Assembly (NCBI RefSeq): GCF_017355855.1
Contig: NZ_JAFEWD010000002.1
Coordinates: forward strand, 620,001 to 684,000
Reading direction: 5' to 3'
DNA length: 64,000 nucleotides
From: Pedobacter sp. SYSU D00535
GTDB lineage: Bacteria > Bacteroidota > Bacteroidia > Sphingobacteriales > Sphingobacteriaceae
The position numbers and the translations under genes are program-made. The notes beneath the pieces were generated by a model that saw nothing but the letters and a program-made list of their open reading frames with translations, was not told the origin of the DNA and did no database searches. Below are positions 1 through 64,000 of this stretch, piece by piece. Each line of letters begins with the position of its first letter. Within the stretch, counting starts at the first letter, position 1.

Positions 1-11
1 TTGAAAGAGAA

Positions 12-1286
12 ATGGCAGAAAAAAGCTTAACAGAGAGAGATAAAGCCATTATTTGGCATCCCTATACACAAATGCAAACGGCGCCTGATCCGATCGCGAT
101 AGTTCGGGGTGAGGGAGCCTACTTGATAGATGATAGCGGAAAAAAGTACATTGACGCAGTTTCTTCCTGGTGGGTCAATTTGCACGGACACTCACATCCT
201 TACATTGCCGAGCGGGTTTCGACGCAGCTAAAGACGCTGGAACACGCCATCTTTGCCGGCTTTACCCATCCTCCTGCTGTGGAACTGGCTGAAGGTCTTC
301 TTCAAATTTTACCCAAAGGCCAATCAAAGATTTTTTATTCAGATAACGGATCTACTGCAGTAGAGGTAGCGCTCAAAATGTGTTTCCAATATTGGAGCAA
401 CAGGGGGGAAGCGCGTAAAAAAGTGCTGGCTTTCAAGAACTCTTATCACGGAGACACCTTTGGGGCAATGGCAGTTAGTGCAAGAAGCGCCTTCACGGCT
501 CCGTTTGAAAGCTTCCTTTTTGATGTGATCTACATTGATACGCCAGATGAGACTAATCTTGTCCGTTTGAAGGAGGAGATAGCTACTTCCGCTGAGGAGA
601 TTTCAGCCTTCATCTACGAGCCCCTTGTGCAGGGCTCTGGTGGGATGTTGATGTATGAGGCAAGCCACCTGGATGAGCTTTTAGCTTTCTGCAAAGAGAA
701 CAGAATCTTCGCCATCGCGGATGAGGTGATGACAGGCTTCGGCCGCACGGGAAGGCTGTTTGCTTCTGAATATATGAGCAATCAGCCGGATCTCGTTTGC
801 TTATCGAAAGGTTTAACTGGCGGTACTATGGCGCTCGGGGTTACTTCCTGTACGGTTGAAATTTTCAAGGCGTTTCTCTCGGACGACAAGCTGAAGACGC
901 TATTTCATGGTCATTCGTTTACTGCCAATCCGATAGCATGTGCAGCTGCATTAGCCAGCTTAGATCTCACTTTACGCCCCGAAACTATGCAGTCAATTCA
1001 GCGTATTGCTGACCGCCATCGCCACTTCGCTGAGAAGTTAAGGGGGAATAAAAAGTTGAGGTCTATTCGGCAAACGGGTACCATTATCGCTTTTGAGTGG
1101 GAAACCAATGCTGATACATCTTATTTCAATATGCTGAGAGATCAGCTTTACGCATATTTTCTTGCCGACGGTATTATTCTGCGGCCCCTGGGTAATATCC
1201 TTTACATCTTGCCACCGTACTGTATAAGCGACGAAGATTTAAGTTTTATCTATTCGAAAATCGAACAAGCACTGGAATTATTTTAG
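12..1286 (+). CDS. bioA: adenosylmethionine-8-amino-7-oxononanoate aminotransferase
   Basis: A 424-residue class III PLP aminotransferase that converts 7-keto-8-aminopelargonate to 7,8-diaminopelargonate using SAM as amino donor (biotin synthesis, cytosol). The N-terminal WHPYTQM and the SSWWVNLHGHSHP segment are characteristic of BioA rather than of ornithine or GABA aminotransferases. The cofactor-binding Asp lies in DEVMTGFGRTG (about D237) and the PLP Schiff-base lysine in CLSKGLTGG (about K266). The length is normal. The start is ATG preceded by a purine-rich GAAAGAGAA. The first 11 bases contain a TGA that could end an upstream gene, so other bio genes may lie just outside the window. 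It heads a tight four-gene run with the following membrane proteins (gap of 7 bases to the next gene). Confidence 0.95.
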   Translation: MAEKSLTERDKAIIWHPYTQMQTAPDPIAIVRGEGAYLIDDSGKKYIDAVSSWWVNLHGHSHPYIAERVSTQLKTLEHAIFAGFTHPPAVELAEGLLQILPKGQSKIFYSDNGSTAVEVALKMCFQYWSNRGEARKKVLAFKNSYHGDTFGAMAVSARSAFTAPFESFLFDVIYIDTPDETNLVRLKEEIATSAEEISAFIYEPLVQGSGGMLMYEASHLDELLAFCKENRIFAIADEVMTGFGRTGRLFASEYMSNQPDLVCLSKGLTGGTMALGVTSCTVEIFKAFLSDDKLKTLFHGHSFTANPIACAAALASLDLTLRPETMQSIQRIADRHRHFAEKLRGNKKLRSIRQTGTIIAFEWETNADTSYFNMLRDQLYAYFLADGIILRPLGNILYILPPYCISDEDLSFIYSKIEQALELF

Positions 1287-1293
1287 GAGGGCG

Positions 1294-1995
1294 ATGATGC
1301 TGAAAAGACATCAGGTATTCAATATCTGCTACCTGTTTATTGGTATTGCGAATCTGTATGCCGTTTATACTGATCTCTTTTTTTTGCAGTTGGTGGCTAT
1401 GCCATTGATTGGAAGCTCCCTGGTGATCTACTTTCTGATTAAAAGCAAGATTCGTGGTAGCTTTAATCTCAAAATTCTCCTGGGCTTACTGCTAGCTATG
1501 GGCGGAGACGTTCAGCTCTTATTCTCTAATGGACGGGGGTACTTGTTTATGTCCGCTCTTATCTCCACGCAGTTAGGCTACCTCCTCTACCTCGGGGCTT
1601 TTGTGGAAGATCTGCGATTTAAGTCGATGCAGCGTAACCAGTTTGGCGTAGCCTCCGCTTTTATTTTTATATCCTTGGCGGCCAGTTATTTTCTTTTTGC
1701 CAAAGAATATCTTGGAGAGTATGAGCAGGCCGCTCTGCTCCACTTATTTGTACTGGCGCTGTTACCAATACTTGCGTCCTTTCGTATTAAAAGAAATTCT
1801 TATAGCTTCGGCGCTCTGTTTACGGCATCGGCTTGTTTTGTTATTTCTGATTACGCGATTGGCTACAGTACGTTTATCAAGTATAACAGGGCACTGGTGC
1901 TGGTTTACCTCACCTTTTATCTGCTGGCTCAGTACTTGCTGGTGATGGGCTCGATCGATAGAGACGCACAGGAAAGCTCGAAACTTATTTATTGA
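1294..1995 (+). CDS. YhhN family membrane protein (lysoplasmalogenase-like)
   Basis: A 233-residue integral membrane protein with about eight hydrophobic segments. The polar motif in LAMGGDVQLLF (about residues 68-78) and the overall pattern fit the YhhN/TMEM86 family, some members of which hydrolyse lysoplasmalogens; the bacterial substrate is not established. Two ATGs are adjacent (MM), so the start is ambiguous by one codon. It lies 7 bases downstream of bioA and 6 bases before the EamA gene, which indicates co-transcription, but I see no functional link to biotin. The family call rests on membrane pattern and the short Asp motif. Confidence 0.75.
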   Translation: MMLKRHQVFNICYLFIGIANLYAVYTDLFFLQLVAMPLIGSSLVIYFLIKSKIRGSFNLKILLGLLLAMGGDVQLLFSNGRGYLFMSALISTQLGYLLYLGAFVEDLRFKSMQRNQFGVASAFIFISLAASYFLFAKEYLGEYEQAALLHLFVLALLPILASFRIKRNSYSFGALFTASACFVISDYAIGYSTFIKYNRALVLVYLTFYLLAQYLLVMGSIDRDAQESSKLIY

Positions 1996-2001
1996 TTTAA
2001 C

Positions 2002-2970
2002 ATGACGAACACAAAGTCTGCCTCTCCGCTTATGGTTATTCTGGCGTTTGCCACGGTTTATATCGTCTGGGGATCGACCTATTTTTTTATTCAAAAAGCT
2101 ATCCATGGATTTCCTCCATTTATGCTCGGTGCACTTAGGTTTTCCGCCTCTGGCTTCATAATGCTGGCTTGGTGCGCAATGGTGAAGGAGAAGATCTTCA
2201 ACCGCTCGCAAGTAAAACCCGCCGTTATCAGCGGACTTATGTTGCTGTTTGTAGGGAATGGTGCTGTGATCTGGGTAGAACAATATCTTCCAAGTGCGCT
2301 GGTTGCTATTCTTGTTTCCTCTGCTCCCTTATGGTTTGTGTTGCTGGATAAGCCTAAGTGGAAGGAAAACTTAAACAGCCGTTCTACCATCTTCGGACTG
2401 CTGGTTGGTTTTGCAGGTGTCATCGTTCTTTTCTATGAGAATATCTTCGATGCCTTTTCAGCCACGGGTAATGCTCGGGAAATAGGAGGGATGGCCCTGC
2501 TTATTGTAGGTGCGGTTTCCTGGGCGGGAGGCTCCCTCTATTCAAAGTATAAGTCAACCGGCTCTGCTGGGGTGAATTCTGCCTGGCAGATGGTGTCGGC
2601 GGCTGTAGCGTTCTTTATTTGTAGCTTCTTGAGAAATGAGGCCGCTGGTTTTGAATGGGCAGCGGTGCCACTTGAGGCCTGGTGGTCTTTGATCTACCTG
2701 GTGGTCTTTGGGTCTATTGCCGGTTATAGCGCTTATGTTTGGCTGCTGGAAGTAAGGCCGGCGACACAGGTCAGCACCTATGCCTACGTCAACCCTGTGG
2801 TTGCAGTGTTGCTTGGCGTGTTCTTTGCCAACGAAAGTATTACTTTTCTCCAGGTGCTTGGGCTCATTATCATTTTACTTAGCGTGCTGATGATCAATCT
2901 CGCAAAGCATAGGAGAGAGATGATAAATCGAAAGACCGAAGCGAGCAGGGTTATCGAAGAGAATATTTAG
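2002..2970 (+). CDS. EamA/DMT-type inner-membrane exporter
   Basis: A 322-residue protein with about ten transmembrane segments in two EamA repeats. The first begins FATVYIVWGSTYFFIQKA (residues about 16-33). The second contains VSWAGGSLYSKY and ends near YAYVNPVVAVLLGVFF, the typical end of EamA repeat 2. The drug/metabolite transporter superfamily exports small metabolites or amino acids; the substrate cannot be read from sequence. It is the third gene of the bioA run, with 6 bases before it and 17 after it. The basic tail (residues about 300-322) is cytoplasmic by the positive-inside rule. Confidence 0.88.
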   Translation: MTNTKSASPLMVILAFATVYIVWGSTYFFIQKAIHGFPPFMLGALRFSASGFIMLAWCAMVKEKIFNRSQVKPAVISGLMLLFVGNGAVIWVEQYLPSALVAILVSSAPLWFVLLDKPKWKENLNSRSTIFGLLVGFAGVIVLFYENIFDAFSATGNAREIGGMALLIVGAVSWAGGSLYSKYKSTGSAGVNSAWQMVSAAVAFFICSFLRNEAAGFEWAAVPLEAWWSLIYLVVFGSIAGYSAYVWLLEVRPATQVSTYAYVNPVVAVLLGVFFANESITFLQVLGLIIILLSVLMINLAKHRREMINRKTEASRVIEENI

Positions 2971-2987
2971 CGGATTGATAAATTTTT

Positions 2988-4145
2988 ATGTCTACCCAAT
3001 CTATCTACACGTTACCATTTGCGCTACTCTGTTTAAGCTCCCTGTTGTTTTCAGCTAGCTTCAATATGCTCATCCCCGAGCTGCCGGCTTACATTAGCAG
3101 TCTGGGCGGAGCAGAACATAAGGGGCTTATTATTGCCCTGTTTACCATTACGGCTGGTATTTCCAGGCCTTTCAGTGGTAAACTGACCGATACCGTAGGG
3201 CGGGTTCCTATCATGGCAGTTGGATCAATCGTCTGCTTCGTATGCGGGTTTTTATATCCTGTTTTAAGCAGCGTTTCCGGCTTTCTTTTTCTGCGCTTGT
3301 TGCATGGATTCTCTACCGGGTTTAAACCTACCGCCACCTCTGCTTACATTGCTGATATCATACCTTCCAGCCGCTGGGGGGAAGCTATGGGTATCCATGG
3401 ACTTTGTTTTAGCACCGGCATGGCGATCGGGCCAGCAATAGGAAGTGCGATTACTGCTAATTACTCCATCAATGCTCTTTTTTACAGCTCCTCGATCTTC
3501 GCATTACTTTCTATTTTGATTGTAATGAATATGAAAGAGACCGTGAAAAACAAACAGCGGTTCAGTGCATCGCTTCTAAAAATAGCGCCTTCAGAAGTGA
3601 TCGAAACTCGTGTTCTTCCTTCAGCCTGGGTTACCTTGCTTTCCTATTTTAGCTATGGGGCAATGCTCACGGTTGTCCCGGACTGGGGCGAGCATCTGGG
3701 TATCACCAACAAAGGCCTTTTCTTTATGACCTTTACTATAGCCTCTGTAGCCATCCGTTTTGTTGCAGGAAAAGCTTCTGATAATTACGGCAGAGTAGGT
3801 GTGCTGAAAATTTCTCTGCTGATGCTTACAGTGGCACTTGTCCTGGTTGGAATGGCCGAAACTGTATTCGGATTCTTAGCTGCTTCGGTTGTTTATGGCC
3901 TGGCCACGGGACTTTTATCACCCGCCAACAATGCCTGGACGGCAGATCTAAGCCACCCGGACCATCGGGGCAAGGCCGTAGCTACTATGTACATTGCACT
4001 CGAAGCTGGCATCGGCTTAGGAGCATTTCTCGCGGGCTTATTTTTTCAAGACGAAATAAGCAGAGTTCCTGTGATATTTTATGCGTCGGCGGGCGTTGCC
4101 TTTCTGGCTTTCCTGTACTTGCTACTTAGAACAGAAAATAGCTAA
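2988..4145 (+). CDS. major facilitator superfamily transporter
   Basis: A 385-residue, 12-TM MFS protein. The loop 2-3 signature appears as GKLTDTVGRVPIM (about residues 64-76) and its repeat in the second half as GKASDNYGRVGVLK. The glycine-rich helix 5 region, GMAIGPAIGSAI, is antiporter-like, so drug or metabolite efflux is plausible, but the substrate is unknown. It is the last gene of the bioA run. No hairpin terminator is obvious in the 95 bases before the next gene, so read-through into the lipoprotein gene cannot be excluded. Confidence 0.9.
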   Translation: MSTQSIYTLPFALLCLSSLLFSASFNMLIPELPAYISSLGGAEHKGLIIALFTITAGISRPFSGKLTDTVGRVPIMAVGSIVCFVCGFLYPVLSSVSGFLFLRLLHGFSTGFKPTATSAYIADIIPSSRWGEAMGIHGLCFSTGMAIGPAIGSAITANYSINALFYSSSIFALLSILIVMNMKETVKNKQRFSASLLKIAPSEVIETRVLPSAWVTLLSYFSYGAMLTVVPDWGEHLGITNKGLFFMTFTIASVAIRFVAGKASDNYGRVGVLKISLLMLTVALVLVGMAETVFGFLAASVVYGLATGLLSPANNAWTADLSHPDHRGKAVATMYIALEAGIGLGAFLAGLFFQDEISRVPVIFYASAGVAFLAFLYLLLRTENS

Positions 4146-4240
4146 AGCTGGTAAGTTGGGAAAGTTGTCACTTTAGCGGAAGCAATGTAGCGTTTCAATA
4201 GTGTTTTTTCGTACGGGTATTAAACTAGCCTAAAACGAAT

Positions 4241-4816
4241 ATGAGAGCCATCGCATTTTTTTCTGGCCTTTTACTGGCCTTATCTGGCTGCACTGAAAAT
4301 ACTGCGCTGCCGGAGGATGTAGATTCAGGTGCTAATCAAATACTGCTTCTTCAAATAGATTTCACAACCCAGGAGTTTGAAGGCGGCCTTGTTCAGAATG
4401 TAAGTGCACCTAATAATTCCTCAGACAGTATTCCTGTAAAGGTGGTGTATCAACCGCCCGGAGATTTCGGTAACCTGGCAATGTATTACAAGCCTTCGGA
4501 TAAATTATTGTTCGACGGGGGCGTGTTTTGGATGGGGAAGGGAACCTTGAAATTTCCGAATAACCTGAACTCGGCTTCTGAATTTGCAGAGCAAGAAGCT
4601 ACAGTACCTTTACCGGATCCTTCACGTTTCCAAATATTGCACTATGAACCCCAGCAACCGATCAATTATGAGTTGGTTTGGAGCAGCGTGAAGAAATTAA
4701 AAGTAACATCAGAATACCTTGCTGCCGGTAAAAAAGTAGGTCTGTTTCTGTACACTCCAAGTGTAGGTTTAGGTGATCCTAAAGACTGGGACTGGTATAT
4801 CATGCTGTATAAATAG
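4241..4816 (+). CDS. hypothetical lipoprotein
   Basis: A 191-residue protein with a lipoprotein signal peptide: a short hydrophobic stretch ending LALSGC, with the lipidated cysteine at residue 17. The mature part is acidic to neutral, rich in beta-type residues, and contains no motif I recognise. Most likely it is anchored to the outer membrane facing the periplasm or surface. It has its own upstream region of 95 bases without a clear TAnnTTTG box. It converges with recR; the intergenic space holds a candidate structured element. Confidence 0.7.
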   Translation: MRAIAFFSGLLLALSGCTENTALPEDVDSGANQILLLQIDFTTQEFEGGLVQNVSAPNNSSDSIPVKVVYQPPGDFGNLAMYYKPSDKLLFDGGVFWMGKGTLKFPNNLNSASEFAEQEATVPLPDPSRFQILHYEPQQPINYELVWSSVKKLKVTSEYLAAGKKVGLFLYTPSVGLGDPKDWDWYIMLYK

Positions 4817-4890
4817 CTACACTTAGATCTAAAACCTACCGGCCAAAAATAGGCGAGCAAAGTGCTGGCGTTCTAGAATAAACCCGATTG

Positions 4891-4988
4891 TAACGGAAAG
4901 CCCGAAGCGGGCCGGGCTCAGAGCAGGGGCGGACTTGTAGTGGAAAGCGGGACCAGACGTGGATCAGCGGAATACAAGTCGCTTCCAA
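4891..4988. other. candidate structured RNA or intergenic repeat element
   Basis: A non-coding, GC-rich stretch between two converging genes. It contains a short hairpin GCCCG-AAG-CGGGC (4900-4912) and a perfect 8-bp inverted repeat GACTTGTA (4932-4939) / TACAAGTC (4973-4980). The second repeat encloses TAGTGGAAAGCGGGA. From memory, variants of that core recur between genes of Bacteroidota genomes and may relate to a described conserved RNA motif, but I cannot confirm the name. It could be a structured RNA, a convergent terminator or a dispersed repeat. I found no second copy in this window. Confidence 0.45.
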
Positions 4989-5606
4989 TTATTTCAAAAG
5001 CGAATTCTCATAAGGCACACGTGTGGCAATAGAGCGCCCAAGTGTGATCTCATCGGCATATTCAATTTCTCCTCCGAATGCAATTCCACGGGCAATGGTT
5101 GAAATTTTCACCGGAAGGTCTTTTAATTTCTTGTACACATAGAAAATAGTTGTGTCTCCCTCCATAGTGGCGTTGAGAGCAAGAATCACTTCTGAAATTT
5201 CAGCGTTTTTTACGCGCTCTACCAGGGGCTCGATGTTCAAATCAGACGGGCCGATACCGTCCATTGGAGAAATTAGGCCTCCAAGAACGTGGTAGACGCC
5301 ATTATACTGATTAGTGTTTTCGATCGCCATTACGTCACGGGTATCTTCCACCACACAAACCAGCTCCTTGTTTCGTTTGTTGTTAGCACAAATTTCGCAC
5401 ACGCTGGTATCTGAAATGTTTCTGCAAACCTGGCAAAAGCGGATGTCTCTTTTGAGCTTAGTTAAAGCTTCACTGAAGCGCTCCACGTCGTTGGCGGGCT
5501 GATTGAGCAGGTGCAGCACCAGCCGAAGAGCCGTTTTTTGTCCTACCCCGGGAAGCTTTGAAAATTCATTTACAGCATTTTCCAGTAAACGTGAGGAAAA
5601 GTTCAT
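4989..5606 (-). CDS. recR: recombination mediator protein RecR
   Basis: A 205-residue RecR, the usual length. It acts with RecF and RecO to load RecA at gaps. The order of domains is: helix-hairpin-helix [10 protein letters not shown] (about 19-28), a C4 zinc finger CQVC...CEIC (about 57-72), a Toprim domain with the acidic motif [10 protein letters not shown] (about 82-91), and a C-terminal Walker-B-like segment. The ATG start is preceded after only 4 bases by a perfect -7 box, suggesting a leaderless message. It is a single gene convergent with the lipoprotein gene. Confidence 0.96.
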
Positions 5607-5610
5607 TTTG

Positions 5611-5618
5611 CAAAGGTA
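5611..5618 (-). promoter_or_regulatory. Bacteroidetes -7 box of recR
   Basis: Read on the minus strand this is TACCTTTG, a perfect TAnnTTTG. Only 4 bases separate it from the recR ATG, so transcription should begin at or within a few bases of the start codon. No convincing TTG -33 element is visible. Confidence 0.6.
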
Positions 5619-5681
5619 TTAAATTAGGATTATACCATTTAAATATGTGTAATCCATATATTAGGACTCTAAAACGAATCT

Positions 5682-7160
5682 ATGTCGCCAATAGTACTGC
5701 TGTCATTTATCATCGGATACTTTATTATGTTGATTGGGGTGGCGTTTATAACCTCAAGAAATTCAACCGATAATTCTTCCTTTTTTATAGCGAATCGCAA
5801 CTCGAAGTGGTACCTGGTGGCTTTTGGTATGATTGGTACGGCCTTGTCTGGTGTTACCTTTATTTCTGTTCCAGGGGCGGTAGGCAACAGCAGCTTTGGC
5901 TATTTTCAGTTTGTTCTCGGTAACGCGGTCGGCTTTGTGCTGATTGCTACCGTGTTGCTGCCACTGTACTACCGCATGAACCTGGTTTCTATCTACACCT
6001 ATCTGGAGAAGCGGCTTGGCTTTTGGAGCTACAAATCAGGAGCAATGATCTTCCTGATATCCCGAACGATCGGCTCGGCTTTTCGCCTGTATCTGGTAGC
6101 GATTGTTTTGCAGCGCTTTATCTTTGATGCCTGGGGTGTTCCTTTTGCGGTAACTATCCTGATCTGCCTTGCCCTGATTTGGCTGTACACGTATCGCGGA
6201 GGACTGAAGACTATTATCATTACTGATACACTTCAAACGGTTTTTCTGCTGTCTTCAGTAATTCTTTCTATTTATTTTATTTCAGATAGTCTTGGCTTCA
6301 GCATTGCTGAAACTTTTGAAGCGGTGAAAAACAGTTCTTATTCAAAAATCTTTTTCTGGGATGACTTTGCCGGCAGCAAAGCGCACTTTGTAAAGCAGTT
6401 TCTGGGCGGGATTTTTGTGACCATAGCGATGACAGGACTGGATCAGGACCTTATGCAAAAGAACCTTAGCTGTAAGAATATTGGAGAGGCGCAAAAAAAC
6501 ATGCTCACCTTTACGGGTATTTTTGTTGTAATCAATCTGTTTTTCCTAAGCGTTGGGGCCCTTCTGTATATGTATGCCGCGGAACACGGTATCAACGTTG
6601 CTTCCTTCAGAACACCGGATCATCTGTTCCCTGAAATTGCTTTAAATCACTTGAACATTGTTCCGGCAGTAATTTTCATGCTTGGATTAACCGCCGCCAC
6701 CTTTGCAACCACAGACTCGGCATTAACCGCTTTAACTACCTCATTTTGTGTCGACTTTCTGAACTTCGATAAAGAGAAAGATCAGAACGCTGCCCACTTG
6801 GTGCGAACCAGACATCTGGTGCATATCGCTTTTTCCTTCTTGATGCTGCTGGTGATCTTAGGCTTTCGCCTGATCAATAACGATTCTGTTGTGAATGCGA
6901 TTTTTAAGGCAGCGGGATATACCTACGGACCTTTGCTTGGCTTATTTGCTTTTGGTATGCTTACATCACGTGCGGTTGCAGACAAGCTTGTGCCTCTTTT
7001 TTGTGTGATCTCTCCAGCGCTGATCTTTCTTTTAGATAGCAACTCAGTGAATTGGTTCGGCTACGCTATTGGTTTCGAACTCATTATTTACAATGGCTTT
7101 ATTACCTTTTTGCTCCTTTTGTTTACCAGTAAACACTCGCTTACCACAAACAAATATTAA
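5682..7160 (+). CDS. sodium:solute symporter (SSS family)
   Basis: A 492-residue membrane protein with about 13 TM segments, matching the SSSF fold. The first helix is followed by a polar loop, NRNSKWYLVAFGMIGTALSG, typical of the family. The conserved Na+-site region is seen at VTIAMTGLDQDLMQKNLSCK (about 245-264) and ATFATTDSALTALTTSF (about 345-361). It imports an organic solute by Na+ symport; the solute cannot be inferred. A LOG-family gene follows after 21 bases and may be co-transcribed. Confidence 0.9.
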   Translation: MSPIVLLSFIIGYFIMLIGVAFITSRNSTDNSSFFIANRNSKWYLVAFGMIGTALSGVTFISVPGAVGNSSFGYFQFVLGNAVGFVLIATVLLPLYYRMNLVSIYTYLEKRLGFWSYKSGAMIFLISRTIGSAFRLYLVAIVLQRFIFDAWGVPFAVTILICLALIWLYTYRGGLKTIIITDTLQTVFLLSSVILSIYFISDSLGFSIAETFEAVKNSSYSKIFFWDDFAGSKAHFVKQFLGGIFVTIAMTGLDQDLMQKNLSCKNIGEAQKNMLTFTGIFVVINLFFLSVGALLYMYAAEHGINVASFRTPDHLFPEIALNHLNIVPAVIFMLGLTAATFATTDSALTALTTSFCVDFLNFDKEKDQNAAHLVRTRHLVHIAFSFLMLLVILGFRLINNDSVVNAIFKAAGYTYGPLLGLFAFGMLTSRAVADKLVPLFCVISPALIFLLDSNSVNWFGYAIGFELIIYNGFITFLLLLFTSKHSLTTNKY

Positions 7161-7181
7161 TTAATCTATTTATTAGTAGAT

Positions 7182-7886
7182 ATGACAAGTGATGAAAAAA
7201 TAAGAAGTGCCTTTGATAATAAGGATTGGCACGAAATAAAAGTAACCGACTCCTGGCAGATATTTAAAATAATGGCCGAGTTTGTTGATGGCTTTGAAAA
7301 GCTAGCTAAAATTGGGCCGTGCGTGTCTATTTTCGGTTCTGCCCGTACACCTACAGACAATAAGTACTACAAATTAGCTGAAGATATTGCCCGTCTACTG
7401 ACGGAGCGAGGATACGGCGTGATTTCTGGAGGTGGGCCCGGAATTATGGAGGCTGCCAATAAAGGCGCGTACGAGGCAGGAGGGAAGTCGGTGGGCTTAA
7501 ACATTGAATTGCCTTTTGAGCAGTTTCACAATAAATATATTGACCGCGATAAGTTGCTGGAGTTCGACTATTTCTTTGTGAGGAAAGTGATGTTTATGAA
7601 GTACTCTCAGGGTTTTATTGTACTTCCCGGAGGTTTCGGAACGATGGACGAGATGTTCGAAGCAATCACCCTGATCCAGACAGGAAAGATTGCGCGGTTT
7701 CCAATTGTGCTGGTAGGATCCGAGTATTGGGGAGGCCTGCTGGACTGGGTGGAGAACCATATGTTGGACGCAAAGAACATCAGCCCGGAAGATTTGAATC
7801 TTTACCGTTTGGTTGACACTGCTGAGGAAGCAGCCGAACATATCTTCCGCTTCTATGACAAGTACGTTTTGAAGCCAAACTTCTAA
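7182..7886 (+). CDS. LOG family protein (nucleotide phosphoribohydrolase-like)
   Basis: A 234-residue TIGR00730/LOG protein. It has the nucleotide-binding GGGPGIMEAANKGA (about 84-97) and the signature PGGFGTMDE (about 147-155), whose Glu is catalytic in 'Lonely Guy' enzymes. Family members cleave the N-glycosidic bond of nucleoside 5'-monophosphates, including cytokinin nucleotides and AMP. The N-terminal extension of about 45 residues is usual for the long bacterial subgroup. It lies 21 bases after the symporter gene and is followed by a strong hairpin. Confidence 0.9.
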   Translation: MTSDEKIRSAFDNKDWHEIKVTDSWQIFKIMAEFVDGFEKLAKIGPCVSIFGSARTPTDNKYYKLAEDIARLLTERGYGVISGGGPGIMEAANKGAYEAGGKSVGLNIELPFEQFHNKYIDRDKLLEFDYFFVRKVMFMKYSQGFIVLPGGFGTMDEMFEAITLIQTGKIARFPIVLVGSEYWGGLLDWVENHMLDAKNISPEDLNLYRLVDTAEEAAEHIFRFYDKYVLKPNF

Positions 7887-7897
7887 CGAAAGTAATA

Positions 7898-7934
7898 TCA
7901 CTCAGCCCGGCAACTGGCCTATCCGGCTGAGTGA
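7898..7934 (+). terminator. hairpin downstream of the LOG gene
   Basis: A perfect 10-bp inverted repeat TCACTCAGCC / GGCTGAGTGA with a 17-base loop begins 11 bases after the LOG stop codon. There is no long T tract, so it may be a weak terminator or a 3'-end stabiliser. Confidence 0.6.
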
Positions 7935-8213
7935 CTTCTCAATTCTATCGGCTTAAGAATACCAGAAACTGGGTATTGGTTCCTTCCTGCTTTTTCATCA
8001 GATTTGTATTCTGCTTTGCAGAAATGGAATTCTTACTGTTCGTCCTTTTGGTGATAGTTCAAGCGTCCGTTATTAAGATATCTCCCTTGACCATATCACC
8101 TGGAAGGGCCGTTCAGGCCCTTTTGTGCTTTCTGGCTTTTGCTGTATTGAAACTCCTCAATTTAAATTTCTATTACCGCCTTAACAAAGCAATTGCGTGT
8201 ACGTTATTTACAC
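7935..8213. other. gene-poor stretch between hairpin and small ORF
   Basis: No convincing gene lies between the LOG stop codon (7886) and the small conserved ORF at 8214. The stretch is bounded by the 7898-7934 hairpin and contains a second hairpin at 8104-8124. A plus-strand frame is open through much of it, but it runs through that second hairpin, has a biased hydrophobic composition, and looks non-coding. A small RNA ending at 8124 is possible but unproven. Confidence 0.4.
8104..8124 (+). terminator. rho-independent terminator-like hairpin
   Basis: AAGGGCC-gttca-GGCCCTT followed by TT is a compact 7-bp stem with a short U tract on the plus strand. No recognised gene ends just before it, so it may end an unannotated short transcript. 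Confidence 0.5.
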
Positions 8214-8522
8214 ATGATTTTAATTCAAATACTACTTCCGCTGTATAATGCAGAGAAAGAAGTTTTTTCAAACGAACTTTTTATAAGTGTACGAAATCAG
8301 CTGACGGAGAAATTTGGTGGCATAACAGTATACAGCAGATCTCCCGCAAGAGGCTTGTGGAAAGCCGAGGAAGATACTACGGTAAAAGACGACATCATCA
8401 TTTACGAAGTGATGGCAGAAGACTTAGATCGGGTGTGGTGGGCCACTTACAAGAAGGAGTTAGAACTGGCATTTCAGCAAGATCTGATTCTGATAAGGTT
8501 CTGGGAACTTGGAGTGCTGTGA
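8214..8522 (+). CDS. conserved hypothetical protein
   Basis: A 102-residue soluble protein of unknown function. I place the start at the ATG at 8214 (MILIQILLPLYN) rather than the in-frame TTG 21 bases upstream. The middle (YSRSPARGLWK, residues about 40-50) and the C-terminal pattern DRVWWATYKKELELAFQQ resemble, from memory, a small uncharacterised family found in many bacteria. Protein-like composition, an ordered beta-alpha pattern and a terminator directly after the stop support it as a real gene. Confidence 0.65.
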   Translation: MILIQILLPLYNAEKEVFSNELFISVRNQLTEKFGGITVYSRSPARGLWKAEEDTTVKDDIIIYEVMAEDLDRVWWATYKKELELAFQQDLILIRFWELGVL

Positions 8523-8528
8523 CATGAA

Positions 8529-8552
8529 AAAAGGGAGCCAGAGCTCCCTTTC
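8529..8552. terminator. bidirectional terminator hairpin
   Basis: AAAGGGAGC-caga-GCTCCCTTT, a perfect 9-bp stem with A and T runs on either side. It sits 7 bases after the 102-residue ORF and about 125 bases before the end of the converging histidine kinase gene, so it can serve both strands. Confidence 0.8.
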
Positions 8553-8677
8553 TAAACTAACCAACAACTTTACCTAAAACTATATATGAAAACTTTTAAT
8601 CTAACTATTCTTACGGCCTGATAATCTTTTGGTTACGGTTAGTTATAACTGCAATATAAAAGTTACACAAGCCTTAC

Positions 8678-10078
8678 TTATGCTACAAGTGGTAGCCTAA
8701 ACCAGAAAGTGCTTCCTTTACCTACTTCGCTATCTGCACCAATTTCCCCATTATGACTTTTGATAATTTCTTTGCAGATGAAAAGTCCTAGTCCCAAGCC
8801 CTGAACAGAGTGTTTGGTCTCGTCTATCCGATAGAAGCGATCGAACAAGAGCGGAATTTTATCCTCACCGATTCCGTGGCCAAAATCCTTCACGCACACT
8901 TTAATATATCCTTCCTCAACTAATGAATAGATATGAATAGCGTCTGACTCCTGAGAGTATTTTGCAGCGTTGGACAGGAAATTCTCGAACACCTGATAAA
9001 TCCTGTTGGGATCTGCTTCTACATAGCCGTCTGCCAGCTGCTCAATAACCAACTTTTGTTGCGAGACCTGATTTTTTTCCTCCACCACTTCCTTGATTAA
9101 CTCATTAAGCTGGAACTGCTTCATGTTCAGCATCAGCTTACCGCTGTGAATCTTGGTAACGTCTAGTAGGTCTTTCACCAGATCGGTGAGCCGATTGACA
9201 TGCTTATTTGCGTTTACCACAAAAGGATGTATTTGTTGTTGACCCGGAGAGTTTTTCGCAAGACGTTCCAAAATTTGAAGAGATGCCTTCATACTCGTTA
9301 AAGGAGTTTTAAGTTCGTGAGAAGCGATACTTAAAAACTCGTCTTTCGCTTGGTTTTGGGCAATTACCAGAGCCTTCGACTCCACCAACTGTTTGAAAGC
9401 TTTCCGGGCATACAATCCCGCGCTGATTAGAATCAACAAAATGAAGAAGATATTAATAAAAAGCAACCAATAGCTGATAATCCTTGATGCTTCGCCTAGT
9501 ATCGTTGAGAAAGCCTGTTGATTGTTCGATAGACGCCTGTTGATTGTTGAGACGTTAATTTTCAATGCCGCCTGCACTCCGGGTTCTATCGCCCGATTTT
9601 TATAACCGTAAATGAAGGCTCCTATTTTGTCCAGCTCGCCTACGTCTACGTCCGCTGCAGTCCATTTAGCTATTGCCTTTTCAAAATAGGGCATATGCTG
9701 GAAGGTTCGAAACAGCCAAATCATGTTGTGTAAATCGTCGGGATGATTTCTGCCTTGCAGCAGTCCGCGTCGGATCTGTTCTTCATCGGCCCCCTGCTGC
9801 ATACCTACTCTCGCTAAGCTATCCCCAATGGGAACGGCTAGGTAGTGCTTAAACTCTTCATAACTTTTGATATCCGATGTTTGAATATAGTCGATAAGAT
9901 ATCTGGTCGCGTCTTTTTGAGCTTTTGAATAATGAGATTCTTTATTCACATAGGCCCGGATAGAAGAAAGTATTTTTATCGAGTAGTAGTTTAGGCTGAT
10001 GATTATCCCTGACGAGAACAGAATGATTCCAGCAATGATCAAGATAGATCTTCGTTGATTGTCATTGGAGTTGTTCAT
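8678..10078 (-). CDS. membrane sensor histidine kinase
   Basis: A 466-residue kinase. TM1 is near the N-terminus (about 12-34), followed by a periplasmic sensor region of about 165 residues that I do not recognise, TM2 (about 203-225) and a short linker without HAMP. Then come HisKA with the phospho-acceptor in SIASHELKTPL (about H254) and HATPase_c with N box FENFLSNAAKYS, G1 VKDFGHGIGED, F box FDRFYR and G2 GLGLGLF. All catalytic boxes are intact. No response regulator gene is adjacent (orphan kinase). It is transcribed alone and diverges from the dehydrogenase gene at 10244. Confidence 0.92.
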   Translation of the reverse strand: MNNSNDNQRRSILIIAGIILFSSGIIISLNYYSIKILSSIRAYVNKESHYSKAQKDATRYLIDYIQTSDIKSYEEFKHYLAVPIGDSLARVGMQQGADEEQIRRGLLQGRNHPDDLHNMIWLFRTFQHMPYFEKAIAKWTAADVDVGELDKIGAFIYGYKNRAIEPGVQAALKINVSTINRRLSNNQQAFSTILGEASRIISYWLLFINIFFILLILISAGLYARKAFKQLVESKALVIAQNQAKDEFLSIASHELKTPLTSMKASLQILERLAKNSPGQQQIHPFVVNANKHVNRLTDLVKDLLDVTKIHSGKLMLNMKQFQLNELIKEVVEEKNQVSQQKLVIEQLADGYVEADPNRIYQVFENFLSNAAKYSQESDAIHIYSLVEEGYIKVCVKDFGHGIGEDKIPLLFDRFYRIDETKHSVQGLGLGLFICKEIIKSHNGEIGADSEVGKGSTFWFRLPLVA

Positions 10079-10216
10079 AGTAGGACGTTTGATTGGTTAT
10101 TGGATCCAAATTAGATGTTATACGAGGGATGGTACTTAAGTGTTGCAACAACAGAACATTTTGTCACCGGGCGGCCTTTCTGCTCCAATAATACTCCCAA
10201 TTACTCCCAGTATTTT

Positions 10217-10224
10217 TAGATTTG
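10217..10224 (+). promoter_or_regulatory. -7 box of the D-2-hydroxyacid dehydrogenase gene
   Basis: TAGATTTG is a perfect TAnnTTTG, 19 bases before the ATG. Just upstream, the direct repeats TACTCCCA (10192-10199 region and again 11 bases on) lie where a -33 element or operator would be expected. Confidence 0.5.
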
Positions 10225-10243
10225 CGAGTATAAAGACTGGCAT

Positions 10244-11191
10244 ATGAAAATTGTAGCTACAGATGGATTTGCTCTGAATCCCGGCGATCTAAATTGGGAG
10301 TCAATTGCTCGCCTTGGCGATCTTACAATATTTGATCGGACAACAACGGATGAGATTGTAGAACGATGCGCCCAGGCTGATATCATACTCACTAATAAAG
10401 TGGCATTTTCGAGAGAAACGTTGGAGAAACTCCCGAACCTAAGGTGCATTTGCGTGCTTGCCACCGGCTACAATATTATTGATACCCATGCGGCAAGAGA
10501 AAGGGGTGTAGTTGTTTGCAATGTTCCTGACTACAGCTCTGCTTCTGTTGCACAGCATACATTTGCGTTCATACTTGAACTGGCTAATCAGATCGGTCTG
10601 CATTCTCAATCGGTTCGTAACGGCGACTGGGTGAACTGCAAGGACTTTAGCTACGCGTTAACTCCGCTAATAGAATTACAGGGAAAGTCTTTGGGATTGG
10701 TAGGATTCGGAAATATTGGAAGGAAAACGGCTCAGATAGGGAAGGCTTTTGGGATGAATGTGAAGTATTTTACACCAAGCGAAAAGGAAACCGACTTAGC
10801 AGATTACCTAAGTTTGGAAGAACTCTTTAGCAGCTGCGACTTTGTATCCTTGCACTTACCCCTAAAACCAGACAATCAACAATTCGTCAACCGGGAGTTG
10901 CTCGGCATGATGAAAAATACGGCTTTTTTAATTAATACTTCCCGTGGGCAGCTTATTCATGAGCAGGATCTGGCTGACGCCCTGAATGCCGGAACTATTG
11001 CCGGTGCCGCGCTTGACGTTCTCTCCGTTGAGCCGCCTCCTGCCAGCAATCCTTTGCTTAATGCAAAGAACTGCATATTAAGCCCACATAATGCCTGGAT
11101 GAGCCGGGAAGCACGAGAGCGGATTATGAGTATTACCGAGGGAAATATCCGGGCGTTTATGGAGAATAAGCCAATAAACGTAGTCAATTAA
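10244..11191 (+). CDS. D-2-hydroxyacid dehydrogenase (glycerate dehydrogenase/hydroxypyruvate reductase-like)
   Basis: A 315-residue NAD-dependent dehydrogenase of the D-isomer 2-hydroxyacid family. The Rossmann motif is GFGNIG (about 153-158). The catalytic triad is complete: Arg in NTSRGQ (R234), Glu in SVEPPP (E263) and His in SPHNAW (H282). The SPHNAW motif and length are closest to HprA/glycerate dehydrogenases, which interconvert hydroxypyruvate and D-glycerate, but substrate specificity cannot be settled. It is a single gene with its own -7 box, convergent with the M28 peptidase gene. Confidence 0.88.
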   Translation: MKIVATDGFALNPGDLNWESIARLGDLTIFDRTTTDEIVERCAQADIILTNKVAFSRETLEKLPNLRCICVLATGYNIIDTHAARERGVVVCNVPDYSSASVAQHTFAFILELANQIGLHSQSVRNGDWVNCKDFSYALTPLIELQGKSLGLVGFGNIGRKTAQIGKAFGMNVKYFTPSEKETDLADYLSLEELFSSCDFVSLHLPLKPDNQQFVNRELLGMMKNTAFLINTSRGQLIHEQDLADALNAGTIAGAALDVLSVEPPPASNPLLNAKNCILSPHNAWMSREARERIMSITEGNIRAFMENKPINVVN

Positions 11192-11277
11192 AGGCAGGGA
11201 AGGGGCGAAAGAGCTGCCAGCTCCTGCCGATTCTCATCCACAAGCAGCTAAACATTATGCCTTTAGCGTTCCCAGTC

Positions 11278-12429
11278 TTATTTACTGTTCATCAATTTGT
11301 TGTTATAGTCGCGAATTAACCTGAACAGGTTATCATAGGAACTAAGTGGAAGCGTTTTGGCAACGTCGTAGACATCATGGTAGGCTTTAATGCCTCCCAT
11401 GGTATAGATGAAGAAAGCCGGCACTTTTTTTTCTGAAAACCAATAGTGGTCACTGTTCGCTGCTTTGCCTCTTGGGTTCACCTGGTTTAGATAGTTGTGC
11501 TCGTCGTTTATTTTCCTAATCAGGTCAAACTCCTGTTTAAATTCTGTTGCGTTCACTACTGTAATGCCCTCATCTCCGGTGCCTGTCAAATCAAGGTTGA
11601 TCAGGAATCGGATTCGGGACAAGTCTACAAGCGGATTGTCAGTGAAATATTTCGAACCCAGGAGACCTGCCTCTTCCGCGGAGAAAAGGATAAAACCGAT
11701 AGAGTAAGCCGGGCGATGATTAGTATAATAGCGGGCCAGGTCAAGAAGAAGGGCCACGCCGCTAGCGTTATCGTTTGCTCCGGGAAAATAAACCTCTTGG
11801 CCCATGCCACCAAGGTGATCGTAGTGAGCGGTGATAAAGATGATGGAGTCAGGAAGTTGTGTGCCTTTTACAATTCCGGAGACATTTGCGGCTTTGAAGT
11901 TCGGAATGAAACGGTTGTCAATTTCGACTTTGATATTTTCAGGCGTAGACTTAATCGCCTTTTTATCGATGTGGATGGAGGTGAAGTCCGCAACTTCCCG
12001 TGCTACCGACCAGGTCAGCTTGTTTTCCAATGTAACCAGGATTCTATTAGCAGGATCTACATAATTAAGACTGTCCTTCTTTACTAATTTACCCTTCGCT
12101 TCTGTGCCTCGACTTGCGGGTCCAACTATAAAATCATATCCGGGCTTCAATTTTATACCGTTTATCTCCAACTTCATATCCTCAGGGAAGGTATTTACGG
12201 ATAGCTCATACTCCTGAAAGAAACTCTTCCCATCGAGCGGCTTTACCCCGTAGGAAGCAAGCTCTTTAGCAAGGAAAAGGGCTGCCTTTTTCATCCCATT
12301 CTTCGTGTATCCACGACCCCAGAAGTAAGGGGATGTGAGCGTGTCGATGGTTTTAATGGCAAAGCTACGATCTTGTCCGTAGCCGGCAGTCGTAAGGAGC
12401 AGCAGGATTATGATGGTGAAAGGTTTCAT
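11278..12429 (-). CDS. secreted M28 family zinc aminopeptidase
   Basis: A 383-residue protein with a Sec signal peptide (residues 1-18, ending TTAGYGQ). The M28 zinc ligands are visible in order: HYDHLG (His), GANDNASG (Asp), SAEEAGLLG (catalytic Glu and ligand Glu), an Asp in NLDLTGTGD, and the final His in SDHYWF. Family enzymes remove N-terminal amino acids from peptides in the periplasm or outside the cell. An inserted PA-like segment precedes the peptidase domain. It diverges from the GNAT gene; the shared intergenic region is about 90 bases. Confidence 0.9.
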   Translation of the reverse strand: MKPFTIIILLLLTTAGYGQDRSFAIKTIDTLTSPYFWGRGYTKNGMKKAALFLAKELASYGVKPLDGKSFFQEYELSVNTFPEDMKLEINGIKLKPGYDFIVGPASRGTEAKGKLVKKDSLNYVDPANRILVTLENKLTWSVAREVADFTSIHIDKKAIKSTPENIKVEIDNRFIPNFKAANVSGIVKGTQLPDSIIFITAHYDHLGGMGQEVYFPGANDNASGVALLLDLARYYTNHRPAYSIGFILFSAEEAGLLGSKYFTDNPLVDLSRIRFLINLDLTGTGDEGITVVNATEFKQEFDLIRKINDEHNYLNQVNPRGKAANSDHYWFSEKKVPAFFIYTMGGIKAYHDVYDVAKTLPLSSYDNLFRLIRDYNNKLMNSK

Positions 12430-12496
12430 GCGTGTGTCTTTTACTGAGCTTCTTCCAAAAATAGGACTTAGGATTGGAGTTATTAAATTATAAACA

Positions 12497-12504
12497 TAGC
12501 TTTG
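12497..12504 (+). promoter_or_regulatory. -7 box of the GNAT gene
   Basis: TAGCTTTG, a perfect TAnnTTTG, ends 18 bases before the ATG at 12523. It overlaps an in-frame TTG at 12502, which argues that the ATG and not the TTG is the start codon. Confidence 0.55.
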
Positions 12505-12522
12505 GATAAACTAAACCTATCT

Positions 12523-13323
12523 ATGCAAGTTGAAGAAATAACGACCGCCGATATAGGACTTCTTCCAGAGTTGCAACCAGATGGCTGGCCGGACATCACA
12601 CCTCATTTCAGATTTTATGTCTCGCAGTCGTTCTGCAATCCCCTTAAGTTTTCCATATTCGGAAAAATTGTTGGAACCGGAGCTATTATTTTTCATCGGA
12701 ACAGTGCTTGGTTGGGGCATATCCTGGTTCATAAAGATTACCGGAACCGCGGAATTGGAGCATTGATAACAGAAACATTGGTTGACAGAGTACGGCAAAG
12801 TGGCAGGGAGAAAATATCACTGATTGCCGCTCCTATGGGAGAGCCGATCTATCGAAAGTTGGGATTCGAGCGGGAGCTGGAGTATTATTTTTTTCGCAAT
12901 GTTGATTTTATAGCGAGGTCAGTAGCCGAGCCCCGTATTCAAGAGTATTCTGCTGCCTACTTCGATCAACTACTTTCCCTTGATCGGGAGGCGACGGGGG
13001 AAGATCGCTCTGTACTGCTTCGAGAGTTTCTCGAAGAAGCGAAAGTGTTTGTAGATCACGGGGTGTTAAGGGGTTTTTATTTACCTGCTTTGTCCGAAGG
13101 ATTGGTCGTAGCGAAAGATACAGAAGCAGGACTTAAGTTGATGGAATTGCGGCTGTGCAATGTACAAGTTGCTGTGATGCCCGACACCAATATCGCAGCT
13201 GCAGATTTCCTGCTGAAGAATGATTTTAAGTTGGTCCAGCAAGGATGGCGGATGCGTTTGGGAAAGCAGCTTTCCTACGACTCCCGACTAATTTTCAACC
13301 GAATTGGTGGCAACATGGGTTAG
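12523..13323 (+). CDS. GNAT family N-acetyltransferase
   Basis: A 266-residue protein. The N-terminal half (about 1-135) is a GNAT domain with the acetyl-CoA motif A region ILVHKDYRNRGIGALI (R/Q-x-x-G-x-G/A). A second, degenerate GNAT-like domain occupies about 140-266. The acyl acceptor is unknown. I choose the ATG at 12523 because the -7 box covers the alternative TTG. The stop codon abuts the stop of the converging polyprenyl synthetase gene. Confidence 0.82.
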   Translation: MQVEEITTADIGLLPELQPDGWPDITPHFRFYVSQSFCNPLKFSIFGKIVGTGAIIFHRNSAWLGHILVHKDYRNRGIGALITETLVDRVRQSGREKISLIAAPMGEPIYRKLGFERELEYYFFRNVDFIARSVAEPRIQEYSAAYFDQLLSLDREATGEDRSVLLREFLEEAKVFVDHGVLRGFYLPALSEGLVVAKDTEAGLKLMELRLCNVQVAVMPDTNIAAADFLLKNDFKLVQQGWRMRLGKQLSYDSRLIFNRIGGNMG

Positions 13324-14298
13324 CTAATTCTCCCTAACCAACAGCTCCTCTGCAAACTTTCTTAAGGCCTGTTTTTTATCTGAACTTGCCGAAATCTTCT
13401 CCAATGCGGATAAAGCTTTTTCTGCAAAGCTGTTCATCTGCTCTTCCGCGAGCTGCCGTACTCCAAGCCGGTTATAAAGGTCTGTAACTGCTGCTACCTT
13501 AGCCTGAGGGTCAGGATTTTCGGCATTAATCCAGTAATGCAATTCTTCTTCTTCCAGGTTCTCAGCTAGTTCGAGGGCCTTGATCAGCAGAAAAGTCTTT
13601 TTGTTGGCGAGGATATCTCCGCCTACCTGCTTGCCGAACTTTTCGGGATCACCAAATACATCTAGAATATCATCCTGCAGTTGAAAAGCAAGGCCAAGGC
13701 TTTCGCCGAACTGGTAAAGATTGTCAGCATCTCCTTCTGAAGCATGTCCAATCAGAGCTCCTATTTTTAAACTTCCACCAAGTAGCACTGCAGTTTTCAA
13801 GCGTATCATGTGGAGGTATTCGGCGACACTTACATTATCTATGGCTTCAAAGTTCATGTCTATTTGCTGTCCTTCACAAACCCCCGTAGCTGTCTCATTA
13901 AATATCTGTAAAACCTTTCTCAGGATTGAATCCTCTACCTTCATGATCAGTTCGTAGGCCTTCACCAGCATTACGTCTCCGGATAAAATAGCAATACTGT
14001 CATTCCATTTTTCATGCACGGTAGCCTTTCCTCTGCGAAGAGGAGCTTTGTCCATAATATCGTCATGTAAGAGCGTGAAGTTGTGAAATACTTCTATACC
14101 CACTGCTGGTTCAATCGCTTTCAACACGCTACCTTCAAATAGATCACAGGCCATCAAAAGGAGAGCAGGGCGTAATCTTTTGCCTCCAAGCGACATTATG
14201 TACCTAATAGGTTCGTAAAGGTCAGACGGATGCTGCGGGTACTTCTTTTCTGCAATTTGTTTATTAATCAGATCCTGAAGTTGGGCGATTGAGTACAT
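13324..14298 (-). CDS. trans-isoprenyl (polyprenyl) diphosphate synthase
   Basis: A 324-residue all-helical isoprenyl diphosphate synthase that condenses isopentenyl diphosphate with an allylic diphosphate. The first Asp-rich motif is DDIMD within LLHDDIMDKAPLRRG (about 84-98), and the second is LQDDILDVFGD (about 207-217). GGKRLRP near residue 34 binds IPP. In Bacteroidota this type makes geranylgeranyl/octaprenyl-length products for quinones or cell envelope; chain length cannot be read reliably here. A one-mismatch -7 box TACCTTCG (14325-14332, minus) lies 26 bases upstream. Confidence 0.92.
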   Translation of the reverse strand: MYSIAQLQDLINKQIAEKKYPQHPSDLYEPIRYIMSLGGKRLRPALLLMACDLFEGSVLKAIEPAVGIEVFHNFTLLHDDIMDKAPLRRGKATVHEKWNDSIAILSGDVMLVKAYELIMKVEDSILRKVLQIFNETATGVCEGQQIDMNFEAIDNVSVAEYLHMIRLKTAVLLGGSLKIGALIGHASEGDADNLYQFGESLGLAFQLQDDILDVFGDPEKFGKQVGGDILANKKTFLLIKALELAENLEEEELHYWINAENPDPQAKVAAVTDLYNRLGVRQLAEEQMNSFAEKALSALEKISASSDKKQALRKFAEELLVREN

Positions 14299-14392
14299 GG
14301 CTGATGTTTTTGTCCGAATTTGGGCGAAGGTAAAATTTTTTTTCGAGTTGGGATATTTACGATGCTTACGATGAAGAAAGCACTTATAACCA

Positions 14393-14431
14393 TTTAACAG
14401 GCCGTAGCGGCTATACGAGCGACCTGTTAAA
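14393..14431 (-). terminator. terminator of rnr
   Basis: A perfect 9-bp inverted repeat TTTAACAGG / CCTGTTAAA encloses a small inner hairpin about 20 bases downstream of the RNase R stop codon. It separates rnr from the polyprenyl synthetase gene. Confidence 0.6.
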
Positions 14432-14452
14432 CAAAAATATCAAAGGATTGTC

Positions 14453-16615
14453 TTAAAAATTCCACTCGTCTTTGGTGACAGCTTGCTCCTGCACCAGGGT
14501 GAAATCGATCTGACGCTTGCCAAGATCTACCTTCTTGACGCGAATTTTAACTTCATCGCCCAGCTGGTATTTTTTCTTCTTCCGTTGCCCTATGATACAA
14601 TAGTTTTTTTCGTCCAGGACATAGAAATCGTCTGTGATATCCTTCAGTCTTACCATTCCCTCGCATTTGTTTTCGATGATCTCTACATACATTCCCCATT
14701 CGGTAACTCCGGATATAATGCCGTTGAATTCTTCTCCGAGGTTTTCCTCCAGGTATTCGGCCTGTTTATATTTTACAGAAGCCCGTTCTGCATCTGCCGC
14801 TTTTTTCTCCATTTGAGATGAGTGGAGGCAAAGCTTTTCGTAATGCTCTTCGTTTACCGATGGGCCCTCATGCAGGTAGTGTTCCAACAGACGGTGGGCC
14901 ATCACATCCGGATACCGACGGATAGGAGAGGTAAAGTGAGTGTAAAAATCAAAGGCAAGCCCGTAATGGCTCGACTTTTTAGTAGTATAAATTGCTTTCG
15001 CCATGGATCGAATGGCTAGCTGCGTCAATACGTTTTGCTCTTTTTTGCCCTCCACGTCTTCCATCAAATGGTTGAGGGAGCGGGCTATTTCTTTATCAGA
15101 CTTGGTGTTGATCTTATAACCGAACCGCGATGCAAAAGCTGCGAAGTTCACCAACGTGGTTTCATTCGGAGCGTCGTGAGAACGGTAGACGAAGGTCAGC
15201 TTCTTCTTTCCTTTTCCTTTCTTCGCAATAAATTCTGCCACTTTTCGGTTCGCCAGAAGCATGAAATCTTCGATCAGCTTGTGGGCATCTTTACGTTCCT
15301 TCACATATACCCCTAGCGGCTTACCATTCTCGTCCAGTTTGAATCGTACCTCCGTGGTTTCAAAACTGATTGCCCCATGCTTAAACTTTCTGTCGCGAAG
15401 CTTATAAGCCAGCTCATTAAGCAAAGTGATTTCCTGTGCGTACTCCTGAGATTTTCCCTCGATTACTTCCTGAGCTTCCTCGTAAGAAAAGCGACGGTCG
15501 GAATGTATAATTGTCTTTCCAAACCACTGATCAACAACGTTAGCGTCTTTATCCAGCTCGAAAACAGCTGCGAAACAAAGTTTATCTTCATGAGGACGAA
15601 GAGAACAAACACCGTTCGACAGCCTCTCGGGCAACATCGGGATAACCCTGTCTACCAAATAAACCGAGGTTCCTCTCTCCAAAGCTTCCTTGTCGAGCAG
15701 AGAATCTGGTCGCACATAGTGAGTTACATCCGCTATATGCACGCCTACTTCATAGTTTCCGTTATCCAGGTATTTGAAGGATATCGCATCGTCAAAATCT
15801 TTCGCGTCAACAGGGTCAATGGTAAAGGTAAGCGTGTCTCTGAAATCGCGTCTTTTTTCTATTTCTTGCTCTAGGATCTCCAAAGGAATGGCATTTGCTT
15901 CTTCCTCTACCTCCTTAGGGAATTCCAGTGGGAAACCAAACTCAGCCAGAATAGCATTCATTTCGGTGTTGTGCTCACCTTGAGCGCCCAGTACTTTTAT
16001 AATTGCACCGACCGGATTTTTGGCATCCTCGGGCCAGTTTGTGATCCTGGCAATAGCTTTCTCACCGTGCTTCGCTCCGTTGAGGTCTTCAATGGGGATG
16101 AAAATGTCTTTGAGCATTTTTTTATCATCCGGAATGAAAAATGCAAAACGTTCTGATATCTTCACAATACCCGTGAACTCCATTTTTGCCCTTTCGGTGA
16201 TTTCGACAATCTCGCCCTCTTTATTTTTTCCGCGGCTGGTTCCGTAAACATAAACCCTCACTTTGTCTCCGTTGAGTGCAGTTTTTAGTTTTTTAGGAGC
16301 GATATAGATGTCTTTTTCAAATTCATCATCGGGAATTACAAAGGCAGAGCCGTCGGTGGTCATAGCCACCGTGCCGGTGATAATAGTTTTAAGCTCTTTA
16401 AGTTGGAATTTTCCCTTTTCAACTTGCTTGAATAATCCGTGTTTACTTTCATCTTCCAGTATTTCACGAATTATTTCTCGGGATTCAGGGTCTTTCAGGT
16501 TCAACTTTGCTGCAATCTGCTTATAGTTCATCGGCTGGTTGCCGCCTTTTTCGAAAATGTCGCTGATCAGTTGATTGAAGACCAATAATATATGAGATGC
16601 TTTCTTTTTAGCCAT
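14453..16615 (-). CDS. rnr: ribonuclease R
   Basis: A 720-residue 3'-5' exoribonuclease of the RNB family that degrades structured RNA. In order: an N-terminal winged-helix/OB region (about 1-65), cold-shock OB domains (about 70-220), the RNB catalytic domain with DPVDAKDFDDAIS (about 265-277, the metal-binding Asp cluster), and a C-terminal S1 domain (about 620-705). I start at the ATG of MAKKKASH (16615); an in-frame ATG seven codons upstream is less likely. The tail lacks the long basic extension of the E. coli enzyme. It is a single gene followed by its own hairpin. Confidence 0.95.
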   Translation of the reverse strand: MAKKKASHILLVFNQLISDIFEKGGNQPMNYKQIAAKLNLKDPESREIIREILEDESKHGLFKQVEKGKFQLKELKTIITGTVAMTTDGSAFVIPDDEFEKDIYIAPKKLKTALNGDKVRVYVYGTSRGKNKEGEIVEITERAKMEFTGIVKISERFAFFIPDDKKMLKDIFIPIEDLNGAKHGEKAIARITNWPEDAKNPVGAIIKVLGAQGEHNTEMNAILAEFGFPLEFPKEVEEEANAIPLEILEQEIEKRRDFRDTLTFTIDPVDAKDFDDAISFKYLDNGNYEVGVHIADVTHYVRPDSLLDKEALERGTSVYLVDRVIPMLPERLSNGVCSLRPHEDKLCFAAVFELDKDANVVDQWFGKTIIHSDRRFSYEEAQEVIEGKSQEYAQEITLLNELAYKLRDRKFKHGAISFETTEVRFKLDENGKPLGVYVKERKDAHKLIEDFMLLANRKVAEFIAKKGKGKKKLTFVYRSHDAPNETTLVNFAAFASRFGYKINTKSDKEIARSLNHLMEDVEGKKEQNVLTQLAIRSMAKAIYTTKKSSHYGLAFDFYTHFTSPIRRYPDVMAHRLLEHYLHEGPSVNEEHYEKLCLHSSQMEKKAADAERASVKYKQAEYLEENLGEEFNGIISGVTEWGMYVEIIENKCEGMVRLKDITDDFYVLDEKNYCIIGQRKKKKYQLGDEVKIRVKKVDLGKRQIDFTLVQEQAVTKDEWNF

Positions 16616-16715
16616 AGTGTATTTAGTATTTTCCAAGCCCCTTTCCAGGGCTGCGGTTAGTAATAGTTGTTATCTTACGAATAACAGAAATATTTTTTAA
16701 TTGCTTTATTAGTTG

Positions 16716-17426
16716 TTAAACAATAGTTATTTGTTCCTCTCCGAGCAGTCCCATACCCTTGAACCGGAGCAGGAGTTGTGCAGTGGTAACAACATCCTTC
16801 TGGCAGTAGGTGATAATTCTCTCCAGGTTCTTTTCCTCCCAGTAGACGCGATGCACATCCGAGCCATCAATGTCGTCTTTTGGAGTGGGGATATTAAAGA
16901 TAGCAGCAAGCAGGTTAAGCGAAGTAAAATTTTTGTAGTCGCCGAATTTCCATAGATCCATCGTATCCAGATGGTTTACTTCCCAGGGTTTCTTGCCATG
17001 GATAAGTAATTGAGATGGAATGCAGAGCTGATTGATTAAAGTGCGGCGGCAGAGGTAGGGGAAATCGAATTCTTTCCCGTTGTGCGCGCAAAGTGTTAGT
17101 GAGGCGGGTTGTTTATCAAGCAGGGCAATAAAGTCGCCGAGCAGGGTGCATTCGTCGTGGCCAGCAAATGACTTTACCCGGAGCTGCAGCCGCCCTTCAT
17201 GTTTTGTGAAGATACCGACGGAGATGCACACGATTTTTCCAAATTCGGCCCAAATTCCAGCCCGCTGGTAGTACTCCGCGGCTGATTGGTCTGCAGATCG
17301 CAGCTTCATTGTCTTCTGATCCCAAAGTTCCTGGAATAACTCTGGCACCTCCCCGAAAGAGGGGTACTGCGGTACAGTTTCAATATCAAGCACCAGAATG
17401 TTTTGAAGTTCTGTGTTTTCGAGCAT
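16716..17426 (-). CDS. PolB-like 3'-5' exonuclease
   Basis: A 236-residue DEDDy-type exonuclease resembling the proofreading domain of family B polymerases without a polymerase. ExoI motif VLDIETVPQ (about 12-20) supplies the Asp-Glu pair; ExoII is CAHNGKEFDFPYL (about 110-122); ExoIII is YCQKDVVTTAQLL (about 201-213), in which the expected Tyr is followed by the Asp. A nuclease role in DNA metabolism is likely, but its partner is unknown. It sits 17 bases downstream of pbpC on the same strand and may belong to that transcript. Confidence 0.85.
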   Translation of the reverse strand: MLENTELQNILVLDIETVPQYPSFGEVPELFQELWDQKTMKLRSADQSAAEYYQRAGIWAEFGKIVCISVGIFTKHEGRLQLRVKSFAGHDECTLLGDFIALLDKQPASLTLCAHNGKEFDFPYLCRRTLINQLCIPSQLLIHGKKPWEVNHLDTMDLWKFGDYKNFTSLNLLAAIFNIPTPKDDIDGSDVHRVYWEEKNLERIITYCQKDVVTTAQLLLRFKGMGLLGEEQITIV

Positions 17427-17443
17427 GTGATAAGAAGAAAGTT

Positions 17444-19849
17444 TCAGATGTTTTCTTTATCCAAAATTGTGAAATACTGATGAATCCGGTTTCCAGCTTC
17501 ATCAACAATCGTTACAAGATGTTTACCAGGTGCAGGACTTACGGCCAGCTGATGTATTTCCCTGGTTGTACCCAGAAATCTCCCATCCAGATGCCAGTAG
17601 ATTAAGCCATTCGTTTTTCTGTGCGCCGCACTCAAAATTAGCTGCCCCCTATTCCCATCAATCTCGTAAGGTACATATATTATCGCATTATTTTTAGGAT
17701 AGATAAACTCCATTGCCTCGGGTTGTTCTACCTGGCAGTCGGGCCGGAAGCTGGGCAGAGGCTTATAACTATAGTTTTTCGTTTTAAAGTAGTACTCCAT
17801 AACGGGTGGCAATACGAACCAATGTTTATGGATCATTTTTGATGGCGATTCACAATCTGAGCTCACCTGAAACTTACCACTTGCATCGAGATGAATGAGT
17901 TTATGGAAGTTACAGGCCTGTGATTTCAGGCAGCTACGGGGAAGCAGTTGCGGCTCTCTGTGTTCGCATTGCTCTCCTGCTTTGAACCCACTTTCTTTGC
18001 AAACTTCGATCTCTACCATTTCGGCAAGGGGAGCCTTAAACCAGCCTGACCGCGAAGCAGGGAGCAAACGGTAAATATCGAAGAGGATAGGGGCTGCAGC
18101 ATCGATACCTGTTAACCCGGGCCGGCCTTCCCCGTCGGTGTTTCCCGCCCAGACTGCTACTACATAGCCGGGAGTTATCCCAATTGCCCAGCCATCCCTG
18201 AATCCAAAACTTGTCCCCGTCTTCCAGGCAATCTGTTGAGAGGATGAGAATTGCTTCCACAAATAATCTTCTCCGGGTCGTATCACCTCATTCATCGCCT
18301 GGAACATCTGGAAGATAGATGCTGCACTTACTCGACCATGCGTTTCTGTTCGAGCCGGTTTCACTGCGTCAGACAATTGATAGGATGGAAGACGCCAATC
18401 ATTATTGTTGTATCTGCTACCGTTAGCATCAAAGTGGTTAAGTGTTCTGGCCATACTGCCGTAGACTCCGGACAGCTCCCACAATGTGTTTTCTCCTCCC
18501 CCTAAGATTAGGGAAAGACCGTAAAAGTCGGCAGGCTTGTTCAGGGTACTAAAACCAAGGTTTCTAAGAAAGTCGTGGAAGCGCTCGTACCTGTACTGCT
18601 GCAACATCTTCACTGCTGGGACGTTCAACGAGCGGGCCAGAGCTTTGGAAGCTGGTACCGCGCCATCATAACCAAGATCATTGTTGTTGGGTTGGTAACC
18701 AGCAATCACGGTCGGAACATCGGGTAGGAGGCTCTCTGGGAGCAACATTCCCTCATTAATCATTGCCGCGTAGAGCAGCGGTTTTAAGGTACTACCGGGA
18801 CTTCTTGGCGCCTGTATCACATCCACGTAGCTTTCTAGTTCGACTTGCTCCGGTTTATAGATATTGCCGTTATAGCTCAGTACTTGGCCGGTCTCTACTT
18901 CCAGTATCAACGCGGCGCAGTTATTAACGAGGTTTGCAGCAAGTCTCTCCTGGTGCTGATTCAAGATCCGCGCTACTGCGACCTGGAGGTTTTTGTTAAC
19001 GCTTGTTCTGATCCGCGTGGATTGCAGTTTTCCTGCTTTAAAATCATTCCTTACAAGGCTGAGCAGGTGTGGGGCCAGTTGAGGTAAGGGGAGAGGTTTG
19101 TCTGGTACGGGTTCCTGCTTTGCTAGCGCTACTTCCACTGTGCTCAATTGACCATCTTTCTCCAAAATATCTAATAGGCGGTTCCTTTTTCGTATTAATT
19201 TATCACGATTTTTCCCCGGATGCACCAAAGAGGGAGCATTTGGAAGAACAGCTAAAGCAGCCATCTCTCCCCAGGATAATTTATGGGAGGGTCTGCCATA
19301 ATATCTCCAGGAAGCAGCTTCTAAGCCCACTACATTCGTCCCAAAAGGAGCATTAGACGCGTAAAGTAACAATATCTCCTCCTTCGAGTAAGTCAGCTCT
19401 AACCGAAGTGCCTTGAGTGCTTCCAATAATTTATTCCAAAAAGTCCTTTGCTTTGGGGATGCAAGCCGTATTACCTGCATGCTCAAGGTGCTGCCTCCAC
19501 TCACAGTTCTACCTTTGCTAACATTTAACCGCAGAGCCCGGCCCAAAGCGAGCACGTCGATACCCGGATGATGGTGAAATCGTTTGTCCTCGAAAGCAAC
19601 AATGCAGGTTTTAAATTTTCCGGGTGCCACTTCATTTTGGGGGAACCGCCACTGCCCGTCTTCGGCTGTAGCCGCCGATAACAGTTCTCCATCCCGGCTT
19701 TCTATTACAAAACTGGTAGGAGAAGTAAACAAAGGGTTGGGAATGGAAAACCAAAAGAAAAGTATAGCAAGTAGCAGGCCCGTTATCATTATTTTCTTTT
19801 TTAATGACAACCTGGCCAGATATGCAGCTACTTTTTTCCAATTCTTCAT
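17444..19849 (-). CDS. pbpC: penicillin-binding protein 1C
   Basis: An 801-residue bifunctional peptidoglycan synthase. A short cytoplasmic N-terminus and one TM (about 18-38) anchor it in the inner membrane. The GT51 transglycosylase has catalytic Glu in FEDKRFHHHPG (about E87). The transpeptidase has SxxK in SPGSTLKP (about S353), SxN in SLNVPAVK and KTGTS. A C-terminal BiPBP_C domain covers about the last 85 residues. The ATG at 19849 overlaps the TGA of the upstream alpha-2-macroglobulin gene in an ATGA, implying translational coupling. This pairing is the classic pbpC/yfhM arrangement. Confidence 0.94.
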   Translation of the reverse strand: MKNWKKVAAYLARLSLKKKIMITGLLLAILFFWFSIPNPLFTSPTSFVIESRDGELLSAATAEDGQWRFPQNEVAPGKFKTCIVAFEDKRFHHHPGIDVLALGRALRLNVSKGRTVSGGSTLSMQVIRLASPKQRTFWNKLLEALKALRLELTYSKEEILLLYASNAPFGTNVVGLEAASWRYYGRPSHKLSWGEMAALAVLPNAPSLVHPGKNRDKLIRKRNRLLDILEKDGQLSTVEVALAKQEPVPDKPLPLPQLAPHLLSLVRNDFKAGKLQSTRIRTSVNKNLQVAVARILNQHQERLAANLVNNCAALILEVETGQVLSYNGNIYKPEQVELESYVDVIQAPRSPGSTLKPLLYAAMINEGMLLPESLLPDVPTVIAGYQPNNNDLGYDGAVPASKALARSLNVPAVKMLQQYRYERFHDFLRNLGFSTLNKPADFYGLSLILGGGENTLWELSGVYGSMARTLNHFDANGSRYNNNDWRLPSYQLSDAVKPARTETHGRVSAASIFQMFQAMNEVIRPGEDYLWKQFSSSQQIAWKTGTSFGFRDGWAIGITPGYVVAVWAGNTDGEGRPGLTGIDAAAPILFDIYRLLPASRSGWFKAPLAEMVEIEVCKESGFKAGEQCEHREPQLLPRSCLKSQACNFHKLIHLDASGKFQVSSDCESPSKMIHKHWFVLPPVMEYYFKTKNYSYKPLPSFRPDCQVEQPEAMEFIYPKNNAIIYVPYEIDGNRGQLILSAAHRKTNGLIYWHLDGRFLGTTREIHQLAVSPAPGKHLVTIVDEAGNRIHQYFTILDKENI

Positions 19850-22800
19850 TTTATGTTCGCAGTTATTGGTACCGCAGGATCTACTACTTCCACCCATTTC
19901 CCCGGTGAGGAAGCAGAAATATTCGCATTATACATGCCTTCGCAGGTGGAAGGTGGAAGATAATACTTGCCGATATAAGAAGCATTGAGCAGTACAAAAT
20001 AAGTTACCTCTTTACCTGCAGGCAAGCTGAAATAGGTGTTTACCCGATCATCTCTGATGTCCCGGTAATCGGAAGGCGAGGATTGAAAAGCGCCCTCATT
20101 ATTCATCAATCTGGTATTAATAATTTCCCATCCGGAAGGGAAAAGCTGGCTTAAAGCTAGGTTATGATAGTTGCCCCGCTTTCCGGGATTCGTGATATTT
20201 ACTTGTGCGACAAAATCGGTTCCCTGTATTAGTTTAGCCGGATCTATCAGCTCTCCAGACATCGAAAAGTAGCCAACCCGCATGCCGAGAACATTTGGAT
20301 TGTTTATGCTGCTAACCGCTTGTCCTACCCCAGGTTTCCCCTGAACGATCACTCTAACAAAAAGCCGGTTTTTTCCTTTATTTGAGATCTGGCTGCTGTT
20401 TTTCGCTAGTGGGTTTTGCAGTGCCTGCTGCCAAAGGCGGGCATTAATGTCTACTTTGCTTTGCTGATTGTTCAACCTGTATGTAAACTGGAGCTTTTTC
20501 CCCTGATTGTTCGTTCCACAATATTTAGCAACAGCTATTAATGCATAAGCAGTTTCCTGAGTACTGTACCAACTGTCTCTTGACAATCGTGCTGCAATAC
20601 TTCTTAACAGATCGTCTGCTGGCTTGCGCATTCCCAGCAGCGTGACGGTTTCCAAAATCATTGCTTCATCCCGCAGTTCTGATCCGAAGGTTCCATAAGA
20701 TTGTGTATAAGGCTTTACATCGAACGAGAGGCCCCTAATCAGCTGTCGGGCCGCCTCTTGATGTCCGCTTAGGCGATAGGCAGCTGCCAGGCGCCAGCGC
20801 GCCTGAACGGAGAGATACCTAAACTCCTTCAACCTGTTCATTGCGCCCAATTCCGGGGATTTTCCTAAAGCCAACAGGTAAAGCCTGTATGCCTGCAAAA
20901 GATCGCCTCCATAGAAGTTTAAGGTAGTTGGAGTCCAGGAAACGGCCTTCGATTTTTGGAACTTCATCCATTGCGAGAGGAAACCAGGAGCTGGAGCAAA
21001 ACCGGCTGATTCTGCTTCAAGCATAAAATGTCCTACGTAGTTCGTGCTCCACTCGTCTGCCTCCGATACGCCCGGCCAATAGCCCATGCCCCCGTCGCTT
21101 AGCTGATAGCCCGCCAAACGTGCTATGGCTACTCTGATATTTCTTTCTACCTGCGCCTTTCTTCCTTCCGACAGATCAACGATTTTTGATAAGTATAGCT
21201 GAGGAAATGCGGAGGAGGTAATTTGCTCGACGCAGCCGTGCGGGTACTGGATAAGATAATTTAGCCTTTTTCCAAGGTTCAATGCGGGGATAGAAGATAC
21301 TTCGACGGAAACTCTGTTCGTGCCTGGCGTGCCAAAGGTACTGAAAGGCAAACTTACAGTTCCTCCTGGCTCCAAGGTCTTCTCAATGACATGGGTTAAT
21401 ACAGGACTAGGATTACGTATATCCAGTTCGACGTCGTAAGCAGCGGTTTCTTTACCGCTTCTGGCAATCACCTTGACTTTTCCTATTCCCTCAAAGTTTT
21501 TCGTTAGGAGGTCCAGATAGACAAGTTGGTCGCCGGCTCTGGTAAAACTAAGCGTCCTTTTATTGCCGGCGCTGTAGTGAAAGGCCGCCGAATGCACCTC
21601 TAGGCTAACATTCTTAATGGCATTACTCATGGCAAAAACGGTCACGGGTAAACGTACCTGTTCGCCGGGGGCGAGCACTCTGGGTAAGGTGGCGAGTACC
21701 ATTAGCGGCTTTTTAACCTTCACTGCTTTTTCTGCCTGGCCGTACGCCCCATTTTGTCCGGCTATCACCATCACCCTGACTGAACCTACATACTGCGGTA
21801 ATTTGAAGGTATGCGTTTTTTTTCCGCCATTGCTGGTGAATGGGCCCAGGAACTTTACTACCGGTTTAAAGCGGTTGGCAGTCGGATTTTTTCCTTTGCC
21901 GGACTGCCGGTCGCCTCCAATGCTGAGAATTCGCTGGAGGTCACCTCCGTAAGCGCCAATTACATAATCAAACAGGTCCCAGGTTTTTACGCCCAGACCC
22001 TCACGGGCATAAAAGGTTTTGTGAGGATCAGGTGTGTTGAAATTTGTAATATCGAGCAGTCCTTCGTCCACAATTGCTATTGTATACGTCATCGGCTTAC
22101 CAGCAGCTTCTGATACAGTAATGGATGTGCTGGTTTCGGGTTTAATTTCTGAAGGCATTGAAATTACTGGTTGGAGAACGGTAGAAGGATCTTCTACTTC
22201 CAGCGGTATGACACCATACATCCTGATGGGTAAGTCATTAACTGTTTGAGAATGAGGTTGCAGTAAGGTTACGTTGACAAACACATTAGGCGACATACTT
22301 TTGTCGATGGTAAACCTTACCTGCGTTTGTCCCTTTTTAGCCGCAAACCAGAAGGTTTTTAGCACCCTACTACCATTTTCTACACTCACCAGGCCGCGAC
22401 CGGCGTTGCCCGTGGGGATAGTAAGTACAGCTTCTTCACCAACTTTGAATTTTTCCCGGTTAGCTGTGAAGGATAACATGGCCGCCTCGGTTGGATTTTC
22501 ATTCTGCATTCTTTCCGACCAGTTAGGCCAGTCTACATATACGATCTTGCCAGTTGTATGACCAGTCTTTGGATCGCGCACTCTTAGCAAAAATCTTCCC
22601 CACTCAGGTTGATCAATGCGCATATTCCAGATTCCTTTTCCGTCCTTCAGTTCAATGGAGGAGGTGTATACCAATTTATTATACTCGTCCTGGCTAAAGT
22701 TGCTCACTGAAGTTTCGTCTTCATCCCACCACCACTGCCATTTCATTTTATAGAGTTCTACTTCAACCGACCGGTTACCTCTTTGGAGTGTGCCATTCGC

Positions 22801-25464
22801 ATCTACTGCCACGATTTGTATGGGATGATTTATACCCGTAACCAGCATCTCGTTATAACCGGTCCCTTTAGGCGTCTGAATACCGACATATCCATCATAG
22901 ACATTGTAAGGCATCGATACCTGGTTGATACTAAAGTTGCCACCGGGTTCAAATACCTTTACCATAAAATTGGCTGTCAGACGGCCGGGTGCTTGTCCCT
23001 CTACATTAATATTGGCGTCAAATTTAGCCTGCCCATTTTCATCCAGCTTGCCGTCAAATATGTTCTGAAGTTGCGAATTGAACGGTCGGATAGGGTCGTC
23101 AAATGTGTACTGTTCCAATTTTGGAAAAGTCGTCGGCTCAGAAGAGACATAAGCGTCAATCTTCGCGTTTAACTTTCTGGCTGCTCCTCCAAATAACCAT
23201 TTTGCTTCTAATAGACCTTTCGCATTTTCATTCTTAGTAAGTTGATTTGGATTGGCAAAGGCGAGATTGATTTTTAGCCTGTTCGGCATAATTGTTTCAA
23301 TCCGGATCCGTTTTTCAAACTCAGCGCCGCCAGCTTTAACTTTTGCTGTCCAATTGCCTGTTGGCGATGAAGCATCTGTGGCTGTCTTGAACTGGTAAAA
23401 ACCGTTTACGTTTTCAGTTCGGCTGAGCTGTTTAAAAAGCTGCCCCTGAGGAGTATAAAGTTCAAAATCAACCGGATGACCCTTTGGAAGCTTGTTCTGT
23501 TTATCATCCAGGATAAAAGTAAGGAACAGGCAGTCGCCGGGCCGCCATACGCCGCGTTCTCCATAAATAAATCCTTTTAGGCCTCTCTGTACTTGTGCTC
23601 CCCCTACATTGAAACGGCTGAGCGGGAGGGAGCTGCCGTCATCGAGTTTCAGGTAGCCCCGTTCTTCACCCTTTTTGGCCACCAGGAGGTATGGCTTGCG
23701 TTTCAAAGAGATTTCGGCAATACCATTACTACCCGACAGAATTTTTCCAATAATTTGCTGCTGATAATCGAGCAATTCAAGCTCTACGCCGCCCATAGGT
23801 TCAGCGGAAAGAATATCAGTAACAGCTATTGTCAAATTATTGCTTGAGCCCTGCTTGGCTATCAAGCCGATATTTGAAGCCAGGACGTTCCTTGAAGCCC
23901 ATCTTTCTTTGTTATAGTAGGAATTGCTGCATGGATTGTCACGTTCATCCCAGTTGTAACCATAAGGGTAATAGTTGTCGTATCGTTTCCAGAATTCGTC
24001 GTCTTCATCTATACTAAGTCCATCGTCGTAATCGGAATCCTCTTCCGAATCTTCGCCCGAGCCGTTTTCAAGCTGTCTTTCTTTGCAGGTGTAGATGGAG
24101 TAGGAGGGGCGAAAGCCGATGGTGATCCGGTAAACTGCTCCCGGCTCGGTGCGGATCAGTTTATCAATATCAAGCATGAACCGATTTTTCTTGTGCAGGT
24201 TCAGGCTCTTGTCGTCATCTAACTTTATGGTGACTTGCTTCACGGGTTTGGCTACCTGCCTTAGCTGATTTTGTCCGTCGATGCTATTTTCCTGCAGGTA
24301 CTGCGGAATGTTGCTTCTGTAAATTTTAATGATTGTTACATCAACTGCGTTAAGGTTCACTGCTTCAAATGGCATCATCAGCCGTCCTGAATGTGGCAGT
24401 ATAACACCCTTTCCGGGGATGCTGACAGCAGGATCAGTATTCTGGAAAAAGACGTTCCCTGAAAAAGACCTGCTTAACTTTTTGCCCTCGAAATTTTCAA
24501 TTCCCTCGTTTACAAAAGCGGTATAGTTACCATCGAGCTTTTCATTAGGATAGAGTTTTACTTCGCTGCCGTTGATTGTATAAGCCGGCATTTCATGGTT
24601 GCTGATCCCCAGCAGGCCTGTTAATTCCTGCCCGATCCGAATGGGATCAGAAAAAAGTATCGACACATACTGTTCTTTGCCTTGGATAGCTCGAATAGCT
24701 AATACTTTAAATTCATTATAAGCAGGAACCTCCTGTTCTTCATTGCCGCCGCCATCCACGTCAATCGGCTCTCCGTTCCATTTTACCTCCAAGTTCTTCC
24801 CGGTTTTGTATCTGATGATGTTGGTGATGGTAAAAGTATGGGTACGGTTCTCTGTCTGATGCTCCCACCTGGTGATGCTATTGCCATCGTATTTTACGGA
24901 TATCAGCTTTTCGATCTTATCAGCGTCCTCTTTGTCGGCCGTTGTGATAATTCCTGTAAAAGTCATTTTGTCCTTGCTGCTATTTGAAGAAGAACGGAGA
25001 CCTAATGTTTCTACAGAATAATCGGGCTTAATAGTTTGGAAGTCGAATCGAAACTCGCCGAGCGTTTCAGGTAGTTTCATGAGGCGATTCAGCTTCAGAG
25101 AGACAGAATATAGTTGGTTCGGGGAGAGCGATGTATCCGGACGAAACTCGATAGTACGGGAGTCTAGCCAAAACGCTTTTCCTTTTACTGCCGGTGATAT
25201 GTCAAAAAGAGCAGGATCAACCGCCTCATTCGCAGCACTCAGGGTAGGCACATCTACAGCCAGTCGAACCCGGATATTGCTTTCCCTGGAGACAATTCCC
25301 GAAGTGTAATTCTCGACATAACTTGCAAACAACTCATAGTTACCCGTTTCGTGTCTTTTTTGATTGGTTTTTCTGCCAACCACCGCAATCACGGCAAGTG
25401 AAACAAGGAGTATGAGCGCAACGTTTTTTCCGCTTGCAAAGAAAGCTCGGATTTCAGGAATCAT
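19846..25464 (-). CDS. bacterial alpha-2-macroglobulin family protein
   Basis: An 1872-residue periplasmic, membrane-anchored protein of the YfhM/A2M type. One N-terminal TM (about 14-31) is followed by MG domains, a bait-like region, and the complement-like thioester domain. The thioester motif is intact as GCVEQ (Cys about 1411, Gln about 1414), so covalent trapping of attacking proteases is plausible. In other bacteria it works with PBP1C in envelope defence and repair. An acidic low-complexity segment (SGEDSEEDSDYDDGLSIDED, about 465-490) is unusual. It is the upstream member of the coupled pair. A TAAATTTC (one mismatch from TAnnTTTG) lies just upstream. Confidence 0.93.
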   Translation of the reverse strand: MIPEIRAFFASGKNVALILLVSLAVIAVVGRKTNQKRHETGNYELFASYVENYTSGIVSRESNIRVRLAVDVPTLSAANEAVDPALFDISPAVKGKAFWLDSRTIEFRPDTSLSPNQLYSVSLKLNRLMKLPETLGEFRFDFQTIKPDYSVETLGLRSSSNSSKDKMTFTGIITTADKEDADKIEKLISVKYDGNSITRWEHQTENRTHTFTITNIIRYKTGKNLEVKWNGEPIDVDGGGNEEQEVPAYNEFKVLAIRAIQGKEQYVSILFSDPIRIGQELTGLLGISNHEMPAYTINGSEVKLYPNEKLDGNYTAFVNEGIENFEGKKLSRSFSGNVFFQNTDPAVSIPGKGVILPHSGRLMMPFEAVNLNAVDVTIIKIYRSNIPQYLQENSIDGQNQLRQVAKPVKQVTIKLDDDKSLNLHKKNRFMLDIDKLIRTEPGAVYRITIGFRPSYSIYTCKERQLENGSGEDSEEDSDYDDGLSIDEDDEFWKRYDNYYPYGYNWDERDNPCSNSYYNKERWASRNVLASNIGLIAKQGSSNNLTIAVTDILSAEPMGGVELELLDYQQQIIGKILSGSNGIAEISLKRKPYLLVAKKGEERGYLKLDDGSSLPLSRFNVGGAQVQRGLKGFIYGERGVWRPGDCLFLTFILDDKQNKLPKGHPVDFELYTPQGQLFKQLSRTENVNGFYQFKTATDASSPTGNWTAKVKAGGAEFEKRIRIETIMPNRLKINLAFANPNQLTKNENAKGLLEAKWLFGGAARKLNAKIDAYVSSEPTTFPKLEQYTFDDPIRPFNSQLQNIFDGKLDENGQAKFDANINVEGQAPGRLTANFMVKVFEPGGNFSINQVSMPYNVYDGYVGIQTPKGTGYNEMLVTGINHPIQIVAVDANGTLQRGNRSVEVELYKMKWQWWWDEDETSVSNFSQDEYNKLVYTSSIELKDGKGIWNMRIDQPEWGRFLLRVRDPKTGHTTGKIVYVDWPNWSERMQNENPTEAAMLSFTANREKFKVGEEAVLTIPTGNAGRGLVSVENGSRVLKTFWFAAKKGQTQVRFTIDKSMSPNVFVNVTLLQPHSQTVNDLPIRMYGVIPLEVEDPSTVLQPVISMPSEIKPETSTSITVSEAAGKPMTYTIAIVDEGLLDITNFNTPDPHKTFYAREGLGVKTWDLFDYVIGAYGGDLQRILSIGGDRQSGKGKNPTANRFKPVVKFLGPFTSNGGKKTHTFKLPQYVGSVRVMVIAGQNGAYGQAEKAVKVKKPLMVLATLPRVLAPGEQVRLPVTVFAMSNAIKNVSLEVHSAAFHYSAGNKRTLSFTRAGDQLVYLDLLTKNFEGIGKVKVIARSGKETAAYDVELDIRNPSPVLTHVIEKTLEPGGTVSLPFSTFGTPGTNRVSVEVSSIPALNLGKRLNYLIQYPHGCVEQITSSAFPQLYLSKIVDLSEGRKAQVERNIRVAIARLAGYQLSDGGMGYWPGVSEADEWSTNYVGHFMLEAESAGFAPAPGFLSQWMKFQKSKAVSWTPTTLNFYGGDLLQAYRLYLLALGKSPELGAMNRLKEFRYLSVQARWRLAAAYRLSGHQEAARQLIRGLSFDVKPYTQSYGTFGSELRDEAMILETVTLLGMRKPADDLLRSIAARLSRDSWYSTQETAYALIAVAKYCGTNNQGKKLQFTYRLNNQQSKVDINARLWQQALQNPLAKNSSQISNKGKNRLFVRVIVQGKPGVGQAVSSINNPNVLGMRVGYFSMSGELIDPAKLIQGTDFVAQVNITNPGKRGNYHNLALSQLFPSGWEIINTRLMNNEGAFQSSPSDYRDIRDDRVNTYFSLPAGKEVTYFVLLNASYIGKYYLPPSTCEGMYNANISASSPGKWVEVVDPAVPITANIK

Positions 25465-25521
25465 GTGAATAGGTTTTTTCCTGAAATTTAGAAAGAATTT
25501 AAGAGAGAAAAAGAAAAATCT

Positions 25522-25926
25522 TTAACCGATCATCACGCCTGGTTTATTCACTACTGGTATTCGCATCAGGTTAGACTCTACAATGCTCTCGGGGAGGAAA
25601 ATAAATTTTTTATCAAAAATCTGGTTGCCAATGTAGTAGCTTAACCAATATTCGTTTGTTAAACCGAAAACCTGTTCATCGATGGCCTCGATTTTTGCAT
25701 AGTCCTGGCTTCCCACAGTTCCAATAGAATGTCTCAGAATAGAGGTTTTTACATCTTCGCCGTCTTTCTGGCCGTAACCTTTTGAAGATACAAGTACTGT
25801 CTCAATCGGCTCGTTTTTTAGATTAACCAAGTACACATTCCACACTTTGGCTTCAGGAGTTTCCCGTTCCAACACCACTGCAATTGCAATGTCTTCAACT
25901 ATATTTTGTGGGAGGTCTTTCTTCAT
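25522..25926 (-). CDS. conserved hypothetical protein
   Basis: A 134-residue soluble protein of unknown function starting MKKDLPQNIVEDIAIAV. A longer start at 25944 would run into the stem of the terminator between this gene and topA, so I prefer the ATG at 25926. The sequence is well ordered (alternating beta strands, WNVYLVN, EYWLSYYIGNQIFDKKFIF) and reads like a member of a small Sphingobacteriaceae-specific family, but I cannot name it. It lies downstream of topA across the hairpin and upstream of the A2M gene (gap 57 bases). Confidence 0.72.
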   Translation of the reverse strand: MKKDLPQNIVEDIAIAVVLERETPEAKVWNVYLVNLKNEPIETVLVSSKGYGQKDGEDVKTSILRHSIGTVGSQDYAKIEAIDEQVFGLTNEYWLSYYIGNQIFDKKFIFLPESIVESNLMRIPVVNKPGVMIG

Positions 25927-25942
25927 AGAGTACAAAATAGTC

Positions 25943-25973
25943 AACCGGAGCAGCGATGACCTCTGCTCCGGTT
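25943..25973 (-). terminator. terminator of topA
   Basis: An 11-bp perfect inverted repeat AACCGGAGCAG / CTGCTCCGGTT begins 9 bases after the topA stop codon on the minus strand. Confidence 0.75.
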
Positions 25974-25981
25974 AAGATCTT

Positions 25982-28330
25982 TTATTTCTTTTTAGCAAAT
26001 CGTTTGCCTGTTTTCTTAGGCTCTTTTTCTGCTGCTTCAGCTAAAGCCTTAACTTCCTCAAATGTAAGGTCTTTCGCTTCTTTACCTTTCGGGATTTTAA
26101 TGTTTTGCTTCCCGTATTCGATATATGGCCCCCAACGACCGTTCAGTATTTTTACATCCGGATGTTCTTCAAAAGTTTTGATCAGCTTTTCAGCGTCTTT
26201 TTGCCGTTTCTCCTGAATAATCTGAATTGCCTGCTCTTCAGTAACACTGTGGGGATCTACTCCTTTCGGCAAGGAGTAGAAGGCGCTGTTATGTCGGATA
26301 TAAGGACCAAAGCGACCAATTGCTACAGTCATATCCTTATCTTCAAATGAGCCCACTTTTTTGGGAAGTTTGAAAAGCTCGAGGGCTTCCTCTAAACTGA
26401 TAGATTCGATCATCTGGCCGGAACGAAGACTAGCGTATCTTGGTTTTTCGTCGCCTTCATTCTCTGCATTTTCACCGATCTGCACAAAGGGACCGAAGCG
26501 GCCAATTCTTACAGAAACCTTTTTACCCGTTTCCGGATCAACACCTAGTTCTCTTTCTCCCCGGGCTTTTTCTGCGGTTTGAATGGTAGTCTCCACTTCC
26601 TGATGGAAAGGACTGTAGAACGACTTTAGCATCTCAGTCCATTCTTTCATGCCGTGAGCGATTTCATCGAATTGCTTTTCGACGTTGGCAGTGAAGTTGT
26701 AGTCCACGATGCCGTTAAAATGCTGCATCAGAAAATCGTTCACCACCGCACCAATATCTGTAGGGAAAAGTTTTGCCTTTTCTGCTCCGGTTATTTCTGT
26801 TTTAGTTTCTTTTTTAAGCTCGCCGCCTTTTAATGTAAATACGCAGAATGAGCGTTCTTTACCTTCGCGGTCTTCTTTAACTACGTAGCCACGGTTTTGC
26901 ACGGTAGATATCGTCGGAGCGTAAGTGGAAGGGCGACCGATGCCTAACTCTTCCAGTTTTTTTACCAGACTTGCTTCCGTATACCGGGCAGGCGGGCGGG
27001 TAAAACGTTCGGTAGCTTTTATTTCCTGTACCAGTAAGTCTTGTCCTTTTGCCAGAGGAGGTAAGATAGGGTTATTGCTGTCTTCGTCCAGATTTGCGTC
27101 CTGGTCCTCATCCGTCGATTCCATGTATACTTTCAGGAATCCATCGAACTTCATCACTTCGCCATTGGCAACAAAGTTTTCTTTCCGGGTCGAGATACCA
27201 ATTTTAGCTGTGGTTTTCTCAAACTGAGCTTCACTCATCTGAGAGGCAATAGCTCTCTTCCAAATCAACTCGTATAGACGTCGTTCCGACGGATCTCCCT
27301 CAATACTATGACGATCAAAATAGGTTGGCCGGATGGCTTCGTGTGCTTCTTGTGCACCTGCAGACTTGGTTTTGAACTTTCTTTCCTGGTGATACTTCTC
27401 GCCATAGGCCGTTCTTATTTCGGCAGAAGCCGCATTCAGGGCAGTTTCAGACAAGTTAACAGAGTCAGTACGCATGTACGTGATCAGTCCGTGTTCGTAT
27501 AGCTTTTGTGCGATCGACATGGTTCTCGAAACCGAGTATCCAAGTTTTCTGCTTGCTTCCTGTTGTAGGGTAGAGGTAGTAAATGGGGGAGCGGGGCTCC
27601 TTTTGGTAGGACGGGTTTCTAAACTCGTTATCGTATAGATGGCCGTCTTACAATCCTCGAGAAACGCTGTTGCACCGGATTCTGTTTCAAAACGCTCAGG
27701 CAATTCCGCTCTGAACAGTTCTTTCGCCTTTCCAGTCGAAAAAATGGCGGTCACCTTATAGGCCGCTGTTGGTTTAAACTTGTTTACTTCACGTTCCCGT
27801 TCAACAATTAACCGTACTGCAACCGACTGTACCCGCCCCGCAGACAGAGAGGGTTTCACTTTTCGCCATAGAACCGGCGATAGCTCAAAACCTACCAGCC
27901 TGTCTAGCACCCGACGAGCCTGCTGTGCATTTACCAGGTTATAGTCAATCTTCCTTGGGTTCTCAATGGCCTTAAGGATAGCTGGCTTAGTGATCTCATG
28001 GAAAACTATTCGCTTTGTCTTATCTTCTTTAAGTCCGAGAGTCTCGTAGAGATGCCAGGAAATGGCTTCTCCCTCCCGGTCCTCGTCCGATGCCAGCCAA
28101 ACCGTTTCGGCCTCTTTCGCTAACTTCTTCAACTCACTTACCACCGCTTTTTTATCAGCGGGAACCTCGTATTTCTGGTTGAAGTTGTTGTTAACGTCTA
28201 TCGCATCATCCGTCTTAACCAAATCACGTATATGGCCATAGCTCGATTTCACAAGGAAGTCTTTTCCAAGATAACCTTCTATGGTTTTTGCTTTCGCAGG
28301 AGACTCAACTATCAGTAAATTTTTTGCCAT
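25982..28330 (-). CDS. topA: DNA topoisomerase I
   Basis: A 782-residue type IA topoisomerase that relaxes negative supercoils. The Toprim domain starts LLIVESPAKAKTIEGYLG (about 5-22), and its acidic triad includes ASDEDREGEAIS. The active-site tyrosine lies in ITYMRTDS (about Y285). In place of Cys4 zinc fingers, the C-terminus has three GRFGP-type repeats (GRFGPFVQIG, GRFGPYIRHN, GRWGPYIEYG, about 600-750) and a Lys-rich tail, as usual in Bacteroidota. A TTTATTTG (one mismatch -7 box) lies a short way upstream. It is a single gene with its own terminator. Confidence 0.96.
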   Translation of the reverse strand: MAKNLLIVESPAKAKTIEGYLGKDFLVKSSYGHIRDLVKTDDAIDVNNNFNQKYEVPADKKAVVSELKKLAKEAETVWLASDEDREGEAISWHLYETLGLKEDKTKRIVFHEITKPAILKAIENPRKIDYNLVNAQQARRVLDRLVGFELSPVLWRKVKPSLSAGRVQSVAVRLIVEREREVNKFKPTAAYKVTAIFSTGKAKELFRAELPERFETESGATAFLEDCKTAIYTITSLETRPTKRSPAPPFTTSTLQQEASRKLGYSVSRTMSIAQKLYEHGLITYMRTDSVNLSETALNAASAEIRTAYGEKYHQERKFKTKSAGAQEAHEAIRPTYFDRHSIEGDPSERRLYELIWKRAIASQMSEAQFEKTTAKIGISTRKENFVANGEVMKFDGFLKVYMESTDEDQDANLDEDSNNPILPPLAKGQDLLVQEIKATERFTRPPARYTEASLVKKLEELGIGRPSTYAPTISTVQNRGYVVKEDREGKERSFCVFTLKGGELKKETKTEITGAEKAKLFPTDIGAVVNDFLMQHFNGIVDYNFTANVEKQFDEIAHGMKEWTEMLKSFYSPFHQEVETTIQTAEKARGERELGVDPETGKKVSVRIGRFGPFVQIGENAENEGDEKPRYASLRSGQMIESISLEEALELFKLPKKVGSFEDKDMTVAIGRFGPYIRHNSAFYSLPKGVDPHSVTEEQAIQIIQEKRQKDAEKLIKTFEEHPDVKILNGRWGPYIEYGKQNIKIPKGKEAKDLTFEEVKALAEAAEKEPKKTGKRFAKKK

Positions 28331-28556
28331 TCAAAAAACCTCATTTTTTGCAAATAAAGGGATTAATAGAAGGAATGCAAAATGAATTCCGATTCTATTG
28401 CAGCACAACATCAGGATAAAAGGATGGTTTGATTTGTTACAAATCTTACTCCTAGGGTGCAGGGAGTAGACGCCCTGGCTTCAAAAAGAAGCTGAAATAA
28501 AGTTTTTAACAAGCAGAAATAAAGAGAATCAGCTGGGGCGTAGGGGAGGGATCCCG

Positions 28557-29645
28557 TTAAACCAGAAATCCGCCCCCTAAAAGATCGTTGCCTTCGTAAA
28601 ACACAGCAGACTGTCCTGGAGCAATCCCCGATACCTGGTGGTGGAAGTCCACTTTCATCAGATCTCCTTCCTGAACAATACTCGAAAGGCTGCCCGCGTC
28701 TTTATATCTGATTTTAGTAACGGCCTCTAAAGGTTCGTTAATGCTCTCATATTTAATCAGATTTATGCCTCTAACTGAAGCAGAAGAGCGCTTAAGTTCA
28801 TCCTGGGTGCCTAGCACTACGGTGTTGCTTTCGGGCATGATTTGGGTAACAAACATCGGTTGGCCGAGTGCTATGCCAAGTCCTTTCCGTTGCCCGATGG
28901 TGTAGAATGGATATCCCTGATGCTGACCGACTATCATTCCATCAGAAGTGATGAAGTTGCCTTTTCCGATCCTTTCATCAAGATCTTCTACCTGATGCCG
29001 CAGAAAGGAGCGGTAATCGTTGTCTGGTACGAAGCATATCTCGTAGCTTTCGCTTTTCTTGGCGAGTTCTTCCTGGCCCATATCTAAAGCCATCTGCCGT
29101 ATTTCAGCCTTCGTAAAGCTGCCCAGTGGGAATTTTGTCCGGGCAAGGTTTTGCTGAGAGACACCCCAAAGTACGTACGACTGGTCTTTGTTTTCGTCCT
29201 TTCCCTTGGAGATCACATAGCGACCATTGTCCTGTAATCGAATATTCGCATAGTGACCGGTGGCGATAAATTCGCAATCCAGTTTATCTGCTCGTTTCAG
29301 TAAAGCCTCCCATTTGATGTGGGTGTTACAAAGAACGCAGGGATTGGGTGTCCGGCCCGCCAGGTATTCTTCCACGAAGTTATCGATTACGTAATCCCCA
29401 AATTCATTTCTGATGTCCAGGATATAATGAGGGAAGCCATAATTTACTGCGAGCGCACGGGCATCGTTGATAGAATCAAGGCTGCAGCAACCTGTTTCTT
29501 TTGATGAGCTGCCTGAAGATGCATAATCCCAGGTCTTCATCGTTAAGCCTATTACTTCGTATCCTTGTTCATGCAACATTACAGAAGCAACGGAGCTGTC
29601 CACTCCACCACTCATTGCAACTAAAATTCTTCCGTGCTTACTCAT
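28557..29645 (-). CDS. mnmA: tRNA-specific 2-thiouridylase MnmA
   Basis: A 362-residue enzyme that thiolates U34 of tRNA-Lys, -Glu and -Gln. It has the PP-loop GGVDSSVAS (about 14-22) for ATP, the catalytic Cys in NPCVLCN (about C102), and the partner Cys in SYEICFVPD (about C199). A C-terminal beta-barrel ends the protein. A perfect -7 box lies 10 bases upstream of the ATG. A second tRNA U34-modification gene, mnmE, is in the same window but 30 kb away. Confidence 0.96.
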   Translation of the reverse strand: MSKHGRILVAMSGGVDSSVASVMLHEQGYEVIGLTMKTWDYASSGSSSKETGCCSLDSINDARALAVNYGFPHYILDIRNEFGDYVIDNFVEEYLAGRTPNPCVLCNTHIKWEALLKRADKLDCEFIATGHYANIRLQDNGRYVISKGKDENKDQSYVLWGVSQQNLARTKFPLGSFTKAEIRQMALDMGQEELAKKSESYEICFVPDNDYRSFLRHQVEDLDERIGKGNFITSDGMIVGQHQGYPFYTIGQRKGLGIALGQPMFVTQIMPESNTVVLGTQDELKRSSASVRGINLIKYESINEPLEAVTKIRYKDAGSLSSIVQEGDLMKVDFHHQVSGIAPGQSAVFYEGNDLLGGGFLV

Positions 29646-29655
29646 AATCGAGCTG

Positions 29656-29663
29656 CAAAGATA
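29656..29663 (-). promoter_or_regulatory. -7 box of mnmA
   Basis: Read on the minus strand it is TATCTTTG, a perfect TAnnTTTG, 10 bases before the mnmA ATG, so the 5' leader should be only a few bases long. Confidence 0.6.
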
Positions 29664-29760
29664 ATATTTTCTGGAGGGATGTAGTGCCTTGGAACAGGTC
29701 AGATGCTTGTCAAATAAAAGCCTGACAGTCTGACGTATGTAGGATTAATTCAAGTTAATA

Positions 29761-29780
29761 GCGTCTGTAGCTCAGTTGAT
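29761..29780 (+). other. tRNA 5'-end-like fragment
   Basis: Twenty bases reading as a tRNA acceptor strand plus T8-A9 and D-arm start (TAGCTCAGTTGAT). The following sequence does not form anticodon or T arms, so this is not a functional tRNA. It may be a relic or chance. Confidence 0.3.
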
Positions 29781-29815
29781 TATTGGAGGATATATTAATT
29801 TATTATTGAAATATC

Positions 29816-31183
29816 TTACCTAATATATACCGTTTTTATATTAACAAATTCCTTTATCCCATAGATCCCCAGTTCCCTGCCAAAGCCAGATTGATTGACG
29901 CCGCCGAAAGGAAGCCTAGGATCTGACTTCACGCCTGCATTCACAAAGCAGGCGCCTGCGTTTAGCCGATGAGCTGCTATTTCTTCAGCTCTTTTAAGGT
30001 CCTTACTAAACACTGCCGCCCCCAAGCCAAAGATCGTGTCGTTCGCGATTTCAATCGCATCATCTTCGTTATCGGCAGTAATCACCGCGGCTACCGGGCC
30101 AAAGGTTTCCTCATCATAAGCGGGCATTCCCTTTTTGACATCACTGAGCAGGGTAGGCGGGTAAAAGGCATGATTGCCTTCCGGTATAAATCCTCCCAGC
30201 AAACATTTGGCGCCGAGCTCGATACTTTTGATAACCTGTTGGTGCAGTTCATCCCGTAAGTCCTGTCGTGCTTGTGGTCCCACCTCTGTTCGCTCATCAA
30301 AGGGATCACCCATTACCTTTTCAGCGAGTTTTTCCTTAAATAGTTCGGTGAATTTTTGTGCTACCTCCTTCACAACGATGAAACGTTTCGCGGCAATACA
30401 ACTTTGTCCACTATTGATCAATCGGCTTTCGGCGCATACAGAAGCTGCAAGATTAAGGTCAGCATCAGCAAGAATTATGTAGGGGTCACTGCCTCCCAGC
30501 TCCAGAACAGATTTTTTAACGAGGGAAGCAGCCTTCGAAGCGACTTTCATTCCAGCAGAGGTACTTCCAGTGAGTGTAACTGCTTTGATCAAAGGATTTT
30601 CTATTACTTTATCTACAGCCTTGCTTCCTATCAGAAGTGTCTGAAATACATTCTCCGGAAAGCCAGCCTCTCTGATTATTTCTTCTATCGCCACGGCGCA
30701 GCCGCCTACATTGGAGGAGTGTTTAAGTACCGCGCAGTTGCCAGCCATTAGTCCCGGCGCCAGGAAACGAAAGGCTTGCCAGAAAGGGAAGTTCCAGGGC
30801 ATCACCGCGAGAATAACTCCTAATGGTTCAAAGGTGGCGTAGCTTTTCTGCGCTTCGGTTTCGATAGTTTCCATTGAAAGGAACTGCTCGGCGTGCGCCG
30901 CGTAGTACTCACAGCATACAGCACATTTCTCAATTTCTCCTTCTCCTGCTTTCAGTGGCTTCCCCATTTCCAGTGCCATCAACTCAGCCAGTTCCTGCTT
31001 CCTTTTTCGCAGAACCGATGCAGCTTGATTCATATAACTTGCTCTCTCCGCGAAGGACGACGTCTTCCAGGAAAGCCAGGCTTTGTGCGTTTCCTCAATT
31101 TTCTCCGAAACATCGGCTTCCGACAATTCCGGATAGCGCTTTATCAGCTCGCCGGTAGCGGGGTTAATTGACTCTATGGGCAT
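29816..31183 (-). CDS. succinate-semialdehyde dehydrogenase-type aldehyde dehydrogenase
   Basis: A 455-residue NAD(P)-dependent aldehyde dehydrogenase. The catalytic Glu is in LELGGSDPYI (about 225-234) and the nucleophile Cys in NSGQSCIAAKRF (about C262). The cofactor-site motif is PWNFPFWQ. The length and PWNFP/NSGQSC pattern match the shorter Sad/YneI-type succinate-semialdehyde dehydrogenases, so oxidation of succinate semialdehyde to succinate is the best guess; other aldehydes are possible. It starts 11 bases downstream of the small lipoprotein gene and is probably co-transcribed with it. Confidence 0.88.
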   Translation of the reverse strand: MPIESINPATGELIKRYPELSEADVSEKIEETHKAWLSWKTSSFAERASYMNQAASVLRKRKQELAELMALEMGKPLKAGEGEIEKCAVCCEYYAAHAEQFLSMETIETEAQKSYATFEPLGVILAVMPWNFPFWQAFRFLAPGLMAGNCAVLKHSSNVGGCAVAIEEIIREAGFPENVFQTLLIGSKAVDKVIENPLIKAVTLTGSTSAGMKVASKAASLVKKSVLELGGSDPYIILADADLNLAASVCAESRLINSGQSCIAAKRFIVVKEVAQKFTELFKEKLAEKVMGDPFDERTEVGPQARQDLRDELHQQVIKSIELGAKCLLGGFIPEGNHAFYPPTLLSDVKKGMPAYDEETFGPVAAVITADNEDDAIEIANDTIFGLGAAVFSKDLKRAEEIAAHRLNAGACFVNAGVKSDPRLPFGGVNQSGFGRELGIYGIKEFVNIKTVYIR

Positions 31184-31194
31184 AAAGTATAAAG

Positions 31195-31569
31195 CTAATT
31201 GGTCGTGTCCCGATCTAGTTTGTCGCCGATCTTGTCCGCTACATTTTCTATTTTATCGCCTACGTTGTTGAACCCTTTCTTTACTTTTTGATCAGCACTG
31301 TCCAACAATTGGGCAACTGAGTCCATCCGGGCGCGCGGTGAAGTCATGATAGCATATACCGTATCGGCACGAAATACAATAGTACGACCAGAATCGGTAA
31401 AGTTCCAAAGCTCGGTTTGATTAACAACATCCTTCTTTTTGGGTTCGCCCAGCATTTGCACCACCTCATCCTTGGTCATCCCTATTTCCACAGAAGCAAG
31501 GTCTTTAGAGGGCCGGCTACAGGCACTGGATAAAAGTAGCCCGAACATCAATATTGCAAAGTTTTTCAT
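31195..31569 (-). CDS. small BamE/OmlA-like lipoprotein
   Basis: A 124-residue lipoprotein starting at MKNFAIL; earlier in-frame starts would add an implausible basic leader. The lipobox is LLSSAC (Cys about 17). The core SVEIGMTKDEVVQMLGEP (about 26-43) is the helix-turn motif of the SmpA/OmlA/BamE-like fold. The C-terminus is an unusual amphipathic helix with repeated VGDKI/VADKIGDKL (about 100-119), possibly membrane-binding or coiled-coil. Whether it is a Bam subunit is doubtful; BamE-like folds occur in many lipoproteins. It is upstream of the aldehyde dehydrogenase gene on the same strand. Confidence 0.72.
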   Translation of the reverse strand: MKNFAILMFGLLLSSACSRPSKDLASVEIGMTKDEVVQMLGEPKKKDVVNQTELWNFTDSGRTIVFRADTVYAIMTSPRARMDSVAQLLDSADQKVKKGFNNVGDKIENVADKIGDKLDRDTTN

Positions 31570-31694
31570 AGTATTTTTACTTAGTGTAAGTTGCAGCTTT
31601 AACAGATCGGAAATTTTTTTGTTCACAGGAAGGGAAGAACAATATCGAGCCGAAATTATGATAATCTTTTTTCGTTTTTTACCTTCGGTGAAGT

Positions 31695-32990
31695 ATGCAC
31701 GCAATCAAAAATGATAAAAGAACTATTCGCTCATGGGCGATGTTCGATTGGGCAAATTCTGCTTATAACCTGGTTATCACTTCTACTATTTTTCCAGCCT
31801 ACTACACCATTATCACTACTACTACCGAAAACGGAGATAAGGTCAGCTTCTTTGGGTTCAGGTTTGTAAATACGGCTCTCTCCAACTATGCCCTTTCGGT
31901 GGCATACCTGATCATGGTAGTGCTTTTGCCTTTGCTCTCTTCCACTGCAGATTACAGGGGTAATAAAAAAGTATTTATGAAGACCTTCACCTATGTGGGC
32001 GGTATAGCTTGTATGGCCTTGTTCTTCTTTAAATTAGAGACGCTGGAATTGGGCGTCATCGCTTTTGCGATAGCAGCAATGGGCTACATTGGAGGGGTTA
32101 TGTTCAGTAATTCCTACCTGCCGGAAATAGCAAGTGTAGACCATCAGGACCGGGTAAGTGCTCAGGGTTTTGCCTATGGCTATATAGGAAGCGTGCTTTT
32201 GCAGATTATTTGCTTTGTGTTTGTTTTGAAGCCGGAGTTGTTTGGTATTACAGACAGTTCTTTTCCTGCTCGCCTGTCATTTTTATTGGTTGGGTTGTGG
32301 TGGATAGGATTTGCGCAGATTCCTTTTAAGAACCTTCCGGCGGGAAGTCCCAACCACGACAGACTAAGGTCGAAAGCAATTCATAGCGGCTATCAGGAGC
32401 TGGCAACTGTGTGGCAGCAGTTGAAGCAGATAAAAGAGCTTAAACGCTTTTTGTACGCTTTCTTTTTTTATTCTATTGGAGTGCAAACAATTATGCTGGT
32501 CGCTGCGAGTTTTGGGGAGAAGGTACTTCACCTTGGTACGGCTAAATTAATCGCAACTATTCTAATTATTCAGCTGGTTGCCATACTGGGAGCTTATTTG
32601 ATGTCGACATTAGCGAGATACATTGGTAACGTAAAAGTGCTGATGATTGTGGTAGTTATTTGGGTTGGAGTTTGCTTTGCCGCCTACGGGATTTCAAATG
32701 AATACCAGTTTTACACCATTGCCGCTGTAGTTGGTTTAATTATGGGTGGGATTCAGTCGCTTTCCCGATCCACTTATTCCAAATACTTGCCCGAAAATAC
32801 GCCCGATACCGCTTCTTTTTTTAGTTTTTACGATGTAACAGAAAAGCTGGCTATTGTTATTGGCCTGGCAACCTTCGCCTTTGTGGAGGAACAGTCGAAT
32901 ATTCGCAACTCGGCTCTAGGCTTAAGTGTATTTTTTGTAATCGGCTTTTTTCTGTTGATCAACCTTCTGCGCACCAGGAAGGCGGAATAA
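31695..32990 (+). CDS. UMF1/Atg22-like MFS transporter
   Basis: A 431-residue, 12-TM protein. The N-terminal signature SWAMFDWANSAYNLVITSTI (about 13-32) is diagnostic of the UMF1 family, which is related to the yeast vacuolar amino-acid effluxer Atg22. A conserved SLSRSTYSKYLPE loop (about 355-367) is present. The substrate is unknown; amino-acid or small-metabolite efflux is a reasonable inference. A one-mismatch -7 box TACCTTCG (31680-31687) ends 7 bases before the ATG. It diverges from the lipoprotein gene. Confidence 0.88.
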   Translation: MHAIKNDKRTIRSWAMFDWANSAYNLVITSTIFPAYYTIITTTTENGDKVSFFGFRFVNTALSNYALSVAYLIMVVLLPLLSSTADYRGNKKVFMKTFTYVGGIACMALFFFKLETLELGVIAFAIAAMGYIGGVMFSNSYLPEIASVDHQDRVSAQGFAYGYIGSVLLQIICFVFVLKPELFGITDSSFPARLSFLLVGLWWIGFAQIPFKNLPAGSPNHDRLRSKAIHSGYQELATVWQQLKQIKELKRFLYAFFFYSIGVQTIMLVAASFGEKVLHLGTAKLIATILIIQLVAILGAYLMSTLARYIGNVKVLMIVVVIWVGVCFAAYGISNEYQFYTIAAVVGLIMGGIQSLSRSTYSKYLPENTPDTASFFSFYDVTEKLAIVIGLATFAFVEEQSNIRNSALGLSVFFVIGFFLLINLLRTRKAE

Positions 32991-33025
32991 TTAAAATAAG
33001 TGTATCGGGTTATATCGCTTTGCTT

Positions 33026-33033
33026 TACCTTTG
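33026..33033 (+). promoter_or_regulatory. -7 box of the lutA-like gene
   Basis: TACCTTTG, a perfect TAnnTTTG, ends 7 bases before the ATG at 33041, predicting a very short or absent leader. It also rules out the in-frame TTG at 33020 as start. Confidence 0.55.
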
Positions 33034-33040
33034 GGCCTCT

Positions 33041-33769
33041 ATGAACGTTGAATTGTTTATCCCCTGCTTTATTGATCAGGTATATCCTGAAACAGCTTTT
33101 AACACTGTCAAAATCTTGGAAAAAGCGGGATGTAAGGTAAAGTACAATCCTTCACAAACCTGTTGCGGACAGCCGGCTTTCAATGCTGGCTATTGGGATG
33201 AAGCGAAGGAGGTGGGATATAAGTTCCTGGAAGACTTTTCTGAGAACAGCTACATCGTAGCACCCTCTGCCTCTTGTACCGGCATGGTTAAAAACTATTA
33301 CAACGATTTGTTCACCAACACAGCAGTTCATAACAAGTGCCGGGCAATTCAAAATAACATTCACGAACTTTCTGATTTTTTAATCAATGTGTTGAAGAAA
33401 GACTATTTCGGAGCGGAATTGGAGGGACGGGCTGTCTATCATGATTCCTGCTCGGGTCTTCGCGAATGCAAAATAAAAGAGGAACCCCGTGCATTGCTGT
33501 CCAAAGTACATGGCCTCGAATTGGTGGAGATGAAAGACACCGACACCTGCTGCGGCTTCGGAGGAACCTTCGCGGTAAAGTTTAATAGCATTTCCAGCGC
33601 AATGGCTCAGCAAAAAGTAGATCATGCATTAGCCATGGATGCAGAGTACATTATTTCTACGGATGCTTCTTGTTTACTCCACTTGCAGGGCTATATCGAT
33701 AAAAATAATATTTCCTTGAAAACAATGCATTTGGCAGACGTTTTGGCTCACGGCTGGGGTAATGTATAA
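33041..33769 (+). CDS. lutA: (Fe-S)-binding LutA/YkgE-type protein
   Basis: A 242-residue protein with two CCG (cysteine-rich) domains: CFIDQ...TCCGQPAF (about 6-50) and HDSCSGLREC...DTCCGFGGTF (about 132-180). This is the LutA/YkgE architecture, the subunit of the LutABC lactate oxidation system that resembles GlpC and heterodisulfide reductase subunits. LutB and LutC partners are not next to it; mutS follows instead. The role in L-lactate oxidation is therefore by family only. The start is the ATG at 33041. Confidence 0.82.
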   Translation: MNVELFIPCFIDQVYPETAFNTVKILEKAGCKVKYNPSQTCCGQPAFNAGYWDEAKEVGYKFLEDFSENSYIVAPSASCTGMVKNYYNDLFTNTAVHNKCRAIQNNIHELSDFLINVLKKDYFGAELEGRAVYHDSCSGLRECKIKEEPRALLSKVHGLELVEMKDTDTCCGFGGTFAVKFNSISSAMAQQKVDHALAMDAEYIISTDASCLLHLQGYIDKNNISLKTMHLADVLAHGWGNV

Positions 33770-33912
33770 CTAGTGGATCAAGAGCAATTAGCTGTATAGC
33801 GGATCAAAACGCTTTTGGGCTCATCCCGATTTCCACAATTCCTCTTTTTTCCACACCGCCCCGTATTGCCATGTACTTGACTTAAATTAGCGGGTTTAAA
33901 AGGAGAAAAAGC

Positions 33913-36522
33913 TTGGCAAAGACCGCTACCAAAGAAACCCCTTTAATGCAGCAATACAATACCATCAAGGCGAAATATCCTGGTGCTTTATTGCTGTTCC
34001 GTGTGGGAGATTTTTACGAAACGTTTGGAGAAGATGCTGTAAAAGCATCCGGAATACTGGGGATTGTTTTAACAAAGAGGGCAAACGGTTCGGCTTCGCA
34101 TATTGAGCTGGCAGGTTTCCCTCATCATTCTTTGGAAACCTATCTCCCCAAACTGGTAAGAGCCGGTCAACGCGTAGCTATCTGCGACCAGCTGGAAGAT
34201 CCGAAAACGGTTAAAACGATTGTAAAACGAGGTGTTACCGAGCTGGTGACGCCCGGCGTTTCCTACAACGACAACATCGTTCAGCAAAAATCGAATAACT
34301 ACCTGGCCTCCATTTTTTTCGAAAAGAATATTGTAGGAGTCGCTTTTCTGGATATTTCTACCGGAGAGTTTCTGGTGGCTCAAGGTAACAGCGACTATAT
34401 CGATAAACTCCTGCAAAGCCTGAAGCCCAGTGAGGTGATCTTTCAAAAAAGCAAACACAGGGATTTCACTGAAACTTTCGGTGACCGATTTTATACATAT
34501 GCACTCGACGAATGGCCTTACACTGGCGACTATGCAACAGAAACGCTGCTGAAGCATTTTGAGGTTAAGTCGCTGAAAGGGTTTGGTATTGAACGGTTAA
34601 ACGTAGCTATTACGGCAGCGGGTGTTGCTCTTCACTATTTGAATGAAACCGAGCATCGGAATTTGCAGCATATCTCGTCCATTTCCCGGATTGAGGAAGA
34701 GCGCTACATGTGGCTCGACAGATTTACCATCCGCAATCTGGAATTGATCGGCTCTGCTAATGAAAATGCTACCACTTTAGTGGATGTCCTGGATCAGACT
34801 TGTTCGCCCATGGGGGCAAGGATGCTCAGGCGATGGATTGTGATGCCGCTGAAGGAAAAGAAGCCGATAGAAGACAGGTTAAATGTAGTTGAGTTTCTGG
34901 TTAATCAGGACGAGCTTCGGGAAAGTCTGTCTTCTGAGATTAAGCAAATTGGTGACCTTGAGAGGATGATTTCCAAGATCGGTTTGCAAAAGGCAAACCC
35001 GCGGGAAGTGTGTCAGCTAAAGCGGGCGCTCATCGCAATCGAGTCTATCAAAAAACAGTGCGAGCAGACGGAAAGTCTGGCCCTGCGGACTATTGCAGAG
35101 CAATTGAACCCTTGTTTGCTAATTCGGGAGCGGATCGAGAAAGAACTGCACCCCGAGCCACCAGCGTTGGTTATAAAGGGGGGGGTTATAGCAGATGGAA
35201 TAGACGAGGAGCTGGATCGCCTTCGTAAAATAGCTTTTGGCGGCAAGGGTTATCTGGTTGAGATTCAAAAAAGGGAAGCAGAAGCAACGGGAATTCCCTC
35301 TCTGAAAGTTGCTTTTAATAATGTATTCGGGTACTATCTTGAAGTTACTAATTCCCATAAGGACAAGGTGCCTTCAGAATGGATCAGAAAACAGACCCTG
35401 GTAAATGCGGAGCGCTACATCACCCCGGAGCTAAAGGAGTATGAAGAACAGATTTTGGGTGCCGAGGAAAAAATACAGGCGCTGGAGACGCGCTTATACA
35501 ACGAGCTGGTTTCGGCGCTCGCCGATTATATAAAACCGATTCAGCTAAACGCACAGCTGGTAGCCCAACTGGATGTGCTTCTCTGTTTTGCTACCATCGC
35601 CATTAAAAACTATTATGTAAAGCCGACGGTGGATACTAGTTCGGTGCTGGAGATCAAGGGCGGGCGCCATCCTGTAATTGAAAAAAATCTGCCTGTTGGC
35701 GAAGACTATATTACTAACGACGTTTTTCTCGACAGCGAAACGCAGCAGATTATTATTATCACTGGACCGAATATGGCAGGTAAGTCGGCTTTGCTCCGAC
35801 AAACTGGCTTGATTGTGCTGATGGCGCAGATGGGCTGTTTTGTTCCAGCAAAGGAAGCCCGGATTGGCTTAGTAGATAAGATCTTTACACGGGTAGGTGC
35901 TTCTGATAACCTCTCATCCGGGGAGTCTACCTTTATGGTGGAAATGAATGAAACTGCCAGTATCCTGAACAACTTATCCGACAAGAGCCTGATCCTGCTG
36001 GATGAGATCGGTCGCGGTACGTCCACATATGATGGGATTTCCATCGCCTGGGCAATTGCGGAGTTTCTTCATAATCATCCATCCGCGAAAGCAAAAACCT
36101 TATTTGCTACCCACTACCACGAGCTGAACGAACTTTCAAATTCCTTCAACCGAATTAAGAACTACAATGTCTCGGTGAAGGAGGTGGGAAATAAGGTGAT
36201 CTTCCTACGTAAACTTATTCCCGGTGGAAGTGAACATAGCTTTGGTATTCATGTAGCTAAAATGGCCGGCATGCCTCCTAAGCTTATTGGTCGGGCGAAT
36301 GAAATCTTGAGACGGCTGGAGCAGGAACGAACTGGCGGAGAGCACATCAAAGACAGTATCAAAAAGGTACAGCAGCAGGCTTATCAGCTGCAGATGTTTT
36401 CTATTGACGATCCCGTGTTGGTTAAGATTCGTGACCTTCTCAATAATCTGGATGTAAATACCTTAACACCCGTAGAAGCTTTGATGAAGCTGGATGAGAT
36501 TCAACGCCTTCTGAAAGCGTAA
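33913..36522 (+). CDS. mutS: DNA mismatch repair protein MutS
   Basis: An 869-residue MutS1. The mismatch-reading motif [11 protein letters not shown] (about 36-46, with the intercalating Phe and Glu) is present. The ATPase Walker A is GPNMAGKS (about 618-625), followed by the [14 protein letters not shown] Walker B/signature and the ATHYHEL His switch. The start codon is TTG, with AGGAGAAAAAGC directly before it as a good Shine-Dalgarno; residues 2 onward ([15 protein letters not shown]) match the usual N-terminus, so TTG is preferred to later ATGs. No mutL is nearby. It is transcribed alone. Confidence 0.96.
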
Positions 36523-36593
36523 CTAAAGTAGCTTTTCCACGTATGTTAAAAACTTCCGATTCTTTTGGATGGGAGTTTTTTACACTTTCGGAT

Positions 36594-37172
36594 ATGCTGT
36601 GGTTCAGAATTCGTTTTTATAGGGTATTTTTTCTTATTGCTTTCGGTACAGTCCTGCTTCAAGCCTGTTCGAGTAAAAAGACACTTACCGATTCGTCAAG
36701 AGCGAGAGGAAAAGAGATTAAAGGCTCTATGAAGGAGCGCTACGCTGCCTTACTGGAAGTTAGTGAGCGAGATATCCGAAATGAAAAACTTTATCGTTTC
36801 ATCGACGAGTGGATGGGAGTACCACATAAGAGTGGGGGTATGGATCGCCGCGGTGCTGATTGTTCCGGCTTTACAACTATCCTGCAAAGAGAAATTTTTG
36901 ACCGCAACGTTCCCCGCACTGCCCGGCAAATGGCAGAAAATGTAAAGCGTAAATATGAGGAGGACTTAGAGGAGGGCGACCTTGTCTTCTTCGACCTTAA
37001 TGGACAGAAGTTCAGCCATGTAGGAGTTTATCTTCAGAATGGTCGCTTTGTTCATGTCTCTACTAGTAAAGGAGTGGTGGTAAGCCGATTGAAAGACCCC
37101 TGGTACTATAAATACTTTTCGAGAGCAGGCAGCGTAAGGCAGGGCCTTGTCCATTCGGACCTTAGCCGGTAA
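36594..37172 (+). CDS. NlpC/P60 family lipoprotein peptidase
   Basis: A 192-residue lipoprotein. I start at the ATG at 36594 (MLWFRIRFYRVF); the earlier in-frame ATG at 36543 lies within an inverted repeat (AAAACTTCC / GGGAGTTTT) that probably terminates mutS. The lipobox is VLLQAC (Cys about 25). The NlpC/P60 domain (about 75-190) has the nucleophile Cys in RGADCSGFTT and the catalytic His in FSHVGVYL. Such enzymes cleave D-Glu-mDAP bonds in peptidoglycan. Upstream, TACACTTTCG near 36581 may be a degenerate -7 box. Confidence 0.87.
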   Translation: MLWFRIRFYRVFFLIAFGTVLLQACSSKKTLTDSSRARGKEIKGSMKERYAALLEVSERDIRNEKLYRFIDEWMGVPHKSGGMDRRGADCSGFTTILQREIFDRNVPRTARQMAENVKRKYEEDLEEGDLVFFDLNGQKFSHVGVYLQNGRFVHVSTSKGVVVSRLKDPWYYKYFSRAGSVRQGLVHSDLSR

Positions 37173-37223
37173 ATTTTACGTTACCGGTTTATCTTGCTGA
37201 ATAACTTTAGTAATTTGGTTGGT

Positions 37224-37709
37224 ATGAAATCAGCCTTGCTTGTTAGCCTTTTCACCATGGCCATTAGCTTAAACACGGCCGGCGCTCAAACGCCCCGATT
37301 AATGACGATGAGCGAACTCAATAAGCGGATGGAAACCGGGAAAGACACTACCTATGTTCTTAATTTCTGGGCCACCTGGTGCGCGCCTTGCATCAAGGAA
37401 ATGCCGCATTTCGAAAAGCTGCAGACTACTTACGCCGCTAATCCTGTTAAAGTGATTTTCCTGAGCCTCGACTTCAAATCAAAATTGGAGAGCAACGTGA
37501 AGCCGCTGGTAAAAAGGCTGGGTTTAAAGAACGAAGTGTACTTAGTCGACAAAAAAAGTGAGCAGGAGTTTATCGATCAGATAAATAAAGACTGGGAGGG
37601 TGCTATTCCTGCAACGGTCTTCGTGAATAAAAGCAAAGGCCTTTGGCAGTTCTATCAAAAAGAGTTCAGCTACGAGGAATTAGAGAAAACTTATCAATCA
37701 CTCAAATAA
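37224..37709 (+). CDS. TlpA-like periplasmic thioredoxin-fold protein
   Basis: A 161-residue secreted protein starting at MKSALLV (37224), with a signal peptide ending AGAQ (about 22). The thioredoxin fold carries the redox motif ATWCAPCIKEMP (CxxC about 54-57), typical of TlpA/ResA-type disulfide reductases used in cytochrome maturation or envelope redox control. The conserved cis-proline lies in AIPATVF. The next gene, also thioredoxin-fold, begins 7 bases after its stop codon, so the two form an operon. Confidence 0.88.
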   Translation: MKSALLVSLFTMAISLNTAGAQTPRLMTMSELNKRMETGKDTTYVLNFWATWCAPCIKEMPHFEKLQTTYAANPVKVIFLSLDFKSKLESNVKPLVKRLGLKNEVYLVDKKSEQEFIDQINKDWEGAIPATVFVNKSKGLWQFYQKEFSYEELEKTYQSLK

Positions 37710-37716
37710 CAACGGT

Positions 37717-38328
37717 ATGAAAAAATTACTTACCCTTTGCCTGCTAGCCTTCGGTTTGGCAGCAACAGCACAGACAACTGGCTATAAAGTTGGCGATGTG
37801 GCTTCGGATTTCAAGTTGAAGAACATCAATGGCAAAACCGTTTCTTTTGCCGATTACCCCAAAGCAAAGGGTTTTATTGTTGTGTTTACGTGCAACACTT
37901 GTCCTTATGCGGTAGCTTATGAAGATCGGATAATTGCCTTGAATGCAAAGTATGCGGCAAAGGGATACCCGGTAATTGCTATCAACCCGAATGATCCCGG
38001 TACCCAACCAGGGGACTCTTATGAAAAGATGCAGCAGCGGGCAAAAGACAAAGGTTTTTCGTTTCCATACCTAATGGATCCAGACCACGTGATCACCAAA
38101 CAATTCGGAGCCAGTCGTACTCCTCACGTTTTTGTACTGCAGAAAACGTCGACAGGAAATGTAGTTCAATACATCGGAGCGATAGACGACGACACGGAAG
38201 GAACCAAAGCCGACAAAGTTAAATATGTGGAGGCAGCAGTTGAGGCAGTAGCGACCGGAAAAAAACCGTCAGTAACAAATTCTAAGGCAATCGGTTGTAC
38301 CATCAAGTGGAAAAAACAGGGAGCCTAA
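37717..38328 (+). CDS. secreted peroxiredoxin/thioredoxin-like protein
   Basis: A 203-residue protein with a signal peptide (LAATAQ, about 15-20) and an AhpC/TSA-like thioredoxin fold. The redox segment is FTCNTCPYAVAYEDR (CxxC about 65-68), and RTPHVFVL carries the conserved cis-Pro. This subfamily is a periplasmic thioredoxin-domain protein of uncertain substrate. It is the second gene of a pair with the TlpA-like gene and is followed directly by a strong terminator. Confidence 0.85.
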   Translation: MKKLLTLCLLAFGLAATAQTTGYKVGDVASDFKLKNINGKTVSFADYPKAKGFIVVFTCNTCPYAVAYEDRIIALNAKYAAKGYPVIAINPNDPGTQPGDSYEKMQQRAKDKGFSFPYLMDPDHVITKQFGASRTPHVFVLQKTSTGNVVQYIGAIDDDTEGTKADKVKYVEAAVEAVATGKKPSVTNSKAIGCTIKWKKQGA

Positions 38329-38351
38329 AAAGAATTCACTTTCGTAAATTG

Positions 38352-38378
38352 CCCGGAATAAAAATTCCGGGTTTTTTT
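38352..38378 (+). terminator. rho-independent terminator
   Basis: Perfect stem CCCGGAAT-AAAA-ATTCCGGG followed by seven T, 23 bases after the thioredoxin-fold gene. Confidence 0.93.
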
Positions 38379-38389
38379 ATGTCTGAAAT

Positions 38390-38500
38390 ATGTCTGATTA
38401 TTGTTTCTGGACGAAGTATAAACGTTTTGCCAGTACTGAGATTCTCCTTTACCTCATCATGATAGTCGGCATCCTTCTCGGGATCCTGATTTTTTCCTAG
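38390..38500 (+). CDS. 36-residue membrane microprotein
   Basis: A short ORF encoding MSDYCFWTKYKRFASTEI then one strongly hydrophobic helix (LLYLIMIVGILLGILIFS). A basic N-terminal patch before a single TM indicates an inner-membrane protein with cytoplasmic N-terminus. It lies in the 180 bases between the terminator at 38378 and the end of the converging DUF3857 pseudogene. An overlapping frame from 38379 is less protein-like. No homologue is known to me; the coding call rests on amphipathic layout only. Confidence 0.45.
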   Translation: MSDYCFWTKYKRFASTEILLYLIMIVGILLGILIFS

Positions 38501-38509
38501 TGACTCGTT

Positions 38510-40411
38510 TTAGATTTTTGAGAGGATAAGTTTAGCATTGTCAGCGTCGGCAATAGCCTGATAAAAGTCTACCAGATCCTGGTAATCTTCAGCCTTGAAA
38601 TATCCCTCATTGAGCTGCATCACCCGTTTATAAGTAATGATTTTTCCGGTAACCGAGAGGTCCGTTGTGTATTTCCCGAAGGGCTTCTCAATGGTCGTCT
38701 TCTCTGGCTGCACGTTAAACAAGTATCCTTCCGGTAGTTCGAAATTGAAAACGTCCTCATCGTAATAGCCTCGGTTGATGTAAACCGGATTGTTCCGGTT
38801 TCTAATTTCCCTGATCGGCCTGATTTTATTTATCGGGTTGAGGTAGAGATGCATTTTTCCGTCTACGATAGCACAGTAGTTGTATGAGTTGAAGTCCAGT
38901 ACCTCTTTTGTAGCGGGCTTCTCCTTCTTTTCCATCTCAAACTGCAAGGATTTTACGTCGAGGTTAGGGAGTGGATACAGCTCAGGCAGCTTCTTCACTT
39001 GCTCCGAATACGCTTCGTTCAGCAGCGAGTGGTGGTTGTCAAACTGGGCGCCCTCAAAGATGGTTGTCATCTTTCCACTAAGTGATCCATTCTCTGCTAT
39101 CTTAAATTCTGCCTTCCGTACCTGCCTGCTTTCTGAGGTGGGATATTTAGTAGTGCGCATGATTTTTCCTCCCTCTGGCGTACAGGCTACTACTAATCGG
39201 TCGTCAGTAAAGTCTCCCAGGAACCCAAAGGGAGAGAACTTGCTCGTACATTCCAGCCATGTCGTGTCGTTTTCAAAAGGAAGGCAGAGGATTACGTGAT
39301 TCCCTTGGTTCATGTCGGCAAAATCAGGGTGGAAGTCGACTTTGAAATTCCCCGCCTGCACAACGGAATAGTAAGACTCAATCCCAACAATGCTAAGCAA
39401 GGCCTTTGTATAGTTGGTTAAGCCTTTGCAATCGCCGTAACCCAGGCGATCCACTTCGGATGCGGGATAAGGTTGAAAACCTCCAATTCCGATCTGGACA
39501 CTGATGTACCGGGTTTTCTGTTGCACTTATTCATAGATCTTCCTGGCTTTTTCTTTTGGGTCTTTAATATCCTTAACCAAATCAAGAATCACAGACTTGG
39601 TGGTTTCCGGTAATTCATCCCGTCCTTTTAGCAGGTTTTCATACATCCACTTTCCGTACTCTGTCCAATTCGTAAAACTACCCTTGGTACCTCTGTAGGC
39701 AAATTTTTCCGGTGCCAAACTAACAGAGGTGAAAACTTTCCGGGGGTGTGGACTGTAGGGCTCCTCTCGCAATGCGGGTAAATTCTTTGCCGCCCACTTG
39801 TACGTTTTGCCTGCTGACGTAGAAGTCTCCTCAACTCTCCCAGGGTAGTTAAACTCTTTATACCGGAGGTTAAACCAGGAAGGACAGATGAAGGTCATGG
39901 AAGAATGCTCTGTAGCAACTCCATGGGCGGTACTTGCCTGCCAAGTAGGGAAGGAGAGGCTCTGCTTGTTTCGATATTCCACCTCATATTCTATAGTGAA
40001 GGGGTAAGCAGATATTACCGGAATGAAGTATTTCATACGATTATCTTCATAGAGCGAAAAATCATTTACCGCGCTTCTATCCTGCATATTCTTTTCGCTA
40101 AACTTTCCGATAGGCAAACCTATCTCATTATAGATAGCGCCTTTTACCGATTTGATACTACTCGTTTTATCGTATTCGAAAACCACATTTGCATGCTCCT
40201 TCGCAGATTCATTTAATATCGTAATCGCAAACTTTCTCTTGTAAATTACTTCATCCAGGTCTTTTACCTCAATGACAGTTTCTGCGTTCCTCACCACGGC
40301 ACCTGCCCTTGACAGCAGGGGTTTCGGAATTGCAGCAACAGGGTATGTCAACTGTGCACTGGCGGATAGAACATTTAAAAAGCAGGCAGTGAATAGAATC
40401 AAATATCTCAT
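38510..40411 (-). pseudogene. DUF3857/transglutaminase-like protein, interrupted by an in-frame stop
   Basis: One gene of 633 codons split by a single TAA at 39527-39529. The first part (294 residues) has a signal peptide (VLSASAQ) and a DUF3857 beta domain and ends ARKIYE. After the TAA the same frame continues VQQKTRYISVQIGIGG into an intact transglutaminase-like core with the nucleophile in GYGDCKGLTNY and a His in GNHVILCLPF, then a C-terminal beta domain. Homologues read KIYEYVQQKTRY (from memory), so the TAA most simply replaces a Tyr codon (TAT/TAC to TAA). The second part has a GTG that could in principle restart, but it would lack a signal peptide. The start overlaps the stop of its paralogue in an ATGA. 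A sequencing error is an alternative. Confidence 0.8.
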
Positions 40412-42372
40412 ATCTTCTTTTTCAGGATAATATCTGTCTGCTGCAGCTGAATAATTTTGTTGTATAGTTCCTTCAGGTAAGGATACTCGCTAGCAGAATA
40501 GGTGGGCTTGTTAAGCTGCATATTATATGAAAGTACGATAACGTTTCCCTCCTGACTGACGTTGGCAAGCACGCGTCCCCCACTGTTCGGCAAACTTAGG
40601 GCTGTTTGTTGCGGTTTGCTAACCACCTCAAACTTTTCCGGAAACCTCACTTGCATATTTACTCTGACTTCCTCCGGTGCGCCAAAATCTATAGGGTAGG
40701 TCCTTTCTGCCAGCTTGAAGGGGTTCTCAGCTATCCTATTCATAAAAAATGGATTTAGATAACTGTGGTCTTTTTCGGTGGCATTTATCTCGATTTCATA
40801 GCTTTCGCCCAAGATATTTTCGAGACTATCCAGATTCCTCACCTCTGATTTCAGAATCTTTATCTTTGGTAGTTTTTCATCCAGGCTCTCTACAAATTCA
40901 TCGACAGAGTTGAAGCTCTTGATCTCCTTCCTTTTCCCGTAAGCGGCATATCCCGCTGAAAAGACGTTCATTCTGCCTTTCATCTTTCCGGATTCATCCA
41001 TCTCCAAGTCCAAAGTGATTGTTCGGGTCTCTTTTTGTGATGCTTTCAGGTCGATCCAGTAGCTGGGTTTATTGAAACTCATTACGCGACCTTTATCATT
41101 GATGCAGCGAAGCGGAAGCAGACCAAAAGGTAGGAGGGGATCCGTACCGTCAAGCAAATAAAAGTTTTCGCCTATGTTCACCTTGCAAATCACATAGTCG
41201 AACTCGGTGAGTACCGGAAAAAGGTTGTTTACTATACCATTACTGCGGGTAGACAAGATCACCGGTTCTGCATTTAGACCACCAGCATTCATCGCAGCAA
41301 CCATAGAAAGATTGATATCTCCGGCATTTCCTGTGCGATTCTCGAAAGCCTTTTTTAATCCGGTATGAGAGTATTTGCCAGAATAATTATCCCACTTATA
41401 CCAGCCTCTGATAAAGTTATAAATAGCTTTTGCTTTTTCCAGTTCAGAACTTAGTCCAGCGGTTAGGGGCGCGACTTTTGACTCAAAGAAGTCCTTCTTT
41501 TTTAATTGAATTCCGAAGGCATCTTCCTTTTTCAGATCCAGGTCTACATCTTTCCACTCTTTCGTCACCGCATGCTTTCCGCCATAATAATCCGTATAAT
41601 CGGATAGCTCGAAATGCATAGCGGATCTAAAATTGCTGGCAGCTGTCATGTACTCTTCTTCATAAAACGCAGGCACATTTTCCATGGCCCAGGTCATAAC
41701 AGAACAATCTGCTTTGAAACCTCCACCTGGATTGAAACACTCTTTCTCTAAAACAGCGGTATTCTTAGATAGCTTTTCTGCTCCGCGCAATGCAATGTTG
41801 TAGTTGTAGATGGCAGGAATCTTGGCGAAGTATTCGGTATAAATTTTAGGAATCTCGCTTTGGAAGTCCCAATTACGAAAATTGTGTCTGAAAGGAGATT
41901 CAATAACATAGGAGTATTCGATGATGCAGCCGTCTTTCAAACTCGGCATGGCGAACTTTACCAAATCGTGATACTTGCCCGCTTTTGATTCTTTAAAGAT
42001 CTGTGATGATTCCAGGTTTGCAGAGCGAAGCAAGTTGTTTTCGTCGGGATAGAAAGTCACCCCTTTAATATCCCTGATCGTCTCAAAAGTGTTGGCATCA
42101 TTTTTCCGCAGGGGAATTTCAATTGTTCCATGTTTGAAGCCTTTACTATTAAATATCTTAATGCGAACGTGGTATTCAAACACAACATTTACATCCGAGT
42201 TGCTGATGTAAGCGGTTCCAAATTCCCGTAAAACAACAGCATTGGCACTGGTGTCTTTACTATACTTCGTTAACTCGTATTCAGTGCTTGTAGGTTTACC
42301 GAAAGGAAAGTTTTGGGCGGAGGCAAATGAAGCGAGAAATGCTACTGCCGCAGTTAAAATTAGCTGTTTCAT
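40408..42372 (-). CDS. DUF3857/transglutaminase-like periplasmic protein
   Basis: A 654-residue protein starting at MKQLILTAAVA with a signal peptide cleaved near ASAQ (about 19). An N-terminal DUF3857 domain (about 30-260) precedes a transglutaminase-like core (about 300-400) and a C-terminal beta domain. In the core, the position where a catalytic Cys is expected reads RTGNAGDINLSM, that is, Ala, so peptidase or transglutaminase activity is unlikely. Its stop overlaps the start of the broken paralogue in an ATGA, so the pair is a translationally coupled operon. The function of this Bacteroidota family is unknown. Confidence 0.82.
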   Translation of the reverse strand: MKQLILTAAVAFLASFASAQNFPFGKPTSTEYELTKYSKDTSANAVVLREFGTAYISNSDVNVVFEYHVRIKIFNSKGFKHGTIEIPLRKNDANTFETIRDIKGVTFYPDENNLLRSANLESSQIFKESKAGKYHDLVKFAMPSLKDGCIIEYSYVIESPFRHNFRNWDFQSEIPKIYTEYFAKIPAIYNYNIALRGAEKLSKNTAVLEKECFNPGGGFKADCSVMTWAMENVPAFYEEEYMTAASNFRSAMHFELSDYTDYYGGKHAVTKEWKDVDLDLKKEDAFGIQLKKKDFFESKVAPLTAGLSSELEKAKAIYNFIRGWYKWDNYSGKYSHTGLKKAFENRTGNAGDINLSMVAAMNAGGLNAEPVILSTRSNGIVNNLFPVLTEFDYVICKVNIGENFYLLDGTDPLLPFGLLPLRCINDKGRVMSFNKPSYWIDLKASQKETRTITLDLEMDESGKMKGRMNVFSAGYAAYGKRKEIKSFNSVDEFVESLDEKLPKIKILKSEVRNLDSLENILGESYEIEINATEKDHSYLNPFFMNRIAENPFKLAERTYPIDFGAPEEVRVNMQVRFPEKFEVVSKPQQTALSLPNSGGRVLANVSQEGNVIVLSYNMQLNKPTYSASEYPYLKELYNKIIQLQQTDIILKKKI

Positions 42373-42476
42373 GTGACTGGTTGGGTTTTTAAAGATAGCG
42401 AGATTGGCAATACTATCAATAACTTTATGATTTTTTAATTCGATTCTGAAAGCTTTTTCCGACCTTTGAGAGACAT

Positions 42477-43508
42477 ATGAAGCTGAATTTAAAACGTCCT
42501 CTCGCTTTTTTTGATCTTGAAGCAACGGGAACCAATATAGGAGTTGATCGAATTGTTGAAATCGCGGTCCTTAAAGTCCTTCCGGACGGAACTCAGGAGA
42601 TGAAGGTCTCCCGCATTAATCCCGAAATGCCTATTCCATACGAGACTTCCATGATACATGGAATTTTTGATGAGGATGTAAAAGAAGCCCCCACTTTCAG
42701 ACAAATAGCACAGGAGTATGCCGATTTCCTCACGGATTGTGATCTTGCTGGCTACAACTCGAATAAGTTCGATATTCCGATGTTGATGGAAGAATTTATA
42801 CGGGCAGAAGTGGAGTTTGATCTGGAGAGCCGTCGCTTTGTTGATGTGCAAAATATCTTCCATCAAATGGAGCAGCGTACCCTGAAAGCAGCTTATAGAT
42901 TCTACTGTGGCAAGGACATCGAGAATGCCCATTCTGCTGAGGCGGATATTCGGGCAACCTACGAAGTGCTGTTGGCACAGTTGGAAAAGTATAAGGACGT
43001 AGAGTGGGAAGATAAAAAGGGCAATAAGTCAGTTCCGGTCCAAAATGATGTCGATGCCCTTCATACCTTTACGAACCTGAGTCGCCCCGTTGATTTTGCC
43101 GGAAGAATAGTATTTAACGAAAACGGCGTCGAGGTGTTCAATTTCGGTAAACATAAAGGCAAATGTGTGGAGGAAGTATTCCATGCAGAGCCCAGCTATT
43201 ATTCATGGATGCAACAGGGGGATTTTCCTTTGTATACCAAGCGCTGTCTGGAGAAGATCTGGGTGCGTTGGAACGGGAAGAAGGTACTGGTTAAAAATCA
43301 GACGGAGCAACGTATCACGGTGGAAAATCCGGAAGGAGCCAATAAGCCGCAGCAAGTTCAGGGACAGCAGAGACCTTATCAGCAACGAAAAGATTTCAAG
43401 TCAAATAACAACAGAAACTACAATCAGCATCCGAAAAAGGATGATAAGCCGGCGGAGCCGATTACGGGTGATATGCTGGAGCAGCTGAAGCTGAAGTTCG
43501 GTAAATAA
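42477..43508 (+). CDS. DnaQ-like 3'-5' exonuclease
   Basis: A 343-residue DEDDh exonuclease. ExoI is FFDLEATGTN (about 11-20), ExoII contains YNSNKFDIPML (about 93-103), and ExoIII is HSAEADIRATYEVL (about 144-157), giving Asp, Glu, Asp, His, Asp. A second small domain, FNFGKHKGKCVEE with YYSWMQQGDFP (about 222-252), resembles the DUF3820 add-on. The C-terminal 80 residues are a Gln/Asn/Lys-rich linker. It could proofread or trim DNA or RNA. GACCTTTG (one mismatch -7 box, 42461-42468) ends 8 bases before the ATG. It converges with queG with a 1-base gap. Confidence 0.87.
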   Translation: MKLNLKRPLAFFDLEATGTNIGVDRIVEIAVLKVLPDGTQEMKVSRINPEMPIPYETSMIHGIFDEDVKEAPTFRQIAQEYADFLTDCDLAGYNSNKFDIPMLMEEFIRAEVEFDLESRRFVDVQNIFHQMEQRTLKAAYRFYCGKDIENAHSAEADIRATYEVLLAQLEKYKDVEWEDKKGNKSVPVQNDVDALHTFTNLSRPVDFAGRIVFNENGVEVFNFGKHKGKCVEEVFHAEPSYYSWMQQGDFPLYTKRCLEKIWVRWNGKKVLVKNQTEQRITVENPEGANKPQQVQGQQRPYQQRKDFKSNNNRNYNQHPKKDDKPAEPITGDMLEQLKLKFGK

Positions 43509-43509
43509 G

Positions 43510-44472
43510 CTATTTAGAGTGGTTAGTCTCCATGGGCTGGAAAGGTTTAAGAAATTCGATATTCCTTTTCAGCCCATTGTATTTTGTACGCTTCACTGCT
43601 GATCCTTTAAATAGCTTTTGAAATACCTCTTCGGTAATTTCTTCCCAATTTGTTTTATTCATCTTCAACAGCTCCGGATGGGGCATAAACGCCGCTTCGT
43701 TATGCAGCGTCGAGAAGCGGTTCCAGGGACAGACATCCTGGCAAACATCACAACCGAACATCCAATTGCCCATTTGCTCCTTGAAGCCGGAAGGCAACTC
43801 GTCTTTAAGCTCAATGGTTAAATAGGAGATGCAACGGCTGCCATCTACCTGATAAGGGCCCACGATAGCCTGCGTGGGACAAGCATCAATGCAGCGGGTG
43901 CAGGTGCCGCAGTGGTCCTTGGTTCCTGGGGTATCGTATTCAAGGTCCAAATCGACAATTAGCTCGGCGAGGAAAAAGAAAGAGCCACTATTTTTGTTAA
44001 TCAGGTTGGTGTTCTTTCCCATCCAGCCCAATCCCGATTTCTTTGCCCATGCTTTATCTAACACCGGGGCAGAATCCACGAATGCACGCCCGTGCACTTC
44101 TCCAATTAGTTCGTTAATTACTTCGAGTAATCGTTTAAGCTTCTCTTTGATTACTGTATGATAATCAATACCATAAGCATACTTTGAAATTTTGGGAGCG
44201 TCCGGATCTTCCTGTCTGGCATCTGTATAGTAATTCAGGGAAAGAGAGATGACCGACCTGGCGCCCTCTACCAGTTTACGTGGATCCAGGCGCTTATCGA
44301 AATGATTCTCCATGTAGCTCATTTGCCCATGGTAGCCTTGTTTCAGCCAGGCTTCCAGCCGCGGGGCTTCCTCCTCCAAAAACTCGGCCTTGGATATGCC
44401 GCAATGCATGAAGCCCAATTTCCGGGCCTCCTCCTTAATAAGCGCACTATATCTCGACCTGCTGGGGAACAT
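43510..44472 (-). CDS. queG: epoxyqueuosine reductase
   Basis: A 320-residue enzyme for the last step of queuosine synthesis in tRNA, reducing epoxyqueuosine with cobalamin and two [4Fe-4S] clusters. Cluster motifs are [16 protein letters not shown] (about 188-203) and [11 protein letters not shown] (about 242-252). The catalytic Asp lies in [21 protein letters not shown] (about 135), split here for reading. The C-terminal HEAT-like tail of longer QueG proteins is short. A perfect -7 box abuts the ATG. Confidence 0.94.
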
Positions 44473-44476
44473 CTTA

Positions 44477-44484
44477 CAAAGATA
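44477..44484 (-). promoter_or_regulatory. -7 box of queG
   Basis: Minus-strand TATCTTTG, a perfect TAnnTTTG, ends 4 bases before the queG ATG, predicting a leaderless transcript. Confidence 0.6.
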
Positions 44485-44631
44485 TCGAAGAAAGCGGTTT
44501 TTTATTGTCTAATCTTTCCTGGTATCTCATGACTGAATAGTGGCTTCATACGGGTCCTCCATTGAAATCTCAGTTTATGAAAACCCTGGCCAACTTAAAG
44601 AGTTAAAAAAGTACATCAAATACCTAGTATT

Positions 44632-45312
44632 ATGAAAACGTTAAGAGTAACAAGTTGGATGGTGCTGCTATTAGTTGCAGTAGGGTTTACGAAGGTTAGC
44701 TTTGCTCAGCAGGAGCAAAAGGAAAAAATCGAAAAATCGACCGAAGTGCTGAGAGACTTTAGTAAAATGAAAGAGTCTATCCCAGCTCGCTTGCTGAATG
44801 AGGCTCAGGGAATTATCATTATCCCTAACATGATCAAAGCAGGTTTGGGTGTTGGAGGACAACGCGGTAAAGGGGTAGCGATGGTGAAGACAGCGGATGG
44901 CACCTGGAGTGATCCGGCTTTTGTAACCATTACCGGCGGAAGCATCGGATTTCAGGCTGGTATTACCTCTACAGATCTGGTGTTGCTTTTTAAAGACCGG
45001 GCGACGCTAACGAACATAGGAAATACAGCCGTTACGCTCGGAGGAGCAGTCTCAGTAGCAGCAGGTCCGGTTGGACGCACAGCCACAGCCGGTACCAATG
45101 CAAATTTTGATGCGCAGGTATACTCTTATTCCAGAAGTAAGGGATTATTTGCAGGAATTAGCCTTAACGGTAACTCCATCAGCTTTGATGAAGATGCAAA
45201 TCGGGCATTCTACAGTTCTGACGTTACAGCTAGTTCTGTGCTGGCGGGTAGCGGTAAGGCATCGTCTCCTGGTGTAAAAGAACTAAAGGAAACACTCCGA
45301 GGCATGAAGTAA
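44632..45312 (+). CDS. SYLF/Ysc84 domain lipid-binding secreted protein
   Basis: A 226-residue protein with a signal peptide (SFAQQ, about 23-27). The SYLF domain follows: AQGIIIIPNMIKAGLGVGGQ (about 59-78), GGSIGFQAGITSTDLVLLF and the C-terminal SRSKGLFAGISLNG. Members bind phosphoinositides in eukaryotes; in bacteria they are periplasmic proteins of unknown job. No TAnnTTTG box is evident upstream. A strong terminator follows. Confidence 0.88.
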   Translation: MKTLRVTSWMVLLLVAVGFTKVSFAQQEQKEKIEKSTEVLRDFSKMKESIPARLLNEAQGIIIIPNMIKAGLGVGGQRGKGVAMVKTADGTWSDPAFVTITGGSIGFQAGITSTDLVLLFKDRATLTNIGNTAVTLGGAVSVAAGPVGRTATAGTNANFDAQVYSYSRSKGLFAGISLNGNSISFDEDANRAFYSSDVTASSVLAGSGKASSPGVKELKETLRGMK

Positions 45313-45333
45313 GCAGGCTTATTGAGTCTGGAG

Positions 45334-45363
45334 AGGCAGTTCCTTAGGGGCTGCCTTTTTTTA
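45334..45363 (+). terminator. rho-independent terminator
   Basis: AGGCAG-(loop of 11)-CTGCCT followed by a T7 run, 21 bases after the SYLF gene. Confidence 0.8.
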
Positions 45364-45432
45364 TTAGCTTTCATATCTTGTAACAAAATCTGTAATTTGA
45401 CATCTCAATTCAACAATTACAATTACACAACA

Positions 45433-46224
45433 ATGATAAGAAATCATGAAATAGATTACCGCGTCCATGGAGAGGAGATGCAATATGTGGAAGTAGAACT
45501 GGATCCACAGGAAACAGCCATTGCTGAAGCAGGAGCCTTTATGATGATGGACGATGGGATTCAAATGCAAACCATTTTTGGCGATGGAAGCCAGCAGCAA
45601 AGCGGCATCCTTGGAAAGCTGTTCAGCGCTGGTAAGCGATTGCTAACGGGCGAAAGTCTTTTTATGACGGCGTACACGAATATCGGACAGGGAAAAAGAC
45701 GGGTTAGCTTTGCCTCGCCCTATCCCGGAAAGATCATCCCGATGGACTTACAGCAGTTAGGCGGTAAGATCATCTGCCAGAAGGACTCTTTTTTGTGTGC
45801 TGCGAAAGGGGTAAGTGTGAGTTTGGAGTTTCAGCGAAAACTTGGAGCCGGGCTATTTGGTGGCGAAGGCTTCATCATGCAAAAGCTGGAAGGTGATGGG
45901 ATGGCGTTTGTGCATGCAGGGGGACATGTAACGGAGCGGGAGCTGCATCCGGGGGAGGTTTTAAAAGTGGATACTGGTTGTATCGTTGGCTTTACTCAGC
46001 ATGTGAACTATGACATCCAGTTTGTGGGCGGAATAAAGAATACGCTATTTGGAGGTGAAGGTGTATTTTTTGCAACCTTGAGAGGTCCTGGAAAAGTTTG
46101 GATTCAAACGCTGCCCATAAGCAGACTCGCTGGCAGAATTTTAGCTTACGGTACGGTAAACAGAAAAGAAGAGGGTAGTATTCTTGGAGGACTTGGAAAT
46201 CTTCTGGACGGTGACGGACGATAG
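45433..46224 (+). CDS. AIM24/TIGR00266 family protein
   Basis: A 263-residue cytosolic protein starting at MIRNHEIDYRV. An in-frame upstream extension runs back through the terminator and is rejected. It has repeated beta segments and the family patterns EAGAFMMMDDGIQM (about 31-44), KRRVSFASPYPGKIIPMDL and GPGKVWIQTLPISRLA (about 220-235). TIGR00266/AIM24 proteins form trimeric beta-helix-like folds; their function in bacteria is unknown. Spacing and the terminator make it a separate transcript. Confidence 0.88.
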   Translation: MIRNHEIDYRVHGEEMQYVEVELDPQETAIAEAGAFMMMDDGIQMQTIFGDGSQQQSGILGKLFSAGKRLLTGESLFMTAYTNIGQGKRRVSFASPYPGKIIPMDLQQLGGKIICQKDSFLCAAKGVSVSLEFQRKLGAGLFGGEGFIMQKLEGDGMAFVHAGGHVTERELHPGEVLKVDTGCIVGFTQHVNYDIQFVGGIKNTLFGGEGVFFATLRGPGKVWIQTLPISRLAGRILAYGTVNRKEEGSILGGLGNLLDGDGR

Positions 46225-46229
46225 AACGT

Positions 46230-46397
46230 CTAGTCTTTCCTTCCGGGACATTTTTTACACCTTTTTCCTTTTTTGTACTTCTTACAGCACTTTTTAAAAT
46301 CGCAACACGCGAAATAGGCTCCCAGGCCTTTCATAAATTCAGGATCAGTAGGTAAAAGCCTGCTGTCCTGATTTGTATCTACTACACAGTCATCCAT
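46230..46397 (-). CDS. 55-residue cysteine-rich microprotein
   Basis: A short minus-strand ORF, MDDCVVDTNQDSRLLPTD... ending FACCDFKKCCKKYKKGKRC and KKCPGRKD. It has seven or so cysteines as CC, CC, C, C and a C-terminal half dominated by Lys/Cys, suggesting a metal-binding knuckle or nucleic-acid contact. It lies in a 280-base gap between the AIM24 and uridine kinase genes. No signal peptide, so it is cytosolic. From memory, small Bacteroidota proteins with a CC...KKCCKKYKKG tail exist but are uncharacterised. Confidence 0.6.
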   Translation of the reverse strand: MDDCVVDTNQDSRLLPTDPEFMKGLGAYFACCDFKKCCKKYKKGKRCKKCPGRKD

Positions 46398-46506
46398 CTG
46401 CCAGCAAAGATATTATTTAGACTTATTCCAAACAAGTGATTTTGAAGTTTTCTTTTTGTACAATTAGATTCCATTCCGAGCCGTGATTTGGGTAGTAGCA
46501 AGTCTA

Positions 46507-47148
46507 TCAGGAACCGGCCTTCAATATTCTGGAGCGCAGGTCATCCGATAGTTCACTACTTACCCGAATAATGTCATCTGCTACATTCGTGTTGTTGGTG
46601 ATGACCCGGTCGGCGGTGTTCTTATAGGGTAGTAGATAAGCTTTGTATGCTGGAAGAACATGATTAATCCACTGGTACATAATCATATCTCTATCGTATC
46701 CTCTCTCGGCGGTATCCCGTTTAATTCTTCTGTTCAGTGTGATCTCTTCGTCGGCGTCTAAGAACACTCGAAAATCAAAAAGGCTGGCCAGTTCTTCGAA
46801 ATGAAAAATAAAGAGGCCTTCCACAACGATGATAGGGGCAGAGCGGATAGTAAGCAAGCGGGCATGTTCTTCATTTACATTGAAGGTATATTCCTTTCTC
46901 TGAAAGCTGCCTCCTGCTATCAAGGTTTGTAAGTCCTGCAATAGTTTGTCGTCGTCGATACACTCTGGTAGATCGAAGTTAATCCAGCCGTTCTCATCAA
47001 TGGGCTGCTGCGCTTTAGGCTTATAGTAATCATCCTGTGATACCAGACAGATCTCTTCCGCCGCGAAATGATTTAAAAAGCAATTGAGAAAAAAGGTTTT
47101 GCCAGAACCGCTACCACCGGCAATGCCGATTACAAAAGGTCTATTCAT
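46507..47148 (-). CDS. udk: uridine kinase-like P-loop kinase
   Basis: A 213-residue P-loop kinase of the uridine kinase/phosphoribulokinase family, starting MNRPFVIG. Walker A is GIAGGSGSGKT (about 8-18). The motif VVEGLFIFHFEEL (about 108-120) and RRIKRDTAERGYDRD (about 139-153, lid) fit uridine kinase, which phosphorylates uridine and cytidine with ATP/GTP. The ATG overlaps the end of the LysM gene by 8 bases, so it is the distal gene of a DUF4905-LysM-udk run. Confidence 0.85.
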   Translation of the reverse strand: MNRPFVIGIAGGSGSGKTFFLNCFLNHFAAEEICLVSQDDYYKPKAQQPIDENGWINFDLPECIDDDKLLQDLQTLIAGGSFQRKEYTFNVNEEHARLLTIRSAPIIVVEGLFIFHFEELASLFDFRVFLDADEEITLNRRIKRDTAERGYDRDMIMYQWINHVLPAYKAYLLPYKNTADRVITNNTNVADDIIRVSSELSDDLRSRILKAGS

Positions 47149-48004
47149 CTTCTGCTTCTGCGGGCGCCCCGTAATCAATACTAACCTGAAACCTCTTATC
47201 TAGCGCACCCAGCAAATCAGCCGTCGCTTTGGTCACTACAATAACAACATCTTTAGTAGTCTCATTTTCTGTAAACTTTCCAACTACTTTTGCATAGGTA
47301 GTCCGATCTGTCATCGGGTTGGTTATTTTAACGATTGTACCAATGGGGGCGGTGCGATGCAGTGCCATCATTTTAGTTCCGTCCAGGTTCTCGTCCGCAA
47401 TCCATACTGCCACTCCGCGCTCATTCCTTTGCGTCAGACCTAAACGGTTGGCAGGAATCTTCGGCTTTGCACGTTCTTCCGCGTCAGGGTCCGGTGCGGA
47501 AGCTTCTGCAACAGGTTCAGTAGTGGTTCTTGCTGGCTCAGGCTCCGGCAAGGCTGTTCTTCCCTGCTGTACCTTAATCATCTGGCCCACACTTAAACTA
47601 TTGCTGGTTAAGTTATTGATACTCTTAATGTTCTCGACGGTGGTGTTGAAGCGTTTGGCTATCGCGTAAAGTGTTTCTTTCGGTCCAACTTTGTAGGTGA
47701 TAAAACCATCGCTTGCTGGTTTCGCCCCGGTTGTTGCCGGTTTTGATGGAGCCGCAAAGGGTCGTTGTGTCGGCACTTTTACCAGGCTTCCAATTTGCAA
47801 CGTCTTATTTCCGTTCAGTTCAATAATCTCCCTGGGGGGAACATTGTATGTCCTTCCAATCGAGTAATACGACTCTTTTGGAGCAACTTTATGAACGATG
47901 ATCAGTTTTCCGTTATTATTTTCCACTCCCACAGAATCTCTGACGGCAGCGGCTTGTGTGCTTAATGAAAAAAGAAGGCAAATAACAGCCAATAAAGAAC
48001 GCAT
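47141..48004 (-). CDS. secreted LysM protein with RlpA-like C-terminus
   Basis: A 287-residue protein starting MRSLLAVICLLF, with a signal peptide ending STQAAA (about 20). Two LysM domains bind peptidoglycan: HKVAPKESYYSIGRTYNVPP (about 38-57) and TYKVGPKETLYAIAKRFNTT (about 103-122). A Pro/Ala/Glu linker leads to a C-terminal double-psi beta-barrel-like segment (about 190-285) resembling RlpA/septal-ring domains; the lytic catalytic residues are not evident. Probably a cell-wall binding or structural protein. It is the middle gene of a minus-strand run. Confidence 0.85.
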   Translation of the reverse strand: MRSLLAVICLLFSLSTQAAAVRDSVGVENNNGKLIIVHKVAPKESYYSIGRTYNVPPREIIELNGNKTLQIGSLVKVPTQRPFAAPSKPATTGAKPASDGFITYKVGPKETLYAIAKRFNTTVENIKSINNLTSNSLSVGQMIKVQQGRTALPEPEPARTTTEPVAEASAPDPDAEERAKPKIPANRLGLTQRNERGVAVWIADENLDGTKMMALHRTAPIGTIVKITNPMTDRTTYAKVVGKFTENETTKDVVIVVTKATADLLGALDKRFQVSIDYGAPAEAEDE

Positions 48005-48034
48005 TTCTTTTGTCTCCGTTGTTTTAGGGTGCAA

Positions 48035-48805
48035 TTATACTAAATACGCAACAATTTCTTGCTTCTCACCACGTATGCAGAACAAGTGGTTCTGCAGGAT
48101 AAAAAACGCCTCCGGGTTTAGTTTTTGTATATCTCCTGTTAAATTTTCTTCAAGTATTATTGTATTTGCTTCTGCAATGACCAGTTTTTGCTGAAAGCCG
48201 CCCCGGGTTCTTATATGATAGGAATAGCAATGTTTTTGATTGAAAAAGACATAGAAGAGCGGTCCTGCTATTTCTCCCTTTAGGGTTACCGGCGCAAGTT
48301 TGGGGTCATCATACACCTGCGGTACTGTTATATTTCTGGCAGAATGTATGGAATCCACTGCGCCGTATTTAAGGAGCGCTCCGGTCTGTGTCGATAACAG
48401 TTCTAAAGTTCTTGGCTGGACGTTTGGATTATAGACGAGCACCCCCTCAGCGGCTGTACCATATAGGCTACGGTTAAAATGCTGCCATTCAACTTTCCCC
48501 TCTTTATTCAGCGCGATGATTCCCTTATGTTCGGGGCTTTGATCGGTAACATAGCTATGTAAGAAAATCATCGACTGGTGAACGGTGTCCAGACTCCAGT
48601 TCCATCCCGATTCCACTTCTATTTCTTTAAAAAGTACCTTCTCAGCTGCTAAATCAAAAGCAGACCAGGCAGCTCGGTGTTCGGCTATGTCCCGCGTTTC
48701 GAGAGCCAGTACTGAATTCACCTCGTCTACCTCTATTTTCCAGATTATTCCGGCGAACTTTTCTGCCAGCTTCGGTTTTAACGTATATTTATCTTGCGAA
48801 AGCAT
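48035..48805 (-). CDS. DUF4905-like hypothetical protein
   Basis: A 256-residue soluble protein of unknown function. It has no signal peptide and a repeated beta pattern resembling a small propeller (WKIEVDE, WSAFDLAAEKVLF, GIIALNKEGKVEWQHF). From memory it matches the Bacteroidota family DUF4905. Its start is only 23 bases from the divergent NfeD start, so the two promoters must lie inside or across each other's coding ends. The LysM gene begins 30 bases after its stop codon. Confidence 0.7.
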   Translation of the reverse strand: MLSQDKYTLKPKLAEKFAGIIWKIEVDEVNSVLALETRDIAEHRAAWSAFDLAAEKVLFKEIEVESGWNWSLDTVHQSMIFLHSYVTDQSPEHKGIIALNKEGKVEWQHFNRSLYGTAAEGVLVYNPNVQPRTLELLSTQTGALLKYGAVDSIHSARNITVPQVYDDPKLAPVTLKGEIAGPLFYVFFNQKHCYSYHIRTRGGFQQKLVIAEANTIILEENLTGDIQKLNPEAFFILQNHLFCIRGEKQEIVAYLV

Positions 48806-48828
48806 TTTTCAAATTAAACGAAATTACA

Positions 48829-50169
48829 ATGCAACACCTAAAGGTATTAGTCATATTATTAGCCCTTTGTTTTCAACTACCACTAGCTGCACAACAAAAC
48901 GCGAAAGTGTATGCTTTTGATATGAAGGAAGAAATCGGACCTTCCGCGTGGCGGCTTACCCAAAAAGCTTTTGCAAAAGCAAAGGAACAGAGTTCCAGTG
49001 TAGTTTTGATTAGAATGAATACTTACGGGGGAATGGTTGATTTCGCCGATTCTATCCGAAGCAAGATTTTAAATTCGGATATGAAAACGATCGTATTCGT
49101 CGACCATAATGCCGCCTCTGCCGGCGCGTTGATAGCAATCGCTTCCGACAAGATTTACATGACGAAAGGCTCAAGTATTGGTGCAGCGAGTGTCGTGAAT
49201 CCGCAGGGAGAGATCATGCCTGAAAAATATCAGTCGTTTATGCGTGGCTTAATGCGGTCAACGGCCCAAGCCAAAAACCGCAACCCTCAGATCGCAGAAG
49301 CCTTTGTAGATCCTGATATTGAAATTCCGGGAATTGTAGCGAAAGGGAAGGTACTGACACTCACCAGCGATGAGGCGGTAAAAGTAGGCTATTGCGCTGG
49401 CATCACTTCCAACGTAGCGGAAGTGTTGAAAGCGGAAGGCCTTTCCAAGGCGGCCCTGGTTGAACATGAGATAACCACTCTGGATAAAATCCTTGGCTTC
49501 CTGATCAGTCCTGCCGTAAGCGGGATACTGATTTTGCTGATTATAGGCGGGATTTATTTCGAAATGCAGACGCCCGGGATCGGGTTTGCATTGTTGGTAT
49601 CTATTGTAGCTGCATTGCTTTATTTTGCACCGCTGTACCTCGAAGGCCTGGCGGACCATTGGGAGATAGGCTTGTTCATTGTCGGCATTGTGTTGATTTT
49701 ACTCGAGGTTTTTGTAATACCCGGCTTTGGCGTAGCCGGAATTCTTGGGATCATCAGTATTGTTGCCGGATTAGCCCTTAGCCTGGTAATGAACAATTGG
49801 TTCGATTTTACGGTAACAGGCTCAGAACAGCTAAGCAGCGCGGTGATACTTGTACTGGGCTCGATGATCTTATCCATCGTATTGTCGGTGCTCTTGGGTA
49901 AATCGATTATGCGGAGCCCTGCTTTTCAGCGATTGGTATTACAGGACGAACAGCGCTCCCAATTCGGTTATGTGAGCGGCAAAAAAACGGTGGAGCTGAT
50001 TAACAAGGTAGGAGTTGCAGTGACCGACATGCGCCCCTCAGGTAAAGTGGAAGTGGATGGTAAGTGGTATGACGGGGTGGCTTTGGACGGATACATCCTG
50101 AAGGGAACTAATATACAGGTGGAGCGGCAAGAGAATTACAATGTTTTTGTAAGGAAAAAAATCGTTTAA
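48829..50169 (+). CDS. NfeD family membrane serine protease
   Basis: A 446-residue protein with a signal peptide (LPLAAQQ). A ClpP-like serine protease domain (about 25-215) has NTYGGMVDFAD and the catalytic Ser in HNAASAGALIA (about S97) with the Lys in the KGSSIGAA neighbourhood. Four to five TM helices follow (about 220-345), then a C-terminal NfeD OB-fold (about 385-446). Such proteases cleave stomatin-like membrane proteins; no stomatin gene is adjacent. It diverges from the DUF4905-like gene and is 42 bases before dps. Confidence 0.88.
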   Translation: MQHLKVLVILLALCFQLPLAAQQNAKVYAFDMKEEIGPSAWRLTQKAFAKAKEQSSSVVLIRMNTYGGMVDFADSIRSKILNSDMKTIVFVDHNAASAGALIAIASDKIYMTKGSSIGAASVVNPQGEIMPEKYQSFMRGLMRSTAQAKNRNPQIAEAFVDPDIEIPGIVAKGKVLTLTSDEAVKVGYCAGITSNVAEVLKAEGLSKAALVEHEITTLDKILGFLISPAVSGILILLIIGGIYFEMQTPGIGFALLVSIVAALLYFAPLYLEGLADHWEIGLFIVGIVLILLEVFVIPGFGVAGILGIISIVAGLALSLVMNNWFDFTVTGSEQLSSAVILVLGSMILSIVLSVLLGKSIMRSPAFQRLVLQDEQRSQFGYVSGKKTVELINKVGVAVTDMRPSGKVEVDGKWYDGVALDGYILKGTNIQVERQENYNVFVRKKIV

Positions 50170-50211
50170 AAACCGGAAAGCATCAAATCTGTTTTCAACT
50201 AAAAAATAACT

Positions 50212-50691
50212 ATGAAAGCAGAAGAAATCGGACTCGAAGAAGTAAAAGTAAAACCGATAGTCGATCAGCTGAATGAATTGCTGGCGAACTACCATATTCA
50301 TTATCAAAAGCTAAGAGGATGCCATTGGAACGTTAAAGGTAAAAGCTTCTTTACCCTGCACGCGAAGTTTGAAGAACTATACACCAATGCAATTGCGAGC
50401 ATCGATGAACTCGCTGAGCGAATCCTAACGCTGGGAAAAGCACCTTTGAGTACTTATCAGGATTATCTTCAGACTTCTACCATTCACGAGATCCGGACAG
50501 AAGGAGTGGAGGACGTAGAGCTTGTAAAGGCGATACTGGACGATTTTTCTGCACTAATAGAGATCGAAAGGGAGATCATGGAGACAACGGCTGAATCCGG
50601 CGATGATGGCACAAATGACATGATCAATAAGTTTATGCAGTTTAAAGAGAAAAACACCTGGATGCTCAGAGCATATTGCGGCCAAAGTTAA
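50212..50691 (+). CDS. dps: Dps family DNA-protecting ferritin
   Basis: A 159-residue Dps that forms a dodecamer, oxidises and stores iron and protects DNA. The intersubunit ferroxidase ligands are visible: HIHYQKLRGCHWNVKG (His about 38 region) and FEELYTNAIASIDELAERI (Asp/Glu about 56-70). The N-terminal tail is acidic rather than Lys-rich, so direct DNA binding is doubtful. It is 42 bases after the NfeD gene and has its own terminator. Confidence 0.93.
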   Translation: MKAEEIGLEEVKVKPIVDQLNELLANYHIHYQKLRGCHWNVKGKSFFTLHAKFEELYTNAIASIDELAERILTLGKAPLSTYQDYLQTSTIHEIRTEGVEDVELVKAILDDFSALIEIEREIMETTAESGDDGTNDMINKFMQFKEKNTWMLRAYCGQS

Positions 50692-50695
50692 TCTA

Positions 50696-50750
50696 AGTGG
50701 CTGTTTTAGAGACACGTTTTTACGACTATCTGAAACAGCCACTCATTTTT
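50696..50750 (+). terminator. terminator of dps
   Basis: A perfect 11-bp inverted repeat AGTGGCTGTTT / AAACAGCCACT with a 26-base loop, followed by CATTTTTC. Confidence 0.7.
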
Positions 50751-50834
50751 CTTGCTCCCAGCTCGTCGAAGCCCTGAAAATACATAACCCTCCGACTTTT
50801 TCTTACGTATACTGCAAGCGCTCTTCTTGCGGTA

Positions 50835-52571
50835 ATGAATTTAGACCTCAACGTTTTTTCCTCGATATTACTATTCTCGGGCTCATTTAACCTGTTCGTC
50901 GCGCTGCTATTATTTCAGCGCCTCGAGAAGCGCTTAAAGCCTTTTTCCTATATCATGATTGCTATATCCATATGGGCACTAGGTTACGGGGTTCAGCTGT
51001 CCAGTCACACCTACAATCAAATACTATTTAGCACTTACCTCGAATATGTCGGGATAGCCAGTACTCCCGCTCTTTGGCAAATTGCTATTATCCGGTTCAT
51101 CGGAAAGGAGAAGTGGCTGGCAGGTAACCGGCTAGCGCTAATCTTTCTGATACCAGTGACAACCATGGTCCTGTTGCTTACCAACGAGCACCACTATTTG
51201 TATTATTCTACATTGGAGCTCGTGCAGTACAGAGGGATGGCTTTTCTGGAAATCACCAAAGGCCCCTGGTATATGGTGAACACTGCTTATTTCTATACTA
51301 TGTTACTCTGGGGACTTTACCTGCTTGTTGCTCAGTTTAAAATTGATGATAAAATTTATAAAAAACAGCGGAACGTAATTGTGCTCGGTGCCCTCGGTCC
51401 CTGGCTTTTCAACGTTACCTATCAGGTTGGCTACAAACCTTTTTTGTATCTCGACCTAACTCCTTACGCGTTCATTCTAACTTCGATTATTGTTAGTCTG
51501 GGCTTTTTCAGATACAAGCTATTTGAATTCGCTCCGATTGCGAAGGAAAAAGTGTTTGACGTAATTCAGGAAGGAGTTTTGGTGCTGGACCGACTGGATC
51601 GTGTAGCCAGTATGAACCCCGAGATGCGACATATTTTGAAGCACGTATCTATGGATATCATCGGCCAAGATGCGAAGGCGGTCTTTCCCGGAAATCAAGA
51701 GTTTCAAGGACTAGTTTCGTCACAGAAGAATCGGGGGCTGGAGTTGGAATTATGGGATGAGGAAAAGCTGCGTACCTTTTCGGTTTCTAGTACTTCCATG
51801 TTTGAGGATCAGCTGTATACTGGGAAGATTATCATTTTCAGGGACGTGACGGAATTCTATGCCCGGGAGAAGATGCGTTTGCTGATGCAGAAAAAGGACG
51901 ACTTTCTCAGTATTGCCAGCCATGAACTCAAAACCCCGTTGACAACCATGAAAGGATATTTGAAGATCGCGGAGGGAATTGCTGATAAATTGGAGGATCC
52001 TTCCTGTCGCGACTTCATTCGGAAGGCGGGAAAGCAAACGGACAAACTTGCCGGCCTGATCAACGATCTGTTGGATGTTTCAAAAATTGAATCGGGCAAG
52101 ATGCAGTACCACCTGGAGGATTTCCCTATTTCAGAAGTAATAGAGGACTGCATTGATTTTGCCAATAATACCAGCTCCAATCATATCGTCGTGCTCGAGG
52201 GAAATTCTGACCTTCAGGTTAGGGCGGATAGAAACCGCTTGGAGCAGGTCATTTGTAACCTCTTGTCAAACGCCATCAAGTATTCACCCGAATCACCGGT
52301 AGTATCTATTAATGTTTCGCAACACGGATCTTTTTGTCATGTCTCAGTGAAAGATTTAGGTATAGGCATACCAAGACAGAAGCATGAACAGCTATTTCAA
52401 AAATTTTACCGGGCAGAGAATGTAGAACAGCGTTTTGCCGGGCTCGGAATTGGTTTGTTTATTGCAAACGAGATCGTGCTGCGCCATGGAGGAAAGATGA
52501 CGATTGATAGCGAAGAAGGGAAGGGTGCCACTTTTTCATTCCTCGTTCCACTTGCTACAGAGGCGCACTAA
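50835..52571 (+). CDS. 7TM-PAS sensor histidine kinase
   Basis: A 578-residue kinase. Seven N-terminal TM helices (about 5-225) form a HisKA_7TM-type receptor, followed by a PAS domain (about 230-340). HisKA has the acceptor in SIASHELKTPL (about H363), and HATPase_c has N box NLLSNAIKYSPES, G1 VKDLGIGIP, F box LFQKFYRAE and G2 GLGIGLF. All catalytic boxes are intact. No response regulator is adjacent. Its stop is 3 bases from the stop of the converging TPR-HisKA gene, which lacks an ATPase domain, a tempting but unproven partner. Confidence 0.9.
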   Translation: MNLDLNVFSSILLFSGSFNLFVALLLFQRLEKRLKPFSYIMIAISIWALGYGVQLSSHTYNQILFSTYLEYVGIASTPALWQIAIIRFIGKEKWLAGNRLALIFLIPVTTMVLLLTNEHHYLYYSTLELVQYRGMAFLEITKGPWYMVNTAYFYTMLLWGLYLLVAQFKIDDKIYKKQRNVIVLGALGPWLFNVTYQVGYKPFLYLDLTPYAFILTSIIVSLGFFRYKLFEFAPIAKEKVFDVIQEGVLVLDRLDRVASMNPEMRHILKHVSMDIIGQDAKAVFPGNQEFQGLVSSQKNRGLELELWDEEKLRTFSVSSTSMFEDQLYTGKIIIFRDVTEFYAREKMRLLMQKKDDFLSIASHELKTPLTTMKGYLKIAEGIADKLEDPSCRDFIRKAGKQTDKLAGLINDLLDVSKIESGKMQYHLEDFPISEVIEDCIDFANNTSSNHIVVLEGNSDLQVRADRNRLEQVICNLLSNAIKYSPESPVVSINVSQHGSFCHVSVKDLGIGIPRQKHEQLFQKFYRAENVEQRFAGLGIGLFIANEIVLRHGGKMTIDSEEGKGATFSFLVPLATEAH

Positions 52572-52574
52572 AAG

Positions 52575-54032
52575 CTAATCTTCCAGTTTCTTTTGAGGCT
52601 CATAGTAAGCTCCTTTGTATTGGGGATTATGCAGCATATGATTGAGGTTCATGATTTTGTAATCGATATTTTCGATACACCGGTTCAATTCACGGATCAA
52701 CTCTTTGTCATCGATCAGGTTTTCCTGCTCCAGCAGCATCAATCCTTTCATGGTAGCAACAGGGCTTCGGATCTCGTGGGAGAGATGAGAGGAGTATTCG
52801 GATAGTTTTATGTTTTTTAACTGTAGATCCTGCGTGCGTTCCTCAATAATACTCTCCAGGTTTTGATTTACCTTATTGAGGCTTTCTTTTTGAAGTGAGA
52901 TTTCCTCGTTCAGACGTTTCAGCTGCTGATTGGTTTTTGCTTTCTTTTTGACATTGATCATTAGCAAGATGATGATGACGACAGAAAGGGCCAGTACGGC
53001 CAGGGAGTACCAGTAAAGCAACTGTCGTTTTTCCTGACGTTCGAGCTGGAGTTCTTGTTCTTTTTGTTTTTGTACCTGCCTTTGTTGCACCTGGAGAAGG
53101 TTGATTTTTTCTGCTTCCAGCTTAACATTATTTGAACTGTCTTTTTGATATAGTTCTCGAAGATGAACGATCGCCTTTGAATAATTTTTTCGTTTATTTT
53201 CGAGATAGTACAGCTCCTTAAGGAAGTGGAGTTTCAGCTGTTCATTCTTAACCAATTCAGCATAGGTTAGTCCTTCCTCTATCGCAACCTCCGCTTGCTT
53301 AAAGTTGCTCTGGTCGACATAAAGATCGGCCAGTGCCAGATTGATCTTACCGACCAACTTGTTTAAGTCGTTTTCTTTAGCTCTCTTATTAGCCTCCACG
53401 AGGTATAGCTTTGCCTTTTCCAACTGATGAAGTTCATGATAGACTACACCAAGGTTCTGAAGGGCTTGGGTTATACCAATAGGGTCGTTTATTTTTCTAA
53501 ATAGGTGCAGGCTCTTATCAAGGAATGCTTTAGCTTTGGTATAGTGACTGTTTTGTACATGTATTAAACCGATGTTTAAATAGCAGCCTGCCTCTAAGTC
53601 GTGTATCTTTAGTTTTTGTGCTAACTTGAAGGCCCGGGTATAGTATGTCAAGCTGAGATGAAAATCGACCGTTCTATACAAATTCCCAATATTATTCAGA
53701 ACCTTAGCCTCCCCTATGAAATTTTTTTCGGATTGAAAATATTTAAGCGCAATAAGGTACCTGGCAATAGCAGTGTCGGTTCTTTCGAGGTAGGAGTTGC
53801 CTATTCCGATGATTCGGTTGGCCTCTGCGATTCCATTTTTGAAGCGAATTTTTTGTGCGATTTTAAGAGCCCTTTTACCTTCTGCAATGGACTGTTCCGG
53901 ACTGGTAAATCGCATTTCATAGGCAAGTTTGTTTAGCCCGATGACTTGCAAACTATCATGTGTCAATTTGTGTTGAGAGTAAGAAAAAAGATTAACTAAT
54001 AAAAAAACGAGTATCAAAGGTGTAGTTTTCAT
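52575..54032 (-). CDS. periplasmic TPR protein with HisKA domain but no ATPase domain
   Basis: A 485-residue protein starting MKTTPLILVFLL with a signal peptide (NLFSYSQ, about 14-20). About six or seven TPR units occupy residues 25-300 in the periplasm, followed by a basic coiled coil, one TM helix (about 338-360), a second coiled coil and a HisKA-like dimerisation helix with the acceptor His in SHLSHEIRSPVATM (about H419). The protein ends about 66 residues later (PQKKLED) with no N, G1 or G2 boxes. It therefore cannot autophosphorylate alone. It diverges from the small lipoprotein array and has a perfect -7 box. Confidence 0.88.
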   Translation of the reverse strand: MKTTPLILVFLLVNLFSYSQHKLTHDSLQVIGLNKLAYEMRFTSPEQSIAEGKRALKIAQKIRFKNGIAEANRIIGIGNSYLERTDTAIARYLIALKYFQSEKNFIGEAKVLNNIGNLYRTVDFHLSLTYYTRAFKLAQKLKIHDLEAGCYLNIGLIHVQNSHYTKAKAFLDKSLHLFRKINDPIGITQALQNLGVVYHELHQLEKAKLYLVEANKRAKENDLNKLVGKINLALADLYVDQSNFKQAEVAIEEGLTYAELVKNEQLKLHFLKELYYLENKRKNYSKAIVHLRELYQKDSSNNVKLEAEKINLLQVQQRQVQKQKEQELQLERQEKRQLLYWYSLAVLALSVVIIILLMINVKKKAKTNQQLKRLNEEISLQKESLNKVNQNLESIIEERTQDLQLKNIKLSEYSSHLSHEIRSPVATMKGLMLLEQENLIDDKELIRELNRCIENIDYKIMNLNHMLHNPQYKGAYYEPQKKLED

Positions 54033-54060
54033 TCGCTGTTTGGAAACCGCACTAAAGTTA

Positions 54061-54068
54061 CAAATATA
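54061..54068 (-). promoter_or_regulatory. -7 box of the TPR-HisKA gene
   Basis: Minus-strand TATATTTG, a perfect TAnnTTTG, 28 bases before the ATG at 54032. Confidence 0.55.
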
Positions 54069-54104
54069 GTTTGTACTTAATTTCTCATTAAATTGTTGCC
54101 CTAA

Positions 54105-54118
54105 ACTGTTATAACAGT
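54105..54118. promoter_or_regulatory. 14-bp perfect palindrome, candidate operator
   Basis: ACTGTTATAACAGT is self-complementary over all 14 bases. It lies in the 100-base divergent gap between the TPR-HisKA gene and the small lipoprotein array, upstream of the TPR -7 box and 14 bases before the first array reading frame. A dimeric regulator could control both sides. Confidence 0.5.
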
Positions 54119-54132
54119 ATTTCCAAAGAATC

Positions 54133-54201
54133 GTGAAAGTACTATTTGCCCTTGCCGTAGTTATAGGCGGAATAGGTGACAAGACCTATGGCTGGGATTA
54201 A
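54133..54201 (+). pseudogene. array copy 0, in-frame deletion derivative
   Basis: A GTG-started 22-residue frame, MKVLFALAVVI joined to GGIGDKTYGWD. Relative to the intact units it lost 26 codons in frame (one near the start, the CTC codon, and the block containing the lipobox Cys and acidic linker) but kept the hydrophobic leader and the complete C-terminal 11 residues. It may be a dead copy or a non-lipidated variant of the same peptide. Confidence 0.6.
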
Positions 54202-54250
54202 TTATTAAAGAACACAAACAGATTACACCAAACACCAAAAGACTAAGAAC

Positions 54251-54397
54251 ATGAAAAAAACACTATTTGCCCTTGCCCTCGTAGTTATTGGATTCTCTTC
54301 CTGCAAGAAAGAAGAAGAAGTAAAACCAGCTGAAAGCCAGCCAGAATCAACCGTAATGACAGGCGGAATAGGTGACAAGACCTATGGCTGGGATTAA
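54251..54397 (+). CDS. small lipoprotein, array copy 1
   Basis: A 48-residue prolipoprotein. The signal is MKKTLFALALVVIGFSSC with the lipidated Cys at residue 18. The mature part is a charged, flexible linker (KKEEEVKPAESQPEST, 19-34) and an invariant C-terminal block VMTGGIGDKTYGWD (35-48). After processing it would be a 31-residue lipopeptide on the periplasmic or outer membrane face. KKEEE right after the Cys resembles an acidic export tag for surface lipoproteins of Bacteroidota. The function is unknown. Protein-level conservation across copies argues that it is expressed and selected. It is identical to copy 2 at DNA level. Confidence 0.88.
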   Translation: MKKTLFALALVVIGFSSCKKEEEVKPAESQPESTVMTGGIGDKTYGWD

Positions 54398-54446
54398 GTA
54401 TTAGGAAGCATAAACAGATTACACCAAACACAAAAAGACTAAGAAC

Positions 54447-54593
54447 ATGAAAAAAACACTATTTGCCCTTGCCCTCGTAGTTATTGGATTCTCTTCCTGC
54501 AAGAAAGAAGAAGAAGTAAAACCAGCTGAAAGCCAGCCAGAATCAACCGTAATGACAGGCGGAATAGGTGACAAGACCTATGGCTGGGATTAA
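54447..54593 (+). CDS. small lipoprotein, array copy 2
   Basis: Same 48-residue product as copy 1 and identical to it in nucleotide sequence. The spacer before it is 49 bases without promoter or terminator. Confidence 0.88.
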   Translation: MKKTLFALALVVIGFSSCKKEEEVKPAESQPESTVMTGGIGDKTYGWD

Positions 54594-54642
54594 GTATTAG
54601 GAAGCATAAACAGATTACACCAAACACAAAAAGACTAAGAAC

Positions 54643-54789
54643 ATGAAAAAAACACTATTTGCCCTGGCCCTCGTAGTTATTGGATTCTCTTCCTGCAAGA
54701 AAGAAGAAGAAGTGAAACCAGCTGAAAGTCAGCCAGAATCAACCGTAATGACAGGCGGAATAGGTGACAAGACCTATGGCTGGGATTAA
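54643..54789 (+). CDS. small lipoprotein, array copy 3
   Basis: Same protein as copy 1. Three synonymous differences: Leu8 CTT to CTG, Val24-region GTA to GTG, Ser AGC to AGT. Confidence 0.88.
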   Translation: MKKTLFALALVVIGFSSCKKEEEVKPAESQPESTVMTGGIGDKTYGWD

Positions 54790-54838
54790 TTATTAAACAA
54801 CACAAACAGATTACACCAAACACAAAAAGACTAAGAAC

Positions 54839-54985
54839 ATGAAAAAAACACTATTTGCCCTTGCCCTCGTAGTTATTGGATTCTCTTCCTGTAAGAAAGA
54901 AGAAGAAGTAAAACCAGCTGAAAGTCAGCCAGAATCAACCGTAATGACAGGCGGAATAGGTGACAAGACCTATGGCTGGGATTAA
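54839..54985 (+). CDS. small lipoprotein, array copy 4
   Basis: Same protein as copy 1. Two synonymous differences: the lipobox Cys codon TGC to TGT and Ser AGC to AGT. Confidence 0.88.
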   Translation: MKKTLFALALVVIGFSSCKKEEEVKPAESQPESTVMTGGIGDKTYGWD

Positions 54986-55034
54986 TTATTAGGAAGCATA
55001 AACAGATTACACCAAACACAAAAAGACTAAGAAC

Positions 55035-55181
55035 ATGAAAAAAACACTATTTGCCCTGGCCCTCGTAGTTATCGGATTCTCTTCCTGCAAGAAAGAAGAA
55101 GAAGTAAAACCAGCTGAAAGCCAGCCAGAATCAACCGTAATGACAGGCGGAATAGGTGACAAGACCTATGGCTGGGATTAA
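55035..55181 (+). CDS. small lipoprotein, array copy 5
   Basis: Same protein as copy 1. Two synonymous differences: Leu8 CTT to CTG and Ile13 ATT to ATC. The spacer after it is 20 bases shorter than the others. Confidence 0.88.
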   Translation: MKKTLFALALVVIGFSSCKKEEEVKPAESQPESTVMTGGIGDKTYGWD

Positions 55182-55210
55182 TTATTAAAGAACACAAACA
55201 GACTAAGAAT

Positions 55211-55357
55211 ATGAAAAAAACACTATTTGCCCTTGCCCTCGTAGTTGTTGGATTCTCATCCTGCAAGAAAGAAGAAGAAGTAAAACCAGCTGAAAGCCAG
55301 CCAGAATCAACCGTAATGACAGGCGGAATAGGTGACAAGACCTATGGCTGGGATTAA
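55211..55357 (+). CDS. small lipoprotein, array copy 6
   Basis: Differs from copy 1 by one conservative change in the signal peptide (Ile13 to Val) and one synonymous Ser codon change (TCT to TCA). The mature peptide is unchanged. Confidence 0.88.
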   Translation: MKKTLFALALVVVGFSSCKKEEEVKPAESQPESTVMTGGIGDKTYGWD

Positions 55358-55406
55358 GTATTAGGAAGCATAAACAGATTACACCAAACACAAAAAGACT
55401 AAGAAC

Positions 55407-55553
55407 ATGAAAAAAACACTATTTGCCCTTGCCCTCGTAGTTATCGGATTCTCTTCCTGCAAGAAAGAAGAAGAAGTAAAACCAGCTGAAAGCCAGCCAG
55501 AATCAACCGTAATGACAGGCGGAATAGGAGACAAGACTTATGGCTGGGATTAA
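55407..55553 (+). CDS. small lipoprotein, array copy 7
   Basis: Same protein as copy 1. Three synonymous differences: Ile13 ATC, Gly GGT to GGA and Thr ACC to ACT, two of them inside the invariant C-terminal block. Confidence 0.88.
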   Translation: MKKTLFALALVVIGFSSCKKEEEVKPAESQPESTVMTGGIGDKTYGWD

Positions 55554-55600
55554 TTATTAGAAACACAACAGATTACGCTAAACATAAACAGACTAAAAAC

Positions 55601-55747
55601 ATGAAAAAAACACTATTTGCCCTTGCCCTCGTAGTTATTGGATTCTCTTCCTGCAAGAAAGAAGAAGAGGTAAAACCAGCTGAAGGTCAGCCAGAATCAA
55701 CCGTAATGACCGGCGGAATAGGTGACAAGACATATGGCTGGGATTAA
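55601..55747 (+). CDS. small lipoprotein, array copy 8
   Basis: The most diverged unit: one linker substitution (Ser29 to Gly, AGC to GGT) and three synonymous changes (Glu GAG, Thr ACC, Thr ACA). The C-terminal block is unchanged. No terminator separates it from the M20 peptidase gene 73 bases downstream. Confidence 0.88.
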   Translation: MKKTLFALALVVIGFSSCKKEEEVKPAEGQPESTVMTGGIGDKTYGWD

Positions 55748-55796
55748 ACAGTCTCAAATTTTTTCCTTACCTAAATCAAACTGCTATGCATGCAGT

Positions 55797-55804
55797 TATA
55801 TTTG
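55797..55804 (+). promoter_or_regulatory. -7 box of the M20 dipeptidase gene
   Basis: TATATTTG, a perfect TAnnTTTG, 16 bases before the ATG. It is directly preceded by an inverted repeat ACTGC...GCAGT (55780-55796) whose outer ACTG/CAGT half-sites match those of the 54105-54118 palindrome. Confidence 0.55.
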
Positions 55805-55820
55805 CTGAAAATAGTCTCGT

Positions 55821-57191
55821 ATGCAAGAAATCAAAAAATACGTAGAGGAAAATAAACAGCGGTTTTTGGATGAGTTATTCGAGCTGCTGCGTTTTCCGTC
55901 GATCAGTGCAGATCCAAAATACAAAGAGGATGTATTAAAAACGGCCGAGTATGTAGCTGCAAAGCTACAGGCAGCGGGGGCAGAACAGGTAGAAGTGTGC
56001 TCCACGGCCGGTTACCCAATTGTATATGGAGAAAAGATAATTGATCCAACCAAACCGACGGTACTGGTGTACGGGCATTATGATGTACAACCAGCGGATC
56101 CTTTGGAGCTTTGGGAAACTCCTCCCTTTGAGCCGACGATAAGAGAGGGGAAGATATTCGCCCGGGGAGCCTGCGACGACAAAGGTCAATTTTACATGCA
56201 TGTGAAAGCATTTGAAATCATGATGCAAACCAACTCGCTTCCGTGCAATATCAAATTTATGATTGAAGGAGAAGAGGAAGTCGGGTCGAGCAATCTGGAT
56301 AAGTTTGTGGCGGCAAATAAAGAACGATTAAAGGCGGATGTGGTCCTTATTTCTGATACTGCCATGATCAGTCTGGAAAATCCTTCCCTGGAGACCGGTT
56401 TGCGTGGCTTGTCGTACCTGGAGGTAGAGGTTACAGGCCCTAATCGGGACTTGCACTCGGGCGTTTACGGCGGTGTAGTGGCTAATCCGGCAACTATCCT
56501 TTGCCAGATGATTGCCTCTTTACACGACCAGAATAATCATATCACCATTCCTGGTTTCTATGACGACGTGGAAAGTCTGACGGAGGAAGAGCGGGAGATG
56601 TTAAACGCAGCTCCTTATAACGAAGAGGTATATAAAAAGGACTTAGGCGTGGAGGATGTATGGGGCGAACTTGGTTACACAACCATCGAACGAACCGGCA
56701 TACGGCCAACATTAGAGGTAAATGGTATCTGGGGGGGGTACATTGGAGAGGGGGCAAAAACGGTTCTTCCGTCCAAGGCTTACGCCAAGATCTCAATGCG
56801 ATTGGTTCCCAATCAGAGCTCAGAAAAAATCACACAATTATTTAAACAACACTTCGAAAATATTGCACCGAAATCGGTGAAGGTGAAAGTAAGTCCGCAT
56901 CATGGGGGAGAGCCTGTAGTTACTCCTACAGACAGTGTTGCATTCCGGGCTGCAGAAAAAGCAATAGAGGAATCATTTGGTAAGAAGCCGATTCCTACAC
57001 GGGGTGGTGGAAGTATTCCTATTGTAGCGCTGTTTGAAAGGGAACTTCAAATTAAAACAGTATTGATGGGCTTCGGACTGGATAGCGATAACCTGCATTC
57101 GCCCAATGAGAAATACGATATCGCCAACTACTTCAAGGGGATAGAGACCATTCCTTTGTTCCATAAATACTTTGCCGAACTGAGCAAGTAA
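55821..57191 (+). CDS. M20 family dipeptidase
   Basis: A 456-residue zinc dipeptidase of the M20 (carnosinase/DUG1-like) type. The metal and catalytic residues appear in order: YGHYDVQP (His, catalytic Asp), ARGACDDKGQ (bridging Asp), EGEEEVGSSN (general-base Glu and ligand Glu), LISDTAM (Asp) and a C-terminal His in NLHSPNEKYD. The lid domain lies at about 200-320. No signal peptide, so it hydrolyses dipeptides in the cytosol. It follows the lipoprotein array but has its own -7 box, so a functional link to the array is only a possibility. Confidence 0.92.
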   Translation: MQEIKKYVEENKQRFLDELFELLRFPSISADPKYKEDVLKTAEYVAAKLQAAGAEQVEVCSTAGYPIVYGEKIIDPTKPTVLVYGHYDVQPADPLELWETPPFEPTIREGKIFARGACDDKGQFYMHVKAFEIMMQTNSLPCNIKFMIEGEEEVGSSNLDKFVAANKERLKADVVLISDTAMISLENPSLETGLRGLSYLEVEVTGPNRDLHSGVYGGVVANPATILCQMIASLHDQNNHITIPGFYDDVESLTEEEREMLNAAPYNEEVYKKDLGVEDVWGELGYTTIERTGIRPTLEVNGIWGGYIGEGAKTVLPSKAYAKISMRLVPNQSSEKITQLFKQHFENIAPKSVKVKVSPHHGGEPVVTPTDSVAFRAAEKAIEESFGKKPIPTRGGGSIPIVALFERELQIKTVLMGFGLDSDNLHSPNEKYDIANYFKGIETIPLFHKYFAELSK

Positions 57192-57197
57192 TAGACA

Positions 57198-57231
57198 AAG
57201 AAGCCGCCATATAAAGGCGGCTTCTTCGTTT
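57198..57231. terminator. bidirectional terminator
   Basis: GAAGCCGCC-(7)-GGCGGCTTC with flanking A and T runs, between the converging M20 and SRAP-like genes. Confidence 0.85.
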
Positions 57232-57766
57232 AAACGCGATTCAGTATTTCTTTCTTCTGCAAGTCATCAGTAGGGTGAAGCCAAGCCTGCACTTCTTCTT
57301 CCTTTAAAAACAGTGGCACTCTCTCAAGCTCGGAAGGCGCTTCGTGAGGAGCTGCCTCCGTCAGAAAGGTACAGCTGTATAGGGTGGTGGCCATTAAAGG
57401 GTCCTCGGTAGCATCCCAAACAGCCGCGATGTAAGCAGGTGAACCACCATAAGGATTATACGACGTCCGACTTCCTTCCTGGTCCAGCTTATCATACGAG
57501 TTACAAATAATCACACAGTATTTTTTTCCTTCGATCTTCTGGAGCAGTTCCTCACGATCGAAATGTTCTGAAAGTCCATCCTCCGAATTTTTATTTAAAG
57601 GAAAATACTGCAGGCGCCCGGGGCAGTCATCCGTGATAACAGGGACAGAGTAGCTGTAAGTGGCCTCAGGTTCGGCCATTTCCAGTTGTCCGTCGTACTC
57701 TAAACCCAGTTTTTGCATAATGACACCCGTTGCCGGGATGTTCAGTTTTTCTTCAATAGAATTCAT
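57230..57766 (-). CDS. degenerate SRAP (YedK/HMCES)-like protein
   Basis: A 178-residue protein whose second half follows the SRAP pattern: KKYCVIICNSYDKL where YedK has rRCLIPADGFYEW, then IAAVWD for AGLW, CTFLTEAAP for the TIiTteA strand, and ELERVPLFLKEEEVQAWL for hdRMPVIL...WL. The residues YedK needs to crosslink abasic DNA appear lost: no Cys at position 2 (MNSIEEK), E to D in the GFYEW motif and His to Leu before RMP. It is either a pseudo-enzyme or a distant relative; the alignment was made by eye. It is transcribed alone. Confidence 0.5.
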   Translation of the reverse strand: MNSIEEKLNIPATGVIMQKLGLEYDGQLEMAEPEATYSYSVPVITDDCPGRLQYFPLNKNSEDGLSEHFDREELLQKIEGKKYCVIICNSYDKLDQEGSRTSYNPYGGSPAYIAAVWDATEDPLMATTLYSCTFLTEAAPHEAPSELERVPLFLKEEEVQAWLHPTDDLQKKEILNRV

Positions 57767-57911
57767 AGTTTCTTTAACATATCACACTCTTTTTTGTTAT
57801 TAACAAGAGCGCAAGCAAATTGCTCGGAAGAGAAATTTCATTTCAATTAATTGGCATAAGAATTGGTAAACTTTCTATAATTAATTAAACATCTATCTAA
57901 CAAGAAACATT

Positions 57912-58151
57912 ATGGCAACTAATTTCAATCCTGAACACTCAGAAGGTCCTGTAGCGAGAGCAATTGAAGAGCAAACTGCAAAACTTCCTTCAGACCTGTT
58001 CCTGTGGACTGCCGGCGCTGCGATTGCAACGTCATTAGTACTGCAGGTAATAGGTAAAAAGCCTAAAAGTCTATTTGTTGGCCAATGGGTTGCACCATTC
58101 CTGCTTTTAGGTCTTTACAATAAATTAGTTAAGTTGGAAGGACACGACTAA
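57912..58151 (+). CDS. small conserved membrane protein
   Basis: A 79-residue protein with two hydrophobic segments (FLWTAGAAIATSLVLQVI, about 30-47, and VGQWVAPFLLLGLYNKLV, about 56-73) joined by a basic loop GKKPKS, so both ends face the periplasm or the loop is cytoplasmic. Function unknown. It has its own upstream region (TTGG...TAAACTTTC, a degenerate -33/-7 pair) and its own strong terminator, which supports a real, well-expressed gene. Confidence 0.75.
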   Translation: MATNFNPEHSEGPVARAIEEQTAKLPSDLFLWTAGAAIATSLVLQVIGKKPKSLFVGQWVAPFLLLGLYNKLVKLEGHD

Positions 58152-58158
58152 CAGTAAG

Positions 58159-58186
58159 AGAGCCGGTATTTTTTATCGGCTCTTTT
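58159..58186 (+). terminator. rho-independent terminator
   Basis: AGAGCCGgTA-(6)-TAtCGGCTCT followed by TTT, a few bases after the small membrane protein gene. Confidence 0.85.
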
Positions 58187-58384
58187 CATTTTTACACAAT
58201 GTCAAGCCTGTGATGGTAGTTTATGCAGCAGCTATTACTTTAGCCGCATAATCTCGGCTACATAGATACTACAATCCACTCAGCGCCAACTATCCCTTGC
58301 TTTCATCTTTCAATCCTGACTTGCAGTATTACTTTCGCCCAGTCGAAGGAGGAGACCGAAGAAAAGGGAAGTCACAATTCTCGT

Positions 58385-58400
58385 ATTTAGCCGGCTAAAT
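58385..58400. promoter_or_regulatory. 16-bp perfect palindrome upstream of the deacetylase gene
   Basis: ATTTAGCCGGCTAAAT is perfectly self-complementary and lies 15 bases before the -7 box at 58416, where a -33 element or operator would be. Otherwise the 254 bases from 58187 to 58440 show no gene, tRNA or repeat. Confidence 0.45.
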
Positions 58401-58415
58401 CATATTCTTTTCCAC

Positions 58416-58423
58416 TACTTTTG
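58416..58423 (+). promoter_or_regulatory. -7 box of the polysaccharide deacetylase gene
   Basis: TACTTTTG, a perfect TAnnTTTG, 17 bases before the ATG at 58441. Confidence 0.55.
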
Positions 58424-58440
58424 CAGCTTTGGAAATACTT

Positions 58441-59331
58441 ATGATTTATAACAAGGCACTTACTTTTACGCTTTTAGCCTCTTTATTTTTGGCCACTGCC
58501 TGCCAGCAAAGCAAAACAGTTAGTTCGGAGAACAACAACGAGAACGCGGCAGTCGCGGACAGTATCGGCGCTGCTTCTGCACCCGTTCAGCAAGCAAGGA
58601 CCCAACAGGAACGAAAGCCGGCAGACGCAGCCACCATTCTTGCCAGAAAGCAGGTACCTATCTTGTGTTACCACCAGGTGAGGGATTGGAGAGCCACCGA
58701 TTCTAAGACAGCTAAAGATTACATTACCCCGGTAAGTACCTTCAAGCAACATATTAAAATGCTTGCAGACAGTGGTTATCAGACGGTTCTTCCTGATCAG
58801 GTTTACAATTACCTGTTGTATGGAGATCCACTTCCAGCAAAGCCCGTGATGATAACATTTGATGATACGGATCTGGATCAGTTTACCGTTGCTGCTCCTG
58901 AGTTGAAGAAGTACGGTTTCAAAGCCGTCTATTTCATCATGACCGTTTCCATTGGCCGCATGGGAAAATATAAGTACATGAATAGTGAGCAAATTAAACA
59001 ACTATCGGACGAAGGAAATGTGATCGGTAGCCATACATATGATCATAAAAACGTGAAGAAATATGTAGCGGAAGACTGGGTGCAACAAATAGAAAAACCA
59101 ACAAAGCGACTGGAAGAAATTACAGGCAAGAAGATCGAGTACTTTGCTTATCCCTTTGGCTTGTGGAACGAGCAAGCGATACCAGAACTTAAAAAAAGAG
59201 GCTTTAAAGCCGCGTTTATCCTCTCGACTAAAAGAGATGAGAACGATCCCTTATATACCATTAGAAGAATCATTGCCAGCGGTTACTGGAGTGCTAAATC
59301 ACTTCATAACAGTATGGTTAATAGTTTTTAG
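58441..59331 (+). CDS. NodB-type polysaccharide deacetylase lipoprotein
   Basis: A 296-residue lipoprotein starting at MIYNKALTF; the in-frame TTG at 58429 overlaps the promoter region and is rejected. The lipobox is LFLATAC (Cys about 21). The NodB domain has VMITFDDTDLD (metal/catalytic Asp pair, about 137-147), SHTYDH (zinc-binding His pair, about 200-205) and YFAYPFGLWNE (about 234-244). It probably deacetylates an N-acetylated surface glycan or peptidoglycan at the cell surface. A terminator shared with the converging gene follows. Confidence 0.88.
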   Translation: MIYNKALTFTLLASLFLATACQQSKTVSSENNNENAAVADSIGAASAPVQQARTQQERKPADAATILARKQVPILCYHQVRDWRATDSKTAKDYITPVSTFKQHIKMLADSGYQTVLPDQVYNYLLYGDPLPAKPVMITFDDTDLDQFTVAAPELKKYGFKAVYFIMTVSIGRMGKYKYMNSEQIKQLSDEGNVIGSHTYDHKNVKKYVAEDWVQQIEKPTKRLEEITGKKIEYFAYPFGLWNEQAIPELKKRGFKAAFILSTKRDENDPLYTIRRIIASGYWSAKSLHNSMVNSF

Positions 59332-59338
59332 TAGGACG

Positions 59339-59362
59339 AAGGCTGAAGAAATTCAGCCTTTT
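59339..59362. terminator. bidirectional terminator
   Basis: AAGGCTGAA-(4)-TTCAGCCTT followed by TT, between two converging genes. Confidence 0.8.
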
Positions 59363-59376
59363 ATATTGATTTACTT

Positions 59377-59634
59377 TTAGATATCCTCGTTCAGCTGCTC
59401 GTTCAACAGTGCTTTGATTTCATCAATATCCCGCGGGAAACCTTCAGGACTTCCCGGAGCCACCAGGTCTGCACTGTCTGTCTCCAGGATCCGTTCCAGA
59501 TCCTCACGATCAGCGGCCAGAATAATCGTCTCGCCACCAGCATTAAAAGAGTCAGAGATACTTGCATCGATCTCCAACAGGTTGATGATTTTTGTCAGGC
59601 TTTCTTCATATTTAGGGGACAATTCAATGTGCAT
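59377..59634 (-). CDS. conserved hypothetical protein
   Basis: An 85-residue acidic soluble protein starting MHIELSPKYEESL. It is predicted to be alpha/beta (beta strand ETIILAAD, helices REDLERILE and DIDEIKALLNEQL). It shows no motif I recognise. It diverges from mnmE with a gap of about 240 bases. The well-ordered composition and shared terminator support it as coding. Confidence 0.65.
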   Translation of the reverse strand: MHIELSPKYEESLTKIINLLEIDASISDSFNAGGETIILAADREDLERILETDSADLVAPGSPEGFPRDIDEIKALLNEQLNEDI

Positions 59635-59871
59635 AAGCGGACGTTTCTTTTGAGGATTAACAATTCGAAGCCGAAAACGTTCGTACAAAACTGTCTCAAA
59701 TTATCCTGGTCAGAATTGGCTCGCGGGTTTCTGCTTCCCGTCGTCACCACTGATTGGGCTAGCAACAGCCAGATTCTTTTATCATATGAGTAGATGAGGC
59801 GATCAGATGAAACAAGCGCAGGAAAGCAACCGCTCTTAGCAAAATATTTGCGAACTTTGCCCGCACTCAGT

Positions 59872-61230
59872 ATGACAAACTCCGACACTATCGTAGCGCT
59901 CGCAACGCCTTCGGGACTAGGCGCAATAGGCGTGATCCGGCTTTCCGGGCCGGACGCAATTGCCATCGCCAATAGCGTTTTCAAAGGCAAAAACCTTTCT
60001 CAACAGGCATCCCATACCATTCATTTTGGAACAATCCGCGACGGAGAAGCAATCCTCGACGAGGTACTGGTTTCGCTCTTTATTGCTCCCCACTCTTATA
60101 CCAGGGAGAACGTGGTAGAAATCTCCACCCATGGGTCGCCCTATATCATCGAAAGTATGATCAAGCTGATGATCAGGAAAGGAGCAAGGGCAGCCCAGCC
60201 GGGAGAATTTACGCTGCGGGCGTTTCTCAATGGCGGGATGGATTTGTCGCAGGCAGAAGCTGTTGCCGACCTCATTGCATCCAACTCTCAGGCTTCTCAC
60301 CAGGTAGCACTCCAGCAAATGCGAGGCGGCTTTTCAAACGAACTGAAGGTGCTTCGCGAGCAGCTGATCAATTTTGCTTCTCTTATTGAGTTGGAACTCG
60401 ATTTTTCGGAGGAGGATGTAGAGTTTGCCAACCGCGATCAGTTGAAGCAACTCATCCTGCAGATCACCCGAGTGTTAACGCGGTTAATTCGCTCCTTCGA
60501 ACAGGGCAACGTAATGAAGAACGGAGTACCGGTAGTAATTGCCGGAAAACCGAACGTCGGGAAATCAACACTACTAAATGCGCTGCTGAATGAGGACCGC
60601 GCAATAGTCTCTGACATTGCCGGAACGACCCGGGATACTATCGAAGATGAGATGACGATTGGCGGTATCTTGTTCCGCTTTATAGATACGGCTGGAATCC
60701 GCGAAACGGAGGATTTTATAGAAGCGAAGGGCGTGGAGCGCACGCTCGAAAAAATGAAACAGGCAAAGCTGATCATTTACCTGGTGGATCCGTTGCAGAA
60801 GCTGGAAGAGATCAGGGAACAGATAAGCGAAGTGGAGCAACTCCAGATTCCCCTCGTAGCAGTAGTGAATAAAAGCGATCTGCTGAGTCCGCAGGAACAG
60901 TATGAGTTCGCCCAGTTGAATCCCAACTTCATCTCGGCCAAAAATAAGGAAGGAATAGACGAACTTAAGGACGAAATCCTGCGCAAAGTAAACCTGCACA
61001 ACATCAGCACCGACGATGTGCTGGTAACCAATATCCGACACGTCGAAGCACTCCAGCGAACACTGGATTCCCTCGAACGCGTCCTTCATGGCATCGACAA
61101 TCCGGTAACATCCGATTTTCTCGCTATGGACATCAAACAGGCTCTACATTACCTGGGTGAGATTACGGGCACAGTCACAACAGACGACCTGCTCGATAAT
61201 ATCTTTTCCAAGTTCTGTATCGGCAAATAG
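59872..61230 (+). CDS. mnmE: tRNA modification GTPase MnmE
   Basis: A 452-residue MnmE, which with MnmG makes the cmnm5 group at U34 of certain tRNAs. I start at MTNSDTIVALAT (59872). An N-terminal formyl-THF-binding domain (about 1-118), helical domain and inserted G domain follow, with G1 GKPNVGKS (about 225-232), switch GTTRDT, G3 DTAG and G4 NKSD. The C-terminus is the diagnostic FCIGK with the catalytic Cys. GAACTTTG (one mismatch -7 box) lies upstream. A mobile-element-type integrase module lies just downstream. Confidence 0.96.
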   Translation: MTNSDTIVALATPSGLGAIGVIRLSGPDAIAIANSVFKGKNLSQQASHTIHFGTIRDGEAILDEVLVSLFIAPHSYTRENVVEISTHGSPYIIESMIKLMIRKGARAAQPGEFTLRAFLNGGMDLSQAEAVADLIASNSQASHQVALQQMRGGFSNELKVLREQLINFASLIELELDFSEEDVEFANRDQLKQLILQITRVLTRLIRSFEQGNVMKNGVPVVIAGKPNVGKSTLLNALLNEDRAIVSDIAGTTRDTIEDEMTIGGILFRFIDTAGIRETEDFIEAKGVERTLEKMKQAKLIIYLVDPLQKLEEIREQISEVEQLQIPLVAVVNKSDLLSPQEQYEFAQLNPNFISAKNKEGIDELKDEILRKVNLHNISTDDVLVTNIRHVEALQRTLDSLERVLHGIDNPVTSDFLAMDIKQALHYLGEITGTVTTDDLLDNIFSKFCIGK

Positions 61231-61270
61231 ATAGTATAAACAAGTACCAGTAGAAACGAAAAAATGCAAG

Positions 61271-61306
61271 AAAGCCGCTTAACACTGTGTTAAGCGGCTT
61301 TTTTTA
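61271..61306 (+). terminator. terminator of mnmE
   Basis: An almost uninterrupted palindrome of 15 bp per arm (AAAGCCGCTTAACAC / GTGTTAAGCGGCTTT) continuing into a T run. Confidence 0.93.
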
Positions 61307-61413
61307 TGTTGTTTATTCGTAAATATTTAGTGTTGTTTGGATTGATTTTGTACCCTATTTGTACCTCATTCTAGTTTTGAATGAGAGCAAATTCAATGGG
61401 AGAAATTAGTTCC

Positions 61414-61474
61414 CTTAGCGACACTTAACGACCACTAACGACGACTAACAACCTCTAAAAGGGCACTTAACAAC
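61414..61474 (+). repeat. helically phased CTTAACGAC-type repeats
   Basis: Five units of a CT(T)AACRAC consensus: CTTAGCGAC (61414), CTTAACGAC (61424), CTAACGAC (61435), CTAACAAC (61445) and CTTAACAAC (61466), spaced 10, 11, 10 and 21 bases, that is, on one face of the helix. They lie just upstream of the HTH/integrase genes and look like arm-type recombinase sites or operator sites. Confidence 0.6.
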
Positions 61475-61527
61475 AGCTGATTACTGCAATGTAGTTTTTA
61501 TAAGTTAAACGATAAATAAGTGCAAAA

Positions 61528-62118
61528 ATGAGCTCAAACATTCAAGTAAAAAGGATTTGTCAGCACTGTGGAGTGGAATTCCTTGCTAAAACTACTGTTA
61601 CGCAGTATTGCTCTGACCGCTGTGGAAAGAGGGCGTATAAACAAAGGATAAGGGATTCAAAAATTCAGAAGAGTGATCAGGAAACAGAAGAAAAAAAGCT
61701 CGTCCCCCTTTTAGAATTGAAAGACAAAGATGTCCTTACGGTTAAGCAAGTTGCAACATTATTGAAATGCTCAAGACGAGCAGTGTCAAAGATGATTGAC
61801 TCTGGAAGATTGGCAGCAATGAAGTTCAGCGAAAGAAATACTAGGGTTAGACGCTCTGATGTAGAGGATCTCTTTCAATGTCAAATGCCAGAGGTTGTTT
61901 TCAGGGTTGATCCCCCTCAAATCAAATTTAAAGTTGAAGATTGCTACACGATTGCGGAAGCTGAAAACCTATTGGGTATGTCTTCGGCTGCAGTATATCA
62001 TTATATCAAAAGAAACAAGATCCCAAAGTTTCAAGAAGGTCGGTATGTGTACGTGCCGAAAAAGATGATCGATTCATTAGCAATTAAAAAATCTCCTCTT
62101 TCAACCTCAAAGTCATGA
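61528..62118 (+). CDS. zinc-ribbon/double-HTH excisionase-like protein
   Basis: A 196-residue DNA-binding protein. An N-terminal zinc-knuckle [18 protein letters not shown] plus DRC (about 11-32) is followed by two MerR/excisionase-type helix-turn-helix units: [20 protein letters not shown] (about 70-89) and [20 protein letters not shown] (about 141-160). Such HTH_17 proteins sit beside integrases of Bacteroidota mobile elements and can act as excision or regulatory factors. Its stop overlaps the integrase start in an ATGA, so the two are coupled. Its DNA looks more AT-rich than neighbouring mnmE. Confidence 0.82.
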
Positions 62119-63230
62119 AGGTAACTTTAAGAAAACGCGCGATTTCTAACGGACGTAAAGCCTTATATTTAGATTATTATCCTGCCTTTGTTCATCCTCA
62201 TACTGGAAAGTTATCCAGGAGGGAACATTTAAAAATATACATTTATGATAAACCCAAGGATGCTCTTGAAAAGAAGCATAATAAAGAAACCTTAGCTTTA
62301 GCTGAAAATTTACGAGCAAAAAGACAGCTGGAAATTCAGAATAAGCAATTTGATTTTATTTCAGACAGCAAGAGAAATGAAAGTTTCCTGGAATATTTTA
62401 GAATGAAAGCTGAAAAGAGACGAGGCCCGAATTACTATAACTGGGATATGTCGGTTCGGTATCTTGAAGCTTTTGCAGGAAGTGGCGTTCGCTTCTTGGA
62501 TTTGAATGAAGTATTTTGTGAAGAATACAAAGATTATATCTTGTCATCGCCTGCGATAGGCAACAGAAACAAGAAAATATCCTTCAATACCGCTGCAAGC
62601 TACTACGCAAAATTTCGGAACGTAATTAAGTCAGCATTTAAAGCCAGGCTATTAGTCACAAATCTTTACGAGTTAGTTTCTGGTATCGCAGAGAAGGATA
62701 CACATAGGGAGTTTCTTACAATTTCAGAATTTCAGAAACTAGCTTCAACAGAATGTCAAGATCAGTCAGTGAAAGCGGCAGCACTATTTTCAGGATTGAC
62801 TGGTTTGAGATTTTCTGATATTTATGCATTAAGATGGTCACAAGTGCGGGGCTCGCAAGGAGATTACCATTTGCAGTTTAGTCAGATAAAAACTTCTGGA
62901 GCTCAAAATCTTCCTATATCAGACCAGGCATACAGTTTATTAGGGGAACGCCTTGGCCCCGATCAAAAGGTATTTCAAAAGTTAAGCTATCATAAGATGA
63001 GAACTGTTTTGCAAAGATGGCTGGACGCAGCTCAAATCTCAAAGAAGATTACCTTTCATTGCTTACGTCATACATACGCAACCTTACAACTAGCATCTGG
63101 AACAGATATTTATACTGTTTCCAAGATGTTGGGACATAAGAATGTGAAGACTACGCAGATATATACTAAGGTAATTGATGATAAGAAGAAGGAAGCTGCA
63201 AATAGGATTAAACTGGATTTGACGAATTGA
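62115..63230 (+). CDS. tyrosine recombinase/phage-type integrase
   Basis: A 371-residue integrase with an N-terminal SAM-like core-binding domain (about 95-200) and a catalytic domain with a full set of residues: Arg in TGLRFSD (R232), HxxR in [10 protein letters not shown] (H315, R318), His in LGHKN (H341) and the nucleophile in TQIYTK (Y350). The length and N-terminal arm ([14 protein letters not shown], an Arm-DNA-binding motif) match Bacteroidota transposon and conjugative-element integrases. It is the second gene of the coupled pair. No other mobile-element genes follow in the window. Confidence 0.92.
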
Positions 63231-63233
63231 AAG

Positions 63234-63251
63234 ATGCTGTTGTTGCAGCAT
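63234..63251 (+). terminator. small hairpin after the integrase gene
   Basis: ATGCTG-TTGTTG-CAGCAT, a 6-bp stem 4 bases after the stop codon, without a strong T run; a weak terminator at best. Confidence 0.4.
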
Positions 63252-63321
63252 TATCTCGAACATCATGCTCTAATTTTTAGCTAAATAGCTTAAAACTGCC
63301 AGCTCAAATTTGTTTTAACTG

Positions 63322-63394
63322 TAAGCTCCTCCATTCACTAGTATCGCTCTGGCTTTTTAAGAAAGCGTCAGCAATCAGTATTTTGAGGAGCTTA
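63322..63394. repeat. 10-bp inverted repeat flanking a 53-base loop
   Basis: TAAGCTCCTC (63322-63331) and GAGGAGCTTA (63385-63394) are perfect inverted repeats in the non-coding region between the integrase gene and the GH43-like gene. A shorter hairpin (GCTTTTTAAGAAAGC) lies inside. It may be a mobile-element end or a regulatory structure. Confidence 0.45.
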
Positions 63395-63488
63395 TTTACA
63401 TGCTTTAAAAGCTTATTGCAAACCGGTATTCAATACATATTTCTAAACAACAGTGAAGAGAGTAAGGAAGGCAACGTTGTTAACCCTT

Positions 63489-64000
63489 TTATTTCAATTT
63501 TTTTGCGCCTTTTTTCAATACAAAATCAGGTTGTTTGGAAGCTACCTTTATTAAGCCCTGCTTATCAAATTCTACTTTTACAATCCCCGGTTTTTCTCTC
63601 CAGGGCGCCTGGTTATCATTTCCAAAGAAACAGCTATACCAGTTTCCCGACTTATCTTTGAAATAGTTAGTACCGCCGCCGCAAGGAACTGCCTCATGCC
63701 TGTTCTGATAAGGACCATAGATATTATCGGATACCGCCGCCATACTGCTATATCTTCCCTGGTAGGAATCCGCTGCGGTTAAGTAATATTTCCCGTCCTT
63801 TTTAAATAGGAAAGCGCCTTCATGTCCTATATCCTGACAATCGCGACGAAGTGAACAATTAGATGCATGGTTTTTAGGGTTCAGGTCTGGATTAATCAGC
63901 ACGGGCTTTTTCGGCTCTTCTGCCAAGCCACTCATATCATCCTTCATGCGTGCAATCCAACCGCCGCCCCAAACAAGGTAAACTACACCGTCTGTATCTT
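63489..64000 (-). CDS. GH43-like glycoside hydrolase (partial, 5' end outside window)
   Basis: The C-terminal about 170 residues of a glycosidase; the frame stays open to the window edge, where it reads DTDGVVYLVWGGGWIARMK, so the methionine at 63947 is internal. DTDGxxYLVWGGG, EGAFLFKKDGKYYLTAAD (catalytic Glu of the blade motif) and NWYSCFFGND match the five-bladed propeller of family 43 and related enzymes that attack arabinans, xylans or galactans. The substrate cannot be inferred from this part. It could be the host gene next to which the mobile module inserted. Confidence 0.8.
   Translation of the reverse strand, partial: DTDGVVYLVWGGGWIARMKDDMSGLAEEPKKPVLINPDLNPKNHASNCSLRRDCQDIGHEGAFLFKKDGKYYLTAADSYQGRYSSMAAVSDNIYGPYQNRHEAVPCGGGTNYFKDKSGNWYSCFFGNDNQAPWREKPGIVKVEFDKQGLIKVASKQPDFVLKKGAKKLK

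Follow-up and report, generated by a model that had tools for sequence, protein, structure and literature searches.

A single in-frame stop codon in the second gene of a DUF3857/transglutaminase-like pair of Pedobacter sp. SYSU D00535: a probable recent nonsense mutation

Introduction

Within a stretch of 64,000 nucleotides from the genome of Pedobacter sp. SYSU D00535 (hereafter the window), a gene for a DUF3857/transglutaminase-like protein is interrupted by one in-frame TAA codon. Does this codon mark a gene that has just been lost, or is it an error of the sequence, the border between two separately made parts of a working protein, or a stop that is decoded as an amino acid? We consider it probable that the gene, the second of two that form a conserved unit, has been inactivated by a nonsense mutation of a single base that arose very recently. 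As a mutation such an event is ordinary, and the TAA is real in the sequence.

The interrupted reading frame

The interrupted gene occupies positions 38510 to 40411 on the minus strand. From its ATG at 40411, the frame runs through 294 codons, reaches the TAA at 39529-39527 (39527..39529, codon 295), continues for 338 codons and closes with a final TAA that ends at 38510; it thus comprises 633 codons when the internal TAA is counted as one. Read on the minus strand, the codons at the break are GCC AGG AAG ATC TAT GAA TAA GTG CAA CAG, and the peptide around it is A R K I Y E, stop, V Q Q K T R Y I S V Q. There is no further internal stop, and the frame can be aligned from end to end, as one frame, with intact orthologues (60% identity to those of the relatives G001 and G012). 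An earlier reading made from the sequence only had claimed that a single TAA splits the gene and leaves both halves in one frame, and the alignment bears this out on both points.

The upstream fragment of 294 amino acids (39527..40411, minus strand) contains the DUF3857 domain together with the initial helices of the core domain. Its first 20 residues resemble a signal peptide, as judged by eye rather than with a predictor, and the protein is for this reason probably exported. The downstream fragment of 338 amino acids (38510..39526, minus strand) contains the remainder of the core, including Cys328 and His372, and then a DUF3858-like region; its frame is opened by a GTG, the codon located directly 3' of the TAA, and no signal peptide was seen in it by eye. 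A distant paralogue, 30% identical and intact, is encoded elsewhere in the same genome.

Domain architecture and modelled fold

DUF3857 (PF12969) is recognized in the upstream fragment with 79.5 bits against a curated cut-off of 24.6 (E 3.9e-22). In the read-through frame, the transglutaminase core (PF01841, Transglut_core) falls below its cut-off of 23 with 17.5 bits; the match covers residues 278-350 and hence spans the stop. DUF3858 reaches 24 bits against a cut-off of 27 in the downstream fragment (E 4.6e-5) and 22.4 bits against the same cut-off in the read-through frame. In the literature searched, one paper uses the word DUF3857, and DUF3858 occurs in none of the ten papers listed. Cys328 and His372, which from knowledge of the superfamily we take to be the catalytic residues, are invariant in an alignment of 53 sequences, and both are located downstream of the stop.

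When the read-through sequence is modelled with AlphaFold2 (mean pLDDT 91.4, pTM 0.86), the stop falls inside a helix of the core, formed by residues 285-299, and not in a linker; the core domain itself is therefore cut. The best solved match to this model is the BDI_1141 protein from Parabacteroides distasonis (PDB accession code 3kd4), found by Foldseek with an E value of 1.1e-31 and a TM score of 0.78 on the target. This putative protease carries DUF3857 and DUF3858 and is presumably the structure behind both DUF families. The two proteins have an overall fold in common over most of the chain, and phmmer recovers 3kd4 with an E value of 0.00045 and its best stretch in the C-terminal domain. 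They are 14% identical over the structural alignment, and the copy in the window is broken by the stop, so that it is its read-through model that has been compared.

Conservation among relatives

At an E value threshold of 1e-90, a search of 399 genomes of the family, the Pedobacter genome itself included, gave matches in 313 and none in the other 86. Among the 150 matches listed, which come from 149 of these genomes, a single one holds an internal stop, and this is the window's own copy; the other 149 are free of internal stops. A conserved split gene, the finding that the sequence-only reading had itself named as counter-evidence, was not found among these 150 matches (399 family genomes searched, 313 matched).

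The residue aligned with the stop is tyrosine in 43 of 52 other copies, phenylalanine in eight and histidine in one; tyrosine, the residue that had been expected at this position from the sequence, is thus indeed the commonest. This set leaves out three duplicate records and a frameshifted copy from G016; with these four included, all 56 copies can be aligned at the position (Tyr 46, Phe 8, His 2), and in none of these 56 relatives is the aligned codon a stop. The codon that corresponds to the GTG after the stop specifies a hydrophobic residue inside the protein and is ATG in 42 of the 56 relatives; no stop precedes it in any of the 56.

When a conserved site is defined by agreement among 90% or more of the other sequences, the window's copy departs from the consensus at two of 28 such sites before the stop and at none of 59 after it. 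The 52 other copies show between 0 and 8 departures before the position of the stop and between 0 and 16 after it, and the window's copy falls within both ranges. This is in keeping with the earlier remark that the halves show no other damage. Within the genus, three species were compared, and they are at most 60% identical in the protein under study.

Two broken copies of other origin are known from the 59 relatives; both score more weakly and stand outside the 150 matches listed. In G032 (L023, G032:C46), the gene is broken by a TAG located 11 codons downstream of the position of the window's stop; the partner gene there is likewise interrupted by a stop, and the assembly consists of 230 contigs and is 92% complete. 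In G016 (L030, G016:C84), a frameshift is present near residue 251. Since these two copies carry lesions of their own, occasional loss of the gene would seem not to be unusual, or some of the broken copies are assembly errors as well.

The intact partner and the two-gene unit

Directly upstream lies the partner gene, at 40408..42372 on the minus strand, which begins with an ATG at 42372 and encodes 654 amino acids with DUF3857, Transglut_core and a DUF3858-like region (the query of this domain search was one codon too long at its start). The TGA that closes it and the ATG of the interrupted gene overlap in the sequence ATGA, and this upstream paralogue is as intact as the sequence-only reading had taken it to be. 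According to mechanical ORF starts, the overlap between the two open reading frames is one base in G002 and four bases in both G001 and G012.

The pair was searched for in 59 relatives and in the Pedobacter genome itself, at thresholds of 1e-90 and 1e-60. Both genes are present in 23 of the 36 relatives that belong to the family (G001-G036), the broken G016 and G032 copies being counted among them, and a comparison of coordinates places the partner directly upstream in all 23. Both are missing in the remaining 13 at these thresholds, and one gene alone occurs in none of the 36. Nine of the 13 relatives without the pair have genomes of at most 2.4 Mb, and two of these nine are less than 80% complete; such absences from small genomes say little about dispensability in a genome of 4.9 Mb. 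Outside the family, G037 carries both kinds, on separate contigs, and G057 matches the second gene without matching the first.

It is this setting, with the genes either paired or missing together in the 36 family relatives at the thresholds applied, that makes the locus useful. The unit encodes little-studied, probably exported transglutaminase-like proteins, and a strain in which the second member alone is lost would amount to a natural test of whether the two proteins need each other.

A recent nonsense mutation

Several lines of evidence argue for a recent nonsense mutation: the stop is confined to the window's own copy among the 150 matches listed, a conserved aromatic residue is expected in its place, and the conserved sites are nearly unviolated on both sides of it. 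The same reading is supported by the location of the stop, which falls inside helix 285-299 of the core and not in a linker, by the part of the family that does without the gene (the 86 genomes with no match and the 13 relatives without either gene), and by the independently broken copies of G016 and G032. Translation of the interrupted gene would end after 294 residues, and the product would keep the signal peptide and DUF3857 and be devoid of the presumed catalytic Cys and His. On the modelled structure, this truncated protein should be inactive, because the stop precedes the invariant Cys328 and His372 and falls within a core helix.

A simple neutral count, based on 0 departures at 59 sites, limits the neutral divergence after a possible loss of constraint to at most about 0.02 substitutions per site (95%). 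The absence of departures would fit a very young lesion, and it would fit an error of the sequence or a decoded stop equally well. Young bacterial pseudogenes described by Kuo and Ochman in 2010 (PMC2916853) resemble the present case in that one disabling change is found in an otherwise conserved gene in one lineage; for the Pedobacter gene, in comparison, we infer the inactivation.

Two scans place the stop in the context of the genome. A codon-usage scan for in-frame breaks over 295,578 bases in 13 stretches listed 17 stops, the one under study included; the count applies to these stretches, which contain the window and are partly redundant owing to a contig overlap, and is not a genome-wide rate. 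The other 16, judged by eye, seem to be either antisense frames or the usual junctions between genes. With a stricter threshold, no stops were listed in 135,578 bases, and the scan missed the TAA of the interrupted gene as well. When 23 open reading frames of relatives that match the window were considered, the only sense-strand match that extends over a stop was the interrupted gene, in three of three relatives; one antisense frame among the 23 also gave a stop.

Alternative explanations

The sequence-only reading had named three possibilities, namely a nonsense mutation that happened very recently, a sequencing error and a read-through site. The first is now favoured, the evidence speaks against the last, and an error, by which the organism would have a sense codon and an intact gene, is unlikely but deserves to be taken seriously. 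An otherwise intact gene is predicted by an error as well as by a fresh mutation, and the assembly has flaws: the contigs C12 and C11 overlap redundantly over some 115 kb, where a one-base gap is present, another 6,148 bases that occur twice differ by two substitutions (C12:675082-796576 against C11:1-121567 for the two stretches together), and C11 contains a probable misjoin. Against this stands the apparent rarity of substitutions in the consensus, with none in the 115,442 aligned bases that the two contigs have in common, although these copies were perhaps not called independently and may derive from the same reads. Moreover, the two substitutions in the 6,148-base duplicate are confined to its first 264 bases, where a repeat array adjoins the probable misjoin. 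The duplicate comparison therefore makes it unlikely that substitution errors are frequent outside the repeat array and the misjoin. The site of the TAA (C12:659527-659529) has no second copy in the assembly; the nearest duplicated stretch (C12:675082) is some 16.5 kb away at most. The base is probably real in the organism.

Far less plausible is a gene split into two halves that are made separately, by a stop and a restart at the adjacent GTG, and that work together. The GTG does open a frame of 338 amino acids directly after the stop, and a restart there may occur. Nevertheless, a split at this place is absent from the other 149 of the 150 matches listed, and the cut falls inside a core helix. 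The codon after the stop corresponds, as described above, to an internal hydrophobic position that is often ATG in relatives with no stop before it. Judged by eye, the first half seems to have a signal peptide and the second has none; function would for this reason probably not be restored by a restarted fragment.

We likewise give very little credence to a functional read-through, in which a residue would be inserted at the TAA and the full-length protein made, even though both halves look fully constrained. Among the 30 stop-to-stop stretches of at least 300 codons in the window, 18 end with TAA (the TAA under study included), which makes it the commonest terminator there, and its general suppression would therefore be costly; moreover, a TAA that is followed by G is an efficient terminator. 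No TTA, CTA or TCA suppressor anticodon, and hence none reading UAA, UAG or UGA, was called among the 49 tRNA matches in the Pedobacter genome, an incomplete set for which 150 of 314 first-look candidates were scored and from which tRNA-Ile(gat) and tRNA-Ala(tgc) are missing. In PMC7918605, in-frame stops that are common to several genomes and surrounded by sequence with a dN/dS below 1 are proposed as read-through sites, the presence of the stop in at least two genomes being required. The Pedobacter case is alike in that an in-frame stop is located in a constrained gene, and differs in that it is found in a single genome. The stop is not kept at the same place in relatives, as the other 149 of the 150 matches listed are stop-free and the TAG of G032 lies 11 codons further on.

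Least credible of all is the idea that the stop tunes a ratio between a secreted, DUF3857-only binding form made on purpose and a catalytic full-length form obtained through leaky decoding of the TAA.

Other features of the window and the assembly

A suppressor tRNA that would recode the stop was looked for and not recognized among the 49 tRNA matches of the incomplete set; one malformed tRNA, for which ARAGORN called the anticodon 'gtaa', has no assignable anticodon. This tRNA-like gene (C12:193022-193114; L124 101-193) scores well above the Rfam cut-off and contains 29 bases between the D and T arms where the family consensus has 9 (cmscan), about 20 extra. Its last 24 bases equal positions 443615-443638 of contig C13, which are part of a tRNA-Leu(tag) gene. 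A full-length counterpart was found in none of the 59 relatives and only in the Pedobacter genome itself (60 genomes searched).

The 3' end of mnmE contains what looks like an integrative element of about 77 kb. It occupies positions 61213-64000 of the window, continues in C12 to 758164, and has the 17-bp direct repeat TTCTGTATCGGCAAATA at its boundaries; mnmE is followed by an HTH_17 gene at this site. The same element is carried by C11, together with a separate apparent empty site at C11:83140-83156, and the assembly may for this reason record both the integrated and the excised form. The probable misjoin in C11 (C11:77013) is a junction between the right end of the element and the middle of an array of lipoprotein genes.

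This array is present in the window at 54251-55747 on the plus strand and consists of eight tandem copies, spaced by 176-196 bp, of a gene for a lipoprotein-like protein of 48 amino acids (MKKTLFALALVVIGFSSCKKEEEVKPAESQPESTVMTGGIGDKTYGWD); the copies differ in their DNA and are nearly identical in the encoded protein. A gene for a TPR-repeat protein (52575-54182, minus strand) adjoins the array. Weak relatives of the lipoprotein-like gene occur in G012, G022, G026, G034 and G003 (E values between 1.6e-6 and 0.009), several of them likewise in short arrays.
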